Of a DNA stretch of 45,628 nt, positions 1-45,628 are shown piece after piece. Under the pieces are notes generated by a model. It saw only the letters and a list, made by a program, of their open reading frames with translations, was not told the DNA's origin and searched no databases. Within the stretch, counting starts at the first letter, position 1, and each line of letters opens with the position of its first letter. Both the position numbers and the translations under genes were made by a program. This DNA comes from Campylobacterales bacterium (lineage in GTDB: Bacteria > Campylobacterota > Campylobacteria > Campylobacterales > Nitratiruptoraceae). The DNA is taken from assembly GCA_027065825.1 (NCBI GenBank), contig JAMONM010000029.1, forward strand, positions 1 through 45,628, in the 5' to 3' direction.

Positions 1-1838
1 TCAGGAACCTCAACTTCTACCTTCATAATAGGCTCAAGCAGAACGGGATTGGCCTTTTTGGCGGCCTCTTTGAAAGCCATAGAACCGGCGATCTTGAAAG
101 CCATCTCGCTGGAGTCAACGTCGTGATAGCTGCCGTCGTAAAGGGTTGCTTTGACGTCTACCACCGGATAACCGGCAACGACACCGTTTTGCATCGCTTC
201 TTGGATACCTTTGTCCACGGCTGGAATATACTCTTTTGGTATAACGCCCCCAGTAATTTGGTTGACAAATTCATAACCGCTGCCCGGCTCCTGAGGCTCC
301 AGTTTTATAAATACGTGCCCGTACTGACCTCTACCTCCGGTCTGTTTGGCATATTTGTACTCCTGATCCACCGGAGTTCTGATCGTCTCTCTGTATGCTA
401 CCTGAGGAGCGCCCACCTCGGCTTCTACTTTGAATTCTCTTTTCATTCTGTCAACGATAATCTCTAGATGAAGCTCACCCATACCCGAAATAATCGTCTG
501 ACCTGTCTCCTCGTCCGTATGAACCCTAAAGCTCGGATCCTCTTCGGCCAGCTTGGCCAGCGCGACGCTCATCTTTTCCTGGTCGGCTTTCGTTTTAGGC
601 TCAACGGCTACGCTGATAACCGGCTCTGGGAACTCCATCTTTTCCAAAATTACCGGATTTTTCTCATCGCAAAGAGTATCGCCGGTAAGCGTATACTTCA
701 GTCCCACAACAGCGCCGATCTCTCCCGCGGGCAGCTCTTTGATCTCTTCTCTCTTGTTGGCGTGCATCTTCAAGAGCCTTCCGACTCTCTCTTTTTTCTC
801 TTTTGTAGAGTTGAGTACGTAGCTTCCGCTCTCGATCTTTCCTCTGTAAACCCTGATAAAGGAGAGCTGTCCAACAAACGGGTCGGTCATGATCTTAAAG
901 GCCAGAGCCGCAAAAGGACCGTCTACGGTAGACTCAACAGAAACCTCTTCACCGGTTTTCGGATCGATTCCTTTGATCCAGCTAACCTCGGTCGGAGCCG
1001 GCAAATAATCGACTACCGCGTCCAGCAGTGTCTGCACGCCTTTGTTTTTAAAGGCGCTACCGCATAGCATAGGAGTTATACTCATATCGAGAGTACCGTT
1101 TTTGATACCTCTTTTGATCTCCTCCACACTAAGCTCTTCGCCGCTGAGATACTTCTCCATCAGTTCATCATCGGTTTCGGCCACCGCCTCAATCAGTTTC
1201 TCTCTGTACTCTTCCGCCTGATCTTTTAACTCTTCGGGAATATCTATTACTTCATACTTGGCGCCCATGGTTTCGTCGTCCCAGACGATTCCTCTCATTT
1301 CGACCAGATCAACGACGCCTCTAAAGTTCTCTTCGGCTCCTATGGGAATCTGAATAGGAACGGGATTGGCTTTAAGCCTATCTCTGATCTGATTTTCCAC
1401 GTTGAAAAAGTCCGCACCTATTCTATCCATTTTGTTAACGAAAACTATTCGCGGGACGTGATATTTGTTGGCCTGTCTCCATACCGTCTCGGACTGCGGC
1501 TGGACGCCTCCAACGGCACAAAAAACCGCAACGGCGCCGTCGAGTACCCTCATGGATCTTTCAACTTCGATCGTAAAATCCACGTGTCCCGGAGTGTCGA
1601 TGATATTTATCTGATGATCCTTCCAAAAACAGGTAGTGGCGGCGGAGGTTATCGTAATACCCCTCTCCTTTTCCTGCTCCATCCAGTCCATTGTAGCGGC
1701 GCCCTCGTGAACTTCGCCTATTTTATGTGAGATCCCGGTATAAAACAGAATCCTTTCGGTAGTAGTCGTTTTGCCGGCGTCGATATGCGCGGCGATACCT
1801 ATATTTCTGATCTTTTCGATCGGGGTCTTTTTAGCCAT
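1..1838 (-). CDS. fusA: Elongation factor G, C-terminus cut off by window edge
   Basis: EF-G is the translational GTPase that drives translocation of tRNA and mRNA on the ribosome and helps in ribosome recycling. The reverse strand from the ATG at 1838 reads continuously to the window edge, about 612 of the roughly 690 residues usual for the family. The P-loop AHIDAGKT lies at residues 17-24, followed by the RGITI switch I segment, DTPGH and NKMD. Domains II, III and IV follow, and the missing part is domain V and the end of IV. It is the last visible gene of the rpsL-rpsG-fusA string, 98 bases after rpsG. The truncation comes from the window, not from damage. Confidence 0.98.
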
Positions 1839-1878
1839 GCTCTATCCTTTGAAATGTTCTGGTGTGGTGATATAGACG

Positions 1879-1894
1879 GGGGCGGTTGCGCCCC
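1879..1894 (-). promoter_or_regulatory. GC-rich hairpin in the rpsG-fusA gap
   Basis: On the transcribed strand GGGGCG-CAAC-CGCCCC forms a perfect 6-bp stem with a 4-base loop, 41 bases upstream of the fusA start. There is no U-run after it, so it is not a classical terminator. It could modulate fusA translation or be an RNA processing or stability element. It resembles hairpins at 14986-14999 and 23482-23495. Confidence 0.5.
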
Positions 1895-1936
1895 TCGGTT
1901 TCGATAGCAAACTCGATTCGGTAGGGAAATCTTTTT

Positions 1937-2416
<480 letters not shown>

Positions 2417-2469
2417 TCAATTTTAAATTTACTCAAGCGGCAATCAGCCCCGCCTGTGGCCTGAAAGTG

Positions 2470-2508
2470 AGAAAGCTATAAGTATCTTTATACTTCAGAC
2501 AGCTTTCT
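2470..2508 (-). promoter_or_regulatory. Long interrupted hairpin between rpsL and rpsG (candidate S7 operator)
   Basis: Two nested arms pair: AGAAAGCT at 2470-2477 with AGCTTTCT at 2501-2508 (8 bp), and AAGTAT at 2480-2485 with ATACTT at 2490-2495 (6 bp, 4-base loop), separated by an asymmetric 2/5-base internal loop. It starts 6 bases after the rpsL stop. No U-run follows on the transcribed strand, so it is not a terminator. Position matches the S7 binding region of the E. coli str operon. That it binds S7 here is inference. Confidence 0.5.
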
Positions 2509-2514
2509 GACTCT

Positions 2515-2886
2515 CTATTTGGGTCTTTTAGTACCGTATTTGGATCTGGATTTCTTTCTGTTGGCGACTCCGGCGGTATCCAGAGCTCCTCTGACGATAT
2601 GGTATTTAACGCCCGGAAGGTCCTTTACCCTTCCTCCCCTAACCAGTACGATAGAGTGCTCTTGCAGATTGTGCCCTTCGCCAGGAATATAACTGATCAC
2701 CTCGTATCCTGAGGTCAGTCTCACCTTGGCAACTTTTCTCAAAGCCGAGTTAGGCTTTTTCGGGGTGGTCGTATAGACTCTCGTACAAACCCCTCGCCTT
2801 TGAGGACACTTAACCAGAGCGGGCGATTTGGACTTTTTAATCACCTTCTTTCTCTCTTTTCTTATCAACTGATTGATAGTCGGCAC
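2515..2886 (-). CDS. rpsL: 30S ribosomal protein S12
   Basis: S12 sits at the decoding centre and tunes translational accuracy. The 123-residue protein starts at a GTG codon ([10 protein letters not shown], the standard N-terminus). The lysines matching E. coli K43 (TTTPKKPNS) and K88 (GGRVKDLPG), whose change gives streptomycin resistance, are both the sensitive wild type. It follows rpoC by 106 AT-rich bases that contain a weak terminator-like repeat and a TATTAT -10 box, so the str genes may have their own promoter in addition to read-through from rpoBC. Confidence 0.98.
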
Positions 2887-2932
2887 TTCCTTTTCCTTTC
2901 GATTTTTTTGCTATCTCAAATTTTAGTGGCTA

Positions 2933-2938
2933 ATAATA
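2933..2938 (-). promoter_or_regulatory. Possible promoter -10 box for rpsL-rpsG-fusA
   Basis: On the minus strand TATTAT lies 47 bases upstream of the rpsL start in a very AT-rich stretch. No good -35 hexamer is visible at 16-18 bases, which is common for sigma70 promoters in Campylobacter and Helicobacter, where AT periodicity replaces the -35 box. Confidence 0.35.
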
Positions 2939-2953
2939 CTAAACCTGAGCTTT

Positions 2954-2986
2954 AAAAAAACTTAATTTAAACTTATTTTAAAGTTT
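2954..2986 (-). terminator. Weak AT-rich terminator-like repeat after rpoC
   Basis: Just 7 bases after the rpoC stop, AAACTT (2986-2981) can pair with AAGTTT (2963-2958) across a 17-base loop, followed by further Ts. The stem is AT-rich and short, so at best this is a leaky attenuator between rpoC and rpsL. Confidence 0.25.
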
Positions 2987-2992
2987 GGAGCC

Positions 2993-11711
<8,719 letters not shown>

Positions 11712-11726
11712 TTATCCATATAAACC

Positions 11727-11744
11727 GGCGGGAGAAATCCCGCC
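11727..11744 (-). promoter_or_regulatory. GC-rich hairpin in the rplL-rpoB gap (candidate attenuator or processing site)
   Basis: On the transcribed strand GGCGGGA-TTTC-TCCCGCC makes a perfect 7-bp stem with a 4-base loop, 13 bases after the rplL stop. In E. coli the rplL-rpoB gap holds an attenuator and an RNase III site that lower rpoBC expression relative to rplJL. Here the sequence after the stem is GGTTTATATGG, not a strong U-run, so partial termination or RNA processing is possible. Confidence 0.5.
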
Positions 11745-11757
11745 TTTGCCAGAGAGA

Positions 11758-12141
11758 TTATTTTATCTCTACTTTCGCTCCGGCTTCTTCGAACTGTTTT
11801 TTGATCTCTTCAGCCTCTTCTTTGCTTACGCCCTCTTTGATAGTAGTAGGAGCGTTTTCAACGGCCTCTTTCGCCTCTTTGAGTCCCAATCCTGTTACCG
11901 CTCTGACCACCTTGATAGCGTTAATCTTTTTAGCGCCTGCATCCGTAAGAACCACGTCAAATTCAGTCTTCTCTTCGGCTGCGGCTCCGCCTTCTGCTCC
12001 GCCAGCGGCAACGGCTCCGGCCACTACCGTAGGCTGAGCGCTTACTCCGAATTTCTCTTCGAACTCTTTTACCAGCTCGCTTAGCTCCAAAACGGAAAGG
12101 TTAGAGATATACTCGATTACGTCTTCTTTAGTTATTGCCAT
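11758..12141 (-). CDS. rplL: 50S ribosomal protein L7/L12
   Basis: This is the multicopy stalk protein that recruits and activates translational GTPases. The 127-residue protein has the usual parts: an N-terminal dimerisation helix pair, an Ala/Gly-rich hinge at about residues 40-55 ([15 protein letters not shown]), and the C-terminal domain with [18 protein letters not shown]. It follows rplJ by 15 bases and precedes rpoB by 106 bases, which include a strong hairpin. Confidence 0.98.
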
Positions 12142-12156
12142 CTTTTTCTCCTTTTT

Positions 12157-12672
12157 TTATGAATTCTCTTTTTGTTGTCTTATATTCTCAAGAACAGTAA
12201 CGAAGTTCTGCTTGGGCGCATTCCATACATACAGCAAGTTTCGCATAGGAGCCGTCCAAACAGACAGAAGCATTCCCAAAAGCTCCTCTTTGCTCGGAAG
12301 CTTGCTGTAAGCCTCGATTTTGGCCGCGTCGGCGACTTCTCCCTCGAAATATCCCTGCTTTATCTTAAAACCTTCCGGAGCCTCTTTGGCAAACTCCGTA
12401 ACGGTCTTGGCAAGTACTACGAGATCGTCGCCCCATACAAGTATGTTCGTATCTTTTAGTTCGAAATCCTCTATGCCGTTATTTTTAAGAGCTATCAAAG
12501 CCAGAGTGTTCTTAACCACCTGCGCCTTGAGCCCCTTTTCTCTAACGGCGTTTCTGAAGGATTCGAGCTCGGATACGCTCATACCCTTGTAGTCGCAGTC
12601 GATGATTGCCGCAGCCTCTTTAAACTCTTCGGTCAGTTTGGCAACGACCGCTTCTTTTTGGGCTCTTGTCAA
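12157..12672 (-). CDS. rplJ: 50S ribosomal protein L10
   Basis: L10 anchors L7/L12 dimers to 23S rRNA and forms the base of the ribosomal stalk. The start is a TTG at 12672 (MTRAQKEAVVAKLTEEF, the normal L10 N-terminus), preceded at 8 bases by a very strong AGGAGGT site. No ATG fits the family start. Length is 171 residues. The 78-base leader folds into a likely kink-turn (12698-12740) like the known L10 autoregulatory leader. Excess L10 or the L10-L12 complex probably represses rplJL translation. The weak TTG codon may make translation more sensitive to that control. Confidence 0.97.
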   Translation of the reverse strand: MTRAQKEAVVAKLTEEFKEAAAIIDCDYKGMSVSELESFRNAVREKGLKAQVVKNTLALIALKNNGIEDFELKDTNILVWGDDLVVLAKTVTEFAKEAPEGFKIKQGYFEGEVADAAKIEAYSKLPSKEELLGMLLSVWTAPMRNLLYVWNAPKQNFVTVLENIRQQKENS

Positions 12673-12697
12673 CTTTTTTTACCTCCTTTCCGACAGA

Positions 12698-12740
12698 AGA
12701 CTTCAAGCAGGTCTTATTGAATGCCCGCTATCTTCAGTCT
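12698..12740 (-). ncRNA. L10 leader: kink-turn autoregulatory structure upstream of rplJ
   Basis: The minus-strand RNA can form an outer stem AGACU (12740-12736) with AGUCU (12702-12698) and an inner stem GCGGG (12728-12724) with CCUGC (12711-12707, one G-U pair), capped by a 12-base loop. The internal loop is GAAGAUA on one side and UUGA on the other. The GAA bulge followed by GA opposite UGA is the arrangement expected of a kink-turn, the fold L10 recognises in 23S rRNA and in known L10 leaders. The structure ends 9 bases before the AGGAGGT site of rplJ. The pairing is visible; binding by L10 is inferred from the family. Confidence 0.65.
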
Positions 12741-12750
12741 AAGATAAAGA

Positions 12751-13455
12751 TCATTTCAGATCCATCAGCTCCTGTGTATCCAGCTCGAGAGCCGGGCTCA
12801 TGGTCAGGGAAATCGCGGCGTGTCTGATATATCTACCTTTCGCCGCAGCCGGCTTTAGCTTGTTTATAGCAGTAACGAACTCTTTTAAATTCTCCGCGAT
12901 CTGCTCGGCACTAAAGCTCGCTTTTCCAATCCCCGCATGGATATTTCCCTTTTTGTCCACTCTAAAGTTAACCTGGCCGCTTTTTGCGTTTTTAACCGCC
13001 TTGCACACGTCCATCGTAACCGTACCGGTTTTAGGATTGGGCATCAATCCTTTAGGGCCTAAAATTCTACCTATTTTACCCACAAGGCCCATCATATCGG
13101 GAGTAGCGATCGCTATATCAAAATCTATTTTTCCGTTTTTGATCTCTTCTACCAGATCCTCTGCACCGACTATGTCTGCGCCGCACTCTTTGGCCTCGTC
13201 GGCTTTGACGCCTTTTGCGAATACGGCAACCTTTACCTTTTTACCGGTTCCGTGAGGCAAAACTACAGAGCCTCGAACCATCTGATCGGCGTGTCTAGGA
13301 TCTACGCCGAGTCTGAGCGCAACTTCTACGGTCTCGTCAAATTTTGCAGATTTAAGCTCTTTTACAGTTTTAGAGGCCTCCTCAACGGAGTATAGTTTTC
13401 CTTTTTCTATCTTTTCCAGTAGTTCTCTGTATCTTTTAGAATGTTTTTTCGCCAT
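12751..13455 (-). CDS. rplA: 50S ribosomal protein L1
   Basis: L1 forms the mobile stalk that moves E-site tRNA. The 234-residue protein begins [19 protein letters not shown] and carries the conserved [17 protein letters not shown] segment at about residues 132-148. It follows rplK by 64 bases. That gap contains a perfect 7-bp hairpin (13494-13514) and ends with a GCGGAGA ribosome site. L1 represses rplKA translation in E. coli from a site before rplK; whether this hairpin plays that part is not known. Confidence 0.98.
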
Positions 13456-13493
13456 CTTTTTCTCCGCATTTTTTTTTGCTACCGCAACGTTTT

Positions 13494-13514
13494 AAATCTC
13501 TGCGGTGGAGATTT
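13494..13514 (-). promoter_or_regulatory. Hairpin in the rplK-rplA gap
   Basis: AAATCTC and GAGATTT form a perfect 7-bp stem around a CACCGCA loop on the transcribed strand, starting 5 bases after the rplK stop. No U-run follows. An overlapping alternative pairs CCGCA with TGCGG further downstream, so two folds could compete. Confidence 0.35.
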
Positions 13515-13519
13515 TCAAA

Positions 13520-13945
13520 TCAGTCGACTATCTCGACTCCCATGCTTCTGCACGAACCGGCAATAGTTTTCATCGCCGCTTCCAGATCGTCCGTATTCAG
13601 ATCGGGAAGTTTAGTTTTCGCAATCTCTTCCAACTGTGCCCTGGTAATTTTTCCCACCTTGTTTTTAAGCGGATTGTCGCTACCTTTTTGTATTCCGGCC
13701 GCTTTCTTTATCAGATCGGAAGCGGGCGGCTGTTTTGTCACGAAGGTAAAGCTTCTGTCCGCGTAAACGGTAATAATTACCGGGATAGTAAATCCCATCA
13801 TATCTTTTGTTTTTTCGTTAAACGCCTTGCAAAACTCCATTATGTTAACGCCTCTTTGTCCAAGAGCTGGACCTACAGGAGGCGAAGGATTGGCTTTTCC
13901 GGCAGGAATTTGCAGCTTTATTTCACCAACGACTTTCTTTGCCAT
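13520..13945 (-). CDS. rplK: 50S ribosomal protein L11
   Basis: L11 binds the GTPase-associated centre of 23S rRNA and is needed for the RelA stringent response. The 141-residue protein has the proline-rich [22 protein letters not shown] segment split over residues 18-40, including the Pro-Pro hinge tied to thiostrepton action. It follows nusG by 26 bases and heads the rplK-rplA-rplJ-rplL run, the standard bacterial order. Confidence 0.98.
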
Positions 13946-13971
13946 CTATTTTTCCTTTCTTTATGTTGGGG

Positions 13972-14502
13972 TTATATTATTTTTTCCACTTGAGAGTAGA
14001 GTATCTCTACCGGAGTACTTCTACCGAAAATAGAAACGTTGAGCTTTAGCTTTCCGTGTTCCATGTCGTACTCTTCAACCACTCCGGTAAAGTTTGCGAA
14101 CGGTCCTTCTATTATTCTCACCACCTCGCCCGGCTCGAAAGAAATTTTCGGTTTAGGCGCGCCTTTTTGTTGAGCCTTTTCCAATATAACCCTTACATCC
14201 TCTTCGCTAAGAGGCGTGGGTTTTTTAGATTCTCCTATGAATCTTCCAACCTTGGGCATAGACTGAATTTTGTGCCAAAGATCCAAATCGAGATCCAAAA
14301 GAGCAAACACGTATCCCGGATAAAGCGCTCTTTGAGTGATCTTTTTTTTGCCCTGTTTTACCTCTATCACATCTTCGGTAGGTACGATTACCTCTTTTAT
14401 TTTTTCGTCAAGATGCATCTCTTTGGCGATATTTTCAATGGCTCTTTTTACGGCCTGTTCACTTCCGGCGTGAACTTGAATAGCATACCATTTATGTGCC
14501 AT
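13972..14502 (-). CDS. nusG: Transcription termination/antitermination factor NusG
   Basis: NusG binds RNA polymerase through its N-terminal domain and contacts Rho or S10 through its C-terminal KOW domain, so it couples transcription, termination and translation. The 176-residue protein starts MAHKWYAIQVHAGSEQ, and the KOW region FEPGEVVRIIEGPFANFTG is at about residues 122-140. It is 13 bases downstream of secE and 26 upstream of rplK, the standard secE-nusG-rplK order. Confidence 0.98.
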   Translation of the reverse strand: MAHKWYAIQVHAGSEQAVKRAIENIAKEMHLDEKIKEVIVPTEDVIEVKQGKKKITQRALYPGYVFALLDLDLDLWHKIQSMPKVGRFIGESKKPTPLSEEDVRVILEKAQQKGAPKPKISFEPGEVVRIIEGPFANFTGVVEEYDMEHGKLKLNVSIFGRSTPVEILYSQVEKII

Positions 14503-14515
14503 TAGTATCCTTGCG

Positions 14516-14695
14516 TCAAATTATATGGGAAAGCGAAAAAGACATGATCAGATCAATCAACGCCAAAAAGAGCGAAACTATCAAAACTACTATAAATACC
14601 GCGATATAAGCGTTTTTCACCTGCTCTTTGGTAGGAAATATAACTTTTTGCAACTCTATTTTGGCTTCGTCAAAATATTTGATGAACTTTTCCAT
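14516..14695 (-). CDS. secE: Preprotein translocase subunit SecE
   Basis: SecE clamps SecY in the SecYEG protein-export channel. This 59-residue protein starts at the ATG at 14695 (MEKFIKYFDEAKIELQKV) and ends at the TGA at 14516-14518. It has the single-membrane-span short form of SecE: an amphipathic helix with the conserved IELQKVIFPTKEQV segment, then one hydrophobic helix at about residues 30-53. The gene lies between tRNA-Trp and nusG, the expected site. Confidence 0.95.
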   Translation of the reverse strand: MEKFIKYFDEAKIELQKVIFPTKEQVKNAYIAVFIVVLIVSLFLALIDLIMSFSLSHII

Positions 14696-14712
14696 TTGCG
14701 TTCCTTAAAGAG

Positions 14713-14788
14713 TGGCAGGGCAGGAGGGACTCGAACCCCCAACACGCGGTTTTGGAGACCGCCGCTCTACCATTGGAGCTACTGCCCT
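14713..14788 (-). tRNA. trnW: tRNA-Trp (CCA anticodon)
   Basis: A 76-base cloverleaf on the minus strand. Acceptor arms AGGGCAG and CTGCCCT pair fully, the anticodon loop CTCCAAA carries CCA, the T-loop is GTTCGAGTC, and the 3' CCA is encoded. It sits between rpmG and secE, inside the operon, so the tRNA must be cut out of the mRNA. Confidence 0.97.
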
Positions 14789-14814
14789 TCATGACTAAAG
14801 AGCCAAACCCTTTA

Positions 14815-14967
14815 TTAGAGTTTGGCCTCTTTATGCAGAGTGTGCTCTTTGCAAAATTTGCAATATTTTCTAATCTGAAATTTTTCTGTATGAGTCTTTT
14901 TGTTCTTGGTCGTATGATAGTTTCTTCTACTACACTTTTCACACGCCAAATGGATTATCTCTCTCAT
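14815..14967 (-). CDS. rpmG: 50S ribosomal protein L33, zinc-binding form
   Basis: L33 is a small 50S protein near the E site. This 50-residue product runs from the ATG at 14967 ([12 protein letters not shown]) to the TAA at 14815-14817. Cysteines C9, C12, C36 and C39 form a complete CxxC...CxxC zinc ribbon, so it is the zinc-dependent (C+) paralogue type. It lies between tuf and tRNA-Trp, the usual tuf-rpmG-secE order. A GGGGC hairpin (14986-14999) sits just before its ribosome site. Confidence 0.95.
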
Positions 14968-14985
14968 AGTTTATGCCTTTGAATC

Positions 14986-14999
14986 GGGGCGAAAGCCCC
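14986..14999 (-). promoter_or_regulatory. GGGGC/GCCCC hairpin between tuf and rpmG
   Basis: GGGGC-TTTC-GCCCC forms a perfect 5-bp stem with a 4-base loop, 5 bases after the tuf stop. The following GATTCAAAGGC has no U-run. It is nearly identical to the hairpin after rplQ (23482-23495), including the adjoining GATTC box, which there lies on the other side of the stem. It may lower read-through from the highly expressed tuf gene or protect its mRNA 3' end. Confidence 0.45.
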
Positions 15000-15004
15000 T
15001 AAAA

Positions 15005-16204
15005 TTATTCGATTATCTTTGTAACCACACCGGCACCGACTGTTCTACCGCCCTCTCTGATAGCGAATCTGGTTCCCTCTTCGAGAGCGATAGGAGCGAT
15101 AAGTTCCGCAGTTATTTTAACGTTGTCTCCAGGCATTACCATCTCTGTTCCCTCTGGAAGGATAACGCTACCGGTAACGTCTGTGGTTCTAACGTAGAAC
15201 TGCGGTCTATATCCGCTAAAGAAAGGAGTGTGTCTTCCACCTTCCTCTTTTGTAAGAACGTATACTTCGGCTTCAAATTTTGTATGAGGAGTTATAGATC
15301 CCGGTTGACAAAGAACCATACCTCTTTCCACGTCCTCTTTTTTGGTACCTCTTAGCAGAACGCCCACGTTGTCGCCGGCTTCACCTTGATCGAGCTCTTT
15401 TCTGAACATCTCAACGCCGGTTACAGTTGTTTTTTGCGTAGGTCTGATACCGACGATCTCTACCTCGTCACCTACTTTTACGATACCTCTTTCGATTCTA
15501 CCGGTAACGACCGTTCCCCTTCCGGAGATCGAGAATACGTCTTCGATAGGCATCAAGAAAGGCTTGTCGATATCTCTTTCTGGAGTAGGAATATACTCGT
15601 CAACAGCGTCCATAAGAGCCAGAATCTTTTCTGACCAAGGTCCCAGATTTCCCTCTTTTGCCTCTTCAAGAGCTTTTAGAGCGGAACCTGCGATTACAGG
15701 AACGTCGTCGCCAGGGAAGTCGTACTCGTTGAGAAGTTCTCTAACTTCCATCTCAACCAGCTCGAGCAGCTCAGGATCGTCAACCATATCCTCTTTGTTA
15801 AGGAATACAACGATATAAGGAACGCCAACCTGTCTAGCCAGCAGGATGTGCTCTCTGGTTTGGGGCATAGGACCGTCGGCGGCGGAAACAACCAGTATGG
15901 CTCCATCCATCTGAGCGGCACCGGTAATCATGTTTTTAACGTAGTCGGCGTGTCCTGGACAGTCAACGTGCGCGTAGTGTCTCTTGTCTGTTTCGTACTC
16001 AACGTGAGAAGTAGCTATAGTAATACCTCTTTCTCTCTCTTCTGGGGCGTTGTCGATCTGATCGTAATCTCTCTTCTCAGCGAACCCTTTTTCAGCCAAA
16101 ACTGCTGTGATGGCGGCCGTCAGCGTAGTCTTACCGTGGTCGACGTGACCGATGGTACCGATGTTAACGTGTGGCTTGGTCTTGATAAACTTCTCTTTAG
16201 CCAT
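15005..16204 (-). CDS. tuf: Elongation factor Tu
   Basis: EF-Tu carries aminoacyl-tRNA to the ribosome as a GTP complex. The 399-residue protein has GHVDHGKT at residues 19-26, the RGITI switch I segment, DCPGH at about 81-85, and NKED at about 136-139 (E. coli has NKCD). The catalytic-histidine context DCPGHADY is intact. It is the only tuf gene seen here and heads the protein-coding part of the operon behind four tRNA genes, as tufB does in E. coli. The ATG has a GGAGGA site 5 bases upstream. Confidence 0.99.
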
Positions 16205-16293
16205 CTTGTCCTCCGTGTAATTTGATTAAAATTCGGGCTAATTCTACCAAAATTAACCCAAATATTTTCTTAAGCTTTGGTTTACTAAATGAA

Positions 16294-16368
<75 letters not shown>

Positions 16369-16436
16369 ACGACAAAACAATAGCCATGGAAGCGAAACTA
16401 AGCAGCGAAACGAAGTTTTAGTTCAGCTCCCAGTCC

Positions 16437-16513
16437 TGGAGCGGGAGACGGGACTCGAACCCGCGACCCTCAGCTTGGAAGGCTGATGCTCTAGCCAACT
16501 GAGCTACTCCCGC
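16437..16513 (-). tRNA. trnG: tRNA-Gly (TCC anticodon)
   Basis: A 77-base minus-strand cloverleaf. Acceptor arms GCGGGAG and CTCCCGC pair, the anticodon loop CTTCCAA carries TCC, the T-loop reads GTTCGAGTC, and CCA is encoded. It is separated from the next tRNA-Thr by 68 bases, with no gene seen in them. Confidence 0.97.
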
Positions 16514-16529
16514 ATCGCGACACTTGATA

Positions 16530-16615
16530 TGGTGGTGGGAGGAGGATTCGAACCTCCGAAGGCAAAAGCCAGCAGATTTACAGTCTGCCCTCGTTGACCA
16601 CTTGAGTATCCCACC
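16530..16615 (-). tRNA. trnY: tRNA-Tyr (GTA anticodon)
   Basis: An 86-base minus-strand tRNA with a long variable arm, as expected for bacterial tRNA-Tyr. Acceptor arms GGTGGGA and TCCCACC pair, the anticodon loop CTGTAAA carries GTA, the T-loop reads GTTCGAATC, and CCA is encoded. Confidence 0.97.
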
Positions 16616-16650
16616 AGCGTGTCCACTGGTCAAACACTGATTCCGAACGG

Positions 16651-16724
16651 AGCCGGTGAAGGGACTCGAACCCCCGACCTGCTGATTACAAATCAGCTGC
16701 TCTAGCCAACTGAGCTACACCGGC
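16651..16724 (-). tRNA. trnT: tRNA-Thr (TGT anticodon), CCA not encoded
   Basis: A minus-strand cloverleaf with acceptor arms GCCGGTG and CACCGGC, anticodon loop TTTGTAA (TGT), and T-loop GTTCGAGTC. After the discriminator T the genome reads CCG, not CCA, so the last base must be replaced by CCA-adding enzyme after trimming. The other four tRNA genes in the window encode CCA. It is the promoter-proximal gene of the operon, about 11 bases from the predicted transcription start. Confidence 0.96.
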
Positions 16725-16741
16725 AAACAATTCGGACTGGA

Positions 16742-16770
16742 ATTATACAAATTTTCTACGGCTTTGTCAA
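16742..16770 (-). promoter_or_regulatory. Consensus sigma70 promoter of the tRNA-tuf-rpoBC operon
   Basis: On the minus strand TTGACA (16770-16765) and TATAAT (16747-16742) are both perfect consensus boxes with an ideal 17-base spacer. The predicted start is near 16735, about 11 bases before tRNA-Thr(TGT). The -35 box lies in an inverted repeat CTTTGT-CA-ACAAAG (16762-16775) that could be an operator. Confidence 0.9.
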
Positions 16771-16790
16771 CAAAGTATCTGCGCAATAAA

Positions 16791-16815
16791 CAAAAAACTA
16801 TTTGATAAAATAGTT
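16791..16815 (-). terminator. Candidate Rho-independent terminator for the tkt transcript
   Basis: On the minus strand AACTATTT-TATC-AAATAGTT forms a perfect 8-bp stem with a 4-base loop, directly followed by TTTTG. The stem is AT-rich. It is the first terminator-like site downstream of tkt, so tkt RNA would run antisense through the small gene at 16836-17195 before stopping here. The same palindrome overlaps the likely promoter of that small gene. Confidence 0.45.
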
Positions 16816-16835
16816 AAAACGGCAAAAGAGTAGCC

Positions 16836-17195
16836 ATGAAAAGATCACTGGCAGCAGTTTTACTCATATTAACCGTAACAGACGCCCAAACTCTGGAGGA
16901 GGCTCTAAAATATAACGACTACGCTCCAAAAGGGGGCGTGGTCGTCTCTCCGCCGCGAACTGAGAGCCACGAGGCCAACCGCAAAGAGCGCCTATTGCTT
17001 CAAAAAAGAGTTAAATACGCCATGCATCCGATCAATATGGGCGTTCTTTCCCTACAGAAAACTCAGCGAGCCATAGAGAAGAGATTGAGCGAAGATATTA
17101 AAAGGCTCTTTTTTCTGCCAAAAAGCATAAAAGTCAAATCGGAAATAAAACGGGACAAGATCTATACCCGTTTTATTTACCGTTTCGAAGAGTGA
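16836..17195 (+). CDS. Small exported hypothetical protein
   Basis: A 119-residue protein that I do not recognise. It begins with a lysine-arginine n-region and a hydrophobic core (MKRSLAAVLLILTV), followed by TDA-QT at residues 15-19, a plausible signal peptidase I site, so it is probably periplasmic. The rest is basic and charged, with no membrane span or cysteines. The stop TGA forms the palindrome TGATCA with the tkt stop on the other strand, so the two genes abut tail to tail. A possible -10 box TAAAAT lies at 16806-16811. It is the only plus-strand gene in the first 37 kb. The function is unknown. Confidence 0.75.
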   Translation: MKRSLAAVLLILTVTDAQTLEEALKYNDYAPKGGVVVSPPRTESHEANRKERLLLQKRVKYAMHPINMGVLSLQKTQRAIEKRLSEDIKRLFFLPKSIKVKSEIKRDKIYTRFIYRFEE

Positions 17196-19130
17196 TCAAG
17201 CCAGCAAATTTTTAGCTTTTTGAACTACGTTTTCGATAGTAAAACCGTACTCTTTAAATACCTCTTCGGCCTTTCCGCTCGCTCCGAATCTGTTTTCTAT
17301 TCCCAATACCGCATCGGCCAATCTGTACCATTCCGAGCCCGATGCGGCCTCTATGGCCAATACCTTGGTCGCCGGATCTATAACGGCGTCTATATACTCT
17401 CGTTCTTGCTCCAAAAAGAGTTCCATACACGGGACGCTAACCACGTTTGCGGCTATACCGTCCTTTTCCAGATGGCAGCCCGCCTGTAGGGCCAACATGA
17501 CTTCGCTACCCGAAGCCACGAGAGTGATCTGCGCCGATTCTCTTCTTTTTATCAGATATCCTCCCCTGGAAGGTTCACCGAAATCCCTGCTCGGTTTCAA
17601 AACTCTCAATTTCTGTCTGCTAAGAACAAAACCGCAGGGAGCCTCCAGTTCCAAAGCCTTTTTCCAGCACTCTACGTTTTCACTGGCGTCAGCGGGTCTA
17701 AAAAGATAAAAATTGGGCAAAGCTCTAAACTGCGATATATGCTCTATAGGCTGATGAGTAGGACCGTCTTCGCCGACACCTATGCTGTCGTGCGTCCATA
17801 CAAAGAAGTTTTTAAGTCCGGAAAGTGCCGCGATTCTAACAGCCGGCTTCTGATAATCGCTAAAAACGAAAAACGTGGCGTTAAAAGGCATAATCAATCC
17901 GTAAGCGGCCATACCGTTGGCAATGGCTCCCATGGCGTGTTCTCTTACCCCGAAATGAAAGTTTTTGCCTTTTGGAAAATCTCCCATACCGTCTAGATAG
18001 GTCTTGTTAGAAGGCGCCAAATCCGCACTACCTCCTACGAATCCTGGGAGAGCTTTGGCTATAGCGTTTAAAATTTTGCCGTTGCTCTCTCTGGTGGCCA
18101 CCATGGAATCGGCCTCGAAGCTGGGCCATTCGATCGAAGAGTAGTCCGGATTTTCCAGTCTGTTTAGCAGTTCGTTCTGCTCCTTGTACGGAAGCTCCAA
18201 CAGAAGTTTTCTCCACTCTTTTTCGTAGAGTTCGCCCTTTTCTACCGCGCATCTGAATCTAATCAGAACATCTTCGGGAACGAAAAACTCCTTGTCGGGA
18301 TCGAATCCGGCTTTTATCTTTGCACACCTTATCTCCTCCTCTCCCAAAGGAGCTCCGTGCGAGTGGGGATCCCCTTCGAAATGGCAAGATCCCTTTGCAA
18401 TTACGGTATTGGCTATTATCAAAACCGGTCTGTTTCTGTTTTTGGCCCATCTGATAGCGGAATCTATATCGTCGTAGTCGTGTCCGTCGATCTCTATTAC
18501 ATCCCACTTTTGAGACTCGAATCTCTCTTTTACGTTTTCGTTCCAAGCTATGGAGGTATCGCCTTCGATGGTTATGTGATTGAAATCGTATATCACAATC
18601 AGATTGTCAAGCTCGAACCGTCCAGCCAAAGCACACGCTTCGTAGCTTATCCCCTCTTCGAGATCTCCGTCTCCGCATAGACAGTAGACGTAATGGTCAA
18701 TAATTTCGGCGGACTCTCTGTTTAAAATTCCTTTTAGATATTTAGAGGCCATCGCCATTCCTACCGCGTTGGCCACTCCCTGTCCCAAAGGACCGGTAGT
18801 TATCTCCACTCCGGGAGTATGGCCGTATTCCGGATGGCCAGGAGTTTTTGACCCTAACTGCCTAAACTCTTTAAGATCCTCAAGATTAATATCGTATCCC
18901 CACAGATAGAGCAAAGAATAGATCAGTCCCGTAGCGTGTCCGCCGCTGAAAACCAGCCGGTCCCTGTTTATCCATTTGGGGTTTTTGGGATTGTGTTTTA
19001 GATGTTCGCTTAATACCACCGCGATATCGGCCAGACCCAAAGGGGCTCCAGGGTGGCCGCTATTGGCCTTTTGTATCATATCCAGAGCCAAAAATCTTAT
19101 CGTATCGGCCATTTTTTTTCTGATATCCAT
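17196..19130 (-). CDS. tkt: Transketolase
   Basis: Transketolase moves two-carbon units between sugar phosphates in the non-oxidative pentose phosphate pathway and depends on thiamine diphosphate. The 644-residue protein has the N-terminal ANSGHPGAPLG segment, the thiamine diphosphate motif GDGDLEEGISYEA (about residues 152-164), the pyrimidine-domain EHAMGAIANGMA stretch and the WTHDSIGVGEDGPTHQP substrate motif. It follows ispA by 58 bases on the same strand and ends the operon, meeting the convergent gene with no space between the stops. Confidence 0.98.
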   Translation of the reverse strand: MDIRKKMADTIRFLALDMIQKANSGHPGAPLGLADIAVVLSEHLKHNPKNPKWINRDRLVFSGGHATGLIYSLLYLWGYDINLEDLKEFRQLGSKTPGHPEYGHTPGVEITTGPLGQGVANAVGMAMASKYLKGILNRESAEIIDHYVYCLCGDGDLEEGISYEACALAGRFELDNLIVIYDFNHITIEGDTSIAWNENVKERFESQKWDVIEIDGHDYDDIDSAIRWAKNRNRPVLIIANTVIAKGSCHFEGDPHSHGAPLGEEEIRCAKIKAGFDPDKEFFVPEDVLIRFRCAVEKGELYEKEWRKLLLELPYKEQNELLNRLENPDYSSIEWPSFEADSMVATRESNGKILNAIAKALPGFVGGSADLAPSNKTYLDGMGDFPKGKNFHFGVREHAMGAIANGMAAYGLIMPFNATFFVFSDYQKPAVRIAALSGLKNFFVWTHDSIGVGEDGPTHQPIEHISQFRALPNFYLFRPADASENVECWKKALELEAPCGFVLSRQKLRVLKPSRDFGEPSRGGYLIKRRESAQITLVASGSEVMLALQAGCHLEKDGIAANVVSVPCMELFLEQEREYIDAVIDPATKVLAIEAASGSEWYRLADAVLGIENRFGASGKAEEVFKEYGFTIENVVQKAKNLLA

Positions 19131-19188
19131 CGTCTATCCTCTTTGCTGGAAACTTTAGTGGGGATTTTATTCTCTTTTTGATAAAAAA

Positions 19189-20061
19189 CTATTTAACCCT
19201 AAGCCTTTCGTGCCTGGTTATATAATCTTTTAGCAGCTCTTTTAACCCCTTTTGAAGTCTCTCATCGAAATTTTCGAGTCTTTCGTTAATCAAATCCGCT
19301 TTTTCTTCCGCCGCCTTGAAAGCCCCCTCTATTCCCAGGAGATTGACAAAACTGTTTTTGTTGGAGTCGTTTCCGGTGGTCTTTTTCGCTACGCTTTCGT
19401 CAGCTACCGCGTCTATTAGATCGTCCTGGATCTGAAACAGCAATCCCAGCTCTATACCGAAGTTATAAAGATCCTTTACCTCCTTTTGCGGTAGATTGGC
19501 GATCACTCCGCCCATACTCAAAGAGGCCGCTATGAGTCTGCCGGTTTTGTGAATGTGCAAAAACTCCACCTCCTTCAAAGAGAGCGGAATCTCCTCGTAG
19601 TGACAATCGATCGCCTGGCCCAGCACCATGCCGTGAGCTCCTCCCTCCATAGAGAGTATCTCAACCAGTTCAATTTTAGTCTGTGCGTCCAAAGGGGCTT
19701 TGGATATGAGATAAAAGGAGTAGGTATTTAACGCGTCGCCGATCAAAATGGCCAAAGTCTCGTTATAGGCTTTGTGCAAAGTCTTTTTCCCTCTTCTTAG
19801 ATCTGCGTTATCCATTGAGGGAAGATCGTCATGAACCAAAGAGTAGGTATGCAGATATTCCACGGCCGCGGCGACCGGCATCGCATTTTTGACCAATAGA
19901 GGCGCTTTGGCCTCCACCACGCCAAGGAGAAGCATAGGTCTAAATCTTTTGCCGCCAGCTTTTAGCATATATGAAAAGGCTTCGTCGTAATGAGGGTGAA
20001 AACTCTCTATTTTTGGAAAACTCTTTTGCAGATACTCTTCGAAATCGCTCAAAAGACTCAT
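19189..20061 (-). CDS. ispA: Polyprenyl (farnesyl/geranylgeranyl-type) diphosphate synthase
   Basis: A short-chain trans-prenyltransferase that condenses isopentenyl diphosphate with allylic diphosphates. The first aspartate-rich motif DDLPSMD is at residues 78-84, followed by NADLRRGKKTLHKAY, and the second is QDDLIDAVAD. Length (290 residues) fits the FPP/GGPP synthase class rather than longer-chain enzymes. The exact chain length cannot be fixed by reading alone. Its ATG overlaps the stop of the ybaB-type gene by 4 bases (ATGA), so the two are translationally coupled. Confidence 0.93.
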   Translation of the reverse strand: MSLLSDFEEYLQKSFPKIESFHPHYDEAFSYMLKAGGKRFRPMLLLGVVEAKAPLLVKNAMPVAAAVEYLHTYSLVHDDLPSMDNADLRRGKKTLHKAYNETLAILIGDALNTYSFYLISKAPLDAQTKIELVEILSMEGGAHGMVLGQAIDCHYEEIPLSLKEVEFLHIHKTGRLIAASLSMGGVIANLPQKEVKDLYNFGIELGLLFQIQDDLIDAVADESVAKKTTGNDSNKNSFVNLLGIEGAFKAAEEKADLINERLENFDERLQKGLKELLKDYITRHERLRVK

Positions 20062-20375
20062 CTCTCTCCCGTTTCGAAAGGGGGAGTGCTCATTAGACTC
20101 ATCGCTACCCTGCGCTTTTCCTCCTCCACCATCTTGATCACGTCGTTTACCGCACTAATTAGCAGTATCTGCAAAGATTCCCTATCCTCCATCAAAGAGT
20201 CGTCAATCTCGATATCTACGATCTCTCCCCTGCCGTTTGCGCTAACTTTTACCAAACCTCCGCCGCTTTTTGCGGTGAAGATTTTGTTTTCGCTCTCCTG
20301 CTGAATCTTTTTCGCTTTTTCCTGAATCTCCTCGAGCACTTTGCCGAGATCTTTTAGGTTCATATTATCGAACAT
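20058..20375 (-). CDS. YbaB/EbfC family nucleoid-associated protein
   Basis: Members of this family are small dimeric DNA-binding proteins. The 105-residue protein has the family plan: an N-terminal helix rich in Lys/Glu (LGKVLEEIQEKAKKIQQE), a central beta sheet (SGGGLVKVSANGRGEIVDIEID) and a C-terminal helix. It sits between panD and ispA. In H. pylori a ybaB-type gene is also next to panD, by memory. Its C-terminal extension MSLMSTPPFETGER is encoded partly over the ispA start. Confidence 0.88.
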   Translation of the reverse strand: MFDNMNLKDLGKVLEEIQEKAKKIQQESENKIFTAKSGGGLVKVSANGRGEIVDIEIDDSLMEDRESLQILLISAVNDVIKMVEEEKRRVAMSLMSTPPFETGER

Positions 20376-20402
20376 CGTATATCCTAATTCGCGGTCTGCT
20401 CT

Positions 20403-20768
20403 TTACATATAGTTTAGAATCTCGTCTATATCGTTGTTGTCGTTGACCAACACGATAGTAGGTTCGTAATTCTCCAACTCCTCTTGCGTATAAAGCGCAT
20501 ATGCCACGATTATTATTTTGTCCCCCGGATGAGCTTTTCTGGCGGCGGCACCGTTGAGACAGATCTCCCTTTTGCCCCGTTCTCCTTTTATGACATACGT
20601 GGTGAACCTCTCTCCGTTGTTGATATTGAGTATCTCAACCTTTTGGCCCACTTTTAGTCTCGCTGCTTCTAATAGCTCTTCATCTATGGTTATCGATCCT
20701 ACGTAATTGAGGTTGGCGTCGGTAACCGTAGCGCGATGAATTTTGCTAAAAAGCATCTCTATTTGCAT
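20403..20768 (-). CDS. panD: Aspartate 1-decarboxylase
   Basis: PanD makes beta-alanine from aspartate for pantothenate and CoA. It is a pyruvoyl enzyme made as a proenzyme that cleaves itself between Gly24 and Ser25, and the required YVGSITID sequence is present with G24 and S25 in place. Length is 121 residues. [16 protein letters not shown], the conserved second half of the active site, is intact. One base separates it from the ferredoxin gene upstream, so the two are probably cotranscribed. Confidence 0.97.
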
Positions 20769-20769
20769 T

Positions 20770-21156
20770 TTACGCTCCGCCGCTCATTTTCATCATCTCT
20801 TCTACGCCTATGGGCTGATCCCAGTACTCTTCCGGAATCAGGTACTCTTTAACCGGATTTCCTTCTATAATATGCTCCTGTATTATTCTATCAATTTTTT
20901 CCTTATTGAGTCCAACGTACATGTAATGTCCGGGCTCCACCAACATAACCGGTCCCAGTTGACATCTGTTCAAACATCCGGTTCTCACAGGTTGAACGGT
21001 ACCTATTATTCCTTTTTCCATCAGTTTTTGCGCCAGATACTGAAACAGTTGCGCCGATTCAGGATCGCTCTGACTTACGCAGCTAGGTTTTGGAAAGCCC
21101 GGAGGCGCCGACTGCTCGCACTTGAATATATAAAAGGCTGGTTGCGGTATTCCCAT
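20770..21156 (-). CDS. Thioredoxin-like [2Fe-2S] ferredoxin domain protein
   Basis: The 128-residue protein has four cysteines, C13, C26, C61 and C65, in the spacing of thioredoxin-fold [2Fe-2S] ferredoxins (KC...SC...[12 protein letters not shown]). The [12 protein letters not shown] stretch around C61 and C65 is the family signature, also found in NuoE-type subunits. The likely role is electron transfer, partner unknown. It starts a group with panD, ybaB and ispA and is preceded by an 84-base gap with a TATAAT box. Confidence 0.88.
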
Positions 21157-21217
21157 TTTTAGCTCCTTAATTCATACTAATTTTGTCTGAATTTTAACAA
21201 TATATGTTTAAACTATG

Positions 21218-21223
21218 ATTATA
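21218..21223 (-). promoter_or_regulatory. Probable promoter -10 box for the ferredoxin-panD-ybaB-ispA group
   Basis: A perfect TATAAT on the minus strand lies 62 bases upstream of the ferredoxin start, in the 84-base AT-rich gap after murE. The -35 position reads TTATAA, a poor match. Confidence 0.45.
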
Positions 21224-21240
21224 ATAACCCCGAGCAGTTT

Positions 21241-22527
21241 TTATAAAGAATGATTTAATCTTAAAATCTCTTTTATAAACTTTGCATCGGAGTGTTTGAC
21301 TAGTTTGTCGCCTATCTCTATAAACTCCTCGTCACCTTTGCCTAAAACCAAAAGAACTTCCCCTTGTTCAAGCTCCTTTAGCGCTCTTTTTATCGCCTCT
21401 TTTCTATCGGTAATGAGCGCGGCCTTTTTTTTCTCCCGAACCCCTCGGTAGATATCTTCCATAATCTTTTCTGGATTTTCTCCGCGAGGATTATCGGAGG
21501 TTATGTATATCTTTTTGCAATATTTCGAGGCGATTTCACCCATTACGGCTCTCTTTGCAGCGTCCCGATCACCTCCGGCACCGAAAACAGCTACGATATC
21601 TTTGGATGGAAAGGATTCAAAAACTTTTTTCATACCGTCCGGCGTATGGGCAAAATCGACAAATATTTCCGGATCGTAGCTCACTCTCTCCATGCGTCCC
21701 GCAACGCCCGCGAAATTTTCCACTTTGCTGCATATTCTTTCAAGAGGCTCGCCGGTTAGTATCTTTACGCTAGCGACTGCCGCGGTAAGATTATAAAGAT
21801 TAAAAATTCCGCCAAGTCCCGAATGGAAATCGGCCAACTCGTCCGCAAACCGCACCACAGCCGAGATACCGCCTTCGAGCGAGTATGCCATTACCTGGAA
21901 AGTAGCCGGACTCTCCAAGGCGTAAGTGTAAGCGTTCTTTAGAGGATATTTCGCTTTTGGCTCATCTTTGTTCAAGAGCTTTGGACTCTTTTCGTCATCG
22001 AAAAATCTGTTTTTGGTAGCTATATAGTTTTGCATAGTTTTATGATAGTCCAGATGATCGTGGGAAATATTGGTCAAAACCTTCAAGGCGAAATCCAATC
22101 CCTCTATTCTGTTTTGATCTATGGCGTGTGAGCTCACTTCCATCACGAAATATTCGCATCCTTCATCGAGGGCTCTTTTCATGTTATAAAGGGTCTTTAA
22201 GATAGGCGGAGTAGTGAGAGATTTCTCGCCCAAAGCTCTATCCTGGACGAAAAATCCTCTCGTTCCCTGAAGAGCGGCCCCCCTATCCAGATCGAGCAGA
22301 ATCGAATATATGGCCGCGGCAGTAGTGGTCTTGCCGTTGGTACCGGTTATTCCTATCACTTTCAAAGAATCCAGCCCTGCCCTATTGATCAGTTCCTCTA
22401 CCTTTATAACGTCTCTTATGGATTCGTTCAGATATTTTCTATTCTGAGCCGTCAGGAGAAAACTGATACCCTCTTTATATTCGGAGGTGTCGTCTGTTAC
22501 GACTATTCCGTCGAAATCAGCTATCAT
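21241..22527 (-). CDS. murE: UDP-N-acetylmuramoyl-L-alanyl-D-glutamate--2,6-diaminopimelate ligase
   Basis: MurE adds the third amino acid of the peptidoglycan stem peptide in the cytoplasm using ATP. The ATP motif GTNGKTTT is at residues 62-69, and SDNPRGEN, about residue 345, contains the DNPR motif typical of enzymes that add meso-diaminopimelate rather than lysine. At 428 residues it is shorter than E. coli MurE (495), mainly because the N-terminal domain is trimmed, as is usual in Campylobacterota. Its ATG lies 11 bases inside the end of the upstream TPR gene. Confidence 0.97.
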   Translation of the reverse strand: MIADFDGIVVTDDTSEYKEGISFLLTAQNRKYLNESIRDVIKVEELINRAGLDSLKVIGITGTNGKTTTAAAIYSILLDLDRGAALQGTRGFFVQDRALGEKSLTTPPILKTLYNMKRALDEGCEYFVMEVSSHAIDQNRIEGLDFALKVLTNISHDHLDYHKTMQNYIATKNRFFDDEKSPKLLNKDEPKAKYPLKNAYTYALESPATFQVMAYSLEGGISAVVRFADELADFHSGLGGIFNLYNLTAAVASVKILTGEPLERICSKVENFAGVAGRMERVSYDPEIFVDFAHTPDGMKKVFESFPSKDIVAVFGAGGDRDAAKRAVMGEIASKYCKKIYITSDNPRGENPEKIMEDIYRGVREKKKAALITDRKEAIKRALKELEQGEVLLVLGKGDEEFIEIGDKLVKHSDAKFIKEILRLNHSL

Positions 22528-23104
22528 TGGTAAAGTCTCTGGGATCTATCTTTTCAAAAAGAGAGAGAATTTTCATATCCGCAGGGTATAGCATAGTGGC
22601 GTCTTCCAAATAGGTAAGGGCGATCTCTTCAAATCCGTTTTCTATCAACCCTTCCAAGAAATCGAGAAAGTCCCTCTTTTCGTTTATGATAACCTTCGTA
22701 CTGAACATGATGTCTTCGAAGGCTCTTTTGAACGAGCCTCTGCTCTTTACGAGCGCCTTAAAGTCATCGTAGCTTATTCCCTCTTCGTACTCGAAAAAAA
22801 CATCCGAGCCTGTTTTCGAAACTATCTCAGTCGAACTGTCCATAAATCCAATGATCTCCTCTATAATCTCCTCTGCTTCGAGGTTTTTCTCCTCTTTTAA
22901 AACCGTATAGTAATCATATATCGCTAGAGCCTCTTCGTTACCCTCCTGAGCCATGTCGCTAAGGAGCAGCCCTATTTTTGCTTCGCGGTTTTTGGGATCG
23001 TTTCTCAAAACAATAGAGTAGTACTGTATGGCCTTTTTATAATCTCCTTTGGCAAAGGCTTTGGTAGCTTGAACGAGCAGTCTTTTAAAGCCGTATCTTT
23101 TCAT
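22517..23104 (-). CDS. Small TPR-like protein of the nifU-murE cluster
   Basis: I choose the ATG at 23104 (MKRYGFKRLLVQATKAFAKG), which overlaps the nifU-like stop as ATGA, over an in-frame upstream start. The product is 195 residues. The N-terminal third holds a TPR-like helix pair (ATKAFAKGDYKKAIQYYSIVLRNDP split around residues 11-36). The rest is acidic and helical without a recognised motif. No signal peptide or membrane span. A protein of this kind lies between nifU-like and murE genes in H. pylori, by memory. The function is unknown. Confidence 0.85.
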   Translation of the reverse strand: MKRYGFKRLLVQATKAFAKGDYKKAIQYYSIVLRNDPKNREAKIGLLLSDMAQEGNEEALAIYDYYTVLKEEKNLEAEEIIEEIIGFMDSSTEIVSKTGSDVFFEYEEGISYDDFKALVKSRGSFKRAFEDIMFSTKVIINEKRDFLDFLEGLIENGFEEIALTYLEDATMLYPADMKILSLFEKIDPRDFTNDS

Positions 23105-23403
23105 TTTCCCTCTTGAGCGATCTGATCTGCAATCTTTTCCCAATTATCGGCAAGATCGGGAGCTATGTTAATAACTTCGATCTCCGGGTGGATATCTATT
23201 CTCAATTGCCTTTCCACTCCGTATTTAAGCGTATTGCCGCTGGCACTGCATCCCACGCAGGCTCCGCCTAGGCTGACAAACACTTTTCCCCCTTTTACCC
23301 CCAGGAGTTTAATGTCGCCGCCGTCCAAAGCCAACATGGGTCTGATCTTCTCTATGGACTTCTCCACCGCGGGCAGAAGGTCCTCGTCGCTAAAAGGTAT
23401 CAT
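23101..23403 (-). CDS. NifU-like C-terminal domain protein (Fe-S cluster scaffold/carrier)
   Basis: A 100-residue stand-alone Nfu-type domain. It contains the conserved LDGGDIKLLG (residues 26-35) and the cluster-binding CxxC as GGACVGCSAS with C49 and C52. Such proteins hold or pass on [4Fe-4S] clusters. It follows rplQ by 97 bases, which include a GGGGC hairpin, and overlaps the next gene by ATGA. In this group of bacteria it probably works with the NIF-type cluster system, but no nifS or full nifU is in the window. Confidence 0.93.
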   Translation of the reverse strand: MIPFSDEDLLPAVEKSIEKIRPMLALDGGDIKLLGVKGGKVFVSLGGACVGCSASGNTLKYGVERQLRIDIHPEIEVINIAPDLADNWEKIADQIAQEGK

Positions 23404-23481
23404 AAATTCTCCTAAGAAGCTATGGAATGTTAATGGAATATAAGGAAAGTTGGCTTAAAAAACTATTAACGAAGAAGGTTA

Positions 23482-23495
23482 GGGGCAAAAGCCCC
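23482..23495 (-). terminator. GGGGC-TTTT-GCCCC hairpin after rplQ (possible end of the alpha operon)
   Basis: A perfect 5-bp GC stem with a 4-base loop, 5 bases after the rplQ stop. The tail TAACCTTCTTCG is pyrimidine-rich but not a clean U-run, so termination may be partial. Its sequence with the neighbouring GATTC matches the hairpin at 14986-14999. Confidence 0.45.
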
Positions 23496-23500
23496 GAATC

Positions 23501-23851
23501 TTATACGAGCTCTATGAAGGCCATAGGCGCGGCGTCGCCTCTTCTGACTCTAGTTCTGACGATTCTTGTGTAGCCGCCGTTTCTATCTTGATATCTAGGG
23601 GCTATCTCGTTCATCAATTTTTTTGTAGCCTCTTTGTCCTGCAGATACGCAAAAACTTCTCTGTGAGCGTTAAAATCGCCTTTTTTCGCTTTTGTCACAA
23701 GTTTTTCAAAATAGCTTCTTAGAGTTTTGGCTTTGGCTACAGTAGTCTCTATCTTGCCGTTGGCTATCAGCGCAATGGCCATGTTTTTTAGCAACGCTTT
23801 TCTGTGTGAACTGGTTCTGCCCAGTTTTCTATATCCGTGTCTATGTCTCAT
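23501..23851 (-). CDS. rplQ: 50S ribosomal protein L17
   Basis: L17 lines the polypeptide exit tunnel region of the 50S subunit. The 116-residue product starts [20 protein letters not shown], the invariant N-terminus, and ends with the [18 protein letters not shown] core. It is the last gene of the alpha operon, 10 bases after rpoA, the standard place. Confidence 0.98.
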
Positions 23852-23861
23852 AAAACATCCT

Positions 23862-24854
23862 TTAAGACTTTATCTTTTCGATTCTTTTCCTAAGAGCTTC
23901 GAGCTCTTTAGCTCCCATTTTCTCTATTATTCCGGAAAGCTCTTCGAGCTTCTCCTTGATCTCCTCTAGCGATTTTTTGCCTAGATTCTTGATATTCTTG
24001 AGCTCTTCGTCGCTCATAAGAATCAATTCGCCGATAAACTCTATACCCGCCCTTTCGAGGCAGTTGTGGCTTCTGGCGCTAAGGCCGAGAGCGTCGATTT
24101 TTTGCAGCAGCTGCTTTGTTTCGCCGCCGTTGTCCTCGCTCTGCGCGGAACTTAGATCCACGTCAAGTTCGCTGTTAAATACGGACATCTGTTTATACAT
24201 AACAGATAACGCGTCCTTGAAAGCGCTGAGCGGATCGATCTGTCCGTCGGTCTCTATATCGAAAACGATCTTTTCGAAATTGGGATTGTCCTCCACGAGA
24301 ATGTTTTCTATCTCGTATACCGCCTTCTTGACCGGGGTAAAGAATGCGTCGAGAGGAAGATAACCGGCCGGAACCTCTTCTCTGATCTCTTCGCTGGGAA
24401 CGTAACCTATCCCTTTGTGGACGATCAGCGAAAACTTCAGGTTCGCGTCTTCGTTAAGTGTGGCCAAAAAAGCATCCGGAGTGACTATCTCGACGCTTTC
24501 GCTCTCAAGATCCTTTCCGTAGATCTCTTTAGGGCCGTTGAATTCGTAAGACACCTCTACCTTGTCGCTCTCGTCTCTTATTTTGAATCTGATGTTTTTC
24601 AGATTTATGATGAAAACCGCAACATCCTCCAGCATACCTCTGACGCTGTCAAATTCGTGCGAAACCCCTTCTATTCTGATCGCTACCGGAGCGTATCCTA
24701 TGGAACTGCTCAGCATCAGTCTTCTGAGCGGATGGGCCAAAGAAATCGCGTATCCGCTCTCGAAAGGATAGGCTTCGATTTTTATACTGTTTTCGCCGGT
24801 AGATGTCACTTCTACTTCTGAAGGCATAAAAGGCGCTGTTTTAATTTTCTTCAT
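23862..24854 (-). CDS. rpoA: DNA-directed RNA polymerase subunit alpha
   Basis: Alpha dimerises to start RNA polymerase assembly, and its C-terminal domain touches upstream DNA and activators. The 330-residue protein has the N-terminal assembly domain ([17 protein letters not shown] at about residues 34-50) and the C-terminal helix-hairpin-helix domain ([19 protein letters not shown] at about 285-303), joined by an acidic linker. It is preceded by a terminator-like hairpin and its own TATAAA box, so its expression is probably partly separate from rpsD. Confidence 0.99.
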
Positions 24855-24874
24855 GCTTACTCTCTCTCGTTTTA

Positions 24875-24880
24875 TTTATA
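24875..24880 (-). promoter_or_regulatory. Candidate internal promoter of rpoA-rplQ
   Basis: TATAAA (within TACTATAAAT) on the minus strand, 21 bases before the rpoA ATG and just after the hairpin at 24900-24919. No clear -35 box. Confidence 0.4.
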
Positions 24881-24899
24881 GTAATGGTTGTAAATAACG

Positions 24900-24919
24900 A
24901 AAAAAGAGGCCAAGCCCCT
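24900..24919 (-). terminator. Terminator-like hairpin between rpsD and rpoA
   Basis: AGGGGC-TTG-GCCTCT pairs over 6 bp (one G-U) with a 3-base loop and runs straight into TTTTTT. It lies 8 bases after the rpsD stop. This is the clearest intrinsic-terminator shape inside the ribosomal clusters. Being mid-operon, it likely works as an attenuator, lowering rpoA-rplQ expression relative to the ribosomal genes upstream. Confidence 0.6.
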
Positions 24920-24927
24920 ATTTTCCG

Positions 24928-25554
24928 TTACTTGGAGTAAAGCTCGACTATTAGACGCTCTTCTACCGGAATTACTATCTCTTCTCTCTCCGGCAGTCTC
25001 GTAAATATTCCGAAAACCTTCTCTTTGTCGACGTCCACCCATGGAACGATTCCGGTCTGATTGGAAAGCTCTATAGATCTTTGAATTTGAGGATTGTTCT
25101 TGCTTTTTTCTCTGATTTCGATCTTTTGTCCAGGTTTCACTCTGTATGAGGGTATATCCACCCTTTTACCGTCTACGAGTACGTGGCCGTGATTGACCAG
25201 CTGCCTAGCGAATCTTCTCGTAGAGGCAAAGCCCATTCTGTAAACGACGTTATCCAGTCTTCTCTCCAAAAGTACGATCAGATTCTCCCCGGTGTTGCCT
25301 TCCATTCTGGCTGCCTCTTTAAAGAGGTTTCTAAACTGTTTTTCGGCCACACCGTACATAAACTTGGCTTTTTGCTTCTCGCGAAGCTGCATTCCGTATT
25401 CCGAAATTTTGGCTCTTCTTTGTCCATGCTGTCCGGGAGCGTAAGGTCTCTTTTCCAATGCGCTCTTGCCCGCGAGTCTTCTCTCTCCTTTAAGAGCCAG
25501 GCTGACTCCCAGTCTTCGTTCGATCTTTTCAACCGGACCTCTATATCTTGCCAT
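24928..25554 (-). CDS. rpsD: 30S ribosomal protein S4
   Basis: S4 is a primary 16S rRNA binder needed for assembly and accuracy. The 208-residue protein starts [19 protein letters not shown] and contains the S4 domain [19 protein letters not shown] and [20 protein letters not shown], both intact. The zinc-finger cysteines seen near the N-terminus of some S4 proteins are absent. In E. coli S4 is the repressor of the alpha operon. The likely control region here would be the long leader before rpmJ. Confidence 0.98.
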
Positions 25555-25605
25555 TTTTTCTCCTGTGACTAAAATTCTCTGCTTTTGGGCGAACCGTCCG
25601 AAAAA

Positions 25606-25995
25606 TTAGACTCTTCTCCTCTTTGGAGGTCTACATCCGTTGTGAGGCAAAGGCGTAATGTCCTTGAAAAAGAGAACCTTGATCCCTTCGGTGGCGCCTA
25701 CCGTTTTAACGGCGGTGTCTCTACCGCTTCCGGGACCCTGTACCTTGATACCAACCTCTTTTATGCCGTGCTCTTTGGCCTTGTTCATGGCATCCTCTAC
25801 CGCCTGTTGAGCCGCAAAAGGCGTCGATTTCTTGCTGCCCTTGAATCCGAGGCTACCGGCGCTGCTCCAGGCTATTACGTTTCCCACTTCGTCGGTTACG
25901 GTAACCACAGTATTGTTGAAAGTCGCGCTGATATATACGACTCCTCTGGCTATATTCTTTTTCGCAATCTTTTTTCTAGCTTTTCTCTTCGCCAT
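25606..25995 (-). CDS. rpsK: 30S ribosomal protein S11
   Basis: S11 lines the platform of the 30S subunit near the E site. The 129-residue protein has the conserved [20 protein letters not shown] at about residues 31-50 and ends with [18 protein letters not shown], the standard C-terminus. It lies 13 bases after rpsM and 51 before rpsD. Confidence 0.98.
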
Positions 25996-26008
25996 CCATC
26001 AATCCTTT

Positions 26009-26371
26009 TTATTTGGAACCTACGGTTTTTTTCTTGCCTTTTCTGGTTCTGGCATTGGTCTTTGTTCTCTGACCTCTGACCGGCAGGCCTCTTCTGTGTC
26101 TGAGACCTCTGTAACAGCCGATATCCATCAAAGCTTTTATGTCCATGGCGACTTTTCTTCTCAAATCGCCCTCGACCATATAGTTGTCTCTTATTTCCTT
26201 GTTGATCTTTGCCACCTCTTCCTCGCTCAGCTCATGGACCCTCTTGTCGTAGCTGATTCCGGTGGCGTCGAGAATCCTTCTGGAGCTGGTCAAACCTATA
26301 CCGTAGATATAGGTGAGCGCGTACTCCATTCTTTTGCTTTTAGGCAAATCTACACCTGCAATCCTCGCCAT
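26009..26371 (-). CDS. rpsM: 30S ribosomal protein S13
   Basis: S13 bridges the 30S head to the 50S subunit and contacts P-site tRNA. The 120-residue protein starts [20 protein letters not shown] and ends in the basic tail [21 protein letters not shown] (last 21 residues), typical of the family. It follows rpmJ by 3 bases. Confidence 0.98.
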
Positions 26372-26374
26372 TTA

Positions 26375-26488
26375 CTATCCTTGTCTCTGTTTATGTTTTG
26401 GATTTACGCAAATCACTCTGATTACGCCTTTGCGCTTGATGATTTTGCACTTTTCGCACATCTTCTTTACGGATGGTCTTACCTTCAT
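26375..26488 (-). CDS. rpmJ: 50S ribosomal protein L36, zinc-binding form
   Basis: L36 is the smallest 50S protein. This 37-residue product runs from the ATG at 26488 ([14 protein letters not shown]) to the TAG at 26375-26377. C11, C14, C27 and H32 form the CxxC...CxxxxH zinc site of the C+ form. An AAGGAG site lies 5 bases upstream. It comes right after a 195-base gap from infA that contains a promoter-like box and a palindrome, and it appears to head a sub-operon with rpsM-rpsK-rpsD. Confidence 0.96.
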
Positions 26489-26509
26489 CTCTTTTCTCCT
26501 TGGAATATT

Positions 26510-26525
26510 GAGAAGAGCTCTTCTC
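26510..26525. promoter_or_regulatory. Perfect 16-base palindrome in the rpmJ leader
   Basis: GAGAAGAGCTCTTCTC is a perfect palindrome, 21 bases upstream of the rpmJ start. In RNA it could form a 6-bp stem with a 4-base loop close to the ribosome site; in DNA it could be an operator. It sits about 120 bases downstream of the TATAAT box at 26644-26649. Confidence 0.4.
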
Positions 26526-26643
26526 CTATTGGGCACTAACGGTCCGGTTCGCCTAGGTTTAATGAGTCGAATTAAACCAATCCTTGCAAGAGCAGTGCCG
26601 ATTCTTGCAAAGATTTATCGATCCTTCCATAGAAAGGGACAAA

Positions 26644-26649
26644 ATTATA
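26644..26649 (-). promoter_or_regulatory. Probable internal promoter of rpmJ-rpsM-rpsK-rpsD
   Basis: A perfect TATAAT (TTAGTATAATTTTG on the minus strand), 35 bases after the infA stop and 156 before rpmJ. The -35 position at 17 bases is TCTTAA, weak. The gap of 195 bases is the longest between genes in the S10-spc-alpha cluster, which supports a promoter plus leader here. Confidence 0.5.
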
Positions 26650-26683
26650 CTAAAAAGGAGCTTAATTTAAGATAAACTTTAGA

Positions 26684-26902
26684 TTATTTGTATCTAAAGG
26701 TTATCCTTCCCTTGTCCAGGCTGTAAGGGGTCAGCTCCACCTTTACCTTGTCGCCGGGCAGAATCTTTATATAATGCATTCTCATTTTTCCAGCTATATG
26801 GCACAAAACCACATGTCCGTTTTCCAGCTCCACCCTAAAAGTAGCGTTGGGCAAAGCCTCCTTTACGATACCGTCAACTTCAATCACGTCGTCTTTAGCC
26901 AT
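26684..26902 (-). CDS. infA: Translation initiation factor IF-1
   Basis: IF-1 binds the ribosomal A site during initiation. The 72-residue S1/OB-fold protein has the family core [20 protein letters not shown] and [16 protein letters not shown], and ends in KGRITFRYK. It lies 11 bases after map. The order secY-map-infA-rpmJ-rpsM is a common bacterial arrangement. Confidence 0.98.
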
Positions 26903-26913
26903 GTAACCTCCTA

Positions 26914-27675
26914 TTAAGTGATTTTGCTCAATATCTTTGCGCGTCCGTTTACCACGGCTACGGTATGTTCATAGTGAGCCCCGTTAAGTCCGTCGACGCT
27001 GACTACAGACCATCTATCATCTAAAATTTTCGGAGTTCCATCTTTTTGACATATCATGGGCTCGATACAAAAAACCATACCATCTTTTATCTTTGGACCG
27101 CTCTTTGGCGATCCGTGCTCCAGATAATTCGGTATCTCTGGCTCTTCGTGAGGTTTTCTGCCGATACCGTGGCCGCAAAAACCGTGAAGCGGTACAAACC
27201 CGCGCGATTTTATGAATTTTTCTATCTCGAAACTGAGTTCTTTAAACCTCATTCCGCTTCGAATTATAGAGATCGCGAAATCCAACGTATCCTTGGCGCA
27301 GGCGATTAAACCTCTGTCGCTCTCGGAAATTTCTCCAATGCCTATCGTAACGGCCGCGTCGCCGTACCATCCATCCAACTCGGTGCCTATATCCAGCCCT
27401 AAAATATCGCCCTCTTTCAAAACATAGTCCGTTGGAATTCCGTGAATTATTACGCGGTTTACCGAAGTACATACCGAAGCCGGAAAGCCGTAAAGCCCTT
27501 TAAAAGAGGGTCTGGCTCCGTGGTCGCGGATAAACTCTTCCGCACGTTTGTCGAGCTCTTTTAGCGTCAGGCCCTCGCGGGCCTCGTCGCTGAGGTATTC
27601 GAGAGTCAGCGCCACTATCTTGTTGGCACGTTCTATTTTTTCTATCTCATCGGGCTTTCGGATCGGAATACCCAT
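26914..27675 (-). CDS. map: Methionine aminopeptidase, type I
   Basis: This enzyme removes the initiator methionine from new proteins. I use the ATG at 27675 ([18 protein letters not shown]), which shares a base with the secY stop (TGATG), rather than the TTG one codon earlier. The product is 253 residues. The metal ligands lie in conserved contexts: the two aspartates in [17 protein letters not shown], the histidine in [12 protein letters not shown], the glutamate in FCIEPM and the last in YEHTVAVV. The substrate-binding HGIP is also present. Confidence 0.97.
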
Positions 27676-28937
27676 CAAAGCCCCACGGCGCTTAGTGTCT
27701 CGTACTTACTCATATAGATCTGCGCCTCTATTTTTCTCATCGTGTCCAAAGCCACCTGTACCACGATCAAAACGGCCGTTCCGCCAAAATAAAACGGCAC
27801 GCCCATCCCTTTGACCAGGATCCATGGCAGCGTGGAAATTATTCCCAGATATATGGCTCCCCAAAAGGTTAGCCTGCTGGCCACTTCGTTCAGAAACTCG
27901 GCCGTATGCTCTCCGGGTCTGACTCCGGGAATAAATCCTCCCTGTCTTTTAAGGTTTTCGGCTATATCTTTGGCGTTGAAGACGATAGAAGCGTAAAAAT
28001 AGGCAAAAAACACCACGAGAAAAAACATCAATATATTAAATACATAGCCGTTTGGATTCAAAAAGTCCGAAATCCTCTGAACTACGGGATTGCTACTGGC
28101 CTGCAGTATCGTTGAGGGAAACATCAAAATGGCAGAGGCGAAAATGGGAGGAATTACGCCGCTAAGATTTACCTTGATAGGTATATAGTTCATGACCCTC
28201 TTTTTCTGATTTTGCATCATCACTTTTCTGGAATATGAAACCGGTATTCTTCTCTCACCCAGCTCCACGTAAATAATAAACCCTACCGTTACCAGAATGA
28301 TCAAGAAGATAGCTATCAATATCAAAAAGTTCAGCTCGCCAGTGTTCACCAGGTTTATCGTACCAGCTATAGCCGAAGGAATACCAGAGACTATACCGGC
28401 GAAAATTATGAGACTGATACCGTTTCCGATTCCTCTTTGGGTTATCTGTTCCCCTATCCACATCAATATCATAGTGCCGGCCAACATCGATATTGCCGCA
28501 ACGGTAACAAAAGTGGGCATATCGATCATTATGGCGCTCTCGCCTCCTCTGCCTGTGAGGCTTTGCAACCCTATGGAGACTCCTATCGCCTGCACGAGAG
28601 TGATCGCTATCGTTGCGTAACGGATAATCTGCATATATTTGACCATACCGTCGCGCTCTTTTTTCATCTGCCCAAGTGAGGGAAACGTGGCGGCCAGAAG
28701 TTCCATGATAATCGATGCTGTAATGTAAGGCATGATGCCCAAAGATATGATAGAGAGTCTCTCTACCGCGTTCCCGCTGAACATATTAAACAGACCCAGA
28801 GCGTTTCCGGATTGCGTATCGAAGAACTCCTTGACAACGTCGATATTTACGCCGGGAACCGGAACATACGCCAGAACCCTGTATAGAAACAGGAATCCCA
28901 GCGTTATAAAGATCTTGTTCAGTAGAGCTTTGTTCAT
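27675..28937 (-). CDS. secY: Preprotein translocase subunit SecY
   Basis: SecY is the channel-forming subunit of the Sec export system in the inner membrane. The 420-residue protein has about ten hydrophobic segments, with family signatures in the second (LGIMPYITASIIMELLA region) and fourth segments, and the cytoplasmic loop RQGGFIPGVRPG that contacts SecA and the ribosome. Its ATG shares a base with the rplO stop (TAATG), so it is coupled to ribosomal protein synthesis, and it similarly overlaps map. Confidence 0.98.
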   Translation of the reverse strand: MNKALLNKIFITLGFLFLYRVLAYVPVPGVNIDVVKEFFDTQSGNALGLFNMFSGNAVERLSIISLGIMPYITASIIMELLAATFPSLGQMKKERDGMVKYMQIIRYATIAITLVQAIGVSIGLQSLTGRGGESAIMIDMPTFVTVAAISMLAGTMILMWIGEQITQRGIGNGISLIIFAGIVSGIPSAIAGTINLVNTGELNFLILIAIFLIILVTVGFIIYVELGERRIPVSYSRKVMMQNQKKRVMNYIPIKVNLSGVIPPIFASAILMFPSTILQASSNPVVQRISDFLNPNGYVFNILMFFLVVFFAYFYASIVFNAKDIAENLKRQGGFIPGVRPGEHTAEFLNEVASRLTFWGAIYLGIISTLPWILVKGMGVPFYFGGTAVLIVVQVALDTMRKIEAQIYMSKYETLSAVGL

Positions 28938-29338
28938 TATCTCTGTCCGCTGTGGGAGATGTTCTCATCTTTTATTTTTGAAACTATCTCCTTGACGCCG
29001 CTTCCTATCAGTTTGACTTTGGTAACGCTTTTGGCCATTTTGTGAACGCTTCTGATTGTATCTATTGTTATCTCCTCCAGCTCGGCCACCCTTTTTACCT
29101 TGTCAACGTTGATTACGTACGGCTTTTCCACGCCGGAGTTGAATCCGACCTTGGGCAGTCTTCTTTGAAGAGGTTGCTGACCGCCTTCGAAACCTCTTTT
29201 ATTTTTGTAACCCGATCTGCTCTTTTGTCCCTTTTGGCCTCTGGTCGCCGTTTTACCCATTCCGCTACCCTGACCTCTACCCACTCTTTTGGTTTTATGG
29301 GTGCTTCCGGGTGCCGGTTTTAAATTGTGTAGTGCCAT
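28937..29338 (-). CDS. rplO: 50S ribosomal protein L15
   Basis: L15 is a late-assembly 50S protein. The 133-residue product has the glycine-rich N-terminal tail [18 protein letters not shown] with [17 protein letters not shown], which threads into the 23S core. It follows rpsE by 21 bases. L30 (rpmD), which usually lies between rpsE and rplO in other bacteria, is absent, a trait shared with H. pylori and C. jejuni. Confidence 0.98.
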
Positions 29339-29359
29339 ATTCCGTTCCTTAAAATTTTA

Positions 29360-29803
29360 TTACGCTTTTATTCTGGCCAGAGCTTCTATCGTGGCTCTAA
29401 CCAAGTTCGACGGATTGTTTGAACCCAAAGATTTTGTCAATATGTCTTTTATACCGGCAAGTTCCAGCACCGGTCTCGCGGCACCACCCGCTATCACTCC
29501 GGTACCCTCGCTGGCCGGTTTCAGAATAATTTTGCTGGCGTTATATTTATGGGTGATATCGTGTGCGATAGTCGATCCCTTGATATTGACCGTAGTTATA
29601 TTTTTAAAGGCGTTGTCTACGGCTTTTTTAATAGCGTCGGGGACCTCTTTGGCTTTTCCTATACCGTAACCTACGTGTCCCTTTTTGTCGCCAACAACCA
29701 CTAGAGCGCTGAATCTGAATCTTCTACCACCCTTGACGACCTTGGTAACTCTGCCGATATTGACCACAACCTCTTCGAACTCTTCTCTATTCCACTTTTC
29801 CAT
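29360..29803 (-). CDS. rpsE: 30S ribosomal protein S5
   Basis: S5 acts at the mRNA entry tunnel and in accuracy. The 147-residue protein has the double-stranded-RNA-binding-like N-terminal domain ([20 protein letters not shown]) and the [20 protein letters not shown] loop tied to spectinomycin sensitivity. The C-terminal domain has [20 protein letters not shown]. It is 10 bases from rplR. Confidence 0.98.
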
Positions 29804-29813
29804 CTTCCAACCT

Positions 29814-30170
29814 TTAAAACTTTATTCCGTTTTCTCTAAGAGCATCGGCAAAAGACGCCACTACGCCGTGATAGAGATATCCGTTTCTGTCAAACACTAT
29901 CGTCTCTATCCCTTTTTCTTTCAACTGCTCAGCCAAGGCTTGGGCCACCTTTTTCACATCCTCTTTGTTGGCCTTCAGACCCATTTTGGCTCCGTCGGCA
30001 TACGCCAGGGTATGACCTTTGTCATCGTCGATAGCCTGGGCGTAAAAGTGCCTGTTGGATTTGAAAACGGAGACTCTGGGTCTGCTCTCGCAGCCTCTGA
30101 TCTTTCCTCTGACTCTTCTTTTTCTTTTAATTCTGAGTCTATTCTTTTTTCTTTGGATAGATTCTCTCAT
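29814..30170 (-). CDS. rplR: 50S ribosomal protein L18
   Basis: L18 binds 5S rRNA and attaches it to the 50S subunit. The 118-residue protein has the basic N-terminus ([18 protein letters not shown]) and the [21 protein letters not shown] core at about residues 31-51, and ends with the conserved [19 protein letters not shown]. It sits between rplF and rpsE, standard order. Confidence 0.98.
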
Positions 30171-30185
30171 CTTCAGTGCCCCTTG

Positions 30186-30722
30186 TTATTTCTTAGCCGT
30201 TTTACCGGCTTTTCTAATGATCACTTCGTCGACGTACTTGACGCCTTTGCCTTTGTACGGCTCGGGCGGTCTGAAGCTTCTGATCTCTGCGGCCACCTGA
30301 CCTACCTGCTGTTTGTCGTGACCTTTGACGACTATAATATTCTTTTCGACTTTGATCTCTATCCCTTCGGGAATAGGATAGATCACAGGATGTGAGAAAC
30401 CGAGTTGTAGCTCGAGATTTTTTCCGCTAATTTGGGCTCTGTATCCGACCCCGTTTATCTCGAGTCTCTTTTCAAACCCTTTTACCAGTCCTTCGATCAT
30501 ATTGTTCGTTAGCGATCTATAGGTTCCCCAGTAGGCTCTGGACTGTCTGTCTTGCCCTTTTGGTTCGAAAACTATTTTGTTGTCTTCTATCTTTACGTCA
30601 ACGTTGCCTTTTGTATCTACCTCTTTTACGAGGTTACCTTTTTTGGCTACGATCTTTTCGCCCTCTAGCTTAACTTCCACGCCCGAGGGTATAACTACCG
30701 GCTGTTTTCCAATTCTGCTCAT
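30186..30722 (-). CDS. rplF: 50S ribosomal protein L6
   Basis: L6 lies at the base of the L7/L12 stalk near the factor-binding site. The 178-residue protein starts [17 protein letters not shown] and has the C-terminal signature [22 protein letters not shown] that contacts the sarcin-ricin loop. It follows rpsH by 50 bases, in which I see no clear structure beyond its ribosome site. Confidence 0.98.
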
Positions 30723-30772
30723 TTATATTCCTTTAATTACGATATTTCTACGCATCCGCGAATGGATATCGC

Positions 30773-31177
30773 TTACCAGACGCTGCAGAGAACTTCACCG
30801 CCAACGCCCAGTCTGTACGCCTCGTCGTTTGGCAGCACCCCTTTTGAGGTACTGACGATAATGGTTCCGTATCCGTTTTTGAATCGCTTGATCTCCTCTT
30901 TGCCCTTGTAGATTCTTCTTCCGGGTTTGGAGATTCTTTTTATTTCGTTGATTACCGGCTTTTTAACTTTACCGTCCTCTTCATATTTCAAAACCACGTT
31001 TATAAACTTTTTATTTCCCTCTTCGACGACTTTATAGCTCTCTATATAGCCTTTGTCCTGAAGAATTTTCACGATCGCTTCCACGATCTTGGAGTAAAGC
31101 AGTTTTGTAACTTCCTGTTTTCTCATCGAAGCGTTTCTGATTCTCGTTATGGAATCGGCAATCATATCGTTAATCAA
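30773..31177 (-). CDS. rpsH: 30S ribosomal protein S8
   Basis: S8 binds the central domain of 16S rRNA early in assembly and is the translational repressor of the spc operon in E. coli. The start is a TTG at 31177, giving the family N-terminus [23 protein letters not shown] lies 7 bases upstream. The next ATG would lose four conserved residues. Length is 134. The C-terminal [26 protein letters not shown] signature begins at about residue 109. A two-tier hairpin stands 24 bases before the start and could be an operator for S8. Confidence 0.97.
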
Positions 31178-31200
31178 TTTTTTCTCCTTTCGTGATTGTC

Positions 31201-31233
31201 AAACAGGGTTCGGCTCTCAGCCGCTTCCTGTTT
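31201..31233 (-). promoter_or_regulatory. Two-tier hairpin upstream of rpsH (candidate ribosomal-protein operator)
   Basis: On the transcribed strand AAACAGG pairs with CCTGTTT (7 bp), then a symmetric AAG/AAC internal loop, then CGGC pairs with GCCG around TGAGA. It fills the rpsN-rpsH gap, 24 bases before the TTG start. It has no U-run. S8 is the known spc regulator in E. coli, but there the site is before rplE, so the S8 assignment here is inference from position. Confidence 0.5.
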
Positions 31234-31239
31234 GCGAAA

Positions 31240-31425
31240 CTACCAGCTCGCTTTTCTAACGCCGGGCAGCAGACCTTCGCTAGCCATCTTTCTCAGGCAG
31301 ATTCTGCACAGACCGAAATCCCTGTATACGGACTTCGGTCTTCCGCAGATTCTGCACCTGGTATACGCTCTTACTTTGAATTTAGGCTTTCTTTTAGCCT
31401 TTGCTATCATACTCTTTTTTGCCAT
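31240..31425 (-). CDS. rpsN: 30S ribosomal protein S14, zinc-binding short form
   Basis: S14 is a late-binding protein of the 30S head. The 61-residue protein has a CxxC-x12-CxxC zinc ribbon (RCRICGRP ... GLCRICLRK), so it is the short zinc form and not the roughly 100-residue zinc-free form of enterobacteria. Its ATG shares a base with the rplE stop (TAATG). Confidence 0.98.
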
Positions 31426-31976
31426 TACGCTCTTCCTTTTGCAAATGGTAGTCCCAACATCTCCAGCAGTTTGAAAGCCTCTTTGTCGTTGTCAGTGCTG
31501 GTAACTATGGTAATGTTCATCCCGTGGGTCTTCATTATGTTGTCGTAATCCACCTCAGGGAACATAAGCTGTTCGTCCAGACCAAAGTTGTAGTTTCCTC
31601 TGCCGTCGAATCCGTTTCTTGAAAGACCTCTGAAATCTTTTACCTTGGGCAGGGCGATATATATAAGCTTTTGGAGAAAGTTCCACATTCTGTCCCCTCT
31701 GAGAGTCACTTTGACCCCGACGGGCATCCCCTCTCTGATCTTGAAACCGGCCTCGCTTCTTTTGGCTTTCGTTATGACAGCTCTTTGTCCGGCTATCAGG
31801 CTAATCGTATCCTGGATATTCTGCATGAGTTTGCTATCTCTGCTGGCCTCGCCCGCGCCTACGCTGATAACTATCTTTTCAAGTCTAGGCGTTAACATAG
31901 GATTTTTTATCTCCAGCTCCTCTTTCAGAGCCGGGACAACTCTTTCGTTGTACTCTTTTTTCAGCTCTACCGTCAT
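31425..31976 (-). CDS. rplE: 50S ribosomal protein L5
   Basis: L5 binds 5S rRNA and contacts P-site tRNA through bridge B1b. The 183-residue protein contains [12 protein letters not shown] and the C-terminal [20 protein letters not shown] segment, both conserved. Its start overlaps the rplX stop as ATGA and its end overlaps rpsN. Confidence 0.98.
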
Positions 31977-32215
31977 GATTGACCACCTTCTATTTTGCGA
32001 ACGTTTGAGATATGAATGGGCATCTCTTTGTTTATAAAGCCGCCTTCGGGATTCTCTTCGGTAGGTTTAACGGCTTTTTTGGCCACTTTGCATCCGGCTA
32101 CTATAACCGCGTCCTTTTTTCTTAGAACCTGTAGCACCTCTCCGGTTTTTCCTTTGTCGTCTCCGGCGATTATCTCTACCATATCGCCTTTTTTTATCTT
32201 GAACTTCCTAGCCAT
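31973..32215 (-). CDS. rplX: 50S ribosomal protein L24
   Basis: L24 starts 50S assembly at the tunnel exit. The 80-residue protein is short but complete, with the KOW motif [20 protein letters not shown] at residues 7-26 and the [10 protein letters not shown] end. It shares one base with rplN upstream (TAATG) and four with rplE downstream. Confidence 0.98.
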
Positions 32216-32583
32216 TAGAGCACCTCCGGTGCGAGAGAAACGATTTTCATATAGTTTTTATATCTTACCTCTCTGCTTACTGGCCCGAAAATCCTGGTAC
32301 CGATGGGTTCGCCCTTGTTGTCCAGAATTACGGCCGCGTTGTCGTCGAATCTAATAAGAGATCCGTTCTCTCTTTGAATCTCTTTTTTGGTTCTAACAAC
32401 CACCGCTTTGACAACCTGCCCTTTTTTAACCTTTCCGTTAGGAAGGGCTTTCTTTACCGAAGCGACGATCACGTCGCCCACGGAAGCGTATCTTCTCTTG
32501 CTTCCTCCGAGTACTTTGATACACATGATCTCTTTGGCGCCGCTGTTGTCGGCAACGTTTAGTCTCGTAAAACTCTGTATCAT
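32215..32583 (-). CDS. rplN: 50S ribosomal protein L14
   Basis: L14 forms intersubunit bridges with 16S rRNA. The 122-residue protein starts [20 protein letters not shown] and ends [19 protein letters not shown], the standard ends of the family. Its ATG shares a base with the rpsQ stop. Confidence 0.98.
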
Positions 32584-32834
32584 TACTTAACTCCTGTAGA
32601 GACTATTCTTTTGAGCCTGAAAGACTTTCTTTTGGATATGGGTCTGCACTCGATCGCAACGATCTCGTCGCCGACGTTCACCTCGTTCTTTTCATCGTGT
32701 ACGAGATACTTTTTGAATCTTTTGACGATTTTATGATATCTTGGGTGCAAAACCTTTCTCTCGACTAGAAGCGAAACGGTTTTGTCGCCGCTTTTTTTCA
32801 CGACAATGCCCTGTATCTCTCTCTTGTAAGCCAT
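32583..32834 (-). CDS. rpsQ: 30S ribosomal protein S17
   Basis: S17 is an early-binding OB-fold protein of the 30S body. The 83-residue product has [20 protein letters not shown] at its N-terminus and the [20 protein letters not shown] signature near the C-terminus. It follows rpmC by one base. Confidence 0.98.
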
Positions 32835-32835
32835 T

Positions 32836-33027
32836 TTACGCCCTTTTCTTAGCGGAAATCGCCGTCAATATTCTGGCGATATCCTTTCTTGTTTTTCTAA
32901 TTTCGCTATTGTCCTGTAGCTGCATGGTCTTTAGTTTCACTCTCAACTGAAACAGCAGCAACCTTTTTTCTCTCAAAAGCCCGTTGAGCTCTTCCAAGCT
33001 CTTTTCCATCAACTCAGTATATTTCAT
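32836..33027 (-). CDS. rpmC: 50S ribosomal protein L29
   Basis: L29 lies near the tunnel exit and helps bind trigger factor and signal recognition particle. I choose the ATG at 33027 ([18 protein letters not shown]), giving 63 residues; a GTG two codons earlier is in frame but would add residues not usual in the family. The protein is two helices, with the [12 protein letters not shown] end typical of L29. The gene starts inside the last 14 bases of rplP. Confidence 0.95.
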
Positions 33028-33439
33028 TTTCACTCTCTTGCGTCACGATTTTTGTTTTGAAAGGGAGCTTATATCTGGCAAGATCGAGAGCCTCTCTGGC
33101 CAGACTCTCTTCAACGCCGGCCATTTCGTAAATAATTCTGCCGGGTTTGATATTCATGACCCACTTTTCGACGCCTCCTTTACCTTTACCCATTCTGGTC
33201 TCCAGCGGTTTTTTGGTCAGAGGCTTGTCCGGAAATACTCTAATCCAGATCTTTCCGGTTCTTTTTACCTTTCTTGTCATCGCGACCCTCGCAGCTTCTA
33301 TCTGTCTGGAATCTATCCTGCCGTGCTCGAGAGCCTTGATTCCTATACTACCGAAGGCCAGGCTGTTGCCTCTGTAGGCCTTCCCTCTATTTCTGCCTTT
33401 TTGCTGTTTTCTATATTTGGTCTTTTTTGGCATCAACAT
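33014..33439 (-). CDS. rplP: 50S ribosomal protein L16
   Basis: L16 helps shape the A site of the peptidyl transferase centre. The 141-residue protein starts [19 protein letters not shown] and has the [20 protein letters not shown] and [19 protein letters not shown] motifs. It follows rpsC by 2 bases. The arginine matching the hydroxylated R81 of E. coli lies within the ETRMGKGKG stretch. Confidence 0.98.
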
Positions 33440-33441
33440 GG

Positions 33442-34134
33442 CTATCTACCTCTCCTTCTCGGAGCTCTGCGTCTAGGTTTGCTCTCTTTTTCTGGCTGGA
33501 TTCCCTTTTGAAGTACCTCTCCTTTGAATATCCATACCTTGACGCCTATAACTCCGTATGTTGTGTGTGCTTCCGCAAATCCGTAGTCTATTTTGGCTCT
33601 AAGGGTATGCAGAGGCACTCTCCCTTCGAGATACCATTCGGTTCTGGCCATCTCGGCTCCGCCTAGTCTTCCGGCCACCTGAACCTTGATCCCTTTTGCG
33701 CCGGCCTTTTGGGCAGCTTGGATCACTTTTTTCATAGCTCGTCTGAAGGCAACCCTTCTTTCAAGCTGAGTAGCAACGTTTTCGGCCGCCAACTGAGCGG
33801 AAGCCTGAGGCTTTTTCTGTTCTTTGATGTTTATGGAAACCTCTTTGTTGACCAGCTTTTGAACCTTTTGTTTGATCTTTTCTATATCGGCGCCCTTTTT
33901 TCCTATAATGATGCCGGGTCTCGCCGCGACAATGGTCACTCTGAGTCTCTTTGCGGTTCTTTCGATAATAATGTCGCTAATTCCCGCATAATAGAGCTCT
34001 TTTTTCAAAAAGTTCCTGATTTTGTAATCCTCTTCCACAAAATCCGGCATTCTGTTGTAATCAGGATACCACCTGCTTCCCCAGTTCCTGTTTATTCCCA
34101 GTCTTAGACCTATCGGATTGACTTTCTGACCCAT
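33442..34134 (-). CDS. rpsC: 30S ribosomal protein S3
   Basis: S3 is part of the mRNA entry helicase region of the 30S head. The 230-residue protein starts [18 protein letters not shown], has the KH domain with [20 protein letters not shown] (the GxxG loop reads IGKKG), and a C-terminal domain with [20 protein letters not shown]. The basic tail ends in [10 protein letters not shown]. It shares one base with rplV (TAATG). Confidence 0.98.
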
Positions 34135-34463
34135 TAGCTATCCTTCTTCTGTTCGGCTACTTCTACATATATATGAGAGGTAGGCTTTTCTATCCTGCTA
34201 GCTCTTCCTCTGGCTCTCGGTCTGAATCTCTTCAAAACCGGCCCTTTGTCTACTCTGCACGAAGTTATCACTACCTCTTCCGGTTCATATCCTCCGTTTG
34301 CAACGGCACTGGCTATAACTTTTGAAATAACTTTCGCGGCCTTGTTCGGCATAAACTCCAAAGAAGCAAGAGCCATCTCGGCATTCATTCCCTGAACCTC
34401 TCTGGCGACAAGTCTGGCTTTTGTGGGAGAAAGCCTGATAAATCTCAACACTGCTCTACTCAT
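34134..34463 (-). CDS. rplV: 50S ribosomal protein L22
   Basis: L22 lines the exit tunnel with a long beta hairpin. The 109-residue protein starts [20 protein letters not shown] and has the tunnel-hairpin sequence [20 protein letters not shown] at about residues 77-96. No insertion or loss of the macrolide-associated hairpin residues is apparent. Confidence 0.98.
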
Positions 34464-34472
34464 GGCTCACCC

Positions 34473-34754
34473 CTATTTACCTATCTTTTTCTGAACGGTG
34501 CCTTTGTGGCCCCTAAAAGTTCTGGTGGGAGCGAACTCTCCCAACTTGAATCCAACGTGGTTTTCGGTTATATAGACCGGTACGAACTGTCTTCCGTTAT
34601 GAACGTTGATCGTCAGACCTATCATCTCCGGCACGATCGTGCTTCTTCTGGACCACGTCTTTATCGGTTTTTTATCTCCGCTCTCTTTGGCTTTTAGAAC
34701 CTTTTTCATTAGATGGTCGTCTACAAACGGACCTTTTTTTATACTTCTTGCCAT
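34473..34754 (-). CDS. rpsS: 30S ribosomal protein S19
   Basis: S19 sits in the 30S head next to S13 and forms bridges to 50S. The 93-residue product starts [19 protein letters not shown] and has the family motif [20 protein letters not shown] followed by [12 protein letters not shown]. It lies 9 bases from rplV and 11 from rplB. Confidence 0.98.
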
Positions 34755-34765
34755 CTCAACCTACC

Positions 34766-35593
34766 TTATTTTTTTCTTCTGGAGATTATTAGCCTATCGC
34801 TTGGCTTTTTCTTTCTGGTTTTGAAACCTTTGGTCGGTTTTCCCCATGGCGTCACAGGGTGTCTGCTCGGACCCGTTTTACCTTCACCACCGCCGTGAGG
34901 GTGATCGACAGGGTTCATTGCAGAACCTCTCGTCTGAGGCCTGATACCTCTGTGTCTGTTTCTGCCGGCCTTACCGATGGTCATATTGATGTAGTCCTCG
35001 TTACCTACAGTACCTATGGTAGCCATACATTCGCCCAGAACGTATCTCATCTCTCCGCTGGGGAGTCTGAGAATTACGTATTTATCCTCTCTACCCATTA
35101 TCTGAGCGTAGCTTCCGGCGCTTCTGGCCAACTGGCCTCCGTGACCCGGATGCATCTCTATGTTGTGAACCAGAGTACCTACCGGAATGTTTTTGAGCTT
35201 CATTGCGTTACCGGGCAGAACGTCCAAACCGCTTTCTGCGGCCTCTACCGTATCGCCTACCTTGAGACCCTTTGGCTGTATGATATATCTCTTGTCTCCG
35301 TCTCTGTATACGACGAGACAGATTCTACAGTTTCTATAAGGATCGTATTCGATAGTTGCCACTCTGCCTGGTACGCCGAATTTATCTCTTTTAAAATCTA
35401 TGATTCTATATAGTTTTTTGGCTCCCGCCTCTTTATGTCTGGAGGTTATTCTGCCCTGGTTGTTTCTACCTGCTTTGGCAGGGAGTTTTTTCAGCAGCTT
35501 CCTTACGGAAGGTTTGCTGGTAATGTCGCTTGAATCCAGCGTAGTCATAAATCTTCTGCTGGGCGTATACGGTTTGTATGTCTTTATTGCCAT
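34766..35593 (-). CDS. rplB: 50S ribosomal protein L2
   Basis: L2 is a key 23S rRNA-binding protein for subunit joining and peptidyl transfer. The 275-residue protein contains the essential [16 protein letters not shown] segment at about residues 226-241, whose histidine matches E. coli H229. The internal [14 protein letters not shown] is intact. It is 10 bases from rplW. Confidence 0.98.
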
Positions 35594-35603
35594 CGTTCTA
35601 TCC

Positions 35604-35885
35604 TTACACCGCTAAGCTTTCTATCTGAGTGCCTTCTGGCAACTTCACATAGAATTTTTTATAGTTGTCTCTGCGACCCTCGATACCTCTGAATCTCTTC
35701 TTTTTGCCTTTAACTCTAAGAGAGTTTATTTTTACCGGATTGACTCCGAAATACTCTTTTAGAAGCTGTTTCAACTGGTTTTTCGTCATCTTCTCCGATG
35801 TCTGAATGACGATATACCCCTCTTCCTGAAGGCCTAAACTCTTTTCCGTATAGATTATCGATTTGATATCAGTTATATCTGCCAT
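35604..35885 (-). CDS. rplW: 50S ribosomal protein L23
   Basis: L23 at the tunnel exit docks trigger factor and signal recognition particle. The 93-residue protein starts [20 protein letters not shown] and has the [20 protein letters not shown] loop. It follows rplD with a one-base gap. Confidence 0.97.
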
Positions 35886-35886
35886 T

Positions 35887-36501
35887 TTAGCCCTCTTTTA
35901 CTAAGTTTTCCCAAACGGCTCTCTCTATCACGATCGCGTTATATGCGGCCGCGAGATAGGCGTTGAGCTCGTTAGGCTCGATCAAATAGGCGTTAGGAAG
36001 GTTTCTAAACGCCAGAAATGTTTTTTCGTCTACCAGATCTTTTACGATCAACGCGTCCTTGACTCCCAGTTTGCTTATAATGGAAGCCGCATCTTTTGTC
36101 TTTCCGGACTCAACCGCCACGCTGTCCACTATAAACAGCTTGCCTTCCTGGGCCTTTTCGAACAGCGCATATTCCAAAGCCAGTCTTTTTTGTTTTTTGT
36201 TCACTTTTTGCGTATAGTTCTTTTTATTTGTAGGACCGAACACTACGCCGCCCCCTACAAACAGAGGAGATCTAATGGATCCCGCTCTAGCGCCGCCTCT
36301 ACCTTTTTGCTGCCAGGGTTTTCTGCCGCCTCCTCTGACCGCGCTTCTGTTTTTGGTATGGGCGTTGTTGGCTCTCAGATTCGCCGCGTACGCCTTTACA
36401 TACAGATAAAGGTTATGCGGGTTTACCTGAGAGTACTTCTCGGGTAGCGTCTCTTCGCCGCTTTTTTCAAACTTTTCGTTCAATACTACCGCTTTGCTCA
36501 T
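35887..36501 (-). CDS. rplD: 50S ribosomal protein L4
   Basis: L4 lines the exit tunnel and in E. coli controls the S10 operon by both transcription and translation. The 204-residue protein has the long tunnel loop with [20 protein letters not shown] at about residues 53-72, followed by [18 protein letters not shown]. It overlaps rplC by ATGA. The S10 leader here is only about 50 bases, much shorter than the E. coli L4-responsive leader, so L4 control of that type is not supported. Confidence 0.97.
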
Positions 36502-37076
36502 TTTACAATCCTTATTCTTCCTAATGCTCCGTTTGGACCAGGAACGGAACCTTTGATGACCAAAATTCTGTTTTCCGGATCGAAACTCAAAACTTCGTTC
36601 TGAACCGTAACTTTTTCATTACCGTAGTGTCCTGGCATCTTCTGTCCGGGCTGAACTCTTCCTGGAAATTCGCAGTTACCGATCGAGCCTGTTCTTCTGT
36701 GGAATCTCGATCCGTGGCTTCTGGGACCTCCGCCGAAATTCCATCTTTTGACGACGCCCGCAAATCCCCTACCTTTGGAGTTGAAGGAACTTTTTATCTT
36801 TTTAACGTTTTCCAGAACGGCAATATCGATATCGCCGGCCTCTTTGTTGGCTACTTTTAGCGTAGCGAATCTATTGTATTCAGCAGGCAGGCCGTACTTT
36901 TTTTGTTGTCCCTCGATCGCCTTGTTTCTCTTTTTTCCCTGAGAAAAAGCCACTATGGCTCTTCCGTCTTCGAAAACTTCGCAAACTTTGGCCTCTTTAA
37001 TCTTTAGCAGCGTTACAGGTACGCTAGGTACGCTGATGGTTCTGCTCATCCCAATCTTTTCTACTATAAATTCCAT
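36498..37076 (-). CDS. rplC: 50S ribosomal protein L3
   Basis: L3 is an early assembly protein that reaches the peptidyl transferase centre. The 192-residue product has the conserved [20 protein letters not shown] segment, the [21 protein letters not shown] stretch from about residue 128, and [13 protein letters not shown]. It is 11 bases after rpsJ. Confidence 0.97.
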
Positions 37077-37087
37077 CTACAACTCCC

Positions 37088-37399
37088 TTATTGACCCATT
37101 GACCTAACTTCTACATCCACTTCAGGAGCCAAGTCTAACTTCATCAGCGAATCCACCGTATCCGGTGTCGCGGATACTATGTCAATAAGCCTTGAATGAA
37201 TCCTGATTTCAAACTGTTCTCTCGAATCTTTGTTGATATGAGGAGATCTGAGAACCGTATATCTTCTAATCTTAGTAGGCAACGGAATAGGACCGCGAAT
37301 CTCCGCGCCGGTTCTCTTTACGGCTTCCACTATAGCCGCAACACTTCTGTCCAAAACCCTATGATCGTAAGCCCGAAGCTTTAGTCTGATCTTTTCCAT
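37088..37399 (-). CDS. rpsJ: 30S ribosomal protein S10 (NusE)
   Basis: S10 is a 30S head protein and, as NusE, binds NusB and NusG in antitermination and transcription-translation coupling. The 103-residue protein starts [20 protein letters not shown] and has the signature [20 protein letters not shown] at about residues 37-56. It is the first gene of the S10-spc-alpha cluster, behind a clear promoter (37455-37483) and a leader of about 50 bases with a small hairpin. Confidence 0.98.
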
Positions 37400-37423
37400 T
37401 TCGACCTTTCTTTAAAAGAACTT

Positions 37424-37438
37424 GTTGCCGACAGCAAC
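37424..37438 (-). promoter_or_regulatory. Small hairpin in the S10 leader
   Basis: GTTGC-TGTCG-GCAAC forms a 5-bp stem with a 5-base loop in the 5' leader, about 10 bases after the predicted start and 25 before the rpsJ ATG. Outer bases TTG and CAA can add pairs with one bulge. Confidence 0.35.
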
Positions 37439-37454
37439 ACAATTTGGAGCATGA

Positions 37455-37483
37455 ATTATAGAATATAAGGTTGCCAAAATCAA
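37455..37483 (-). promoter_or_regulatory. Promoter of the S10-spc-alpha cluster
   Basis: On the minus strand TTGATT (37483-37478) and TATAAT (37460-37455) are spaced by 17 bases, a near-consensus sigma70 promoter. The predicted start is near 37448, leaving a leader of about 50 bases before rpsJ. The -35 box is one base from the -35 box of the divergent promoter. Confidence 0.85.
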
Positions 37484-37499
37484 GTATTTTAGCTACAAT
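37471..37499 (+). promoter_or_regulatory. Promoter of the P-loop ATPase-like gene
   Basis: On the plus strand TTGCCA (37471-37476) and TACAAT (37494-37499) are spaced by 17 bases. The predicted start is near 37506, 25 bases before the ATG. It overlaps the S10 promoter back to back, so only one can be occupied at a time. Confidence 0.8.
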
Positions 37500-37530
37500 T
37501 GAGCCAATTTATTTCCTTTTAGGAAGGAAA

Positions 37531-38580
37531 ATGCAGGGGCTAGAGTTTTTCTACGACAACTTTCATCCGGCAAACGACACACTACCCAGAAAATTCGATC
37601 TCCCCGACAACAAAAGAGTTTTAATCTGGGGCCCCAAATATTGCGGAAAACGTTCGTTGACAGAGAGAGCCGCAAAAGAGCGTTTCGATACCAAAGCCGT
37701 TTTGTTTGTGGATTGCGAGGATTTTAGATTCGATCACAATCAACTAAGTCACCTAAACAGCTTTATAGAACAAAAAAAGATAGAGCTGCTGATACTTTAC
37801 GGAGACTGTATGGAGTTTGAGGCCGAGTGCGAATATATCTGGAGAGTTTCTCATCGTTTCTTGAACATGGAAGGTTTTACATCCTTTAAGGTCTCGAACC
37901 TAGATTTTGAAGAGTATCTTCTCTTTGCGAAAAGAAGCGAACCCAAAATCGCATTCAACTCATTTTTAAAAAGCGGTAACATCCCCGAAATGGCCAGAGT
38001 ACCAGAAATCAAACGAGACAGAAGAGCCAAAGAGATAATAAAGCTCACCTTCGGTACGGATATTCCGATCATAAAAGAGATAACGCTCCATCAGGGGCAG
38101 AGCAGATCGGTCCATTTTATCTTTACTCGACTCAAAGAGAGAATAAAAATATCAAAAGACAGATTCTACGGCATCTTCGAAGATCTTTGCCGCTCGGAGT
38201 ATATATACGCCGTCGAGAAGTTCAATTCGAAAAGATCTCCTAAAAAGCTCTTTTTTTACGACTTTTTGCTAAAAACGTATCTCCATGTTAACAGAGAGTT
38301 TCCAAAAATTTTCGAAAATATGGTCTTTTTGGAGATCAAAGAGCCTCTTTTTTATCTGGAGCCTCTGGGTTTTTACCTCCCCAAAAGCGAAAAAATCCTC
38401 ATGGCGGTACCTTTTGGCAACGAGGTCAGAATAGAGAACAAAATCGAACAGGTTTTGAAAAAAAGCGGCCTAAAACCGAAAAAGATAGAGGTGGTAACTG
38501 TTGCGACCAGTTTTAAATACGATAAAAACGGTATAGAGTGCGAGGTTATCCCCTTTTACGAATGGGCGCTGGGGAAATAG
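37531..38580 (+). CDS. P-loop ATPase-like protein with degenerate Walker A (HP1321-like)
   Basis: I choose the ATG at 37531 (MQGLEFFYDNFHPAND) because AGGAAGG lies 4 bases upstream and the promoter start is at about 37506; an in-frame TTG at 37471 lies inside the -35 box. The product is 349 residues. The Walker A position reads GPKYCGKRS at residues 34-42: the Ser/Thr normally after GK is Arg. The likely Walker B (ELLILYGD) lacks the usual Asp-Glu pair. The rest resembles the ATPase/DUF4143 type with a C-terminal winged region (FFYDFLLKTYLHV ... FENMVFLEI). A similar gene lies between rpsJ and rnhB in H. pylori, by memory. The function is unknown, and ATP hydrolysis is doubtful. Confidence 0.85.
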   Translation: MQGLEFFYDNFHPANDTLPRKFDLPDNKRVLIWGPKYCGKRSLTERAAKERFDTKAVLFVDCEDFRFDHNQLSHLNSFIEQKKIELLILYGDCMEFEAECEYIWRVSHRFLNMEGFTSFKVSNLDFEEYLLFAKRSEPKIAFNSFLKSGNIPEMARVPEIKRDRRAKEIIKLTFGTDIPIIKEITLHQGQSRSVHFIFTRLKERIKISKDRFYGIFEDLCRSEYIYAVEKFNSKRSPKKLFFYDFLLKTYLHVNREFPKIFENMVFLEIKEPLFYLEPLGFYLPKSEKILMAVPFGNEVRIENKIEQVLKKSGLKPKKIEVVTVATSFKYDKNGIECEVIPFYEWALGK

Positions 38581-38612
38581 GACGAAACAGGTTTTAAACA
38601 AACTTCCGGTTA

Positions 38613-38641
38613 TTAATAATTTAGCCTCTTTTGAGTATACT
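38613..38641 (+). promoter_or_regulatory. Possible promoter of rnhB
   Basis: TTAATA (38613-38618) and TATACT (38636-38641) spaced by 17 bases, ending 18 bases before the rnhB ATG. The -35 match is weak and the leader would be about 12 bases. Confidence 0.4.
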
Positions 38642-38659
38642 CCCAAAAAAAGGAGAGCT

Positions 38660-39205
38660 ATGATCTGCGGGATAGACGAGGCCGGAAGGGGGCCGTTGGC
38701 CGGTCCGTTGGTGGTGGCGGGAGTAGTGTTTAAAAAGCGTATCTACAAACTCGACGATTCCAAAAATCTAACCACTGACGAACGGGAAAAGCTGTACGAG
38801 CGAATCGTTACGGCCTCACACTACCATATAGTAATTATAGAGAGCGACCAAATAGATACCTACGGGCTCTCCGTCTGTATAGCCAAATCTCTCAAAGAGA
38901 TAGTATCCCGCATCGAAGCAGATCGCTATATTTTTGACGGCAATTCTCGCTTCGGCGTCCGGCACGTAGAGCCTATTATCAAGGCGGATCAAAGCGTCAA
39001 AGAGGTGATGGCGGCCTCCATTTTGGCAAAAGTCACCCGCGATCGCATTATGTGCGAACTGGACAAACTATATCCCCAATACGGCTTTTGCCGTCACAAA
39101 GGCTACGGCACCAAAGACCACATAGAAGCCATCAAAAATCACGGACTCTGCCCGATCCACCGAAAAAGCTTTCGCCCAAAGGCGCTGCAGCCTACACTGT
39201 TTTGA
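38660..39205 (+). CDS. rnhB: Ribonuclease HII
   Basis: RNase HII cuts RNA in RNA-DNA hybrids and removes misincorporated ribonucleotides. The 181-residue protein has the GIDEAGRGPLAG motif at residues 4-15 with D6 and E7, YIFDGN with D93, and IIKADQSV with D110, which complete the four-acid metal site. SILAKVTRDRIM is also present. A second RNase H (type I, rnhA) is at 43071-43496. The gene converges on mqo and their ends overlap by 14 bases. Confidence 0.98.
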   Translation: MICGIDEAGRGPLAGPLVVAGVVFKKRIYKLDDSKNLTTDEREKLYERIVTASHYHIVIIESDQIDTYGLSVCIAKSLKEIVSRIEADRYIFDGNSRFGVRHVEPIIKADQSVKEVMAASILAKVTRDRIMCELDKLYPQYGFCRHKGYGTKDHIEAIKNHGLCPIHRKSFRPKALQPTLF

Positions 39206-40541
39206 GATCCAACGTATGCAAGGGGTCTTTTAACAGCTCCTCCTCCAGGAGGCCCATATCTATTCTGGAGGATAGATAATCGGCAATACTGACCATATCT
39301 TTAAAAGCGTTTCCCATACAGCTAGTGGCACCCGGAGAGGGGGTCATGTTGAAAATCAAACCTTTCATAGGCTCTATTTTGGCTTCGCCAAGAAGCAGTT
39401 TTTTCTTAGCCTTGTCTATTATCTGGGGCCGTAAGCCTCCCACGTTTTTGGCAAATTCAAGATCCTCTTCCGTAATCTTTGGAACGATCTTTCGAACCTC
39501 TTTCAAAAATAGAGACTTTCTGATACCGGGCACCTCGTACATCATGTTTTTGAATATATACTCTCTGATATCGTGATCTTTCAAAAGATCGTAAAAGACC
39601 CCTATCACTTTTGAATCAGGATTGAAAGAGTGCAGAAAATCTATATACGTGCTCTCCTTGTATCGCTCCAGTTTAGGCAGAGCCAGAGCCGTCGGGCCGA
39701 ACCTGGTCTTTCCGCGCTCGCTGATATCCGGATCTCCGTGAATGGCCGCAAAGGGGAGCTTTTCGTTCTGAACAGTATATACCTTTGAATTGAGCAACGA
39801 AGATGGCGCGTAGTAGTAGCTGCCTCCGATGGGCAAACAGGAGAGCTCCTTGGCAAATCCCATCTCGTGAGCCAACAGCAGGGAATATGCCCCGGCGTTC
39901 ACCACCACGAAATCCGCAAAAAAGTATCCGCCGGGAGTGTTCAACATATATTTGTTGCCTTTTTGCTCTATAGAGTAGACCTCGCTGTTAAGATATAGGG
40001 AAAAACCTTTTTTTAGAGTCAGCGCCTTATCTATCATACTCTTTGCTATCTCTCCGAAATTCACAGCACAGTACTGATCTAGCGCGCCCATGGCAACTAT
40101 GTTCTCTTTTCTCCCCTCGACCAGCGAAGGCTCTATTTTTTTCAGTTCCTCCCTTTTAAACAGCTTCAAATAGGGATAAAGCTCCCTGAATTTTTCGTAT
40201 CTCTTTTCTATCAGTTCCACCTCGTTTGCTACGCCGATCACCATTTTGGGATATTTAAATATATATCTATCTTCAAATCCGGAGTTTAACGCGTAGTTCA
40301 ACAGCATTTTAGCCGTCTCTTTTACCTTTTTGGCTTTTTCGAAGGTATAGTTGGTCTCGATATCTCCCATATGGAGCGTCTGCGAATTGTGCCTGGCGTT
40401 GCTGTTTAGAGGCGCTATTTTTGAATATTTTTCGAAAATAGCCACTCTGTCTATATCGGTATATCTGGCCAGTTCGTAAAAAAGAGCGGCTCCCGATATA
40501 CCTCCGCCTATAATAGCTACGTTGTAATAGTGGTTTTTCAT
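39192..40541 (-). CDS. mqo: Malate:quinone oxidoreductase
   Basis: This FAD-dependent membrane-associated enzyme oxidises malate to oxaloacetate and feeds electrons to quinone, replacing or supplementing malate dehydrogenase. The 449-residue protein starts with a Rossmann dinucleotide site VAIIGGGISGAALFYELARY (residues 8-27), has NSNARHNSQTLHMGD, and carries FGPTALALPKLERY and SPGATSCMGNAFKD near the C-terminus, as in Mqo. No dehydrogenase subunit or other TCA gene is adjacent. A related FAD oxidase such as L-2-hydroxyglutarate oxidase is the main alternative. Its 3' end overlaps rnhB by 14 bases. Confidence 0.88.
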   Translation of the reverse strand: MKNHYYNVAIIGGGISGAALFYELARYTDIDRVAIFEKYSKIAPLNSNARHNSQTLHMGDIETNYTFEKAKKVKETAKMLLNYALNSGFEDRYIFKYPKMVIGVANEVELIEKRYEKFRELYPYLKLFKREELKKIEPSLVEGRKENIVAMGALDQYCAVNFGEIAKSMIDKALTLKKGFSLYLNSEVYSIEQKGNKYMLNTPGGYFFADFVVVNAGAYSLLLAHEMGFAKELSCLPIGGSYYYAPSSLLNSKVYTVQNEKLPFAAIHGDPDISERGKTRFGPTALALPKLERYKESTYIDFLHSFNPDSKVIGVFYDLLKDHDIREYIFKNMMYEVPGIRKSLFLKEVRKIVPKITEEDLEFAKNVGGLRPQIIDKAKKKLLLGEAKIEPMKGLIFNMTPSPGATSCMGNAFKDMVSIADYLSSRIDMGLLEEELLKDPLHTLDLKTV

Positions 40542-40661
40542 GGAAATTTCCTCTATAGATTATTTGAATACAGTATCGGACAAAAAGGGAAATATTTGAC
40601 GATTTATCGATTTTTTTTATATCAAAAGAGGTATTATGGCTAAGAAAAACTTATAACAGAA

Positions 40662-41258
40662 TTACAAGCGGGCTCGATTTTTGGAGTAATAGTAATAAAA
40701 AACGATTAAAACGGCCGCCATTACAACGGCTATTATGAGGTAGAGATACTCTTTTATTCTCTCTTCGTTCTCTCCTAAAAAATACCCTAAAGCCAACAAT
40801 ACCGCGCACCATATTCCGGCCCCCAAAAAGGTATAGACGCCAAAAGCTATCAGCTTCATCCTTCCTATACCGGCCGGTAAAGATATATACTGCCTAACGC
40901 CGGGCACCAAACGACCCCAGAAAGTGCTCGGATATCCGTATCTGTTGAAAAACTCTTCCACTCTGACAACGCTTCGTTCGCTCATAAAAAAATATCTGCC
41001 GTATTTGATTAAAAAAGGGCGACCCAGTCTGTGTCCTACGGCATAGTTAAAAAGAGCCCCGGCCAAACTGCCGCCGGTTCCCGCCAGCCATGCCAAGAAT
41101 ATATTCATTTCTCCTCTACTGGCCAGATATCCTGCTGGAACCATCGCCACCTCGCTCGGAAAAGGGAAAAAGGAGCTCTCCAAAAACATCATGAAAAAGA
41201 TTCCCAAATACCCCATATCCCCAACAAGAGATACTATAAAGGAGACTATTTCGCTCAT
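40662..41258 (-). CDS. DedA/VTT-family membrane protein
   Basis: A 198-residue inner membrane protein with about four to five hydrophobic segments and the family signatures: ESSFFPFPSEVAMVPAGYLA near the N-terminus (residues 27-46) and FWGRLVPGVRQYISLPAG in the middle. The family includes transporters that recycle polyisoprenyl phosphate or phosphatidylethanolamine and supports envelope homeostasis. Which activity this member has cannot be told. Its ATG overlaps the aroC stop (ATGA). The basic C-terminus KNRARL is cytoplasmic by the positive-inside rule. Confidence 0.92.
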   Translation of the reverse strand: MSEIVSFIVSLVGDMGYLGIFFMMFLESSFFPFPSEVAMVPAGYLASRGEMNIFLAWLAGTGGSLAGALFNYAVGHRLGRPFLIKYGRYFFMSERSVVRVEEFFNRYGYPSTFWGRLVPGVRQYISLPAGIGRMKLIAFGVYTFLGAGIWCAVLLALGYFLGENEERIKEYLYLIIAVVMAAVLIVFYYYYSKNRARL

Positions 41259-42328
41259 CCGTATATTTTTTTGAGATTCTCGAGTCTGCCAGAGGCCCCC
41301 AAAAGCAGCATATCCGCCAAAACGAGCGCCATCATAGCCTCGGCCACCACGCTACCTCGCGCCGCTACGAAAGGATCGTGGCGCCCTTTTAGCTCTACTT
41401 CCACCTCGTTGCCAGCCGTGTCGATGGAGCGCTGCTTTTTAAAAATTGAAGGGGTCGGCTTGAACCATACTTTGGCTACCACATCTTCGCCGTTGCTGAT
41501 GCCGCCTAATACTCCTCCGGCGTTGTTGCTGACAAATCCCTCTTTCGTTATTTCATCGTTGTTTTGGCTGCCTCTAAGACGACTCGCTTCTATACCAAGA
41601 CCGATCTCCACGGCTTTAGCGGCGTTGATACTCATGAGCGCCTCGGACAAAACGGCATCTAGTTTGTAGTATATCGGCTCGCCAAGTCCTACAGGTACAC
41701 CGCGTGCACGAACCAACACAGCGCCGCCCACACTGTCGTGCGCCTCTTTGGCAGCTACAATGGCCTGCTTTTGCTTCTCTTCCACATCTGGATCGAGCGA
41801 AAATATTTCACTCTCTCTAGCATAGGTAAAATCGAGACGCTTCGCTTCGATGCCGGCTACTTCGCATACTCCCGCTTCAACCTCGATACCGAACTCTTTC
41901 AAAAGTAGTTTCGCCACCGCTCCAGCAGCCACGCGCGCCGCCGTTTCACGTGCGCTGCTGCGTCCGCCCCCGCGATAGTCTCGGATACCGTATTTGTAAA
42001 AATATGTAAAATCAGCGTGTCCGGGGCGGAAAATATCTTTGATGTTGGAGTAGTCGCGACTCTTTTGATCTTTGTTAAATATCACCATCGCAATGGGCGT
42101 ACCCGTGCTTTTGCCTTCGAATAGGCCGCTCAAAATCTCCACCCCGTCGCTCTCGTTTCTGGCCGTGGTGAATCTGTTTTGTCCTGGACGCCTGCGATCT
42201 AGCTCGCTTTGTATGAAGTCTTCGTCGATCACAAGACCGGCCGGCACCCCGTCCACTACGCAACCGATAGCTTTGCCGTGAGACTCTCCGAATGTGGTTA
42301 TTCTAAATCTCTGACCGAAACTGTTCAT
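41255..42328 (-). CDS. aroC: Chorismate synthase
   Basis: AroC makes chorismate from EPSP, the last step of the shikimate pathway, with reduced FMN. The 357-residue protein starts [20 protein letters not shown], with [18 protein letters not shown] at residues 14-31, and has [20 protein letters not shown] then [19 protein letters not shown], the FMN and substrate signatures. Its ATG overlaps the rnc stop (ATGA), so it is coupled to RNase III. The order TPR-rnhA-rnc-aroC matches C. jejuni. Confidence 0.98.
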
Positions 42329-43014
42329 TGAGCATCTCTTTTTTTCAAAATCTCCAGAGCTCTCTTGGCCGCCTCCTGCTGAGCCGCTTTTTTGCTTTTG
42401 CCGGTAGCGCTTGCCAGGCGCTCCTGGTGTAAATAGACAGCCACTTCGAACTCTTTTTTATGATCCGGGCCGTAAGAGCTAATCAGCCGATATTCCGGAG
42501 TCGTGCCGTATCTTGCCTGCGTCAACTCCTGAAGAGTCGTTTTATAATCTTTAAAAAGCGTATTGAGATCGATTTTGGGATAGACTCTCTCTAGAAGTTT
42601 CAACGTAATCTTTTTTACCTCTTCAAGACCGCTTTCAAGATATATGGCCCCCATTACGGCCTCAAAAGCGTTGGACAACAAAGAGGGTTTTGTTCTGCCG
42701 TCGTTATTCTCTTCCGCAGCCGAAATATATATAAACTTTCCCAAAGAGAGCTCCGAGGCAAGTTTGGCAAATCCCTCCTCGTTGACCAAGGAGGCTCTCA
42801 TTTTCGAAAGTTCTCCCTCGTTTGCATCCGGAAACTTGAAAAAAAGATACTCCCCGATCACCAGATCCAAAACCGCATCTCCCAAAAACTCGAGTCTTTC
42901 GTTGTTATACGGCTTTTTATAGCTTTTGTGGGTCAAAGCTTCCACAAGAAGACTCTTGTTTTTAAAGCTGTATCCCAAAATCTCTTCGAAACGTCTCAGG
43001 CTCTGATGGGGCAT
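42325..43014 (-). CDS. rnc: Ribonuclease III
   Basis: RNase III cuts double-stranded RNA, including rRNA precursors. I place the start at the ATG at 43014 ([17 protein letters not shown]) because AGGAGG lies 5 bases upstream; an in-frame GTG at 43074 lies in the upstream hairpin. The product is 229 residues. The signature [10 protein letters not shown] is at 38-47 with E39, E42 and D46. The second metal-site segment reads [10 protein letters not shown]118 (E. coli E117) is present, but the position of E. coli D114 is Asn115. The C-terminal double-stranded-RNA domain is complete (DYKTTLQEL to [10 protein letters not shown]). A long inverted repeat directly precedes the gene. Confidence 0.97.
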
Positions 43015-43026
43015 TGCTCCTCCTTG

Positions 43027-43077
43027 AAAAAAAGGAGCGATGAGTGAGGAGTGGCGCCACTCTTCACTCTTCACTCC
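43027..43077 (-). terminator. Long inverted repeat with U7 tail between rnhA and rnc (terminator/attenuator or RNase III site)
   Basis: On the minus strand a 21-base arm at 43077-43057 pairs with 43054-43034 with only three non-Watson-Crick positions (one of them G-U), around a central GGCGCC, followed directly by seven Ts (43033-43027). The left arm includes the rnhA stop codon and consists of GAGTGAA heptamer repeats. The tail ends just before the AGGAGG site of rnc. It has all the marks of an intrinsic terminator, and its long stem is also a possible RNase III substrate. Confidence 0.8.
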
Positions 43078-43496
43078 TTGGAAGCTTTTAGAGCTTCTTC
43101 TTTCGCTATTTTATCACATATTTCGTTCTCTTTATGCCCGCTGTGCCCCTTTACCCAATAGGCCATGATTTTGTGAGGTTTGGAAACTCTCAGGTACTCC
43201 TGCCACAAATCTCTATTTTTGACGTTTTTGAAATCCTTCGCTATCCAGTTTTCGAGCCACTCGTTCAACGCCTTGACAACATAGTTGGAATCGCTGTAAA
43301 CCTCAACCTCGCAGGGCTCTTTAAGCGCCTTTAATCCCTCAATGACGGCCTTTAGCTCCATTCTGTTGTTGGTGGTGCGACTCTCGCCTCCTTTGACTAT
43401 TCTCTCTCTGTCTTTGTATCTAAGTATGGCGCAATACCCTCCGGGTCCTGGATTGCCCAACGACGATCCGTCACTGAAAAGATAGACTCTCTTCAT
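43071..43496 (-). CDS. rnhA: Ribonuclease HI
   Basis: RNase HI degrades the RNA strand of RNA-DNA hybrids. I use the ATG at 43496 ([20 protein letters not shown]), preceded by AGAGGA, rather than the TTG one codon earlier. Length is 141 residues. Catalytic D9, E47 (NNRMELKAV) and D69 (VYSDSNYVV) are in place, with the fourth acid in [19 protein letters not shown]. The gene starts 26 bases inside the upstream TPR gene, and its last codons form the left arm of a terminator-like repeat. Confidence 0.97.
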
Positions 43497-44487
43497 CAAA
43501 TCCTCTTTTTTTCGTAATAACCATCTCTACCTCGGGAGAGCGCGGAGCCAGACATACCGGGCATCTGTAAAAGGAAAACGGAAACATGTTTTTGCACTCT
43601 TTGCAAACATATTCAAAATCGAGATCGGCCACATCCCTTTTTAGCGCCAACAGTAGATCCAACTCGAAAATATCGCTGCCGTCACACAGCGAAACCACTC
43701 TCCTGGCGCTAAAGAGCTCTTTTAAAAAAGGGGTGTTTTTCAGCTTTTGATAATCTATTTTTTCTGGATCCATTCTCCACAGCAAATCGGCCACTCTTTT
43801 TAGGTGATCCTCGCTAAAAGCGTCCCAGTCGCCGTAGTTTCGTTTCATTAAATACTCAAAAAGGGGTCTTGGCTGATCAACGCCGCTCTTTTTAAAAAAA
43901 TCTACGACCTTTTTTGGGTCTTCAGAGTTCCCTATCATCTCCATGAGTTTGAAATAGTCTCTTTCGCGTTTAAAATCCCCCAGTTCCTCGAGAGACTCCA
44001 AAATCTGCGACGCCTTGTCGAATCTACGCAGCCTTTCGTATATCAGCATCAGATATCTCAAGGAGTCCTCGTCTTTGGGATATAGTTTCAAAGATTCGAC
44101 GAAAATCTCCCTCGATTTTTCCAAAAAACCGGCTCTAAAGTATACTTTGCCCAATCTTTTGAGCAGTTCGATCCTCCCTAGATTGGGATAATCTTTTTTA
44201 GACAGTTCCAAATATATGGCTATAGATTTTTCAAAATCGCCGGCTCTTTCAAACGCGTCGGCCAAAAGCAGCAAAGCCCCGGCAGTATCTCCCCGCTGTT
44301 CGATATTCAAGATCTCTCTGTCAGCGCACTCTTCGAACTTGTGGAAAAATCTCCTTAACTGCTCCTCCTCCTCCCTTTTTTTATACCTGGCCCACCAATA
44401 GCTGAAAAACGAGACTATAAAGACAAGGATCAAAAAGACCAAAATACCGAACAGAGGGTCCCTGTACTCCAGGAGAAAGTTTTCCAA
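43471..44487 (-). CDS. Membrane TPR protein with C-terminal rubredoxin-like zinc ribbon (LapB-like architecture)
   Basis: The best start is a TTG at 44487 (M/L-ENFLLEYRDPLFG), with AAAGGGAT 4 bases upstream; a longer reading to 44643 would run across the divergent dnaG gene and its promoter. The product is 338 residues. One membrane helix covers residues 10-31, followed by a basic stretch and several TPR-like repeats (ADAFERAGDFEKSIAIYLEL, LGKVYFRAGFLEKSREIFVE). The C-terminus has C295-x2-C298-x10-C309-x2-C312. This order matches LapB/YciM of E. coli, which links LPS supply to FtsH and LpxC, down to the x10 spacing and CPxC. Overall identity cannot be judged here. The gene also fits the Cj1637c position of C. 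jejuni. Confidence 0.85.
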   Translation of the reverse strand: MENFLLEYRDPLFGILVFLILVFIVSFFSYWWARYKKREEEEQLRRFFHKFEECADREILNIEQRGDTAGALLLLADAFERAGDFEKSIAIYLELSKKDYPNLGRIELLKRLGKVYFRAGFLEKSREIFVESLKLYPKDEDSLRYLMLIYERLRRFDKASQILESLEELGDFKRERDYFKLMEMIGNSEDPKKVVDFFKKSGVDQPRPLFEYLMKRNYGDWDAFSEDHLKRVADLLWRMDPEKIDYQKLKNTPFLKELFSARRVVSLCDGSDIFELDLLLALKRDVADLDFEYVCKECKNMFPFSFYRCPVCLAPRSPEVEMVITKKRGFDEESLSFQ

Positions 44488-44509
44488 TTCATCCCTTTTT
44501 TTGGAAAAT

Positions 44510-44515
44510 ATTATA
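44510..44515 (-). promoter_or_regulatory. Promoter -10 box of the TPR-rnhA-rnc-aroC-dedA operon
   Basis: TATAAT on the minus strand within TTTTTGTATAATATT, 22 bases before the TTG start. The predicted start near 44503 leaves a short leader that contains the ribosome site. No good -35 box is visible. Confidence 0.6.
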
Positions 44516-44530
44516 CAAAAAGATATATGA

Positions 44531-44536
44531 TATAAT
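44531..44536 (+). promoter_or_regulatory. Promoter -10 box of dnaG, close to the start codon
   Basis: TATAAT on the plus strand, ending 6 bases before the dnaG ATG at 44543. Transcription from this box would start at or within a base or two of the A of the ATG, giving a leaderless mRNA. No ribosome site is visible before the ATG. No good -35 box. Confidence 0.5.
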
Positions 44537-44542
44537 GAAACT

Positions 44543-45628
44543 ATGATAGACAAAGAATCCATAGAACAGCTAAAACAGAGAGTCGATATCGTAGATCTAA
44601 TTTCAGGATATCTGGAACTAAAAAAGAGCGGAGCCAATTTCAAGGCTTTATGTCCTTTTCACCAAGAGGACACCCCTAGTTTCGTCATAAGTCCTTCAAA
44701 ACAGATATTTCACTGTTTCGGATGCGGCGTCGGGGGAGACGCTATAAAATTTCTGATGGAGTATGAAAAGCTCACCTATCCTGAGGCGGTCGAAAAGCTG
44801 GCCTCCATGTACAACTTTACGCTCAAATACAGCGGGAACGATGGCTCTAGAAAAAAATACTCCGGAATACTTTCGCAGTTAAACCTCTTTTATAAAAAGA
44901 TGCTCGATAAAACTGCCCACGCAAAAGAGTATCTGACAAAAAGGGGAGTCTCGTCCTCATCCATAGAACGGTTCGAGATAGGTTACGCCCCCTCTTCCAA
45001 AGAGAGCATCGAGTTTTTAAAAACTAAAATGGTTCCGCTGCCTGCGGCTATAGAGGCCGGAGTGGCGGTAAAAGGAAAAAACGGGGTTTACGCCAGATTC
45101 ATAGAGAGAATAACCTTTCCGATATACTCTCCCTCCGGGGAGCTGGTAGGATTTGGAGGCAGAACCATAAGCTCCCACCCGGCCAAATATATCAACTCTC
45201 CCCAATCGGCCATATTCAACAAATCCAGACTTCTTTACGGATACAATCTGGCCAGAGAGTCGATATTCAAAAAAGGCGAAATAATCGTTACGGAAGGTTA
45301 CCTGGACGTAATAATGCTGCATCAGGCCGGATTTTCAAACAGCGTCGCCACGCTGGGCACTGCGCTGACAAAAGAGCATCTGCCTCTTCTCAAAAGAGGA
45401 AACCCCAAAATACTGCTGGCCTACGACGCGGATAGAGCCGGTATAGATGCGGCCTTCAAGGCCTCTTTGTTGCTTTCTAGATCCCTTGCCGAAGGTGGAG
45501 TGGTGCTGTTCCCCGAAGGCAAAGATCCTGCAGACATGGTCAAAAACGGCGAAATAGTGGAACTAAACAGACTCTTTTCCAAACCGAAACCCTTTGTTAG
45601 ATTTGTACTGGAAAAAATAGCCTCCTCC
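44543..45628 (+). CDS. dnaG: DNA primase, C-terminus cut off by window edge
   Basis: Primase makes RNA primers for replication. 362 residues are visible of the roughly 550-600 usual. The zinc-binding domain has C37-x2-H40-x17-C58-x2-C61 (CPFH ... CFGC), which confirms the start MIDKESIEQLKQRVDIVDLI. The RNA polymerase domain has YLTKRGVSSSSIERFEIGYA, the Toprim glutamate in IIVTEGYLDVIMLHQAG and the aspartates in LLAYDADRAG. The end missing here is the helicase-binding domain. It is divergent from the TPR gene, with 55 bases between starts. Confidence 0.97.
   Translation, partial: MIDKESIEQLKQRVDIVDLISGYLELKKSGANFKALCPFHQEDTPSFVISPSKQIFHCFGCGVGGDAIKFLMEYEKLTYPEAVEKLASMYNFTLKYSGNDGSRKKYSGILSQLNLFYKKMLDKTAHAKEYLTKRGVSSSSIERFEIGYAPSSKESIEFLKTKMVPLPAAIEAGVAVKGKNGVYARFIERITFPIYSPSGELVGFGGRTISSHPAKYINSPQSAIFNKSRLLYGYNLARESIFKKGEIIVTEGYLDVIMLHQAGFSNSVATLGTALTKEHLPLLKRGNPKILLAYDADRAGIDAAFKASLLLSRSLAEGGVVLFPEGKDPADMVKNGEIVELNRLFSKPKPFVRFVLEKIASS

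Follow-up and report, generated by a model that had tools for sequence, protein, structure and literature searches.

A long stem-loop, P1, lies directly upstream of the RNase III gene (rnc) in the rnhA-rnc-aroC-dedA operon of a Campylobacterales bacterium (Nitratiruptoraceae; assembly GCA_027065825.1, contig JAMONM010000029.1, positions 1 to 45,628, the whole stretch of 45,628 nucleotides analysed here and hereafter called the window), and a stem of this kind recurs at the same position in relatives of the same family with its sequence turned over. On comparative sequence grounds, we consider it rather probable that the junction serves as a cis-acting double-stranded RNase III site on the enzyme's own polycistronic mRNA. 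The four genes and P1 are all read on the minus strand, and the features of the operon and of its first junction are as follows.

43071..43499, minus strand: rnhA (RNase H), open reading frame with Pfam PF00075
43032..43079, minus strand: stem-loop P1, 20 bp with two 1x1 mismatches and a GCGC loop, from folds and exact position
43027..43033, minus strand: U7 run overlapping the 3' end of P1, from the sequence
43019..43025, minus strand: rnc Shine-Dalgarno sequence AAGGAGG, from the sequence
42325..43014, minus strand: rnc (RNase III), open reading frame with Pfam PF14622, PF00636 and PF00035
41255..42328, minus strand: aroC (chorismate synthase), open reading frame with Pfam PF01264, 4-nt overlap with rnc
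40662..41258, minus strand: dedA-like membrane protein, open reading frame with Pfam PF09335, 4-nt overlap with aroC

P1 spans 48 nt, its left arm (43079-43058) and right arm (43053-43032) enclosing the loop (43057-43054), and its 20 pairs (9+6+5) include one U.G pair and are interrupted by an A.A and an A.C mismatch. The initial annotation, which had described a long stem-loop before rnc with three imperfect positions, was accurate apart from the length of the arms (22 nt each rather than 21), the imperfect positions being the two mismatches and the U.G pair. The U7 tail and the rnhA stop codon that it had placed inside the left arm (TGA, 43073-43071) were also found at their exact coordinates, and the first two U residues of the tail are paired at the base of P1. 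The predicted folding energy is -30.1 kcal/mol; the 81-nt stretch around P1 has a z-score of -4.9 with none of 200 shuffles equally stable (folded on the plus strand), and P1 is retained when folded in a 241-nt minus-strand context. P1 occupies the 56-nt spacing between rnhA and rnc, with its 3' end 17 nt upstream of the rnc AUG (ATG at 43014-43012). The rnc gene itself is intact and encodes both the catalytic and the dsRNA-binding domain (Pfam). A known RNA family was rejected for P1, as an Rfam search of 42900-43200 returned nothing near the gathering score.

Stems in relatives were located by multi-width scans and direct folds. Of the 22 genomes in the window's family, 21 yielded an rnc gene. 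The rnhA-rnc gap measures at least 40 nt in 14 of these 21 genomes, and all 14 carry a long stem of 18-25 bp (-16.5 to -30 kcal/mol) that ends 10-25 nt before the rnc AUG. When the gap is expanded to 137 nt, as in G005, the stem stays close to the ribosome site of rnc, 17 nt from its AUG, and well away from the rnhA stop codon. The long stem is absent from the other seven genomes (G004, G010, G011, G015, G018, G019 and G020), each with a gap of at most 19 nt. Loss of the stem from relatives with an unchanged operon, which the initial annotation had named as an argument against its proposals, is partly borne out: G004, a member of the window's own genus, and the six others keep the rnhA-rnc order, but all seven have lost the spacer altogether along with the stem. 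With one third of the family lacking it, the stem is evidently dispensable, which speaks against an RNase III site, as does its rarer occurrence beyond the family, where a stem of -14 kcal/mol or below was present in only 6 of the 16 rnhA-rnc gaps that measure 40 nt or more. In a tree built from rnhA, rnc and aroC, several deep nodes of which are weakly supported, stem-bearing and stem-less genomes are intermixed.

No strong stem was found at the following junction, rnc-aroC, within the family. Overlapping in most relatives, this junction is widened to ~164 nt in G001, where a GAGTGAT heptad array sits immediately 3' of the rnc stop (G001:C27:4733-4765); the matched stretch of the G001 rnc contains one in-frame TAG.

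As background we sampled ~320-400 kb from each of six genomes and scored every same-strand junction. The rnc junction ranked 2/260 in the window's genome and 5/291, 6/277, 2/268, 1/252 and 2/252 in the other five, ranks that carry the noise of heuristic control gene starts (longest ORFs plus Shine-Dalgarno score) and of some control stems lying in coding sequence or tRNA. Orthologous junctions were matched via both neighbours, giving 84 that are present in at least three of the six genomes, and with a stem cut-off of -14 kcal/mol, picked after the data had been seen, only rnhA-rnc bears a stem in every genome (6/6), while 77 of the 84 lack one throughout the sampled genomes. The runners-up were rpsD-rpoA (3/5, in one genus), rpsL-rpsG (2/5) and rplA-rplJ (2/5), the latter two presumably corresponding to known E. 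coli ribosomal-protein autoregulatory regions.

Several other junction stems were noted. The rplA-rplJ junction of the window holds a 17-bp stem (12692-12739, minus strand) of near-identical sequence in G008, which we take to resemble the known L10-type leader, and the rpsL-rpsG junction holds a 22-bp stem (2463-2515, minus strand) with AGTCAGAAAG units similar to the octad stems of relatives (see below). A 19-bp stem (24892-24933, minus strand) is located immediately upstream of rpoA, a junction at which G002 and G003 have unrelated strong stems and G006 and G008 have none. Finally, glnK-amtB junctions bear stems of 19-20 bp that differ in sequence in the window's genome (G000, L140:12434-12549) and in G002 (L164, minus strand).

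The initial annotation had proposed that P1 is either a site of self-cutting or an attenuator. An intrinsic terminator or attenuator, at which the stem and U7 stop some transcripts after rnhA and lower expression of rnc-aroC-dedA, is unlikely in our estimation. The tract directly after the stem gives P1 the combination of a GC-rich stem and a U-tract, in this genome only, and among the gene ends sampled here P1 is the strongest terminator-like stem (-29 versus -13.9 for the next); to this extent the U7 tail, which suits a terminator as well, weakens the case for an RNase III site. However, none of the other 13 stem-bearing relatives has an uninterrupted U-run after its stem, even though the stem is kept: nine of the 13 have at most two U residues within the 9 nt that follow, three are present in G002, and the U-rich stretches of six in G001 and G003 are interrupted. 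Moreover, the 20 pairs of P1 compare with a median of 10 in the terminator-like stems of this genome. As the U-run is not kept and the stem is twice the usual terminator length, termination is not the shared role, and we rejected it as the conserved function; it may nevertheless add to function in this genome. Conversely, the retention of a long stem immediately upstream of rnc despite sequence turnover favours the RNase III reading over the attenuator, so that of the two original proposals self-cutting gained ground and conserved attenuation lost it.

The extent of this turnover is evident from the stems themselves, which fall into approximately six sequence classes among the 14 stem-bearing genomes. 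Both arms of P1 consist of GAGTGAN-type heptads with ~1 mismatch per unit, and this heptad class is otherwise represented by the heptad-like stem of G014. An octad class (AAAGTTAG) is found in G001, G002, G003 and G005, and the remaining four classes are not built from repeats (G012/G013/G016, G006/G008, G017 and G007/G009). For most pairs of classes, similarity hardly exceeds that of shuffled sequence, with z-scores of 3-4 for some purine- or pyrimidine-rich pairs. Within one class, G006 and G008 keep an AATACT pairing while the inner helix has diverged, a comparison for compensatory base changes that was made by eye with few homologous stems per class.

These repeat units raise the alternative that heptad and octad inverted repeats are spread through intergenic gaps as neutral elements, one of which came to lie functionless at this junction, an explanation that we judge quite unlikely. 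Repeat units of P1's kind are indeed dispersed in G001, G002 and G003, with arrays well above the reversed controls (octads in G002, 55 matches versus 6; heptads in G001, 21 versus 5, and in G003, 20 versus 1), short repeats also build several further strong stems at junctions of G002 and G003, and dispersed types of this sort make up the arms within the window's genus, which counts against the RNase III site. Against a neutral origin, the window's genome has a single heptad array, the one at this junction, four of the stem classes found there are not repeat-built, and recurrence on the scale of rnhA-rnc is absent from every other one of the 84 orthologous junctions. A dispersed repeat in the genome's own complement was rejected, with no second copy of P1 found in G000, and P1 therefore lacks the many copies that characterize a REP-like dispersed palindrome. 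In G002 the octad arrays (AAAGTTAG and variants) occupy ~25-30 sites on C1 (e.g. 52791-52868, 378735-378836 and 1461512-1461580), and several are inverted pairs predicted to fold into long stems. The dispersed 7-8 nt repeats probably supply new stems of which selection at rnc retains one, a combination that would explain how the sequence changes rapidly at constant shape.

Very improbable, finally, is a translational switch in which the pyrimidine-rich right arm would pair with the rnc Shine-Dalgarno sequence once the left arm is covered by the ribosome translating rnhA or lost through cleavage, causing rnc translation to drop: such a hairpin is possible in 14 of 14 stem-bearing junctions (-5.8 to -12.8 kcal/mol, at least 3/6 Shine-Dalgarno bases paired, versus at most two in the seven stem-less junctions), but swapping right arms and Shine-Dalgarno regions between species left pairing nearly equal (mean -6.9 versus -7.7 native; permutation p = 0.14), so that base composition (pyrimidine-rich arms versus purine-rich Shine-Dalgarno regions) explains it, and the switch was dropped because it did not beat this control.

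Returning to RNase III self-control, we hypothesize that rnhA-rnc-aroC-dedA is transcribed as a single mRNA in which the 20-bp stem would form just 5' of the rnc ribosome site. When free RNase III is plentiful, the stem would be cut, which would split rnhA from rnc-aroC-dedA and reduce rnc output, probably through decay from the newly exposed ends. The length of the stems (18-25 bp, about two helical turns) fits RNase III. Selection appears to act on double-strandedness and closeness to the rnc start rather than on sequence, and the sequence has accordingly turned over several times, in some lineages through inverted arrays of 7-8 nt repeats. In its strictest form, which we advance tentatively and with slightly less than even confidence, the junction would be a structure-only RNase III operator selected for double-strandedness and start-codon proximity alone, its sequence having been rebuilt some six times, in part from inverted dispersed 7-8 nt repeats. 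If so, double-stranded RNA alone would matter at the rnc operator, and the preservation of shape and place through replacement of the sequence would help explain why a common rnc operator is not found across bacteria. The family also offers natural variants with and without the stem in otherwise similar operons.

Our literature search found no RNase III autoregulatory site for Campylobacterota. Short intergenic heptads near start codons are shared with the TAACTGA direct repeats of Beggiatoaceae and Cyanobacteria (PMC4679880), but the unit here is another one and is inverted and stem-forming. The hairpin between rpsO and pnp, an RNase III substrate in E. coli and Streptomyces (PMC10126417), is likewise a long imperfect hairpin between co-oriented genes, ahead of the controlled gene; there, however, PNPase rather than RNase III is controlled, and cutting is proven. 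In E. coli, S. aureus and S. coelicolor, RNase III is known to regulate itself by cutting the mRNA that encodes it, with a different structure in each. The E. coli site, rncO, is part of the 5' UTR of rnc-era (Bardwell 1989; Matsunaga 1996, cited in PMC5371410 and PMC8708148). P1 resembles it as a helix of about two turns in the untranslated region before the rnc start, kept in those related genomes that have room for it, with the RNase III gene as the putative controlled gene. Unlike rncO, P1 is intercistronic, between rnhA and rnc of rnhA-rnc-aroC-dedA, rather than located at the 5' terminus of the mRNA, the family does not keep the sequence of its stem, and cutting is a prediction here. In S. 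aureus the site is within the rnc coding region (PMC3386247), and in S. coelicolor one site lies upstream of rnc and one within it (Xu et al. 2008, in PMC10126417). As in these two species, RNase III would restrain its own transcript through a stem that this transcript encodes, with every phylum using a structure of its own.
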